NCBI GenBank assembly: GCA_031274035.1 | Contig: JAISQR010000134.1 | Coordinates: forward strand, 1-40,971 | Length of the DNA: 40,971 bases | Origin: Treponema sp. | GTDB lineage: Bacteria > Spirochaetota > Spirochaetia > Treponematales > Breznakiellaceae | Reading direction: 5' to 3' | Shown here: positions 1 through 40,971 of the stretch, one piece after another | Layout: the number at the start of each line of letters is the position of its first letter | Numbering within the stretch: position 1 is the first letter of the stretch | The notes under the pieces: model-generated | Told to the model about the DNA's origin: nothing | Databases searched by the model: none | Seen by the model: only the letters and a program-made list of their open reading frames with translations | Translations under genes and position numbers: made by a program

Positions 1-114
1 AAATATGCAAAAAATCCCGATCAATGGGCATGCTTTCGGAGTTTGCAAGGTATAAATATTCATATTTATGAATATTTATACTATTTTATGCGCGAAGCGC
101 AACAAACTCCTAGG
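1..114 (+). repeat. Intergenic palindromic repeat, copy 1 (truncated by window edge)
   Basis: GGAGTTTGCAAGGTATAAATATTCATATTTATGAATATTTATACTATTTTATGCGCGAAGCGCAACAAACTCCTAGG. Outer modules are shared with copies at 3.7, 15.7, 17.9 and 35.7 kb. Confidence 0.85.
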
Positions 115-280
115 AAAAACTTCGATATAGTTACGCCGGTTTTCTCGAACGGGATGAAAATGAACGCACTGAAATTATTGACGGTGAAGCCGTCGTACCC
201 GGAAGATGATTATAGCGCCGGTTTCGGCGTTGCCGCGCTGTATGGCCGGTCTTGGAACGGTCTTTGGAGGGTTCAAATAA

Positions 281-1360
281 ATGCGTTTTAAGTATACACC
301 GATTATCGGCTGGATTGTTATGGGTTTTTTCCTGACCGCCGGTATATTCTGTTATTTCATCTTTTATAATAAAAATTTGCTGCCTGAAGGAATGCGTCTA
401 ATACCAGCGTCGTTTGAAGAAGAGGAAGACGTAATTCTTGAAGAAATTACCCTGCCCCCCGAAAGCGGAAATCTGCCTGTTTCCTCATTCGGCGAGGTTT
501 GGGCCTACCTTATGGAGGGAAGGGAATACGCCTTAAACCCCGGCCGTCCTATTTCGGACCTCGTTTATTTTAACGCCGAGGTGGATACCTACGGCAAACT
601 TACCGCTCTGCCCGATCCGGGAAAATTAAGCTCGTTTAAAGGCCGCCTTCACCTTATCATCGCCTGTAACGGCCGTGCCCTTACACATTTTGCCATTGAA
701 GAGGGCAGCAATGTCCGCAAACAGCTCATCAATGACATCATTGACGCAAGCCAGCCTTATCAAGGACTTCAAATTGATTTTGAGTACGTCCCGGCAAAGG
801 ACGGCGAGGCTTTCCTTTCGTTTTTAAAAGAACTCAGGCGCGATCTTAAGGGTAAGATGTTTACCGTTGCCCTTCCCGCCCGTTCAAGAACCATCGCTGA
901 CGATGTCTACGATTACAAAAAAATCGCGGGGATTGTCGATCGTATCCTTGTCATGGCCTATGACGAACACTGGTCTACAAGCGAGCCCGGCCCCATAGCC
1001 TCAATGGACTGGTGTCAACGGGTGGCTGCCTATTCCCTGCGGACCATAGGCAGCGAAAAACTTATAATGGGTCTTCCCTTTTATGGCCGAAGCTGGGGCA
1101 GCTTTAACGCGAATAGGGCCTACATGCACTCTTCTATAGAAAACCTAAAGAAGGAACAGAACATCACCCGGATAGACCGGGAAAAGGGCATACCCTATTT
1201 TAAGTACCAGACGCCCCTTGATATAGTTACATACTACGAAGACGGTTATTCTCTTTCGGCCCGTATGGAGATGTACCGTAACATGGGCGTCAAGTCTATC
1301 GGCTTTTGGGCCTTGAGTCAGGAAACACCTGAAATTTGGAATTTAATAAAAATCGAATAA
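281..1360 (+). CDS. Glycoside hydrolase family 18-like protein (YaaH/spore-germination-like) with N-terminal membrane anchor
   Basis: N-terminal TM segment; QGLQIDFEYV active-site region; ILVMAYDEHW; GLPFYGRSWG. Confidence 0.75.
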   Translation: MRFKYTPIIGWIVMGFFLTAGIFCYFIFYNKNLLPEGMRLIPASFEEEEDVILEEITLPPESGNLPVSSFGEVWAYLMEGREYALNPGRPISDLVYFNAEVDTYGKLTALPDPGKLSSFKGRLHLIIACNGRALTHFAIEEGSNVRKQLINDIIDASQPYQGLQIDFEYVPAKDGEAFLSFLKELRRDLKGKMFTVALPARSRTIADDVYDYKKIAGIVDRILVMAYDEHWSTSEPGPIASMDWCQRVAAYSLRTIGSEKLIMGLPFYGRSWGSFNANRAYMHSSIENLKKEQNITRIDREKGIPYFKYQTPLDIVTYYEDGYSLSARMEMYRNMGVKSIGFWALSQETPEIWNLIKIE

Positions 1361-1368
1361 AGATGAAC

Positions 1369-1396
1369 CTTCCCCCGTCAAGGGCGGTTTTTTTAC
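1369..1396 (+). terminator. Possible rho-independent terminator after the GH18-like gene
   Basis: AACCttCCCccgtcaaGGGcGGTT followed by TTTTT. Confidence 0.4.
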
Positions 1397-1416
1397 GAAA
1401 AATTAGTTGATTAGGT

Positions 1417-2193
1417 ATGGTAAACAGAGCATTTGAAGGGTACTACCGGAATATTTACGGCAGCCGCTGGGAGGCTCTTAGGCAAAGCCTGTTTGAAACG
1501 CCGGAACCGTTTCTCTATGCCCAAGGGCTTCGGCTGCCCTACCCGCTTGACCGTTCTTCCGTGCTGGCGGCAATGGAACTCCGTCTGGACGGGCCCGGCC
1601 TTATTCTGGATGCCTGCGCCGCTCCGGGGGGCAAGAGCCTTGTTATCGCTTCACGTATGGGGGAAGGGCGCCGGCTCCTTGCCAATGAGTTGTCGAATGA
1701 GCGCCGGAGAAGGCTGATAACGGTACTGGATAGGCATCTAGGCGCCGGGAAGAGGGCGCTGGTACAGGTTTCGGGCTTTAACGCGGCCGCGCTTGCGGGC
1801 CGACAAAGCGAGCGCGGTCGTTTTGCGGCTATCCTGCTTGACGCACCTTGTTCCAGCGAACGTCATGTCATTCAGAGCGGAAAGCATCTTGCACAATGGA
1901 CTGAAGCCCGTCCCCGGTCGCTTGCGGCGCGGCAGTGGGCGCTGCTATCCGCGGCCTTCTTACTGCTCAAGGATGGGGCTTCGCTGGTGTATGCCACATG
2001 CTCCCTTAACCCGCTGGAAAACGACGGAGTGGTTTCCCGCCTGCTTAAAAAATACCGGGGCGAAGCGGCCGTTGATCGGCTTGATTTTTCAGAGGGCGAA
2101 GCAACCGAATACGGCAGAATCATCCTGCCCGACACGGCAGGCGGTATGGGGCCCATGTATATAGCGCGTTTCATAAGGGAAGGCGCCCCTTAA
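1417..2193 (+). CDS. RsmB/NOP2/NSUN-family RNA (cytosine-5) methyltransferase, short form
   Basis: LDACAAPGGKS; LLDAPCSSERHV; YATCSLNPLEND. Confidence 0.8.
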   Translation: MVNRAFEGYYRNIYGSRWEALRQSLFETPEPFLYAQGLRLPYPLDRSSVLAAMELRLDGPGLILDACAAPGGKSLVIASRMGEGRRLLANELSNERRRRLITVLDRHLGAGKRALVQVSGFNAAALAGRQSERGRFAAILLDAPCSSERHVIQSGKHLAQWTEARPRSLAARQWALLSAAFLLLKDGASLVYATCSLNPLENDGVVSRLLKKYRGEAAVDRLDFSEGEATEYGRIILPDTAGGMGPMYIARFIREGAP

Positions 2194-2413
2194 AAAACAA
2201 GCTGATAGGCATTTTAACCGCCGCATCATCGAGCAGGCTGGGATCCTGTAGGGCGCGTCCTTGAAGAAACACGGTTTCTACCCAGGCGGGAATTGTTGAT
2301 AATAATATCCCCGGAAGTAGCGCAGCGGAACAAGGTTCCGTCCCTGTTGAAGACAACTGAATTGTTATCCCCTTGAGTTCCCGGAAAATACTTCCGGATA
2401 CAGTTACAGGCAT
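2171..2413 (-). CDS. Small hypothetical protein
   Basis: 80-aa ORF with GAGGAG eight to nine nt upstream of ATG on the minus strand; convergent with the methyltransferase gene. Confidence 0.5.
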   Translation of the reverse strand: MPVTVSGSIFRELKGITIQLSSTGTEPCSAALLPGILLSTIPAWVETVFLQGRALQDPSLLDDAAVKMPISLFFKGRLPL

Positions 2414-2522
2414 TTAAACACTCCTCATTATCAACAATCGAAACCGTTCATGCTTGCTATCATATTCATAAATAAGTTATGGGTCAAGTTTTAGCCGCCG
2501 GTAATATCCCGCAACTCCCCAA

Positions 2523-2551
2523 TTGACAAAAAAAATCATCTGGAATACAAT
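2523..2551 (+). promoter_or_regulatory. Sigma70-like promoter for the LysR gene
   Basis: TTGACA, 17 bp spacer, TACAAT; followed by TCGATAAAAAAATATCGA palindrome at about 2561-2578. Confidence 0.65.
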
Positions 2552-2598
2552 ATTTTTATATCGATAAAAAAATATCGAAAGGAGATTGGACACGGAAA

Positions 2599-3534
2599 AT
2601 GAATATTCTGTTCTTCAAGTATGTTATAGAGATTGAACGGACGCGATCTATAACCAAAGCGGCTGAAAATCTCTATATGGCTCAACCTAATCTCAGCAAG
2701 GCTATTAAGGAATTGGAAGATACCTTTGGTTTTCCTATATTTGAACGGAATTCAAAGGGAGTTATCCCGACCAGGAAAGGCATGGAATTTCTGGTATATG
2801 CCCGAAATATTCTTGAACAGGTTGAAAGAATACGACGGCTTTCGGACAACGAGGCCGGAGAGCGGCGGCGTTTTAGCGTTTCCTTTCCGCGGTGTAGTTA
2901 TATTGCGGCGGGATTTAACGCTTTTGCCCGTGAACTTGATTTTGAGAAAGGTATCAATATCAATATTCAGGAAACAAATTCCATGCAGGCAATAACAAAT
3001 ATTGTAGAAAACAAGTATAACCTGGGTATTATCCGTTATCAGACAGTCTATGAGAATTATTTTCTTGACTATTTAACCGATAAAAATATGAATTATGATC
3101 TGATATGGGAATTTGAATATCTTGCCCTTATGTCAAAAGACCATTGTCTGGCTAATGAAAGCAATCTTAATCTCAACAAGCTGCTTGAATATGTTGAAAT
3201 CGTTCACGGCGATACCATTGTACCCTACCTGAACGCGGCTGACATGAGGCAGTACGCTCCTGATTCGGCGTATAAAAAAATCTATCTCTATGAACGGTGG
3301 AATCAGTTTGAACTATTAACTACCATTCCCTCTACATATATGTGGGTATCCCCTATTCCTGGCGAACTGCTCTCGCGTTACAACCTGATACAACGAAAAT
3401 GCTTATACGCCAATAACCGGTATAAGGATATATTGGTGTATCCCAGGGGATATTCCTTTTCGGCGCTGGATAAAAAATTTATTGATAAACTATATGAGGC
3501 AAAAAATGAAGTTTCTTTTCAGGAATACTACTGA
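2599..3534 (+). CDS. LysR-family transcriptional regulator
   Basis: N-terminal HTH FKYVIEIERTRSITKAAENLYMAQPNLSKAIKELEDTFGFPIFERNSKG. Confidence 0.9.
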   Translation: MNILFFKYVIEIERTRSITKAAENLYMAQPNLSKAIKELEDTFGFPIFERNSKGVIPTRKGMEFLVYARNILEQVERIRRLSDNEAGERRRFSVSFPRCSYIAAGFNAFARELDFEKGININIQETNSMQAITNIVENKYNLGIIRYQTVYENYFLDYLTDKNMNYDLIWEFEYLALMSKDHCLANESNLNLNKLLEYVEIVHGDTIVPYLNAADMRQYAPDSAYKKIYLYERWNQFELLTTIPSTYMWVSPIPGELLSRYNLIQRKCLYANNRYKDILVYPRGYSFSALDKKFIDKLYEAKNEVSFQEYY

Positions 3535-3678
3535 GCCGGTTTCAAAACCTGACATTCAGGGACGGCTTCCGCCAAAAATATTCCAAATACATCATATCTT
3601 TATTAATATGCCTGTCATATATAAGAATACCCGCTTATAAGGCAGATTTGAAGGCGCAGAGGATTAAAGGCGGTTTGA

Positions 3679-3763
3679 CTAGGAGCCTGTGGGACTTTGC
3701 AAGGTATAATGCGAACCGGATGTTCGATTATACCATTTTATGCGCGAAGCGCAACAAACTTCC
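3679..3763 (+). repeat. Intergenic palindromic repeat, copy 2
   Basis: CTAGGAGCCTGTGGGACTTTGCAA-GGTATAATGCGAACCGGATGTTCGATTATACC-ATTTTATGCGCGAAGCGCAACAAACT. Confidence 0.85.
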
Positions 3764-3946
3764 AGGGCGGGCTATATATATAAGCGAATGATACTATTCC
3801 AAATTTATATTTCTCACGATTTTTTCTATTTGATATATTTTTATTGAAAGTATTGAAAATAAATAACAGCGTTAATGTTGCTGAGGACTGAAATCCGCCG
3901 TATTTGTCTTTTTCATTGTGCAAACGCGGCAAAAGGGAAGAAGATT

Positions 3947-6580
3947 ATGGTCAAAGAAAAGGAACTTGAAACGGTCAGGGATTTGGAAAGCCTTGAAAGA
4001 GCTCTTGCGCGGATACGGGCGGCCCAAAGAATCTATGCCGGATTTACCCAGGAGCAGGTAGATAAAATATTTTTTGCCGCGGCCAGGGCCGCCGATATGG
4101 CCCGGATTCCTCTGGCAAAAATGGCGGCGGAAGAAACCGGTATGGGCGTTGTGGAAGATAAAGTTATTAAGAACCATTATGCGGCGGAGTATATTTACAA
4201 TGCCTATAAGAATACCAAAACCTGCGGTATTATTGAAGAAGACCCCGCCTATGGTTACAGGAGAATAGCCGAACCAATTGGGCTTGCAGCCGCGGTTATT
4301 CCCACGACTAATCCCACCTCAACGGCGATCTTCAAAGCGCTCATCTGTCTTAAAACCCGTAACGGCATTATCATATCGCCCCATCCCCGTGCAAAGGGAT
4401 GTACCAATACGGCGGCCGGGATAATCCTTGATGCCGCGGCGGCAGCCGGCGCTCCGGCGGGGATCATCGGCTGGATAGACGAGCCAAGCCTGGACCTTAC
4501 CAATCTGGTGATGAAAGAAGCGGACATTATTTTGGCTACCGGCGGCCCTGGAATGGTAAAGGCTGCCTATTCCTCGGGCAAACCGGCAATCGGCGTCGGT
4601 TCGGGAAATGTACCGGCGGTAATAGACGAAAGCGCGGATATAAAACTTGCGGTCAACAGCATTATCCATTCAAAGACTTTTGACAATGGTATGATCTGTG
4701 CTTCTGAACAGTCGGTGATCGTTTTGGATACAATATACGAAGATGTAAAAAAGGAATTTCTCTACCGCGGTTCTTATTTCCTCAATCCTGAAGAAATCGA
4801 AAAGGTACGGCATACCATAATTGTAAACGGCGCGCTTAACGCAAAAATAGTCGGGCAACCGGCCCGTACTATTGCTTCTCTTGCGGGTATTTCCGTACCG
4901 GAGACGGTAAAATTACTTATCGGAGAGGTAGAAAGCACGGAACTTTCAGAGGAATTCGCACACGAAAAACTGTCCCCCGTTCTGGCTATGTACCATGCAA
5001 AAAATTTTGAAGATGCAATGAATAAAGCCGAACCTCTTATTATCGAAGGCGGTTACGGACATACGGCTTCGGTATATCTTAACGCAACAACCGAACGGAA
5101 AAAACTTAATGCCTTTGCGGCGCGGATGAAAACCTGCCGTATTGTTGTAAATACTCCCTCATCCCACGGCGGTATAGGGGATCTCTACAATTTCAAACTA
5201 GCCCCGTCTCTTACCCTGGGCTGCGGTTCCTGGGGAGGAAATTCAGTTTCAGAAAATGTTGGGGTAAAACATCTTATCAATATTAAAACTGTCGTAGAGA
5301 GGAGAGAAAACATGCTGTGGTTCCGCGCCCCTGAAAAAATATACTTAAAGAAAGGGTGTCTGCCTGTTGCCCTTGATGAACTTAAAACGGAAATGGGCAA
5401 ACAGCGGGCTTTTATTGTTACCGATACTTTTCTCTATCAGAATGGTTACACAAAAGCGGTAACGGATAAACTGGATGAATTGGGTATTGTCCACGAGACC
5501 TTCTTTAATGTCGAACCCGATCCGACCCTTGCCTGCGCCAAGGAAGGGGCCGCATTGATAAGCGCCTTTAAACCCGATGTGATCATCGCATTAGGCGGCG
5601 GATCAGCTATGGACGCGGGGAAGATTATGTGGGTTTTATACGAACACCCCAAGGCGGATTTTATAGACATGGCCATGCGTTTTGCCGATATACGCAAACG
5701 GGTTTATACTTTTCCAAAAATGGGGGAAAAGGCCTATTTTATCGCAGTCCCTACTTCCGCCGGAACAGGAAGCGAAGTAACGCCCTTTGCGGTTATTACC
5801 GATGAAAAAAACGGCATGAAATATCCTCTGGCGGATTATGAACTTCTTCCTGATATGGCCATAGTAGACGCCGATTTAATGATGAACGCGCCAAAGGCTC
5901 TTACCAGCGCCTCCGGGATCGATGCTATGACTCACGCACTGGAAGCCTATGCCTCGGTAATGGCTACCGACTACACCGACGCTCTTGCATTGCAGGCGCT
6001 TAAAATAATTTTTGCCTATCTTCCCACGGCTTACAACAACGGGCCGCGAGATCCTGTATCCCGTGAAAAGATGGCTAACGCGGCAAGCATTGCGGGTATG
6101 GCATTTGCAAACGCCTTTCTTGGCGTTTGTCATTCTATGGCTCACAAACTCGGTGCGTTTCATCATTTGCCCCACGGTATTGCCAACGCACTTATGATCG
6201 ATGAGGTAATACGGTTTAATGCCGAGGAATCTCCGGCAAAAATGGGAACGTTCCCCCAGTATGATCATCCCCATACCCTGGCAAGATACGGGGAAATTGC
6301 GGATTATCTGGGAATTCACGGAAAAGACAATATCGAAAAACTTGAAAAACTTATTGATTCGATTGACTGTTTGAAAGAACAAGTGGGCATTAAAAAGACC
6401 ATTCAGGACTATGGGGTTGAAGAAAGTTATTTCCTTGAAAAACTTGACGAAATGAGCGAACAGGCTTTTGACGATCAGTGTACCGGTTCAAACCCCCGGT
6501 ATCCATTGATCAAGGAAATAAAACAAATGTATCTTAACGCATTTTATGGAAAAAGGGGAACATACAATGATGGAGTATAA
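3947..6580 (+). CDS. adhE: Bifunctional aldehyde-alcohol dehydrogenase
   Basis: ALDH domain with GMICASEQSV catalytic Cys; Fe-ADH domain with GGGSAMDAGKIMWVLYEHP, SGIDAMTHALEAY, CHSMAHKLGAFHHLPHGIANA. Internal start at 3947 preceded by AAGGGAAGAAG. Confidence 0.95.
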   Translation: MVKEKELETVRDLESLERALARIRAAQRIYAGFTQEQVDKIFFAAARAADMARIPLAKMAAEETGMGVVEDKVIKNHYAAEYIYNAYKNTKTCGIIEEDPAYGYRRIAEPIGLAAAVIPTTNPTSTAIFKALICLKTRNGIIISPHPRAKGCTNTAAGIILDAAAAAGAPAGIIGWIDEPSLDLTNLVMKEADIILATGGPGMVKAAYSSGKPAIGVGSGNVPAVIDESADIKLAVNSIIHSKTFDNGMICASEQSVIVLDTIYEDVKKEFLYRGSYFLNPEEIEKVRHTIIVNGALNAKIVGQPARTIASLAGISVPETVKLLIGEVESTELSEEFAHEKLSPVLAMYHAKNFEDAMNKAEPLIIEGGYGHTASVYLNATTERKKLNAFAARMKTCRIVVNTPSSHGGIGDLYNFKLAPSLTLGCGSWGGNSVSENVGVKHLINIKTVVERRENMLWFRAPEKIYLKKGCLPVALDELKTEMGKQRAFIVTDTFLYQNGYTKAVTDKLDELGIVHETFFNVEPDPTLACAKEGAALISAFKPDVIIALGGGSAMDAGKIMWVLYEHPKADFIDMAMRFADIRKRVYTFPKMGEKAYFIAVPTSAGTGSEVTPFAVITDEKNGMKYPLADYELLPDMAIVDADLMMNAPKALTSASGIDAMTHALEAYASVMATDYTDALALQALKIIFAYLPTAYNNGPRDPVSREKMANAASIAGMAFANAFLGVCHSMAHKLGAFHHLPHGIANALMIDEVIRFNAEESPAKMGTFPQYDHPHTLARYGEIADYLGIHGKDNIEKLEKLIDSIDCLKEQVGIKKTIQDYGVEESYFLEKLDEMSEQAFDDQCTGSNPRYPLIKEIKQMYLNAFYGKRGTYNDGV

Positions 6581-7325
6581 ATTGGATAAAATTTTAGCTG
6601 AACGGCCGTTAAAAACCATTTATCTTGACGGGAATAAAGTTATCAAACTTATGGGGAAGGAATATCCCGCTTCCGATGTACTTTCCGAAGCATTAAACCT
6701 GGCCGCGGTAGGCGAGACAAAACTCAAAGTACCAAAATTAATTGAGGTAACTCAGATAGACGGAAAATGGGCTATCGTATGGGAATATGTAAAAGGAATT
6801 ACCCTGGCAGAACTTATGAAAAATGATCCCGGACATTTCGATCAATATTTTGAGCAGTTTGTAGATATTCAGCTTGAAATGCACCAGTACACCGCTACCC
6901 GCCTGCCTTTGCTGTTGGATAAAATGCACAGGAAACTATTTGCATCGGGTCTTGATGCTACGGTCCGCTATGAATTAAGAACCCGTCTTGACAGCCTGCC
7001 CAGGCATACAAAACTCTGTCATGGGGATTATAACCCCAGTAATATTATTATAACCGCGGAAAAAGAAGCATATATTATTGACTGGTCCCACGCCACCCAA
7101 GGCAATGCCAGCGCCGATGCCGCGCAAACATACATACTTTTCTATATTTCAAAAAAGACAGATATCGCGGAGAAATATCTATCCTCTTTCTGTAAAAAGA
7201 GTGATACTGCAAGACAGTATGTAGATAAATGGATATCTATTGTTGCAGCTTCGCAAATAGCAAAGGTAAAACCTGAAGAAAAAGATATTTTACTTCAGTG
7301 GGCAAATGTTGTGGAATACGAATAA
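6567..7325 (+). CDS. APH/choline-kinase-fold phosphotransferase
   Basis: LCHGDYNPSNIII (Brenner motif) and YIIDWSHA; beta3-type Lys VIKLM. Start overlaps the 3' end of adhE; RBS AAAAGGGG. Confidence 0.8.
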   Translation: MMEYKLDKILAERPLKTIYLDGNKVIKLMGKEYPASDVLSEALNLAAVGETKLKVPKLIEVTQIDGKWAIVWEYVKGITLAELMKNDPGHFDQYFEQFVDIQLEMHQYTATRLPLLLDKMHRKLFASGLDATVRYELRTRLDSLPRHTKLCHGDYNPSNIIITAEKEAYIIDWSHATQGNASADAAQTYILFYISKKTDIAEKYLSSFCKKSDTARQYVDKWISIVAASQIAKVKPEEKDILLQWANVVEYE

Positions 7326-7335
7326 GTGTTTTATT

Positions 7336-9051
7336 ATGAACGAATACTTAACCCTTAAAACAGCAAATTGCCGTAATTGCTATAAATGTATACGCCATTG
7401 CCCGGTTAAATCCATACGTTTCGACGATAACCATGCCCATATTATTGCTGAAGAGTGTATACTCTGCGGCAATTGTTTTGTCATTTGTCCGCAGAATGCC
7501 AAAGAGGTCCGCAATGATGTTGAAAAGGCGCAAGCATTATTAAAGGAAGGGGCGGAAGTATATGTAAGTTTGGCGCCTTCCTTTACCGCAAATTATACCG
7601 ATGAAAAAAGCGGACGTTCCCTTACTATCGGCGCGCTGGAGAAGGCTTTAAAGAAATTAGGGTTTACCGGTATTGAGGAGACAGCCGTCGGCGCCACCAT
7701 TGTAAAACAACAGTATGACGCTTTGGTAAACGCGGGAAAACTGGATGTAATTATCAGTTCCTGCTGCCACACGGTAAATCAACTTGTTCAGAAATATTAC
7801 CCCGATGTATTGCCTTTTCTTGCCCGCGTCCTCTCTCCTATGCAGGCTCATTGCATGGACCTAAAACGCCGTCATCCCGGAGCAAAAACCGTATTCATAG
7901 GCCCCTGTATTTCCAAGAAAGCGGAGGCGGAAACCTATACAGGATTTGCCGATTGTGTGCTTACCTTTGAAGAACTTTCCCAATGGCTTTTAACTGAAAA
8001 TATTCCGTTAACATTGCTGGAAGAAGAAAAGAACAATAAAAGCCTTGCCCGTTTTTTTCCCGTTTCAGGCGGAATACTGCGTACCATGAAGAAAGCAAAT
8101 AAACATTATACCTATTTGACTATCGATGGTATCGAAAACTGTATCAGGGCTGTTGAGGATGTGGCAAAGGGAAAATTGTGTAAATGCTTCATTGAAATGT
8201 CGGCCTGCACCGGCAGTTGTACCGGCGGTCCTGTTATGGATCGGGGGGAGAAGCAGCGCAGCGAAAAGAATTATTATCCTGTGCGTGATTATATCGCCGT
8301 TTCATCCTATGCAGGAGAAGATGACTTTGCCGTAAATGACTATCCGGGTGAAGCCCTGAATAAAACCATAAACTCCCTTTTGACACGCAAGGTACACCTT
8401 GGAGAAAATTCAATTTCCGAGGTATTACGGAAAATAGGAAAAACCAGTATTGAGCATGAGTTAAATTGCGGTACTTGCGGATACAATACCTGCCGCGAAA
8501 AGGCCCAGGCGGTACTGGAAGGTAAGGCGCATGTTTTTATGTGTCTTCCGTATCTGCTGGAAAAAGCCGAATCTTTTTCGGATGATATTATTAAAAATAC
8601 TCCCAATGGGATCATTGTCCTGAACGAGAATCTTGAAGTTCACCAAATAAACTCTGCGGCTTGTAAACTTCTTAATATAAGTCAATCGGCTATACTTGGC
8701 GATCAGGTGATTCGTATTCTTGATCCAGACCCCTTTATCAAGGCGGTTCAGGAAGAAAAAAATACCTATAACAAACGTGTCTATCTTGCAGATTATGAGA
8801 AATATGTTGATGAAACAGTCATCTATGACAGGAGCTACCACATTGTTATTTGTATTATGAGGGATGTTACCGAGGAGACGCGCCAAAGAGAAATGAAAGA
8901 AACCTTTAACCGAAAAACCATAGAAATTACCGACAAGGTGATAGAAAAACAGATGAGGGCGGTTCAGGAAATTGCTTCTCTTCTGGGGGAAACAACGGCG
9001 GAAACAAAGATTGCCCTTACCAAATTGAAGGAAAGCCTAACCGATGAATAA
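7336..9051 (+). CDS. PAS-containing sensory-type [FeFe]-hydrogenase (HydS/group C-like)
   Basis: Two N-terminal 4Fe-4S motifs; H-cluster motifs SSCCHTVNQLVQKYYP, GPCISKKAE, EMSACTGSCTGG; additional CGTCGYNTC cluster; PAS (IIKNTPNGIIVLNENLEVHQIN); C-terminal coiled segment. Confidence 0.85.
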   Translation: MNEYLTLKTANCRNCYKCIRHCPVKSIRFDDNHAHIIAEECILCGNCFVICPQNAKEVRNDVEKAQALLKEGAEVYVSLAPSFTANYTDEKSGRSLTIGALEKALKKLGFTGIEETAVGATIVKQQYDALVNAGKLDVIISSCCHTVNQLVQKYYPDVLPFLARVLSPMQAHCMDLKRRHPGAKTVFIGPCISKKAEAETYTGFADCVLTFEELSQWLLTENIPLTLLEEEKNNKSLARFFPVSGGILRTMKKANKHYTYLTIDGIENCIRAVEDVAKGKLCKCFIEMSACTGSCTGGPVMDRGEKQRSEKNYYPVRDYIAVSSYAGEDDFAVNDYPGEALNKTINSLLTRKVHLGENSISEVLRKIGKTSIEHELNCGTCGYNTCREKAQAVLEGKAHVFMCLPYLLEKAESFSDDIIKNTPNGIIVLNENLEVHQINSAACKLLNISQSAILGDQVIRILDPDPFIKAVQEEKNTYNKRVYLADYEKYVDETVIYDRSYHIVICIMRDVTEETRQREMKETFNRKTIEITDKVIEKQMRAVQEIASLLGETTAETKIALTKLKESLTDE

Positions 9052-10216
9052 TTTTTGTACCGACGCGGGTTTTGTAAGTCTTAACAAAAAAGGAGAACAG
9101 ATCTGCGGGGATCATGTTGAAATAATTCCCGGTGATAATCTTACCATAGCGGTACTTGCTGACGGTCTTGGCAGCGGTGTTAAAGCGAATATACTATCCA
9201 CATTAACAGCGAAGATCATTTCTACCATGATGGCCAATTCCCTGACCATAGAGGACTGTGTCTCCGCTATCGCCGCTACCTTGCCTATCTGCAAGGTAAG
9301 GCAGATTGCCTATTCCACCTTTACCATAATCTGTATAAAAAACAATTTAGATGCGGAAATTATTCAATATGATAATCCGCAGGTAATTCTTTTGAGGGAC
9401 GGGAAGAATTATCAATATTCCAATACATCGGAAATTATGGAAAATAAGATCATCTACAAGAGCCGGCTTAAACTGCACGAAGATGACACCTTTATCGCAA
9501 TTAGCGATGGGGTAGTTCATGCCGGAATCGGCAATGTTCTCAATTTCGGCTGGCAAAGGGATAATATCGTTCGATTTATGGAAGATGTATACGAAAAAGA
9601 TCTAACCGCAAAAACCCTTTGTTCGATTCTGCTTAATAAATGCTATTCCCTCTACGGAGGAGAACCCGGCGATGATACGACTGTCTGCACTTTAAAGATA
9701 CGTCAGCGGCAGCCGGTTAATCTGCTCATCGGTCCTCCCTCCGATCCTCAAGATGTAAAAAAAATGATGGTTCTCTTTTTTTCAAAAGAAGGAAAACATA
9801 TAGTTTGCGGCGGCACTACTTCGGATTTAGCGGCCCGGCATCTTGGTAAAACTTTGATAACCGGCTTCCCCCGTTATGTTGACGCTCAAATACCTCCTAC
9901 CGCCGCAATAGAAGGAGTGGATCTGGTTACAGAAGGCGTTATCACCATAAACAGAGTTTTGGAATATGCCAGGGATTATGTCCTTAATAATGAAAACTAT
10001 GCTCACTGGAATTACGGAAAGGACGGGGCGTCCCAAATAGCCCGCCTCCTTTTTAAAGAGGCCACGGATATTAATTTTTATGTAGGAAAGGCAATCAATC
10101 CTGCCCATCAAAACCCGGACCTTCCCATCGGTTTCAGTATCAAGATGCGTTTGATTGATGAATTGGCGTCTTGTCTTAAACAAATGGGAAAGCAAATTAA
10201 AGTAAGTTATTTTTAG
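9044..10216 (+). CDS. SpoIIE/PP2C-type serine phosphatase domain protein with extra C-terminal domain
   Basis: DHVEIIPGDNLTIAVLADGLGSGVKAN; DTFIAISDGVVHAG; GEPGDDTTVCTLKI metal-binding Asp motifs. Start overlaps the stop of the sensory hydrogenase gene. Confidence 0.85.
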   Translation: MNNFCTDAGFVSLNKKGEQICGDHVEIIPGDNLTIAVLADGLGSGVKANILSTLTAKIISTMMANSLTIEDCVSAIAATLPICKVRQIAYSTFTIICIKNNLDAEIIQYDNPQVILLRDGKNYQYSNTSEIMENKIIYKSRLKLHEDDTFIAISDGVVHAGIGNVLNFGWQRDNIVRFMEDVYEKDLTAKTLCSILLNKCYSLYGGEPGDDTTVCTLKIRQRQPVNLLIGPPSDPQDVKKMMVLFFSKEGKHIVCGGTTSDLAARHLGKTLITGFPRYVDAQIPPTAAIEGVDLVTEGVITINRVLEYARDYVLNNENYAHWNYGKDGASQIARLLFKEATDINFYVGKAINPAHQNPDLPIGFSIKMRLIDELASCLKQMGKQIKVSYF

Positions 10217-10227
10217 GAGAGTATTAT

Positions 10228-10713
10228 ATGGGTATACAATTTAGTTATGAAGCTGTTGATGGAATTGTGGAAGAATTGGGAGGGAAACCAAGTTCAATTA
10301 TTGCAATCCTCCAGAAAATTCAGGAACTTTACCGTTATCTGCCGCCTCAAGTATTTCCTCATTTAGCAAAAAAATTTGGGGTAAGCGAGGCCCGTATCTA
10401 CAGCGTGGCAACCTTTTATGAAAATTTTTCTTTGGAGCCTAAAGGAGAATATATCATAAAAATTTGCGATGGTACTGCCTGTCATGTAAGGAAATCTATC
10501 CCTATACTGAACAAACTCCGTGAAGTATTAGGGCTTTCGGAAAAAAAAATAACCACCGACGATCTAGGGTTTACCGTGGAAACCGTTTCATGTCTGGGGG
10601 CCTGCGGTCTTGCACCGGTTATGACAGTGAACGATACAGTCCATCCTGCCATGACTCCCGTGAAAGCGGAAACCCTGCTCGCGGAACTTCAGGCCGAAAG
10701 AAATACACACTAA
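10228..10713 (+). CDS. NuoE-like [2Fe-2S] hydrogenase/NADH dehydrogenase 24 kDa subunit (HydC-like)
   Basis: VATFYENFSLEPKGEYIIKICDGTACHVRKS; CLGACGLAPVM cluster motif. Confidence 0.9.
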   Translation: MGIQFSYEAVDGIVEELGGKPSSIIAILQKIQELYRYLPPQVFPHLAKKFGVSEARIYSVATFYENFSLEPKGEYIIKICDGTACHVRKSIPILNKLREVLGLSEKKITTDDLGFTVETVSCLGACGLAPVMTVNDTVHPAMTPVKAETLLAELQAERNTH

Positions 10714-10716
10714 GAA

Positions 10717-10757
10717 CGGGGTAGTTTCAAAACTCGGCTGATTTTGAAACCACCCCG
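10717..10757 (+). promoter_or_regulatory. Long intercistronic stem-loop
   Basis: CGGGGTAGTTTCAAAA-ctcggctga-TTTTGAAACCACCCCG: 16-bp arms with one mismatch; no T tract. Confidence 0.8.
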
Positions 10758-10774
10758 AATTAAAGAGAGGAAAT

Positions 10775-12679
10775 ATGTTGACGGATAGAAGCTCTTTACG
10801 GAAAGTTAGAGCGGCGTATGAAACAGCGCTCAATGCGGAGAAAAAAAAGATACTTGTTTGCGCCGGGACAGGGTGCGTTTCGTCAGGATCGATGGCCATT
10901 TACGAAGAACTTATTTCATTGATGAATAAACAAAACATAGTCTGTTCTGTAGAACTCCGCCTGGAATCTGAATCGGACAATGAAACGGTAAATTTACACC
11001 CGGCTGTAAATCCTATCGGAGTAAAACGGAGCGGCTGTCACGGCTTTTGTGAAATGGGTCCGCTTATTTTGATTGAACCCGAAGGGTTTCTTTATACCAA
11101 GGTACAACTTGCGGATTGTAAAGAAATAATCGAACAAACAATATGTAAAGGGATCGCTGTAGAAAGACTCTCCTACCGTAAAAATGGGAACACGTATCCT
11201 AAAAGAAATGAAATTCCGTTTTATGGCAAGCAAACCCGCCTGGTGCTGGAACATTGCGGACAGATAGACGCAACTTCAATCCGGGAATACTTTGCCGTAG
11301 GGGGCTATCAGGCTTTTGAAAAAGCCCTCTTTGATATGAGCGCCGGCCAGATTATCGATGAAATCTCCGAATCAAACCTCCGCGGACGGGGAGGCGGAGG
11401 TTTCCCGGCAGGGCGTAAATGGTCCCAGGTTAAGCGGCAGACGGAAGGGCAAAAGTATATTGTTTGTAACGGAGACGAAGGGGATCCCGGCGCGTTCATG
11501 GACAGAAGCGTTATGGAGGGAGACCCCCACCGTATGATAGAAGGTATGCTTATCGGAGCCTTGGCCTGCGGCGTTTCCGAGGGATATATCTATGTCCGCG
11601 CCGAATATCCCCTGGCAGTAAGCCGGTTAATGACTGCTATTGAACAGGCAAAGGAATACGGTCTTATCGGAGAACGTATACTGGGGACAGCTTTCAGTTT
11701 TGATCTGCATATTAACCGCGGAGCAGGAGCCTTTGTATGCGGCGAGGGCAGCGCCCTTACCGCATCTATTGAAGGAAAACGGGGAATGCCCAGAGTTAAG
11801 CCTCCCCGTACCGTTGAACAGGGACTTTTTGAAAAACCGACGGTACTTAACAACGTAGAAACATTTGCCAATGTACCCCTCATTATAAACCGCGGTGCGG
11901 CGTGGTATAAATCTATAGGCCCCGCTAACAGCCCTGGTACAAAAGCCTTTGCCCTTACCGGTAATATTGAAAACACCGGCCTTATTGAAGTGCCTATGGG
12001 AACAACCCTACGGGAAATTATCTTTGATGTGGGCGGCGGCATGAAGGGAAACGGAGAATTTAAGGCCGTTCAGATCGGCGGTCCATCGGGGGGCTGCCTT
12101 ACCGCCGAACATCTGGATCTTCCGGTGGATTTTGATTCACTTAAAAAGGTTGGCGCCATGATAGGATCCGGCGGACTTGTGGTTATGGACGATCAAACCT
12201 GCATGGTGGAAATAGCCCGCTTCTTTATGAACTTTACCCAAAATGAGTCCTGCGGAAAATGCGTTCCCTGCCGCGAAGGTACTAAACGGATGCTCGCCAT
12301 CCTTGAACGTATCGTTGCGGGTGAAGGCAGGGAAGAGGATATAGATCTGCTCCTGGAGTTGGCGGATACTATTTCTGAAACAGCCCTGTGCGGTCTCGGA
12401 AAGACCGCCCCGTTTCCGGTTGTAAGTACCATTAGAAGTTTCCGCGGCGAATATGAAGCTCACATACATGAAAAACACTGCCCCGCGGGAAGCTGCCGGA
12501 AGTTAAAGCGCATTTATATAAAAGCGGAAAAGTGCAAGGGGTGTTCCAAATGTTCCCGCGTCTGCCCGGTAGGTGCAATCAGCGGTAAGATAAAAGAACC
12601 CTTTGCAATAGATACGGCCAAGTGTATTAAATGCGAAGCCTGCATTGAAGCATGTCCCTTTAAGGCGATAGCAGGTTAA
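10775..12679 (+). CDS. NuoF-like flavoprotein hydrogenase subunit (HydB-like) with N-terminal thioredoxin-like [2Fe-2S] and C-terminal 2x[4Fe-4S] domains
   Basis: NLRGRGGGGFPAGRKWSQ; CNGDEGDPGAFMDRSVMEGDPH; ESCGKCVPCREGTKRM; C-terminal CKGCSKCSRVCP and CIKCEACIEACP. Confidence 0.95.
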   Translation: MLTDRSSLRKVRAAYETALNAEKKKILVCAGTGCVSSGSMAIYEELISLMNKQNIVCSVELRLESESDNETVNLHPAVNPIGVKRSGCHGFCEMGPLILIEPEGFLYTKVQLADCKEIIEQTICKGIAVERLSYRKNGNTYPKRNEIPFYGKQTRLVLEHCGQIDATSIREYFAVGGYQAFEKALFDMSAGQIIDEISESNLRGRGGGGFPAGRKWSQVKRQTEGQKYIVCNGDEGDPGAFMDRSVMEGDPHRMIEGMLIGALACGVSEGYIYVRAEYPLAVSRLMTAIEQAKEYGLIGERILGTAFSFDLHINRGAGAFVCGEGSALTASIEGKRGMPRVKPPRTVEQGLFEKPTVLNNVETFANVPLIINRGAAWYKSIGPANSPGTKAFALTGNIENTGLIEVPMGTTLREIIFDVGGGMKGNGEFKAVQIGGPSGGCLTAEHLDLPVDFDSLKKVGAMIGSGGLVVMDDQTCMVEIARFFMNFTQNESCGKCVPCREGTKRMLAILERIVAGEGREEDIDLLLELADTISETALCGLGKTAPFPVVSTIRSFRGEYEAHIHEKHCPAGSCRKLKRIYIKAEKCKGCSKCSRVCPVGAISGKIKEPFAIDTAKCIKCEACIEACPFKAIAG

Positions 12680-12695
12680 GAATTGTAAAAATTCC

Positions 12696-12730
12696 AGAGC
12701 CCGCTAAGAACCAGGTTCGCGGGGGAGCTT
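12696..12730 (+). promoter_or_regulatory. Intercistronic nested hairpin
   Basis: AGAG-CCCGC-taag-AACCaGGTT-c-GCGGG-ggAGCTT. Confidence 0.55.
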
Positions 12731-12767
12731 TAGGGCGAGGTAGTTTATTTTAAGGATTTCTATAATG

Positions 12768-14516
12768 ATGAAAGAGTATATGATAATTGACGGAATTCCG
12801 ATTGAAATACAGGAAGAAAAAAACATCCTTGAACTGATCCGTAAGGCAGGGATAGATATTCCAACCTTCTGCTATCATTCGGAACTTTCAATTTACGGCG
12901 CCTGCCGGATGTGTATGGTAGAGACTGAAAAAGGCGGCCTTGAAGCCGCCTGCTCAACGCCGCCCCGGGCAGGAACGCAGATTAAAACAAATACGGATAA
13001 GCTGCGTAAGTACCGCAGGATGATTTTGGAATTGCTCCTGGCAAACCATTGCCGGGATTGCACCACCTGCGGAAATAACGGAAGCTGCAAACTTCAGGAC
13101 CTGGCGAAACGTTTCAATATTCAGAACGTCCGCTTCCCCAATACCGCTGAAAACCCGGACATTGACGATTCTTCACTCTGTATAACCCGCGATCAGAATA
13201 AGTGTATTCTCTGCGGCGATTGCGTCAGAATGTGCAACGAGGTGCAGGCTGTGGGGGCCATTGATTTTGCCCACCGGGGATCAAACATGAAGGTAAGCGC
13301 CCTGTTCGGCAGAAAGATAGCCGAATCCTCCTGTGTGGGCTGCGGCCAATGCGCGGCGGTTTGTCCTACAGGCGCTATTGTGGTAAAGAATGATACCGCT
13401 AAGGTCTGGAAGGCTCTGGACGACAAACGCATAAAGGTAAGCTGTCAAATCGCTCCGGCGGTTCGGGTTGCGGTGGGGCGGGAATTCGGCTTAATCTCAA
13501 ATAAAGGTTCGGAGGGTAATGATATAGGTCTTATTATCGCCGCGCTCAGACGTTTAGGTTTTGATGAAATATACGATACCGCCACCGGAGCTGACCTTAC
13601 GGTGCTTGAGGAAGCCAACGAATTAATCAAGCGTCTTGAAGATCGGAAAGAAGAGAATCCTTCCAGATCGAGTGCAGGGATGCCCCTCTTTACTTCATGC
13701 TGCCCTGCCTGGGTTCAATTTGTGGAGAAACAGTATCCCGAATTATTACCCAGTCTTTCAAGCGCCCGTTCTCCTATGCAGATGTTTGCATCGGTTATTA
13801 AAGAGGAAGTAAGCCTAAGTTCAAGCCGTACCCATGTGCATATAGCTATCATGCCCTGTACCGCTAAAAAGTTTGAGGCTGCCAGGGATGAATTTAAAAT
13901 TAATGGAATACCCCAGGTTGATTATGTGATTACCACCCAGGAATTAATCCGTATGATAAAAGAATCGGGGATACTCTTTTCTGAATTAAGCCCTGAATCG
14001 GTAGATATGCCCTTTGGAACCATCACCGGCGCGGGGTTGATTTTCGGGGTTACCGGCGGTGTAACCGAAGCGGTAATACGGAGGATCTCCGGGGATAAAT
14101 CCTCAACGGCGCTTATGGCCTTGAGTTTTCAGGGGTTTCGGGGCATGGATGGGATCAAAACCGCAAAGATTATGGCGGGTGAACGGGAACTCAGCATTGC
14201 CGTTGTAAGCGGCCTTAAAAACGCGGCCGGTATTATTGAAGGCATTAAAAGCGGACAGAGCGAATACCGCTTTGATTTTGTTGAAGTAATGGCCTGTCCC
14301 GGAGGCTGTGTCAGCGGTGCGGGTCAACCCCAGGCGCTGCCGACGGTTAAAGAAGAACGGGGAAAAGGTCTCTATTCGGCAGATAAACTCTGCGCTATCA
14401 AACGGTCTGAAGAGAATCCCCTTATGATGAATCTATACAACGGCCTGCTCAAAGGGCGGGTCCACGAATTATTGCATGTTAAATACGGCCGCGATAAGGA
14501 GAAAATCCATGCTTGA
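12768..14516 (+). CDS. hydA: [FeFe]-hydrogenase catalytic subunit (NAD-linked/bifurcating HydA-like)
   Basis: N-terminal [2Fe-2S] ferredoxin-type domain; multiple 4Fe-4S motifs; H-cluster motifs TSCCPAWVQFVEKQYPELLP, MPCTAKKFEA, EVMACPGGCVSGAGQPQ. Alternative ATG at 12765. Confidence 0.95.
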   Translation: MKEYMIIDGIPIEIQEEKNILELIRKAGIDIPTFCYHSELSIYGACRMCMVETEKGGLEAACSTPPRAGTQIKTNTDKLRKYRRMILELLLANHCRDCTTCGNNGSCKLQDLAKRFNIQNVRFPNTAENPDIDDSSLCITRDQNKCILCGDCVRMCNEVQAVGAIDFAHRGSNMKVSALFGRKIAESSCVGCGQCAAVCPTGAIVVKNDTAKVWKALDDKRIKVSCQIAPAVRVAVGREFGLISNKGSEGNDIGLIIAALRRLGFDEIYDTATGADLTVLEEANELIKRLEDRKEENPSRSSAGMPLFTSCCPAWVQFVEKQYPELLPSLSSARSPMQMFASVIKEEVSLSSSRTHVHIAIMPCTAKKFEAARDEFKINGIPQVDYVITTQELIRMIKESGILFSELSPESVDMPFGTITGAGLIFGVTGGVTEAVIRRISGDKSSTALMALSFQGFRGMDGIKTAKIMAGERELSIAVVSGLKNAAGIIEGIKSGQSEYRFDFVEVMACPGGCVSGAGQPQALPTVKEERGKGLYSADKLCAIKRSEENPLMMNLYNGLLKGRVHELLHVKYGRDKEKIHA

Positions 14517-14754
14517 GTTATGTGTATGTATCGGCAGTTCATGCCATATTAAAGGATCCTATAATGTCATTCAAACTTTCCAGCAGCTTATCGAGGAAGA
14601 AGCCCTCCATGATAAGATTACCTTCAAATCCAGCTTTTGCCAAAAGCAATGTCAGCATCCGGGTGTGGCGGTTTCAGTGGACGGAATCATCCATCAGGTA
14701 AGTACGGAAAAGGCAAAGGAATTTTTTATTACCCAAGTGATAACAAAGGTATAG
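14509..14754 (+). CDS. Small thioredoxin-like [2Fe-2S] protein
   Basis: MLELCVCIGSSCHIKGSYNV...CQKQCQHPGVAVSVDG. Start overlaps the hydA stop. Confidence 0.8.
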   Translation: MLELCVCIGSSCHIKGSYNVIQTFQQLIEEEALHDKITFKSSFCQKQCQHPGVAVSVDGIIHQVSTEKAKEFFITQVITKV

Positions 14755-14814
14755 GGCGGGTCATTCCCAAAAACTGAAGTTTGGGGAAGGTCTTGGGTAT
14801 CCTCTATGCGCATA

Positions 14815-14845
14815 ATCCGTTAAAAAGTAAAATTTTTTAACGGAT
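14815..14845. promoter_or_regulatory. Perfect 12-bp-arm palindrome between the hydrogenase run and rex
   Basis: ATCCGTTAAAAA-gtaaaat-TTTTTAACGGAT. Confidence 0.7.
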
Positions 14846-14864
14846 ACCTGTTAATTTTCCTAAG

Positions 14865-14886
14865 TTATGCTATAATTGCAGCATAA
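14865..14886. promoter_or_regulatory. Operator-like palindrome overlapping the rex -10 element
   Basis: TTATGCT-ataattgc-AGCATAA; the TATAAT at 14871-14876 lies across the left arm and spacer. Confidence 0.5.
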
Positions 14887-14900
14887 GACAAGGAGCGCTT

Positions 14901-15581
14901 ATGAAAAACTTTAAAATATCCGCGGCTCCTTCGGTGCGAAGGCTGCCTTCATATATGCACATAATCCGTAATTTGCAGCGCGAAGGGAAAGAGTATATTT
15001 CAGGGTCCGTTATAGCCCATGAATTAAGCCTGGATTCTATTCAGGTACGCAAGGACCTCTCTATAACCGGCATAATAGGCAGGCCGAAGAAGGGCTATCC
15101 TGTAAATACTCTCATAGATGCCATAGAACATTTCCTGGGCTGGGATTCTCTTCAGGACGCCGTATTGATAGGTGTAGGGAATCTGGGGTCTGCGCTGCTT
15201 GGGTATTCGGAATTTCAATTTCATGGGCTTAATATCATGGCTGCTTTTGATACCAATCCAAAAAAGATCGGCTCTACCATTCATGGACTTAGAATAATGA
15301 ATGCCAATACTATGGATATTCAAATTCGTAATTTTGGAGTCAGAATAGCAATTTTGACAGTGCCGTCCGATAATGCCCAGGAAGCCGCGGATATATTGGT
15401 TAATGCGGGGATCGAAGGTATCTGGAATTTTACCAATGTAAAACTTAAAGTCCCGGATACTGTCGTAGTGCAAAGAGAGGACCTTTCGTCAGGTTATGCT
15501 ATGCTTTCGGTCAAACTAAATGTAAAGCGGCGGGACAGAGAAGCAAAGCCGGAGCAGCCCTGCGTTGCAAGCATGACTTGA
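14901..15581 (+). CDS. rex: Redox-sensing transcriptional repressor Rex
   Basis: HTH (LSLDSIQVRKDLSITGIIGRPKKGYPV) plus Rossmann domain (VLIGVGNLGSALLGYSEF, AAFDTNPKKIG). Confidence 0.95.
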   Translation: MKNFKISAAPSVRRLPSYMHIIRNLQREGKEYISGSVIAHELSLDSIQVRKDLSITGIIGRPKKGYPVNTLIDAIEHFLGWDSLQDAVLIGVGNLGSALLGYSEFQFHGLNIMAAFDTNPKKIGSTIHGLRIMNANTMDIQIRNFGVRIAILTVPSDNAQEAADILVNAGIEGIWNFTNVKLKVPDTVVVQREDLSSGYAMLSVKLNVKRRDREAKPEQPCVASMT

Positions 15582-15715
15582 AAGAATTATACCTATGATA
15601 TATAATAGGCAGGGTCTGTAAAGTCCTTATGTTCAGATAAAGAATGAAAATTGCGGCCCTGTGCCGAAGGGTCGCGGCAGGCGGGGTTCGTCATTACGCA
15701 GCGTGAACAGAAGGG

Positions 15716-15802
15716 GCTGATAGGAGTTTGTTGCGCATCGCGCATAAAATGGTATAAATATTCATAAATATGAATATTTATACCTTGCAAACTCCTATCA
15801 GC
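15716..15802 (-). repeat. Intergenic palindromic repeat, copy 3 (inverted relative to copy 2)
   Basis: GCTGATAGGAGTTTG...CAAACTCCTATCAGC perfect 15-bp termini; central GGTATAAATATTCA-taaata-TGAATATTTATACC. Confidence 0.9.
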
Positions 15803-15933
15803 ATGCCCGTTTTGGGCCTTCCGCCCAGCAGCCAGTTTCTGCCTTAGCTCTTCGCCGTCTGTCCAGGGCTTTGAAAATAATTCCCCTTAGGGACTGTTCT
15901 GAGAGGCTTGTGTTTTAGAAAGATTATATGATC

Positions 15934-15963
15934 TTGACAATATTATAGAGATAATGGCATAAT
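15934..15963 (+). promoter_or_regulatory. Sigma70-like promoter for the caspase-like gene
   Basis: TTGACA, 18 bp spacer, CATAAT. Confidence 0.5.
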
Positions 15964-16004
15964 CAATTATATTTGTAAATATGAAATTATTAAGGGGGGA
16001 GTAA

Positions 16005-17600
16005 ATGACTACTACTGTACGTTATTTATCTATTTTTCTTTTCTTATTCATAATTTCACCAATGCTCATGGCACAGACCGGTACCCGTTATGCACTCGTT
16101 ATCGGAAATACAGACTATCAGCGTATTGAAAAATTGAGAAATCCTGTAAACGATGCCCAGGATGTAGCAAATGCGTTAAAAACGCTTGGTTATCAAGTTG
16201 ATCTTAAATTAAACATCAATAGGTACGAAATGATTGATGCTGTAGATGCTTATATTGGGAAGCTTGCAGCCAATACCAATAACGAAGGATTTTTCTGGTT
16301 TGCGGGACATGGTTTTCAGATACGCGGAGAAAATTACCTCTTGCCAATTGATGTAACGGTAGAAAGCGAACGCCGTGTAGAATCGGATTCTTATTCTCTT
16401 AATGATTTACTTAATTCGCTTAGAGGCGCCCGTAACAAAGTAAATGTTGTTATTCTTGATGCCTGCCGGAATAATCCTTTTCCATCTTCATTTCGCGGCG
16501 CTGCCCTGCGCGGGCTTGCTGTTGTAAATGATATACCTAAAGACCTGTTCATTATGTTTTCTACCGCGCCTGGTGATGTTGCCGCTGACAGCGCGGGCGG
16601 AAAACGGAACAGTCCTTTTGCGGAAGCGTTTCTGAAGAATATGAATTCCACAGAAGCGCTTCCCCTGATGGCAGCGGATATTATGAAAGATACGGCATCA
16701 CTCACCGCGGGCAAACAGCAGCCATTTTATCGCGGTAGTATCGTAAGCGATAAATATTATTCATTAAAGAAAAACACCGCGGGCAATATCACGTCAGTTG
16801 CACCTGTTCCGCAAATAGATCAGCGTATTGCGCTGGATTCCGCCGCAATGCGGGAACAGTTCAATGGCGACTGGATTGGTGATGATATAAGGATACAAAT
16901 TAGCGGTGATAATATTATACAGTATTTTATGGACGAAGATAATACGTGGTATCCTGTCATACCTGAAAAAGAGTATTATCTCTATGATAGAAATAATTTA
17001 ATATATATTTGGTTAAACAAAGGCGGTGTTTGGTCGGAGACTCAGGTTTTTAGTCTTTCAGCGGTTTATAGGGACGCTTTGAATCTTGTATGGCAGAGAC
17101 ATGTTAATAACATGCGTAATAACGAGGATAATGATGTATGGAATGCCAGATACAAACAAACTTTATTCCGATCAAAAAATTTTGATGCTTCAATTGCCAA
17201 ACGAGTAACTTCCCGTAATAATCAAACAATAGATCCGCAATTCAAAGGTATGTGGATTGGTGAAATTACTATACGGGACGAGAATGGAGAGGCAGGCGGA
17301 AAAGCAAGTATAAAGATTGATATTTCAAATAATAAAATCACGCAGTATTTTAAAGACAATAACAACAATTGGTATATGGTTACACCCGCTACAGATAATT
17401 ACGAGTTTGATAGAAACAATATAATATATAGTTGGGTAAATAAAGGCGGTGTTTGGTCAGAAACTCAGGCGTATAGTCTTTCAATCGTTAATAATAAAAC
17501 ACTTAATATAGTTTGGCTGCGTCATGTAAATAACTACCGTGAAGATTCAATTAATAATATCTGGAATTTGACCGGTGAAGGCCAGTTGATAAAACAGTAA
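16005..17600 (+). CDS. Secreted/periplasmic caspase-like (peptidase C14) protein with two tandem C-terminal domains
   Basis: Signal peptide; RYALVIGNTDYQ, FWFAGHGFQ, VVILDACRNNPF (His-Cys dyad); two approx. 90-aa repeats sharing NxWYPV/NNWYMV, DRNN.IY.W.NKGGVWSETQ and ..VW.RHVNN. Confidence 0.9.
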   Translation: MTTTVRYLSIFLFLFIISPMLMAQTGTRYALVIGNTDYQRIEKLRNPVNDAQDVANALKTLGYQVDLKLNINRYEMIDAVDAYIGKLAANTNNEGFFWFAGHGFQIRGENYLLPIDVTVESERRVESDSYSLNDLLNSLRGARNKVNVVILDACRNNPFPSSFRGAALRGLAVVNDIPKDLFIMFSTAPGDVAADSAGGKRNSPFAEAFLKNMNSTEALPLMAADIMKDTASLTAGKQQPFYRGSIVSDKYYSLKKNTAGNITSVAPVPQIDQRIALDSAAMREQFNGDWIGDDIRIQISGDNIIQYFMDEDNTWYPVIPEKEYYLYDRNNLIYIWLNKGGVWSETQVFSLSAVYRDALNLVWQRHVNNMRNNEDNDVWNARYKQTLFRSKNFDASIAKRVTSRNNQTIDPQFKGMWIGEITIRDENGEAGGKASIKIDISNNKITQYFKDNNNNWYMVTPATDNYEFDRNNIIYSWVNKGGVWSETQAYSLSIVNNKTLNIVWLRHVNNYREDSINNIWNLTGEGQLIKQ

Positions 17601-17858
17601 AAATTTAGTATAGGCTAGGTACTAGTACATAGTCAGCAATATAACTGTGAGTGATTTGGAAAGAGATTTTTACCACGGACCACACGGACGGCACAGACCA
17701 TTGCTTCGATAACCTATCCTGAATCTACAGCAATCCCCGTAATTTGCGGGTTTAGGGTAGAAGAAGCTACGATTTTAGACGAAAAGTCAGTGAGGTGAGT
17801 GGTTAAATTTTCTTTTGTATGCACTTTGCTTATCCACAGTTTCATTATTGACTGCATA

Positions 17859-17938
17859 CTAGCAGTTTGTTGCGCTTCGCGCATAAAATGGTATAAAAAT
17901 CTACAATCGGACACGAAGTGTCCGCGGCTCCTAACTGC
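17859..17938 (-). repeat. Intergenic palindromic repeat, copy 4 (variant)
   Basis: CTAGCAGTTTGTTGCGCTTCGCGCATAAAATGGTATAAAAATCTACAAT-CGGACACGAAGTGTCCG-CGGCTCCTAACTG. Confidence 0.75.
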
Positions 17939-17962
17939 TCTTTGTAACGTACTATGCAAGCA

Positions 17963-17981
17963 GGGGGCGGGATGCGCCCCC
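17963..17981 (-). terminator. GC-rich hairpin downstream of the repeat-rich lipoprotein gene
   Basis: GGGGGCG-ggatg-CGCCCCC perfect 7-bp stem; weak T tract. Confidence 0.4.
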
Positions 17982-17987
17982 TCCGCA

Positions 17988-19019
17988 CTATTCCCAGCCG
18001 CCCGATGATCCGCTTACCGAACTGTCCAGCGTAACCCCTGTACCGGCGGTGGTATCGCGCTTACCGCCGTTTATAACGTATACCGCATGACCGTAACTGT
18101 TGCCGTTGGCAGCGGTGTTTTTTAACAAGGAAGATGCATTTGACCCGTAAATAGTACCGCCCTGCTTGGTAAATGTACCACTGGTTACTGCCACCCCGCC
18201 GCCGGAGGCGGAGGAATTGCCGCTTATCGTACCGCCGCTCATGGTAAAGGCGCCGAGGTATACATACACTCCGCCGCCGAAGGAGGAGGAGGCAGTATTG
18301 CCGCTGATCGTACCGCCGCTCATGGTAAATGTGCCGCCGGATGATACATATACCCCGCCGCCCTTCCCTACGGAGGCGGAGGATGCAGTATTGCCGCTGA
18401 TGGTTCCGCCGCTCATGGTAAACGTGCCGCCGGATACAAACACCCCGCCGCCTCCTCCGCCGCCGGAGGATGCAGTATTGCCGCTGATCGTACCGCCGCT
18501 CATGGTAAACGTGCCGCCGGATACAAACACCCCGCCGCCGTAGGAGGAGGAGGTATTGCCGCTCACCTTTGAGCCGGCATTCATCACCAGCATGCCGCCG
18601 TTGTCCACCCAAACCAGCGCATCCGCATTGCCGTTCCTCCCCTGCAAGGTAAGGTTATTGTCCAGCGTCAGCGTTACCCCGCTGTCCACGGTTAAAGAGG
18701 GGCCCGGTTGAACTAAATAGACCGTCCGTTCAGTTGAGCCGCCAGCAAGGGTTATATTCACATTCTTACCGTTGTAGGAAAGCATCTTTGGAGCGATGCT
18801 GGCGTTGGCGCTTAACGTAATGGTATAATTGCCGCCGTCCGCCGCGTTGTTGCTGATCCATATTAATGAGTCGGCAAGCGATAAATTACTGGGCATGGTG
18901 CTGTCCCCCGATCCATCCGATCCATCAGAGTGAAACAGGTCCTTGCACCCCGCGAACAGCAGCAGCCCAAAACAGAAAAGCGCCGCTATACGCGCCGAAT
19001 TTTGTTTTGTATGTTTCAT
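17988..19019 (-). CDS. Repeat-containing lipoprotein (POMP/beta-helix-like)
   Basis: Lipobox LLLFAGCKD; repeated GGTFTMSGGTISGNTASS units separated by Gly/Ser linkers. Confidence 0.8.
   Translation of the reverse strand: MKHTKQNSARIAALFCFGLLLFAGCKDLFHSDGSDGSGDSTMPSNLSLADSLIWISNNAADGGNYTITLSANASIAPKMLSYNGKNVNITLAGGSTERTVYLVQPGPSLTVDSGVTLTLDNNLTLQGRNGNADALVWVDNGGMLVMNAGSKVSGNTSSSYGGGVFVSGGTFTMSGGTISGNTASSGGGGGGGVFVSGGTFTMSGGTISGNTASSASVGKGGGVYVSSGGTFTMSGGTISGNTASSSFGGGVYVYLGAFTMSGGTISGNSSASGGGVAVTSGTFTKQGGTIYGSNASSLLKNTAANGNSYGHAVYVINGGKRDTTAGTGVTLDSSVSGSSGGWE
18160..18560 (-). repeat. Tandem intragenic repeats encoding FTMSGGTISGNTASS
   Basis: Recurring + strand string GCAGTATTGCCGCTGATCGTACCGCCGCTCATGGTAAA(C/T)GTGCCGCCGGAT. 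Confidence 0.85.
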
Positions 19020-19032
19020 GCTCTAACCTTCT

Positions 19033-19977
19033 TTAAAAATGTACGGTATACGACACCCGTACCGCGTCTCCGCCCCGGTATCCCGGAACAAGGGCTATAT
19101 CCACCCCGTCCATAAACCCGGCGGACACACGCTTTTTGTTGTATATATTTGGACGGATAAAGCTGTACGCAACCGTAGCCGCCAGCGCGGTAAGCCCAAA
19201 CGCGCCCGGCACGCCCGCAAGGCCGTCATCGTAGGAAAGCGACAGTTCCCATGCCAGCAGCCCCGCAAAGGCGGCATAGCCGCCCGCAAGCGTTAAGCCG
19301 CCTTTCGTATCTTTCTGCATAAAAGAACCAAGCCCAAAGGCCAAATTCAAAAAACCATACCCCCAAACGCCTATTCCGCCCTTTTTTACCGTAGTTGCCG
19401 CCGGCCTGCTCGTATTTGGCGGCAACTGTGCAGGCGGTGCGGGTGCGGCAGGTGTGTTCCGCCTTTCATCTGCCCGTGCTGATTCGGATATGCCTAATAA
19501 TCCTGCCAACCGTGAGTCCAGTTGCAGATCATATGATTTTGGAAAAACTAATTGGGCTGTTTCAACATTCGTTGCCCTTATAATTATTCTATAATTATTA
19601 TTTCCAATTCTCTGCAATGATCCATAAATTAATGTATTTACACCGGCCCTTTGACCAATCCTTTGCGCTGTTTCATCGCTGACTTCGCCGGACAATGAAT
19701 AATTTAATTCACTTTGAAGAATTTCAAGCCGCCTGCGTTCAAATATTGGACGTATTCCTTTTTCCCATAATTTTTCAGTCATTGTGTCTATAAAATACTC
19801 CATTAAAATACGTCTGTCTGTTTCAAATGCAATTACAGCAACACCCCGCTCCCTTTGAATATTGTTCATTAGACCGTTTGCATAATCGTTAATTGCGGAA
19901 TCCAGTGTCATTAAATTTTGCGAAAACATTGGTGTAAGTACAAAAGAAAACAATGCAATAAAAACAACCTTTTTCAT
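19033..19977 (-). CDS. CsgG/FlgO-like periplasmic/outer-membrane-associated protein
   Basis: Signal peptide MKKVVFIALFSFVLTPMFS; RGVAVIAFETDRRILMEYFIDTMTEKLWEKGIRPIFERRRLEILQSE...AGVNTLIYGSLQRIGNNNYRI. ATG at 19977 with GGAG upstream. Confidence 0.65.
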   Translation of the reverse strand: MKKVVFIALFSFVLTPMFSQNLMTLDSAINDYANGLMNNIQRERGVAVIAFETDRRILMEYFIDTMTEKLWEKGIRPIFERRRLEILQSELNYSLSGEVSDETAQRIGQRAGVNTLIYGSLQRIGNNNYRIIIRATNVETAQLVFPKSYDLQLDSRLAGLLGISESARADERRNTPAAPAPPAQLPPNTSRPAATTVKKGGIGVWGYGFLNLAFGLGSFMQKDTKGGLTLAGGYAAFAGLLAWELSLSYDDGLAGVPGAFGLTALAATVAYSFIRPNIYNKKRVSAGFMDGVDIALVPGYRGGDAVRVSYTVHF

Positions 19978-20045
19978 ATTTTCTCCTAAATTCTTTAACA
20001 ACTCTGCATACACCACTATTTTAATAACCTTAATTAAAATAGGTA

Positions 20046-20068
20046 AACCCCCGGTAAAGCCGGGGGTA
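20046..20068 (-). terminator. Hairpin between lipoprotein and CsgG-like genes
   Basis: CCCCCGG-taaag-CCGGGGG. Confidence 0.45.
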
Positions 20069-20112
20069 TTTGACTTTGAATACTTTTTCATAAGAAAATA
20101 TTCAAAAAGATA

Positions 20113-20577
20113 TTAATCTTTCGGCTCGGCAAACTGATTAAAGTTAAGAGTTTTTGACGCGGTGTCAAAATTGAATTTTTTTACACCGCTAGACATATTT
20201 TCCGGTATTGGCTGCCCTGCCGAATAAAAATACTGTGTCTCATCTCCTTCAAAATCTACCTGGAGAGTTATGAAAAGAAAATATTCCCCGGTTCCTGTCC
20301 AACCAGGACTGTTCTTCCACCAATCTTCGGTATTTTCACCATTAATTTTAAGCGGAATGGTAACCGTTGTTTTATTTTCGCTCAGGCTCGCCCAGCCGCG
20401 GGCAACAAGGGTGGGGTCATCTTTACCTGAATTCATACCGACCCACACGCCGGCTTTACCTGTAGGCAACCCTGTCAATGTTAATGACTTAGGCTCATCC
20501 GTGGAACCATTATCACACCCCGCCAAACCTAACGCAATTATCAACATACCAAGAACAAAAAAATTGCTTTTCTTCAT
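20113..20577 (-). CDS. Small lipoprotein
   Basis: MKKSNFFVLGMLIIALGLAGCDNGS lipobox. Confidence 0.75.
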   Translation of the reverse strand: MKKSNFFVLGMLIIALGLAGCDNGSTDEPKSLTLTGLPTGKAGVWVGMNSGKDDPTLVARGWASLSENKTTVTIPLKINGENTEDWWKNSPGWTGTGEYFLFITLQVDFEGDETQYFYSAGQPIPENMSSGVKKFNFDTASKTLNFNQFAEPKD

Positions 20578-20861
20578 CGTGAAAATCCTTTACGGTCTTT
20601 CCCGCCGTCATATTGTTTATTTTAGAAAATATGTCAAAAATATGTTGCCAATAAGTTTTTTCATATTTTCAACAAATTTTAGGGCGCATTGCACATAACT
20701 TGTTGCTGAACGAAAACAACTCCGCGATGGTTTCGCCCTCCTCGCTTGCGCCGCCGGTAAACGGCAGCGCAAACAAAAACACTACGATTATTTTCTTGCT
20801 TATAAAACCACCTCCGATATATAAATATAAAAACCGCCCGCTAACATGCGGAGCCGTTCTT

Positions 20862-21225
20862 TGAGAATTCCTGATACGCGGCGGATTGGCCGCAAATAAC
20901 GGTTAAAAAGCCGCGCCGGACGGCGCGGAGGACGGGTTATCTGACATAAGGTAGAAGATATCTGATGGAAGGAAGGCGGCTGTAAGCCGGAAGCTGTGCT
21001 GCGTATACGGGTAGACTGTTTAAAAATATCGGTCGGATACCGGTTATATCCTAGTAAACCTATCGGGGGGGGGGGGTATTAAAGAATCAACAATAGCAAA
21101 AACAAAAGCGGCGGGCGGTATGGCAACGTACCAGGTAGTATTGTCGGCGCCGGTTTTTGTGCGGTACATTCCCAAAACGCTCCTTATATCAAATAGTATA
21201 AATATAATTAAAACTATAGCGCCGT
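20862..21225. repeat. Approx. 360-bp direct repeat, copy A
   Basis: Colinear with 23998-24361 at a constant offset of 3136 bp at three anchors; contains G12 at 21065-21076. Confidence 0.9.
20911..20928 (-). terminator. Rho-independent terminator in repeat copy A
   Basis: Minus strand CCGCGCC-gtcc-GGCGCGG followed by CTTTTT. Confidence 0.7.
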
Positions 21226-21310
21226 TTAGAAAAAAAGGCAAGGGTCCGTGTATTATAAACAGCGGTTTAACTTTTAACCACGAAACACACGAAAAGAAAA
21301 CAACCGCCAA
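21044..21310 (-). CDS. Putative small membrane protein; C-terminus encoded across the C12 tract
   Basis: Hydrophobic segments; C-terminus MYRTKTGADNTTWYVAIPPAAFVFAIVDSLIPPPPDRFTRI is nearly reproduced in repeat copy B. Confidence 0.4.
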   Translation of the reverse strand: MAVVFFSCVSWLKVKPLFIIHGPLPFFLNGAIVLIIFILFDIRSVLGMYRTKTGADNTTWYVAIPPAAFVFAIVDSLIPPPPDRFTRI

Positions 21311-21361
21311 GGAAGGAAAAAGAGTATTTTCTCACCAAAACCTTTGTGTCCTTCGCGGTTA
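21270..21361. repeat. Inverted-repeat-bounded CCACGAA-type element
   Basis: TTAACCACGAA...TTCGCGGTTAA. Confidence 0.55.
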
Positions 21362-21621
21362 AATTTCTTCAAATTTGGGTACTTTCGCGGTACTTGGAAG
21401 CAACGTACTTTTCTTTTTCGTGTCTTTCCGCGCCTTTCGCGGTTAAATTTCTTCAAAATTGGGTATTTTCGCGGTACTTGGAAGTCATGTGCTTTTCTTT
21501 TTCGTGTCTTTCCGCGCCTTTCGCGGTTAAATTTCTTCAAATTTGGGTACTTTCGCGGTACTTGGAAGCAACGTACTTTTCTTTTTCGTGTCTTTCCGCG
21601 CCTTTAGCGGTTAAATTTCTT
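21354..21621. repeat. 84-bp tandem repeat (three full units plus partial)
   Basis: CGCGGTTAAATTTCTTCAAA starts at 21354, 21438, 21522, with a degenerate copy at 21606; period 84. Confidence 0.95.
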
Positions 21622-21741
21622 AAAAATAAAATTGTAAAGGCGGGGAAGGGAAGAAAAAGTATAAAAAGCCCGCGGATTACACGGATTCTGTCGTATAGCA
21701 GGGGGACAGGACACGCCGTATGCGCCCTGTCCCCGTCCGCC

Positions 21742-23058
21742 CTACTGGATAACCTTAAACCACGCGCAATCGGAACCGCTGCTTATCGATCCGTCTTTAC
21801 TATACCCTATATCAATAAAATGGCTGCCCGCCGTTGGAACCGGTATGGTTACCGTTACCGAATTCGTACCGGATATTCGGCTACCGCTGTAATAGCCGCT
21901 GCTGCTTGTAGCCGAGACGTTATCCAGCGTGCCGATAAAGGCAAAATCACAACCTGATTCCGAAGATACATCAAGCCGTATCGTTATGGACGTGGCCCCG
22001 CTGCTTGTAAAGCTGACGCGCGATTTGGTTATGCCGTTATGTGCTATCGCGGGGGATTTGCGTCTGCCGTCGCTTTGCACCGTCCATGTACCGCTCGATA
22101 CGGAACTGTACGTGATGTTGCCGATGGACGGGGAGTAGGCGACGGAAGCTGCGTCCGAAAACGCGCCTTCGCCTGCCGTATTCACCGCTTTTATTTTATA
22201 GTAATAGGTAGCAGCGCTAGAACCAGGGTTCGTGTCAGTATAGGTAGTTCCGCTAGCGGCCCCTATTTTAGTAAACGCTCCCGACGCACTGGCTGCGCGA
22301 TATACGTTGTATGAGGCGGCCCTGGATACCGCAACCCAGGTAATGGTAATACCGCCTGATGTGTTAGTTGCCGAAACATGCTGCGGTACTGCGGGAAGAA
22401 CGGTTTGTAATATATCTCTTGTACTGCTTAATGCCAGCGCGGATCCGTCATACCGGAAGGTATAAATAAGGCCTTTCTGAAACTCCGTTACTCCCTGGGG
22501 AAAGGGGATTGAGGCGCTTGTGTTCCGCATAAAAAAATAACCGGACGAAGAGCCTGCCTGCACCGCATATATCGCGGTTTCATTAGGCATGACGATAGTA
22601 GAATCGGTTTCCAGCGGCTTTAATTCAAAAGTGCCGGAGGTAAAGGTGAGGGAATATATGCTTTGATTCTCTATTTTGATACATGCCATGTCCCCTGTAA
22701 TAGCGGTAATATCGGGTATCGTTACTTCGGTGGTCTTTTTTTCGTCCACCCGCGCCGTAACAGGCGCTTCGTCCTGAGTAAAGATAACCTTCCCCTCAAA
22801 GATAAGCTCAAAGCGCGGGTAAAACGCGGTCCCCAGTGGATTCGGTTCCGCCTCAACCTTGGCCGTTCCCGCTGCCGGAACACGTGCGATTTGCGCAAAC
22901 CGGGCGCCATCCTTATAGACAAGTACGGGAAACTGTTCCGTATTCTTGAAGAGTATATAGGTCTTATCGGATGTTTCCTCGTTCGAAGTGGGACACGCGG
23001 TAAGCAGAACCACCGTGAATATCACCGTTATAACCGGTAAAATAGATTTTTGTTTCAT
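21742..23058 (-). CDS. Lipoprotein with fibronectin type III domain
   Basis: MKQKSILPVITVIFTVVLLTACPTS lipobox; FN3 PQHVSATNTSGGITITWVAVSRAASYNVYRA...YYYKIKAVNTAGEGAFSDAA. Confidence 0.8.
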   Translation of the reverse strand: MKQKSILPVITVIFTVVLLTACPTSNEETSDKTYILFKNTEQFPVLVYKDGARFAQIARVPAAGTAKVEAEPNPLGTAFYPRFELIFEGKVIFTQDEAPVTARVDEKKTTEVTIPDITAITGDMACIKIENQSIYSLTFTSGTFELKPLETDSTIVMPNETAIYAVQAGSSSGYFFMRNTSASIPFPQGVTEFQKGLIYTFRYDGSALALSSTRDILQTVLPAVPQHVSATNTSGGITITWVAVSRAASYNVYRAASASGAFTKIGAASGTTYTDTNPGSSAATYYYKIKAVNTAGEGAFSDAASVAYSPSIGNITYSSVSSGTWTVQSDGRRKSPAIAHNGITKSRVSFTSSGATSITIRLDVSSESGCDFAFIGTLDNVSATSSSGYYSGSRISGTNSVTVTIPVPTAGSHFIDIGYSKDGSISSGSDCAWFKVIQ

Positions 23059-23073
23059 ATAATCCTCCATAAC

Positions 23074-23109
23074 AAAAGGGACAAGCGGTAACGGCGTTTG
23101 TCCCCTTTT
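23074..23109 (-). terminator. Hairpin between the two minus-strand surface-protein genes
   Basis: AAAAGGGACAAGCG...CGTTTGTCCCCTTTT with one bulge. Confidence 0.5.
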
Positions 23110-23118
23110 CTTTTTTAA

Positions 23119-23937
23119 TTAGTCGTAGTATATGCTTGCGGCAACCTCTGTAACGGTTATCCCCGAAGCGTTTTCGCTGCTGGGAATCGTGATTTCATAC
23201 ACCTTGTTTGCCTGCATGGACATATCTATAGGAACTTTTTTATTTTCCGTCCATGCCACGGCGCTAAACTCAATAACATTGGTATTATCCCCGATCTCAA
23301 AACCGCTTATCAGTTCATTTTTCCCTCCGACGACAACAAAGTCGCCGTCGGCGGATCCGTTGGTTTTCTGCTGATTCGCATAATTCACCCTTACCGATTT
23401 ATTACTCAGATTTTTCACCATCACTGCCGGTTTAATGCTGTTGTTAGGCACATTGCCCATCGTAATAGTCGTGGTATACGGGACAGAAGAATTGTTTACC
23501 CGCGCGGTGTTTGCCTGAGAACGATCTGTGGTTTCCACCAGCGCGACCACCTTGCCGTTGTACTTCAATTCCTTGGAGAAATAGACATAGTAATCGTAGG
23601 AAGTGTCCAGTGCAATCGGAATGATTACCCGCGCCGCGTTCGGCGCTATCACCGCGAAATTTTGACTCAAATCCGTTTTCTTAATCTGCACCCAAAAACT
23701 GGTGTTGTTATTAAACACCCAGTTGCCGCCGCCATAGGTACTTGAAGGGGAAACCCTTACCGTGTAGCCCTGGATATTGGAATAATAGGTAAGGGTATTG
23801 AACTGGGAAGCCTGGGCTTGACGCTCTTCGTAATTGCGCTTATCCACCGCCACAATGGTGTAGAACTTTTCTTCCGGCAGCCGTACCTTTACATCGCCCA
23901 GGGAACTTACGGTGCCGATATAGTTTCCGCCCTCCAC
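23119..23937 (-). CDS. Hypothetical surface-type protein, apparently 5'-truncated
   Basis: Long ORF starting GTG with no signal peptide; an in-frame TAG lies eight codons upstream. Confidence 0.55.
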   Translation of the reverse strand: MEGGNYIGTVSSLGDVKVRLPEEKFYTIVAVDKRNYEERQAQASQFNTLTYYSNIQGYTVRVSPSSTYGGGNWVFNNNTSFWVQIKKTDLSQNFAVIAPNAARVIIPIALDTSYDYYVYFSKELKYNGKVVALVETTDRSQANTARVNNSSVPYTTTITMGNVPNNSIKPAVMVKNLSNKSVRVNYANQQKTNGSADGDFVVVGGKNELISGFEIGDNTNVIEFSAVAWTENKKVPIDMSMQANKVYEITIPSSENASGITVTEVAASIYYD

Positions 23938-23997
23938 GGATCCTTTCCGCCCCTATTGTTCTTCCTGCAAAGGCGTAATTCCGTCCCATCTGTTCCC

Positions 23998-24361
23998 TGA
24001 GAATTCCTGATATGCGGCGGTTTGGCCGCAAGTAACGGTTAAGAAGCCGCGCCGGACGGCGCGGGGGATGAGTTATCTGATATAAGGTAGAAGATATCTG
24101 ATGGCAGGATGACGGCTGTAAGCCCAAAACTATCCTGCGTGTACGGGTAGACTGTTTAAAAATATCGACCGGATGCCGGTTATATCCTAGTAAACCTATC
24201 GGGGGGGGGGGGTATTAAAGAATCAACAATAGCAAAAATAAAAGCGGCGGGCGGTATGGCAACGTACCAGATATCATTGTTCAGGCCGGTTTTTGCGCGG
24301 TACATTCCCAAAACGCTCCTTATATCAAATTGTATAAATATTATTAATAACTATAGCGCTA
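23998..24361. repeat. Approx. 360-bp direct repeat, copy B
   Basis: Colinear with copy A; G12 at 24201-24212. Confidence 0.9.
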
Positions 24362-24503
24362 TTTTAAAAAAAATACAAGTTCACGGTTGAAATTTGGCAG
24401 TGAATTTGACATTCCTCCCCATGTTCCGCATCTAAACTGCGCCGGGAGCCTGTTCAGATACATGGACAATTTGCCGTTATTTTTATACGATTAAGAATAT
24501 ACC

Positions 24504-25559
24504 ATGAAAACAGAGCCCTTGATAGAAACAGAACCCGTTTACGATGTTGAATTGATTTCCATTAGCAAGTATTATGGAAAGTTCGCGGCGGTTGATAACT
24601 TTTCGCTTGCCGTTCCACGGGGCAGTTTTACTACCCTGCTGGGGCCTTCGGGTTGCGGCAAGACTACCCTGCTGCGGATCATAGCGGGCTTCTTCGAGCC
24701 TGACCGCGGAACGGTGCGCATACGCGGAAAGGATCAGCAGGGCGTAGCGCCGGAAAAGCGCAGCGAGGGTATGGTTTTCCAGGATTACGCCCTTTTTCCG
24801 CACATGAATACCGCCGAGAACCTTGCCTACGGCCTTATCCTGCGGAAACTTCCCCCGGAGGAAAGGCGGCGCGAAGTGCAAAGTGTCGCGGAAACCCTGG
24901 GCATTGAGGGCCTTTTAAAACATTATCCCTCAGAGCTTTCAGGCGGACAACAGCAGCGCCTGGCGCTGGGCCGCGTTATCATCCTCAAGCCCCAGATACT
25001 CCTCATGGACGAGCCTCTCAGCAACCTCGATGCCAAGCTCCGTGTTCATGTCCGGGACGAACTTAAAGACATACAGAAACGGCTCGGCATTACCACGATA
25101 TATGTTACCCACGATCAGGAGGAAGCGCTTTCGCTTTCGGATTGTCTTGCCGTTATGAACAAGGGCCGCCTTGAACAGCTTGGACGGCCTGAAGATGTCT
25201 ATATGCGCCCCGCTACCTCCTTTGCCGCCGACTTCTCTGGCCCTGCAAATTTTCTTACTATTAATGGGAAAAGATGCCTCATCCGGCCTGAATGGATAGA
25301 GGTACAGGAAGCGGATAGCCGCGCCGCGCCGTCCAGCTTATCATTAACCGGAAAGGTAAAATCCGCGGATTTTTTCGGCAGGGTAATACGGCTCCGGGTG
25401 GAAATAGACACTGCCGAAGGACGGGGCCGGCTCATCGCGGTGGACATTCCTTCGGGGCTTCCCGGCGAAGAACCCAGGTTCGGCACGGGAAGCAGGGTAT
25501 GCCTGCTTGTCAGGCATATCTGGGAACTGCCCGCGGATGAAAGAGCGGAGGCAACATGA
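24504..25559 (+). CDS. ABC transporter ATP-binding protein (PotA/FbpC-like)
   Basis: LLGPSGCGKTTLL Walker A; LSGGQQQRLALGR signature; ILLMDEPLSNLDAKL Walker B; C-terminal TOBE-like region. Confidence 0.92.
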   Translation: MKTEPLIETEPVYDVELISISKYYGKFAAVDNFSLAVPRGSFTTLLGPSGCGKTTLLRIIAGFFEPDRGTVRIRGKDQQGVAPEKRSEGMVFQDYALFPHMNTAENLAYGLILRKLPPEERRREVQSVAETLGIEGLLKHYPSELSGGQQQRLALGRVIILKPQILLMDEPLSNLDAKLRVHVRDELKDIQKRLGITTIYVTHDQEEALSLSDCLAVMNKGRLEQLGRPEDVYMRPATSFAADFSGPANFLTINGKRCLIRPEWIEVQEADSRAAPSSLSLTGKVKSADFFGRVIRLRVEIDTAEGRGRLIAVDIPSGLPGEEPRFGTGSRVCLLVRHIWELPADERAEAT

Positions 25560-25718
25560 CTATAGATTTTATTCAATAATTTGTGTAAATTAATATCGAA
25601 CATACCTGAGTAGTTACATCGAACTTCAGTTCACATTCACGGATAAAAATTCTAAACTTGTTGATATCGATTAACGATCAACATAGTATGTTCTACCAAT
25701 ATATCGAGGGGTTTAAAG

Positions 25719-26063
25719 ATGGTCATTCATCGCAATGAAATGAAAGTTGAAGACAAGGAAAAAATGCGGGAGGGGAAGGGAACCACTCATTTTACCTATC
25801 TTCTGGACGGCGGCAAGGAAACCAACGCACGGATGTTTGCGGAAATCACCCTGGATCCGGGCTGTTCCATAGGCTGCCACAAGCATGAATCGGAAACTGA
25901 GTATTACTTTATACTTTCAGGTACTGGTTTAGTCAACGACAACGGCAAGGAAGTTGCGGTAAAACAAGGTGATGCTATTATCACCGGGCACGGCGATTCC
26001 CACAGCATAGAAAACACGGGAACAACACCCCTGGTATTCCATGCAATTATTGTTACCTATTAG
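25719..26063 (+). CDS. Cupin-domain protein
   Basis: GCSIGCHKHESETEYYFILSGTGLVNDNGKEVAVKQGDAIITGHGDSHSIENTG. Confidence 0.88.
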   Translation: MVIHRNEMKVEDKEKMREGKGTTHFTYLLDGGKETNARMFAEITLDPGCSIGCHKHESETEYYFILSGTGLVNDNGKEVAVKQGDAIITGHGDSHSIENTGTTPLVFHAIIVTY

Positions 26064-26066
26064 CCT

Positions 26067-27935
26067 ATGTGCGGTATTGTTGGATATATAGGCAGGGAAG
26101 ACGCGGCCCCGATTCTGCTTAAAGGCCTTAAAAAGCTGGAATACCGGGGGTACGATTCCGCGGGTATAGCGATCCTGGGGGCGGGCGGTCTTACCGTCCG
26201 TAAATCCAGGGGGGGTATCAAAAATCTGGAAGAAAAAATTGAGGCGGAACTGGCCAATGGAACCCTTGCCGCTTCAATAGGTATAGGCCACACCCGCTGG
26301 GCTACACACGGCGAGCCGTCGGATATTAACGCCCATCCCCATACCGATCTATCCGGCAATATCGCGGTGGTTCATAACGGGATCATCGAAAACTACGCAC
26401 GGCTTAAAGCCTGGCTTCAGAAGCACGGGGTTGTTTTCCGCAGCGAAACCGATACCGAAGCCGTTGCCCACCTTATTGATCTTCACTACAACGGCGATCT
26501 CTTGCAGGCGGTAATGGAATCTCTTATACGTCTTGAAGGTTCCTACGCACTGGCTGTCGTCTCACGGGACGATCCCGACCGTATTATCGCGGTGAGGAAG
26601 GAAAGCCCCCTTGTTATAGGCAAGGGTGATGGGGAAAATTTTATCGCAAGCGATGTGCCTGCCCTGCTTGAATATACCCGTGATGTATACTACCTGCTGG
26701 ACAGGGAAATCGCGGTGCTTTACCGTGATAAGGTCGAATTTTACGACGGGGACGGCCGGCGCATAGAGAAGAACATTGCCCATGTAGACTGGGATGCCGG
26801 AGCCGCTGAAAAAGACGGCTATGAGCATTTCATGATCAAAGAGATAAACGAGCAGCCCAAGGCCCTTACCAGCGCGTTGCGGGCGCGGATACAGGCGGAC
26901 GCGGGGCAGGACGCTCAGGGCGGTGTACCGGTCAAGGCCGTCAACCTGGAAGAGATAGGCTTTGATTCATCCTGGGCTCAGGCAAACCGCGTGGTCATTA
27001 CCGCCTGCGGCACGGCTTGGCATGCCGCCGTCATAGGCAAATATGCCTTCGAGCGGTATTCGCGGATCAGCGCTGATGTAGACATAGCCTCGGAATACCG
27101 CTACCGGAACCCTATCTGCAATCCGCAGGACATATTTATTATCATAAGTCAGTCGGGGGAAACCGCCGATACCCTGGCGGCTATGCGCATGGCGAAAGAA
27201 AGCGGTTCCCGCGTTATCGCAATCACCAACGTTGTCGGTTCAACCCTTGCAAGGGAAGCTGACCTCGTGATGTATACCTGGGCAGGGCCGGAGATCGCCG
27301 TAGCCTCCACCAAAGCCTTTACCACCCAGCTTATGTGCCTCTACCTTATCGCCCTGCAATTCGGCGTGCTCCGGGGTGTTTTAAGCGGGGATGAGCTTGC
27401 GAAGTCTATCAAGGCATTGGAAGAGGTCAGCGGCCAGGCGGAGAAGATACTTAAAGACAAGGAAACCATACAGCGTTTTGCGGCGCGGCACTTCACCAAG
27501 TCCAAGGTTTTCTTCATGGGAAGGCTCTTCGATTATGCGGTAAGTCTGGAAAGCGCACTTAAACTTAAAGAGATAAGCTATACCCACTCGGAAGCCTTTG
27601 CCGCGGGGGAACTCAAGCACGGCCCTATCGCGTTGGTAGACGAATCTACCCTGGTAGTCGCCATCTGTACACAGACCGTCCTTTTTGAAAAGATGGATTC
27701 AAATATAAAGGAAGTCAAGGCGCGCGGCGCTTCAACCCTGGTCATCACCTATGATGATGTAAACTATTTTGACCAGAGCGCCGATGAAATATTCCGCATA
27801 CCCCGCCTTCCCGACGGCCTTAGCCCCATGCTTTCGATCATACCCTGCCAGCTCTATGCGTATTACTGCGCTGTCCAGCGGGGCCTTGATCCTGACAAAC
27901 CCCGGAACCTGGCCAAGTCGGTTACGGTGGAGTAG
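26067..27935 (+). CDS. glmS: Glutamine-fructose-6-phosphate aminotransferase (isomerizing)
   Basis: MCGIVGYIGREDAAPILLKGLKKLEYRGYDSAGIA; SIS domains; C-terminal LAKSVTVE. Confidence 0.97.
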   Translation: MCGIVGYIGREDAAPILLKGLKKLEYRGYDSAGIAILGAGGLTVRKSRGGIKNLEEKIEAELANGTLAASIGIGHTRWATHGEPSDINAHPHTDLSGNIAVVHNGIIENYARLKAWLQKHGVVFRSETDTEAVAHLIDLHYNGDLLQAVMESLIRLEGSYALAVVSRDDPDRIIAVRKESPLVIGKGDGENFIASDVPALLEYTRDVYYLLDREIAVLYRDKVEFYDGDGRRIEKNIAHVDWDAGAAEKDGYEHFMIKEINEQPKALTSALRARIQADAGQDAQGGVPVKAVNLEEIGFDSSWAQANRVVITACGTAWHAAVIGKYAFERYSRISADVDIASEYRYRNPICNPQDIFIIISQSGETADTLAAMRMAKESGSRVIAITNVVGSTLAREADLVMYTWAGPEIAVASTKAFTTQLMCLYLIALQFGVLRGVLSGDELAKSIKALEEVSGQAEKILKDKETIQRFAARHFTKSKVFFMGRLFDYAVSLESALKLKEISYTHSEAFAAGELKHGPIALVDESTLVVAICTQTVLFEKMDSNIKEVKARGASTLVITYDDVNYFDQSADEIFRIPRLPDGLSPMLSIIPCQLYAYYCAVQRGLDPDKPRNLAKSVTVE

Positions 27936-27986
27936 GGGCCGGCGCATTGTTTAGACTAAAGTATCGGATAAAAAATTTTAACCGCA

Positions 27987-28134
27987 AGTAGCTGCTCAGG
28001 AGGGGGGCCTGTTTCCGGGCTTTTTTTCGCATACCGCAGCCTCCGCTCTCCGGCCCCCCTACGGGCGCACTTCGTTGCGCCCTACCCCCCCAACCCAAGA
28101 TAGCATTTGTTTTTGGGGGCGGCTGAGTAGCTAC
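27987..28134. repeat. Inverted-repeat-bounded intergenic element
   Basis: AGTAGCTGCTCAG (27987) ... CTGAGTAGCTACT (28134); internal GGGCGCACTTCGTTGCGCCC hairpin and GGCCTGTTTCCGGGCTTTTTTT. Confidence 0.65.
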
Positions 28135-28168
28135 TAAAATTTACTGTGCAACGGCCTTGCGCGCCGTT

Positions 28169-29050
28169 TTAATGCAATCCGAAAAATTCTTCAAGAAAGG
28201 CGGCGACACTTTCCTCCGCATTGGAACCTATAGTAATATCCGCTGCCTGCCGTACCGTCTCTTTCGCGTTGGAGGGCGCAACAGAATAGGCTGCGCCTTC
28301 AAAAAGCGGAAGATCGTTTTCCTCATCGCCAAAGGCCATCACCTGCGAAGGTTCCAGACCGCGTGTTTCCAGGGCTACGCGCAGCCCCCTGCCCTTGGAA
28401 ACACGGCTGTTCATTATTTCCAGGAAAGTCCTCAACGTCCTTGCTATATAGATGCCCCTGCCGAAACGCTCTTCAATAAGGGGCCTCACCTTATCCTGAA
28501 CTTCAGGCTCGGCAATGAACATGCTCTTTATACAGCCTGAAACGCCCGGCAGGGTCAGGGCTTCTTTCAGGTCCCCAATCTCCGCCTTTATTCCGGTATG
28601 ATTGAGGTACATCTCCGCCCCGGGCCCCCACTTTTCCGCCATCAGGACGCGGCGGTACTTGTCCGCCGGGGAAGCCCCGTCCGGCGCGTCCCCGCGGGGC
28701 GGCAGGAAAACCTGGTAGTAAAGCCCCAGCCTGCGGGAAATATCTACGCAGAAATTCACGGCTTCAGCGTCAAGCAATGTCGCGTCAAGCACCCTGCCGG
28801 AAGGCATTTCGGTAACTTCCGCTCCGTTAAAGTAAACCATAGGCCCTTCCGCGCCTATAGGCAGCCTAAAGCGTTCCGCCGCCTCCACCGCCCTGCCGGT
28901 ACAGAGGATGATCTCTATACCCTTTGTACGCAGCGCCTTCAGCGTGTAAAGGGTCCTATCTCCAAGCACCGCGCCGGGCATCAGCGTAGTACCGTCAAGA
29001 TCCAGGGCAAGGGCCTTAATGTCCCCGGGGCCAACCTTAATATCCATCAT
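28169..29050 (-). CDS. HAD-superfamily (Cof-type) hydrolase
   Basis: ALALDLDGTTLMPG; ILCTGRAVEAAERF; VSKGRGLRVALE; VMAFGDEENDLPLFEGA. Confidence 0.9.
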   Translation of the reverse strand: MMDIKVGPGDIKALALDLDGTTLMPGAVLGDRTLYTLKALRTKGIEIILCTGRAVEAAERFRLPIGAEGPMVYFNGAEVTEMPSGRVLDATLLDAEAVNFCVDISRRLGLYYQVFLPPRGDAPDGASPADKYRRVLMAEKWGPGAEMYLNHTGIKAEIGDLKEALTLPGVSGCIKSMFIAEPEVQDKVRPLIEERFGRGIYIARTLRTFLEIMNSRVSKGRGLRVALETRGLEPSQVMAFGDEENDLPLFEGAAYSVAPSNAKETVRQAADITIGSNAEESVAAFLEEFFGLH

Positions 29051-29057
29051 AGACGCG

Positions 29058-30509
29058 CTACAAAGCCCTGACTATGGCTTCCGCCGCGGCCCGGCCGTCG
29101 GCAATAGCCCTAACTACAAGGCTTGCCCCAAAACGGGAATCGCCTGCCGCCCAGACTTTCGGGTTGGAGGTATGAAAGCTGCCCTTGGTACGGATATTTC
29201 CCCGTTCATCCAGGTCCAGGCCAAAATCCCTTACTATTCCTTCCTGCACAACATGGGTAAAACCCATAGCGAGCAGCACCAGATCCGCCCCAATCTCAAA
29301 GTCGGAACCCGGCACCTCGCGCATGTTCCACCGGCCGTTTGCCATGGTCCATTCAATCTTACAGGCATGAACCGCCTCGACCTTGCCGTTTCTTCCAATA
29401 AAAGACTTGGTGTTTATCGACCAAAGCCGTTCGCTCCCTTCAAGGTGGGAACTTGAGGTCTTGAGCACCTTGGGCCAGAGCGGCCAGGGTTCTTCGGGCG
29501 GCCTATGCTGGGGGGGCTTGGGCAGCACTTCGATCTGCGTTACCCGCAGGGCGCCCTGACGGTTTGCCGTCCCTACACAGTCGGAGCCGGTATCGCCGCC
29601 GCCTATTACCAGCACACGCTTGCCGTAGGCGGTAACAGGCTCTATGCCGCCGGTCGATTCCCCTGCCAGGGTTCTGTTCTGGAGGGAAAGGTAATCCAGA
29701 GCCTGTACTATCCCCGCGTTTTCCCTGCCGGAAATGTTTATATCGCGGGCGGCGCGCGCTCCAATAGTGAGAAGCACAAGGTCAAAACCGGCCTCCAGCG
29801 TTTTTGAATCTACAAGTTCGGCGTCAGCGCCGTTGGTTCCAAAAGCGTAAGGCGCGGATCCTATACGGGCGTTCAGTTTAAATGCAACGCCCTCTTCTTC
29901 CATCACCCTGATTCTGCGGTCGATAAAATTCTTATCCAGTTTAAAATCGGGGATACCATAGCGGAGGTATCCGCCTACCTTCCGGTCGCCCTCGTAAACC
30001 GTAACGGAAAAACCCGCGCGGTTAAGGAAATAGGCGGCGGAAAGTCCGGCAGGGCCGCCTCCCGCAATAGCGACTTTCTTGCCGTTCCTCTGCCTCGGCG
30101 GCCTCGGCGTAACTATGCCCAGTTCGTAGGCTTTTTCTATAACCGCACATTCATTCTGCCTGATCGTTACCGGCTCGTCGTTGACCCCCAGTACGCAGGA
30201 AGCCTCACAGAGCGAGGGGCATACACGGCCCGTAAATTCCGGAAAGGGATTGGTCTCCTGCAAAAGCGCCCATGCGCCCCGCCAGTCCCCGCGGTAAAGG
30301 CGGTCCTGCCATTCAGGCATCACATTGGAAATCGGACAAGCCCAGTGGCAAAAGGGCACCCCGCAATCCATACAACGGCTGGCCTGCTGTCTCCGTTCAT
30401 CATCGGAAAGCATGATCTCCACTTCACTATAATCGTTAATACGCTCTTCTACCGGCCGGTAGCCTGAATCCTTCCGCCGTATATCTAAAAATGCACCTGG
30501 CTTACCCAT
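29058..30509 (-). CDS. gltD: Glutamate synthase small subunit
   Basis: RCMDCGVPFCHWACPISNVMPEWQD; GGGPAGLSAAYFLNRAG; VIGGGDTGSDCVGTANRQGA. Confidence 0.95.
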   Translation of the reverse strand: MGKPGAFLDIRRKDSGYRPVEERINDYSEVEIMLSDDERRQQASRCMDCGVPFCHWACPISNVMPEWQDRLYRGDWRGAWALLQETNPFPEFTGRVCPSLCEASCVLGVNDEPVTIRQNECAVIEKAYELGIVTPRPPRQRNGKKVAIAGGGPAGLSAAYFLNRAGFSVTVYEGDRKVGGYLRYGIPDFKLDKNFIDRRIRVMEEEGVAFKLNARIGSAPYAFGTNGADAELVDSKTLEAGFDLVLLTIGARAARDINISGRENAGIVQALDYLSLQNRTLAGESTGGIEPVTAYGKRVLVIGGGDTGSDCVGTANRQGALRVTQIEVLPKPPQHRPPEEPWPLWPKVLKTSSSHLEGSERLWSINTKSFIGRNGKVEAVHACKIEWTMANGRWNMREVPGSDFEIGADLVLLAMGFTHVVQEGIVRDFGLDLDERGNIRTKGSFHTSNPKVWAAGDSRFGASLVVRAIADGRAAAEAIVRAL

Positions 30510-30511
30510 GT

Positions 30512-33500
30512 TTAACTCCTCACTTCCAACTCTTCCCGTATCCGCACTTCGTACACCTTTTGATTAAGATCGGCAAGCAGCTTCTTTTGGAGAGCCGTCT
30601 TGTACTCAAGGGGAAGCACCTTGATAAAGAGAGGCCGGGTTTCAGTCCAGTTATCCAGAATAGACCTTGCATACTCGGAACCCGTCCAGTATATATGCTT
30701 GCGTATCATATCTTTGACGAAATTTTCATCTTTTTCGTTATCAAGACCGGAAAGCTCCACCATATTATGATTAAGGAAATAGGTGAAATTACCAATCCGG
30801 TCAAAGACGTATGCAATACCGCCGCACATACCCGCCGCAAAGTTACGGCCGACCGTTCCCAGGACAACAAGATTGCCGCCTGTCATATACTCGGCGCAGT
30901 GATCCCCTGTCCCTTCTACTACGGCTTCCGCGCCCGAATTACGCACACAGAAACGTTCCCCGGCAACCCCGGCAACGTAGAGTTCCCCCGATGTAGCCCC
31001 GTAAAGCACGGTATTCCCTACAATAATATTCTCGTTGGTTTTGAAGTTTGATCCCCGCGGCGGCGCCGCAACGATGCGTCCGCCGGAAAGCCCTTTGCCC
31101 AAATAATCGTTGGTATCGCCGGCAAGCCTAAAAGTGATGCCTTTAGCAAGAAAGGCGCCGAAACTTTGCCCCGCCGAACCTGAAAAGTCCACCGTAACAA
31201 AATTATCCGGCAGGCCCTGACCGCCGAAACGCTTGCTTACCTCGTAGGAAAGCATAGCCCCAACCGCCCTGTCGGTGTTCTTTATAGGGAACTGCAAGGC
31301 ACAAGGTATCTTCCGTTCCAGGGCGGTAAAGCACTTCTCGATAAGTTTACGATCAAGCACCTTCTCTATCTTGTGAATCTGGTTGTGCGTACAGTACAGA
31401 TCCTTCCCGTTAGGTATCTCATCGGGCCCTTCAGCCTTGTAGAGTATCTCTTCAAGGTTAATCCCCCTGGATTTGGCCTTGGTGTTCGGTCTTAGGGTCA
31501 GGAGATCGGAGCGGCCTATAAGTTCATCAAAACGCCTAAAACCCAGGGATGCCATGATCTCCCGCGTTTCTTCGGCAAGGAAGCGGAAGTAGTTGACGAG
31601 GTATTCAGCCTTGCCCGAAAAACGCTTCCGCAGGGCCGGATCCTGGGTGGCAACCCCCATAGGACAGGTATTCTCGTGGCATTTGCGCATCATCACACAG
31701 CCTAAAACAATGAGAGCCGCCGTACCAAAGCCGAATTCCTCGGCGCCCAGCATACCGGCAACCACAATGTCCCTGCCGGTTTTGAGTTGGCCGTCGGTCA
31801 TCAGCCTCACACGGCCCCGCAGCCCGTTCCGCACCAATATCTGGTGGGTCTCGGAGAGGCCCAGTTCCCAGGGAAGGCCCGCATGCCGTATGCTTGACTG
31901 GGGGCTTGCCCCGGTTCCGCCGTCGTAGCCTGAAATAAGGATATTGTCCGCATGAGCCTTGGCAACACCGGCGGCGACTGTTCCTACCCCGCTTTCGGAG
32001 ACCAGCTTGACGCTGATCCGCGCTTCAGGATTGGCGTTTTTAAGATCGAAGATAAGTTCCGCAAGATCCTCTATTGAATAGATATCGTGGTGCGGCGGAG
32101 GGCTTATCAGGGTAACACCCGGGGTCGAATGGCGGGTGCGGCCTATATTATCATCAACCTTGTGGCCGGGAAGCTGGCCGCCTTCGCCCGGCTTGGCGCC
32201 CTGGGCTATCTTTATCTGGAGCTCAACGGCATTTGCCAGGTACTCGCTCGTAACCCCGAAGCGGCCGGACGCTACCTGTTTAATGGCGCTCCGGGTCCAC
32301 GTGCCGTCGGGTTTCTTTGCGAAACGTTCGGGATCTTCACCGCCTTCACCGGAGTTGGACCTTCCGTGGATAGAATTCATGGCCTCCGCTATAGTTTCAT
32401 GCGCTTCACGGGAAATAGAGCCAAAGCTCATGGCTCCGGTTGTAAAACGCTTCATCACTTCTTCAACACTCTCCACTTCTTCAAGGGGAACAGGCGCGGC
32501 GGGAGCGTCCTTTACCGTGCCGGGAGAGGCAAAGTCAAGAAGGCCGCGTATCACATGGGGGCTCTGGTTGAGTGTATTGGCCGCGGTGGAAAACTGCCTG
32601 AACTTGCCTATATCGGCGGTGCGGGTTGCCCATTGCAGAAGGTGTATGGTTTCAGGATTCCAGGCATGACGCTCGCCGTTCTTGCGCCACCGGTACTGAC
32701 CCAGCCCTTCAAGCAGATAGTCCGGCTCGGAGGGCTCTTCCCCGGCGCGGGCATAGGCTTCCCTTGCGGCGCGGTAAACGGCAACGGCCTCGGCCTCCAA
32801 TTCGGCAAAACCCAGACCCTTAATGCGGCTTAAAGTTCCCTTGAAGCACTTGTCTATCACTTCATCGCCTAAACCTACGGCCTCAAAAATTTGGGATCCC
32901 CGGTAAGAACGCAGGGTACTGGTACCCATTTTCGACATAACCTTGAGCATGGCCTTCTGTAAGCCCTTGATATAATGCGATTTTGCGCCGACAAAATCTT
33001 TTACCCTCTCGGCGTCAGGCCCCCGGCATATAGCCGCAATGGAAACCAGGGCGCCGTAGGGTACGATCAGGTCGGAACCAAAGCCGAAAAGCAGGGCAAA
33101 GTGCATGATCTCACGGGGTTCCGCGGATTCTATGATAAGGGATGCCTTCATACGCAGGCCCTCCCGTATCAGGCCGTGATGCACAGCCCCCGCCGCAAGC
33201 AGGGCGGGAACCGCGCAGCGCCCCGCTTCAGGCAGAAGCGCCGCCCTGTCCGACAGCACAAGGAGCGTAACGCCGGATTCAACGGCCTTGACCGCCTCAT
33301 CTATCAGACGATCCAGGGTCGCCTCAAGGGCCGCTTTTTCTCCTTCCCGTACAGCCTCTTCACTTACCAGAGGTACATAAAAAGTCGCGTCCAGTTTTTT
33401 CGATCTGAATGTTTTAGGGTTGATCTCAAGCAGCCGGTCAAGTTCATCGGGGGTCAGGATAGGATTCCGCACCTTGATGCGGCGGCAGTGGAATTCGGTC

Positions 33501-35374
33501 TCGTCCAGAAGATTTTCATGGGCCCCGATAAAACTAGTCAAGGTCATAACCAGGTCTTCCCTGATTGAATCGATGGCAGGGTTGGTAACCTGGGCGAATA
33601 TTTGTTTAAAATAGTTATAGACCCGCTGGTTCTTGTCGGAAAACACCGCGAGAGGTGTGTCCGTACCCATAGAACTGGTCGGCTCCTGGCCGGTTTCCGC
33701 CATAGGCACGAGGAGCCGTTCCCGATCCTCGCGGCTGTATCCCAAGGCCCGCTCCATAAAGAGCATGACCGCCTCGGTCTTAACCTCCGGATCGCCGAAT
33801 ATGGCCTCGGTTGAAAGAGTAGAGTCGTGATTCTGATCCAGCTTCGTTATATGCCGGGCTACCCAGTCGGTATAGGGTTTACGCTGGAACACGCAGCGTT
33901 TGGCCTCATCATCAGGAATAATGCGGCCTTCTATAAGGTCTACAAGGAGAAGTTTCCCCGGACGGAGTCTATCCTTCCTGACCACCTCGCCGCTCTTAAA
34001 ATCCTGCACGCCGGTTTCGGAGGCCATCACGATAATGTCATCTTTGGTAATAGTATAACGGGAAGGCCGCAGGCCGTTCCTATCCAGGGTTCCCCCTACA
34101 TAGCGCCCGTCGCAAAAAACCATAGAAGCAGGCCCGTCCCACGGTTCCATGATGCAGGCATGATATTCATAGAAAGCCTTGAGCTCTTGGGGGATAGGAT
34201 TACGCTCGTTCCAGGATTCGGGGATCAGCATCATAAGGGCGTGGGGAAGACTGCGTCCTGCCATAACGAGGAGTTCCAGCATATTGTCAAAGCTGGCGGA
34301 ATCGCTCTTGTCCGGCTCTATAACCGGAAGGATGTCCTTGAGGGCGTTGCCGAAGCGGGGGTGGGAGAAGAGGGATTCCCTTGCGGCGGTCCAGAAGCGG
34401 TTCCCCTTGATCGTATTGATCTCGCCGTTGTGGGCTACCAAGCGGAAAGGCTGGGCGAGGGGCCAGTTTGGAAATGTATTGGTAGAAAACCGTGAATGTA
34501 CCAGGGCGACCGCGGTCTTGACGCTTTCGTCCTGAAGTTCAGGGTAGTAATCTTTAAGCTGAGTGGGCATCATCATGCCCTTATATACGATAATCCGGGA
34601 AGAGAGCGAAGATATGTAGGTCTCCGCTCCGGCTTCCGTTAAAACTCTATCGGCGGCCAGTATCTTTTCAAGCCGTTTACGGAAGATATAGAGCTGAAGC
34701 TCCAGGTCTGAAACACCCTCTTCCTGGGTATGCGGGCCGTCCTGTACATCATTCCGGTCCTTATCTGTCCCGGCGTCCCGCCTGTCTTCACTGTCTGAGA
34801 AAACACGGGAAACCAGAACGATCTGCCTGATTCGGGGCTCGGCGCTCTTCGCTATAATACCTATGACCTCGTTATTGACGGGAACATCCCGCAGGGCTAA
34901 CACCGCAAGGCCGGTTCTTTCGGCCTGTTCCTCTATAGCTTTGGTAATTATACCGGCAAATTCTTCCGCCTTATCTTTAACTGCCGCGCCGGGAAAAAAC
35001 ACCAGGCCGGTCCCATAATTCCCCGCATCAGGAAGATTGGGGATGATTTTTTTATAGTATTCATGGGGAATCTGTATAAGAACGCCGGAACCATCCCCTG
35101 TTTTATTATCGGCGCTTTCCGCTCCGCGGTGCTCCATGCGCTCCAATACTTCAAGCCCTCGTTTCAGAATTGCATGGGACTTTCTACCCTTAATATCGGC
35201 GGCAAAACCTATGCCGCAGGAATCGTGCTCAAACTCCTTCCGGTATAAACCGCGGCGGTTCAAACCTTTCCTCCCTGCACTATAGGCCGTACTTTGCTCA
35301 TCCAAACTGTCTTCCGCTTCCTTACATGTAGAACCTGCTTGCTGGTCAGGCCCCTCCTCGTATGCACCCATCAT
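30512..35374 (-). CDS. gltB: Glutamate synthase large subunit
   Basis: [16 protein letters not shown] Ntn Cys region; [40 protein letters not shown]; C-terminal GXGXG beta-helix. ORF is open to 35431; MMGAYEEG start at 35374 preferred. Confidence 0.95.
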   Translation of the reverse strand: [1620 protein letters not shown]

Positions 35375-35665
35375 TAGCTCCTTGCAATTTAAAAATCCCC
35401 TGTCAAATCTATATGATACAAAAAAAAGCAATTTTATACAAGATAGTTGAATAAATTTGCAAGAATTCCAAGTTCAGGAGTTTGCGACAACTAAAACCAC
35501 CGATAAGGAAGAAAAACCGCGAAGGCGCACCATGGCGAAGAAAGTAAGCAGCGTTTTTACTTTCGACTCCCCTCCGAAAAGTCCGCAAAGTGTGATATAA
35601 TAAAAACAGCGGGGAAATATGTTTCAGAAAAGCATAGTGCAAGAAGATATGTTCAAGCCGGCATC

Positions 35666-35844
35666 CTAGGAGTTTGTGGGGCTTTGCCCAAAAATCGTAT
35701 AAATTTGCAATTTATTGCAAATTTATACCTTGCAAACTCCCAAAGGAGCCCCATTAATCGGAATTTTTGCATGAATATGCAAAAATTCACCAAAGTCCCA
35801 CAGGCTCCTAGCAGCCGCGGACACGAAGTGTCCGCGGCTGCTAG
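35666..35844 (-). repeat. Compound intergenic palindromic repeat, copy 5
   Basis: Three consecutive perfect stems at 35697-35728, 35761-35788 and 35808-35844, with CTAGGAGTTTGTGGGGCTTTG and CAAAGTCCCACAGGCTCCTAG ends. Confidence 0.9.
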
Positions 35845-36000
35845 CGAACACTCTTTTGCTGATACTCCGTTTTCTGCTCGGCGCTTCACTGCCAGCCGTT
35901 TGAATCTCCGGTTTTCGGAGGGGACTCAAAAGTAAAATTGCTGCGCAAGCACTATTCTTGACCCATAATTCGATGATTGATTACCTATCTTTAGAAAGAA

Positions 36001-36107
36001 TTTAACCGCAAAGTGCACAAAGGAAAGACGGGGCGCGGAGTGGACCTGCCCTTCAATTCTTCGTGCCCCGGAACCCCTGGGTGCCTTTGTGGTAAAATTT
36101 CTTCGTT
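36001..36107. repeat. CCACGAA-type imperfect inverted repeat
   Basis: TTTAACCGCAAAGTGCACAAAGG...CTTTGTGGTAAAATTTCTT; resembles the 21270 element. Confidence 0.5.
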
Positions 36108-36207
36108 CTCAAGTTTGGGTCAAGTTTAGCGCAAGCAGCGGGGTATATACCCTTCATAAAACAATCAATGTACCGCATTGTATTCATGGCGGGATTTTTG
36201 AGAAACC

Positions 36208-37521
36208 TTATATACAGCTTGCTATAGCGCCTTCCAGGGAATCAAGCTGCGGTTCGATGACGGCTAACGGATCGACCCCCTTGTGGAATATGTTTAACCT
36301 TTCAGGAATTTTTACCCGCTGCCCTATGGTATTGGCAATGGTATCCGCCGATTTTGCCGGATGTCCGGTACAGAGTACAACGATATGGACATGGCCGGAA
36401 AAATCGCGGGACGCGCTCAACTGTTCCGCTGCGGCAAAGGCTACGGCGCTATGCGGATCGATGATGATTCCATATTTTTTCCAGACCTTTTCCATAGCAA
36501 TCTGAGTAGCCCTGTCGTCTATTGAGATCGGAAATATCATATTTTTCATCACCGCCGGGGCTTCCTCATAGAAAGACAAAAGGCGTTCAGAATTGCTGGG
36601 CATACCTACATCCAGTGCGGGAGAAATTGTGGATTGCAGAAGGTGCGGCGTAAATTTTTTCCCTTTAATAAAACCGTCAAAGGTATTATTTCTATTCATG
36701 GCCGCGATAAACCCGTTTACCGGCATGCCGAATTTCCATGCGTACAGGCCGGCAATAAGGTTGCCAAAATTTCCGCAGGGCACACTGTATATCATTTCCC
36801 CTTGCAGGGTTTGCTTGATTTTGATAAAGGCATACAGATAGTATAGAACCTGCGCCAAAAGCCGGCCGGGATTGATGGTATTGGCGCTGGTGATATTATA
36901 CCGTTCCGAAAAAGGACGGTCGCGTATAATTTCCGTAACAAGCCTTTGGCAGTCGTCAAAAGTTCCCTTTATCTGGACAGGAATAATATCCCCTCCTCTG
37001 GGGACAAAAGCCGCCCGATCAAGGCCGAAGATCGGGCCGGAAGGATAGAGCATTACCGATGTCAGGTTTTTCCGTTTATTAAAGGCATGGGCTATACTGA
37101 CCCCGGTGTCCCCCCTGACCGCGGAAACAACCATCGCCGCCCCATTGTTTTTTAACAATTCTTCCATAACTGCGGCAAGAAAGGCAATGCCAAAATCCTT
37201 AAAAACTCCGGTGGGCCCATTGCAGAGGTTAAGCAAAGAAAAGTTTTCATCCAGTTGTATAAGTTCAGGCTCAAAGGCAAAGGCGCTTTCAGCAACCCGC
37301 GACGCGGAAAAAGGGTTCAATTCCCCCTGGAGCAGAGCAGGTGCAACAGTAGCCACCAGTTCAGGATAGGTGGTACTGCTATTCATATACAAAAAGAATT
37401 GGCGTAAATCCATTACCGCAGCCGGAACATACAGTCCCCCGTTCTGGGGCAGGCAGCGCAAGACCGCATCCTTAAACGATACTAACGGCTCATGCGCTTT
37501 GGTTGAGCGAAATTGCATCAA
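36208..37521 (-). CDS. thrC: Threonine synthase
   Basis: NGPTGVFKDFGIAFLA PLP-Lys motif; VSAVRGDTGVSIAHAF; GTFDDCQRLV; VPCGNFGNLIAGLYAWKFGMPV. Confidence 0.92.
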   Translation of the reverse strand: MMQFRSTKAHEPLVSFKDAVLRCLPQNGGLYVPAAVMDLRQFFLYMNSSTTYPELVATVAPALLQGELNPFSASRVAESAFAFEPELIQLDENFSLLNLCNGPTGVFKDFGIAFLAAVMEELLKNNGAAMVVSAVRGDTGVSIAHAFNKRKNLTSVMLYPSGPIFGLDRAAFVPRGGDIIPVQIKGTFDDCQRLVTEIIRDRPFSERYNITSANTINPGRLLAQVLYYLYAFIKIKQTLQGEMIYSVPCGNFGNLIAGLYAWKFGMPVNGFIAAMNRNNTFDGFIKGKKFTPHLLQSTISPALDVGMPSNSERLLSFYEEAPAVMKNMIFPISIDDRATQIAMEKVWKKYGIIIDPHSAVAFAAAEQLSASRDFSGHVHIVVLCTGHPAKSADTIANTIGQRVKIPERLNIFHKGVDPLAVIEPQLDSLEGAIASCI

Positions 37522-37752
37522 TTATCCTTTGAAGATACTTAACTATTTAAAACATACCATTTGAATGCCGAAAGAGCAAGTATTTTCTTTCAAATGTTGA
37601 ATGATTACAACCGGCTTGTCAAGTTACAGGGCATTAGGGCATCTCTAAAAACTCCATACCGGTCTTGCAGGCGCTTCTACCTTTATATCCTCTTATGTCT
37701 GTTATTTTTATGTGTATCATGCTGCCATGTAACAATCAAGGTCCCCGGTAGT

Positions 37753-39564
37753 TCATTTTGCCCGGTACGCGGCCCCCAGCTTCTCAATCAAATCCTCCCT
37801 GCCTATGCTCCGCAGCCCTTCCCTAATAAGAGCTTGGCCTTCCTCCCGGTTGAACTGCAAGAGCGCCCGCTGTATGCTCTTTTCCCGTCCTCCCCGGCAG
37901 ACAGGAATGCTCTCCATGCCGCGGGGGTCCAGGCCGGTACGGTACATTACGGTAGAAAGGCTTCCAGGCGTTGGGTAAAAATCCTGTACCTGGTCGGGGA
38001 TAAAACGGCTTTCCTTCAAAAACAAGGCCAATTCTGCCGCGTCCTCCAGGCGGCAGCCGGGATGCCCCGACATAAAATAAGGAACAAGGTACTGTTTAAG
38101 ACCGAGCCGGCGGTTTATATCGGTGTAGGTACGGACAAATCTTCTGTATATTGCTCCATCGCCCTTTCCCATAGCGGCAAGTACATTTTCGGTAATATGT
38201 TCCGGCGCAACTTTGAGCTGGCCGCTTATATGGTAGCGGCAGAGGTCTTCGATAAATTCCTTTCCGTGTTCTCTGTCCAGTTCGGGATAGTCGTAACGGA
38301 CGCCCGACCTGATAAATACCTTTTTTACATGCTTTACCTGCCGCAGAGCCTTGAGGCTTTCAAGATAGGGGCCGTGATCCGCCTTGAGCTTTGGGCAAGG
38401 TTTGGGATAGAGACATTCCCGTTCGGGACAAAAGCTCCCCTTTTCCTGCCGGGCGCAGGGCGGCGTGTAGAAATTAGCCGTCGGTCCGCCGGCATCATGA
38501 ATATAACCTTTAAAACCAGGCAGCCTTGTCAGGGTTTCAGCCTCCCGGACAAGGCTCCCCCTGCTTCTTGCGGTAAGCGCCCTGCCCTGGTGAAAGGTAA
38601 TGGCGCAGAAGGAACAGCCGCCAAGACAGCCCCTGCTTGACACCAGGGAAAAAGCAACCTCCCCAAGGGCCGGAATACCGCCCGCGGCATCGTACATTGG
38701 ATGGGATTTTCTTGTAAAAGGCAATTCGTAGATATGGTCCAGTTCGGCAGTACCAAGCGGATAAGCAGGCGGATTCTGCACAACCCAACGCTCCCCGTCA
38801 TTCCTTTCCGCCAGGAGCTTTGCGCTTGCAGGATCGGCATTGCGTTTTTGCAGCATAAAGTGTTCGGCCAGGGCCCTAAGCGACACCGGATCAGTCCCCT
38901 TAACCGCTTCGTAACCGGGTAACAGCACATACCGCCCTGCATCAGAAAAATCAGGCGGCGTTTCTATTTCGGCGCCAACAACCCGCCTGCTTAAACGGAT
39001 ACAAGTTCCCCGCACATCTTGCAGCCCCCGCACCGGCTCGCCCTGGCTAAGGCGGCGGGCAATCTCCAGTATAGCCCGCTCCCCCATGCCGTAGACAAGT
39101 ATATCGGCCTTGGAATCGAGCAACACTGAACGGCGCACCGTGTCGGACCAGTAATCGTAGTGGGCAAACCGGCGCAGCCCGGCTTCGATACCGCCTATAA
39201 TTACCGGTATATCCTTGTATGCCTGCCGTATCCCCTCAACATATTTCAAAATAGCACGATCAGGGCGGAACCCTGCCTTGCCCCCCGGCGAATATGCATC
39301 ATCGCTGCGGGGCTTTTTAGCGGAGGTATAATGGGCAACCATAGAATCCATGTTACCTGCGCCGGCAAGAAAACCCAGCTTAGGGCGGCCTAAAACCGTG
39401 TATGATGCGGGGTTCTTCCAGTCCGGCTGGGGAATAATGCCTACCCGAAAACCCGCATCCTCCAGAACCCGTGAAATAAGAGCCGCGGCAAATGACGGGT
39501 GATCGACATAGGCATCCCCGGAAACAAAGATAAAATCACACCTTTCCCACCCTCTACTTTCCAT
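37753..39564 (-). CDS. YgiQ-family radical SAM protein
   Basis: FVSGDAYVDHPSFAAALISRVLE; SSRGCLGGCSFCAITFHQGR; YLVPYFMSGHPGCRLEDA; VQDFYPTPGSLSTVMYRTG. Confidence 0.93.
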   Translation of the reverse strand: MESRGWERCDFIFVSGDAYVDHPSFAAALISRVLEDAGFRVGIIPQPDWKNPASYTVLGRPKLGFLAGAGNMDSMVAHYTSAKKPRSDDAYSPGGKAGFRPDRAILKYVEGIRQAYKDIPVIIGGIEAGLRRFAHYDYWSDTVRRSVLLDSKADILVYGMGERAILEIARRLSQGEPVRGLQDVRGTCIRLSRRVVGAEIETPPDFSDAGRYVLLPGYEAVKGTDPVSLRALAEHFMLQKRNADPASAKLLAERNDGERWVVQNPPAYPLGTAELDHIYELPFTRKSHPMYDAAGGIPALGEVAFSLVSSRGCLGGCSFCAITFHQGRALTARSRGSLVREAETLTRLPGFKGYIHDAGGPTANFYTPPCARQEKGSFCPERECLYPKPCPKLKADHGPYLESLKALRQVKHVKKVFIRSGVRYDYPELDREHGKEFIEDLCRYHISGQLKVAPEHITENVLAAMGKGDGAIYRRFVRTYTDINRRLGLKQYLVPYFMSGHPGCRLEDAAELALFLKESRFIPDQVQDFYPTPGSLSTVMYRTGLDPRGMESIPVCRGGREKSIQRALLQFNREEGQALIREGLRSIGREDLIEKLGAAYRAK

Positions 39565-39633
39565 GTCTGAAAATTTAACAGGCAGAAACTGTTCAGAGAT
39601 TGAAATTGCTGTTTTAGTCAGATGCTGCGGCCT

Positions 39634-39858
39634 TTAAACCCCTACTACAGCGGTAACTTCGGGAACTTCTTTTCTCAGATAGTTCTCGATACCCATTTTG
39701 AGGGTCATTTGGGCCATAGGACAACCGCCGCAAGCGCCGGTAAGTTTAAGGGAAACCGTACCGTCTTCGGCAAGGGAAATAAATTCTACATCTCCTCCAT
39801 CGGCCTGGAGGGAAGGTCGCACATCTTCAAGCACAGTCTTTATTTTTTCTTCAAGCAT
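39634..39858 (-). CDS. NifU C-terminal domain (Nfu-type) Fe-S scaffold protein
   Basis: VRPSLQADGGDVEFISLAEDGTVSLKLTGACGGCPMAQMTLKMGIE. Confidence 0.93.
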   Translation of the reverse strand: MLEEKIKTVLEDVRPSLQADGGDVEFISLAEDGTVSLKLTGACGGCPMAQMTLKMGIENYLRKEVPEVTAVVGV

Positions 39859-39998
39859 AGTTATCTCCTACTAAGAGTTTACCCGTTATTTGATAGTTTG
39901 ACAATCCCGCACACGCCTCATAATTATTCAGAGGCGATCTTCAATGTGAAGCACGCCCCCTGCTTCCTATTTTTGCCTGCCTGTGCTATACTATACCT

Positions 39999-40808
39999 AT
40001 GACCGGACAAAATGAGAGCCGTAAACAAGAATGGTTTAACGATGAAAGTTTTTGGAATTATTATGCGCCCGTCATGTTTGATAATGCCCGCTGGACCGAA
40101 GTACCGGCGGTTGCCGACGGACTAACCCGGCTTGCCCGCCTCAAGCTCTATGATATTTCCCCGTCAAGTTCCGGCCAGGTTCTGTACGGACCGCGCATTC
40201 TAGATCTTTGCTGCGGTATAGGGCGTATAAGCCTGGAACTGGCCCGGCGGGGTTTCGCCGTAACCGGTGTAGATATTACCAAGAACTTCCTCGAAACTGC
40301 CTGTGATGACCGAGACTACGAAAAGCTCAATATAGAGTTTATTCTGGAAGATGCCCGTTCCTTTAAGCGGCCCCTCTTCTTTGACACGGCAATAAACCTC
40401 TATATTTCCTTTGGTTATTTTGAAAACCCCGAAGACGATTTCCTGGTACTCCGTAATGTCTACGAATCTCTCAAGCCGGGCGGAGCATTTATCATCGAAA
40501 CCCTTGGCAAAGAAATTGCCGTGCGGGATTTTACTGAGGGGGAATGGTTCGAGCGCGCGGGCTATACCGTACTTACCGAGTACCAAGCGGTCGATTCTTG
40601 GTCCGCTCTGCGTAACCGCTGGATACTCATTAAGGACGGGAAACGCATAGAGCGAACCTTTACCCAGCGCCTCTACGCCGCTTCGGAATTGCGTGCGCTG
40701 CTCTTAAAAGCAGGCTTTGCGTTAGTGGAACTGTACGGCGGCTGGGATGAATCACCCTATGACCAGAACGCCGCCAGACTTATCGCGGTAGGAAGAAAGG
40801 ACGCATAA
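39999..40808 (+). CDS. Class I SAM-dependent methyltransferase
   Basis: ILDLCCGIGRISLELARRGFAVTGVDITKNFL; ESLKPGGAFIIETLG. Confidence 0.88.
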   Translation: MTGQNESRKQEWFNDESFWNYYAPVMFDNARWTEVPAVADGLTRLARLKLYDISPSSSGQVLYGPRILDLCCGIGRISLELARRGFAVTGVDITKNFLETACDDRDYEKLNIEFILEDARSFKRPLFFDTAINLYISFGYFENPEDDFLVLRNVYESLKPGGAFIIETLGKEIAVRDFTEGEWFERAGYTVLTEYQAVDSWSALRNRWILIKDGKRIERTFTQRLYAASELRALLLKAGFALVELYGGWDESPYDQNAARLIAVGRKDA

Positions 40809-40846
40809 GAGCTTGAAAAGCAGTGTCAAAAAGTAAAGAGAAAAAG

Positions 40847-40884
40847 CAAAGCCCCACAAACTCCTAGGAGCCTGTGGGACTTTG
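40847..40884. repeat. Minimal palindromic repeat: two outer ends abutted
   Basis: CAAAGCCCCACAAACTCCT|AGGAGCCTGTGGGACTTTG, 16/19 complementary. Confidence 0.75.
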
Positions 40885-40926
40885 GAGGGATCGACACGCC
40901 GCCGCCTCTTCCGGTAAAATTCCCCT

Positions 40927-40971
40927 ATGAGTACACGACTGGTAAACATAGACCGGGAAACCCCCATGTTC
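40927..40971 (+). CDS. Partial ORF start at window edge, possibly a transposase
   Basis: ATG-AGT-ACA-CGA... = MSTRLVNIDRETPMF, open to the edge; resembles N-termini of IS1182-type transposases from memory only. Confidence 0.25.
   Translation, partial: MSTRLVNIDRETPMF

Follow-up and report, generated by a model that had tools for sequence, protein, structure and literature searches.

An APH-fold kinase gene linked to adhE and a PPM phosphatase gene linked to a sensory [FeFe]-hydrogenase in a Treponema fermentation operon

The control of ethanol versus acetate production by H2 pressure in fermenters is a long-standing question in rumen, termite-gut and biofuel microbiology. In Clostridium thermocellum, Cthe_0422-0431 encode Rex, AdhE, an aminoglycoside phosphotransferase, a ferredoxin-like protein, the sensory hydrogenase HydS, a SpoIIE protein, NuoE, NuoF, HydA and another ferredoxin-like protein, and a table in the same report records a joint change in the expression of these genes after furfural (PMC3848806). 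An eight-gene adhE-HydA2-HydS cluster of Ruminococcus albus, which is down 111-fold when an H2 consumer shares the culture, likewise brings AdhE, HydS and a Ser/Thr phosphatase together in one H2-responsive unit (PMC6776011). In Thermoanaerobacterium, the hfsABCD genes include HfsB, a hydrogenase of the HydS type, and HfsC, a serine phosphatase homologue (PMC11837493). Mutants in hfs have altered ethanol yield and adhE expression, and deletion of hfsB increases both the adhE transcript and NADH-ADH activity while ALDH activity does not rise, which led its authors to suggest post-transcriptional regulation (PMC5707799). According to that paper, Zheng et al. 2014 proposed a signal from HydS to a Ser/Thr kinase next to it (PMC5707799). 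The HydS-phosphatase part of such signalling was already suspected; what is new here is a conserved, unstudied kinase gene (Cthe_0424 in C. thermocellum) that is linked to one AdhE clade.

Architecture of the locus

The window, by which we mean the whole 40,971-nt stretch of Treponema sp. DNA that was analysed, comes from a gut-type spirochaete and contains genes in the order adhE-APH-hydS-spoIIE-nuoE-nuoF-hydA-fdx-rex, which we read as one operon. The cluster and the gene upstream of it comprise the following features.

2599..3534, + strand, LysR-family regulator upstream of adhE (Pfam HTH_1, 6.8e-17)
3947..6580, + strand, adhE, bifunctional acetaldehyde/alcohol dehydrogenase (NCBIfam NF010378, 1363.7 bits, cut-off 951)
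6567..7325, + strand, APH-fold kinase of 252 aa, a member of an AdhE-linked family (Pfam APH, 5.4e-15)
7336..9051, + strand, hydS, PAS-domain sensory [FeFe]-hydrogenase homologous to HydS/HfsB (Pfam Fe_hyd_lg_C, FeS and PAS)
9044..10216, + strand, SpoIIE-type PPM phosphatase of 390 aa homologous to HfsC/Cthe_0427 (Pfam SpoIIE, 8.6e-14)
10228..10713, + strand, NuoE-like [2Fe-2S] subunit of a multimeric hydrogenase (Pfam 2Fe-2S_thioredx, 5.3e-46)
10775..12679, + strand, NuoF-like flavin subunit of a multimeric hydrogenase (Pfam Complex1_51K, 1.3e-45)
12765..14516, + strand, HydA, catalytic subunit of an NADH-linked [FeFe]-hydrogenase (Pfam Fe_hyd_lg_C, 3.8e-83)
14476..14754, + strand, fdx, small thioredoxin-like ferredoxin (Pfam 2Fe-2S_thioredx, 0.0017)
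14901..15581, + strand, Rex redox repressor (NF003994, 278.9 bits, cut-off 130)

The gene order is that of Cthe_0423-0431, with the same gene set from adhE to hydA, and two Acetivibrio loci (L116 and L132) also show the order adhE-APH-hydS-spoIIE-nuoE-nuoF-hydA. The window differs from C. thermocellum in having rex at its 3′ end and the LysR gene at its 5′ end, and in lacking the small fdx gene between the kinase gene and hydS. In most relatives an additional fdx homologue occupies this position, and a LysR gene precedes adhE in several relatives as well. The R. albus cluster carries the ferredoxin-only HydA2, whereas the window carries NADH-linked HydABC-type genes; its HydA scores 651.9 bits against NF040763, under the exception cut-off of 765. 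The gene reported beside adhE in Thermoanaerobacterium, in contrast to the kinase gene of the window, is Tsac_0415, a divergently transcribed gene with no assigned function, and an APH-fold kinase is not described for that locus. A scan for Rex sites gave nine matches, each with three mismatches and none immediately upstream of adhE, and promoter and terminator scans gave scores near, or modestly above, the shuffled background and were set aside.

The first-pass annotation of this DNA placed the kinase and phosphatase genes on either side of a PAS hydrogenase. Pfam domains bear this out, as the intervening protein combines Fe_hyd_lg_C (2.2e-46), PF04060 (3.2e-09) and PAS (8.1e-06). That framing, however, underplayed the position of the kinase gene directly after adhE, which ends at 6580. 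The hydrogenase and phosphatase reading frames do overlap as had been reported, by 8 nt (9044-9051). The hydS reading frame can be read from 7306, but because its relatives align from residue 10-13 of that frame, the ATG at 7336 is the more likely start, and an apparent overlap between the kinase and hydS frames is therefore probably not real.

The kinase and its linkage to AdhE

The kinase matches Pfam APH (PF01636) with 56.2 bits (cut-off 23.2), and 42 of 42 relatives match this profile too. The HGDxxxxN and IDW motifs and the β3 lysine described earlier are intact and near-invariant: 119-120 of 120 orthologues retain K27 (the β3 Lys), E41, HGD 152-154, N159 and D172-W173. Structure prediction, which had been suggested as a check, gave an APH fold (AF2 model, pLDDT 94.3), for which the best matches in the PDB were APH(3′)-IIb and APH(3′)-Ia (E about 1e-9, TM about 0.65) and the nearest solved folds were antibiotic and choline kinases. 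The protein thus shares its fold and both motifs with the APH(3′)/choline kinase superfamily, from which it is set apart by its linkage to AdhE and by the lack of a curated-subfamily match.

The usual substrates of APH-fold enzymes are small molecules, and it is possible, although we lean against it, that the kinase acts on a metabolite or a damaged cofactor of acetaldehyde/ethanol flux, and on no protein, while the phosphatase serves an unrelated phosphoprotein. The fold and motif layout, shared with APH(3′) and choline kinases, are consistent with such a role, as is a score of 16.4 bits against the Hanks-type protein kinase profile PF00069, under the cut-off of 31.7. However, none of the curated small-molecule kinase families is matched at its cut-off (TIGR02172, 46.9 versus 228.2; APH_3p, 27.9 versus 205), and a generic metabolite hardly explains why the kinase is tightly linked to one AdhE clade and not to every enzyme with AdhE activity.

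This linkage is close and specific. In 76 of the 80 best relatives, which belong to Spirochaetota and Clostridia, the kinase gene follows adhE in the same orientation at a distance of at most 400 bp, with HydS downstream of the kinase in only about half of these 80 loci. Across 196 genomes of Clostridia it accompanies 41 of 68 same-clade AdhE genes and none of 35 from the divergent clade (genome co-occurrence, Fisher p 3e-25). The 395 genomes of Spirochaetota show the same pattern, with a kinase beside 14 of 16 AdhEs at identities of at least 72% and beside none of about 60 at 57-64%. On the tree, kinase-AdhE linkage changes 12 times, compared to 37.5 times in shuffles. The kinase is best read as an accessory of one AdhE clade; it is not required for AdhE activity, because many AdhEs of the same clade occur without it. 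No recurring third partner was found downstream in the 41 adhE-kinase loci that lack HydS, where LysR or Rex genes appear upstream now and then. Other recurring clusters in these loci were antisense or out-of-frame ORFs inside adhE and were discarded.

The gene linkage makes AdhE a more specific, and plausible, candidate target of the kinase. Two metagenome-assembled Clostridia genomes, both possibly incomplete, nonetheless keep the kinase-HydS-phosphatase genes without an AdhE match, which argues against AdhE as the sole substrate and fits a small-molecule kinase. Ser/Thr residues of AdhE that appeared specific to kinase-linked enzymes were rejected as phosphosites, as the differences follow phylogeny and leave no defensible candidate. 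A literature search on AdhE phosphorylation and on the function of Cthe_0424 returned nothing usable.

An ATPase or assembly factor resembling Bud32 or RIO proteins, whose use of ATP would aid AdhE folding, metal loading or spirosome assembly, appears very unlikely. The RIO1 Pfam model does score above its cut-off (31.4 bits versus 22) and hits each of the 42 relatives, all of which also give weak matches to Bud32 models, and the gene nearly always stands beside that of a filament-forming enzyme. However, the RIO1 match covers residues 142-178 only, RIO and Bud32 matches alike are confined to the catalytic stretch (37-63 residues of the window protein), and Bud32 TIGR03724 stays far under its cut-off (33.9 bits versus 125). 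Furthermore, the whole fold is nearer to APH, and AdhE functions without the kinase in many species.

The phosphatase and the division of the operon

The phosphatase matches Pfam SpoIIE (PF07228) over residues 33-219 with 52.4 bits (cut-off 25). Its DG, SDG and GDD motifs were correctly recognised as intact, since the four metal-ligand aspartates, D23 and the motif residues D40, D155 and D211, show no substitution in 25 of 25 relatives. In a fold comparison the protein resembles PPM structures of SpoIIE and from Sphaerobacter (5mqh, E 1.9e-13; 3pu9, E 1.7e-12), with TM scores by target of 0.69-0.74. The protein shares the PPM fold and the metal ligands with SpoIIE/RsbU phosphatases but differs from them in that its sensor, HydS, is a separate protein, in that the operon holds no STAS partner, and in a conserved extra C-terminal domain of about 165 residues. 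This domain has no Pfam family and no convincing PDB sequence match, and a fold search with the phosphatase listed phosphatase-type matches only. A Pfam scan of the ten cluster proteins found neither a STAS substrate, in agreement with the first-pass annotation, nor an RsbW/SpoIIAB-type kinase.

A writer/eraser pair, as was initially proposed for the two enzymes, and here taken as dedicated and sharing one site on AdhE or a hydrogenase subunit under HydS control, is unlikely. Both are intact, they sit together in the operon of the window, as they do at roughly half of the kinase loci, and three copies of the kinase gene directly precede fdx-HydS-phosphatase without adhE. Their distributions across genomes are, however, independent: among 30 HydS loci, the phosphatase gene is adjacent in 28 and the kinase present in 6, and six Spirochaetota genomes carry adhE-kinase without a HydS match. 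Independent distribution of the two genes had been named at the outset as a finding that would count against the pair, and a dedicated pair is unsupported. The selective effect of hfsB mutations on NADH-ADH activity would agree with such a pair, but it comes from Thermoanaerobacterium, where an unrelated gene stands by adhE and no such kinase is named (PMC5707799).

Distance correlations, which can arise from co-inherited neighbours without physical interaction, were calculated as partial r over 30 operons carrying all four genes (AdhE, kinase, HydS and phosphatase). Kinase distances follow those of AdhE (0.69) and HydS distances those of the phosphatase (0.83), whereas the kinase and phosphatase, with their neighbours accounted for, show no excess co-divergence (0.03, permutation p 0.41). 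The correlations thus divide the operon into AdhE-APH and HydS-SpoIIE. Among the 14 of these operons whose HydS is divergent, kinase distances also track HydS. The part of the original interpretation that stands is an intact kinase and phosphatase around an H2-sensor-type hydrogenase in an operon with AdhE, but not the single dedicated pair; the two are best assigned to different modules of a single fermentation operon.

A proposed two-module model

Combining these findings, we propose that two separately inherited modules, adhE-kinase and HydS-phosphatase, have been joined in an ethanol/H2 fermentation operon, a model whose chances of being right, with its signalling steps included, we judge to be about even. 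In the first module, the APH-fold kinase would be a companion to one AdhE clade in Spirochaetota and Clostridia and would tune AdhE, most likely by phosphorylating AdhE itself or a molecule of its immediate pathway. The second module, HydS and the PPM phosphatase, would be docked onto this cassette. H2 at the H-cluster of HydS may alter the PAS region and, through it, the phosphatase; the latter would then dephosphorylate a regulator that sets the expression of AdhE and the hydrogenase.

Reversal of the kinase action, if it occurs, is not the ancestral or obligatory role of the phosphatase, and the two-module split cautions against presuming that a neighbouring phosphatase undoes what the kinase does. 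It is rather unlikely that the kinase is dedicated to AdhE and balances the two activities of this enzyme by phosphorylating it or its filament, with HydS-phosphatase, where present, reversing this under H2; if true, H2 would control ethanol production through a post-translational switch. As C. thermocellum has genetic tools, the AdhE-linked kinase is open to direct test there. The regulator addressed by the phosphatase may be a STAS-type protein encoded outside the operon; STAS-domain and HATPase_c_2 genes are present elsewhere in the same genome.

Kinase, hydrogenase and phosphatase in the operon

The first-pass annotation had placed an intact kinase and an intact phosphatase around an H2-sensor-type hydrogenase, and profiles, conserved residues and folds confirm this observation. 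The three genes have the same orientation:

6567-7325: APH-fold kinase (APH), 252 residues, intact
between kinase and phosphatase: HydS-type [FeFe]-hydrogenase with PAS, intact
9044-10216: SpoIIE-type PPM phosphatase, intact

The kinase exceeds the Pfam APH cut-off, K27, E41, H152-G153-D154, N159 and D172-W173 are kept in 119-120 of 120 orthologues, and the solved folds nearest to its AlphaFold2 model (mean pLDDT 94.3) are APH(3′) aminoglycoside kinases, APH(4) and LicA choline kinase. As it reached no curated NCBIfam family (TIGR02172, 46.9 bits versus a cut-off of 228.2), we left it without a subfamily assignment. The metal ligands of the phosphatase are invariant, and the fold search agrees with a SpoIIE-type PPM enzyme. 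Its C-terminal domain (window 9713-10216, about residues 225-390) carries many invariant residues and is found in 25 of 25 aligned HydS-linked relatives; it has no Pfam family and no convincing match by sequence in the PDB. The reported overlap of the hydrogenase and phosphatase frames is real and spans 8 nt. At the junction, 7336 is a more likely HydS start than 7306, and a kinase/HydS overlap is therefore probably absent.

The window gene order is LysR / adhE-APH-hydS-spoIIE-nuoE-nuoF-hydA-fdx-rex. From adhE to hydA it is identical in two Acetivibrio loci (L132, L116) and, as annotated, in C. thermocellum Cthe_0422-0431, whose genes change together under furfural and include Cthe_0424, annotated as an aminoglycoside phosphotransferase (PMC3848806). 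An R. albus cluster containing AdhE, HydS and a phosphatase falls 111-fold when R. albus is grown together with an H2 consumer (PMC6776011). Because these clusters correspond to it, the window locus belongs to an operon type already known. Between kinase and hydS there is commonly a small ferredoxin-like gene (e.g. L073:7460-7696), a homologue of window 14476-14754 and probably in the HfsA position; unlike in most relatives, it is missing there in the window. On the minus strand, 17988-19019 is an ORF with many GGTFTMSGGTISGNTASS-type repeats, apparently encoding a repetitive surface-type protein with no relation to the operon.

Linkage of the kinase to AdhE

Scanning genome contigs with the kinase alignment yielded at least 596 relatives, of which we analysed the best 80 (54-74% identity, from Spirochaetota and Clostridia). 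In 76 of these 80 an adhE gene precedes the kinase by no more than 400 bp, in the same orientation; the remaining four are two loci at contig ends, one with adhE 813 bp off, and L115, where no adhE was detected in the 616 bp available upstream. HydS follows the kinase in 38 of the 80 by automatic count, which contains at least one call, the 29% match in L103, that is more likely another hydrogenase.

Among 196 Clostridia genomes, the kinase is directly downstream of 41/68 AdhE genes in the same clade as the window's (identity of 63% or more) and of 0/35 of a divergent clade, and 44 of the 46 kinase-bearing genomes also carry an AdhE of the window's clade (Fisher p 3e-25, relatedness ignored). 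Across 395 Spirochaetota genomes it accompanies 14/16 AdhEs at 72% identity or more and none of about 60 at 57-64%. On an AdhE tree, whose sample is biased by pooling loci found via the kinase with loci found via AdhE, the linkage label requires 12 changes versus 37.5 in shuffles; this is compatible with a single-clade origin and scattered losses. The adhE-kinase linkage has apparently gone unremarked in the open-access papers searched, a set without most subscription journals. One solitary homologue (L241:6806-7546, 43% identity) has neither AdhE nor HydS nearby, and its genome, G445, has its own AdhE without an adjoining kinase.

Pairing of HydS with the phosphatase

The kinase and phosphatase had been proposed to be a writer/eraser pair with a common target under H2/redox control. 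This proposal is partly supported: both enzymes are real, but a dedicated pairing is not borne out. In the 30 best Spirochaetota HydS loci the phosphatase adjoins HydS in 28 (within 1.5 kb flanks), whereas the kinase is present in only six. The two exceptions are a contig end and L045, from the same genome as L073, in which a hydrogenase gene is inserted after HydS and the phosphatase lies past the insert. Across genomes the kinase and phosphatase genes occur independently, as a search at E 1e-30 detected no HydS in six kinase-bearing genomes (G007, G368, G097, G382, G358, G076), two of which, G358 and G382, consist of a single contig.

We further calculated partial rank correlations of pairwise distances, with partial Mantel permutations, for 30 operons containing all four genes. 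APH-AdhE (0.69) and HydS-SpoIIE (0.83) both gave p of about 0.0005, APH-HydS gave 0.07 (p 0.25) and APH-SpoIIE 0.03 (p 0.41). In a 14-operon subset with divergent HydS, APH also tracks HydS (0.57), though again not the phosphatase (−0.14). Judged by these distances, whose correlation is no sign of physical contact, the comparison shows AdhE-APH and HydS-SpoIIE to be inherited as two cassettes. In L268 and L270, HydS-phosphatase is followed immediately by a divergent AdhE (~48% identity) and the kinase is absent, which is a second route joining the H2-sensor module to adhE.

Possible targets

HydS-phosphatase has been regarded as a putative H2-responsive regulator (PMC5707799, PMC11837493, PMC6776011), a role with which the conserved pairing is consistent. 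When hfsB, a HydS homologue, was deleted, adhE transcript rose two- to threefold; NADH-ADH activity also increased, ALDH activity did not, and a post-transcriptional component was suggested by the authors (PMC5707799).

The linkage to one AdhE clade, persisting without HydS, favours a kinase that most likely acts on AdhE or the AdhE pathway. A small-molecule substrate is nearly as likely, given the APH fold and the retention of the kinase in G595 and G544, two possibly incomplete genomes in which AdhE was not found anywhere. They carry two of three Clostridia loci (L238, L239, L240) with kinase-fdx-HydS-phosphatase and no adhE at the locus; G428 has two kinase copies, one beside adhE and the other beside HydS. 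The kinase can therefore be functionally part of a combined AdhE and HydS-phosphatase system, beyond AdhE alone.

STAS and HATPase_c_2 genes are present in the genome outside the window, so that the phosphatase may have a classical target encoded in trans, and a STAS-type protein would then be its candidate substrate. Four STAS-domain matches lie on contigs C252, C511, C195 and C273 (L306-L309), three of them in short ORFs of 119-192 residues.
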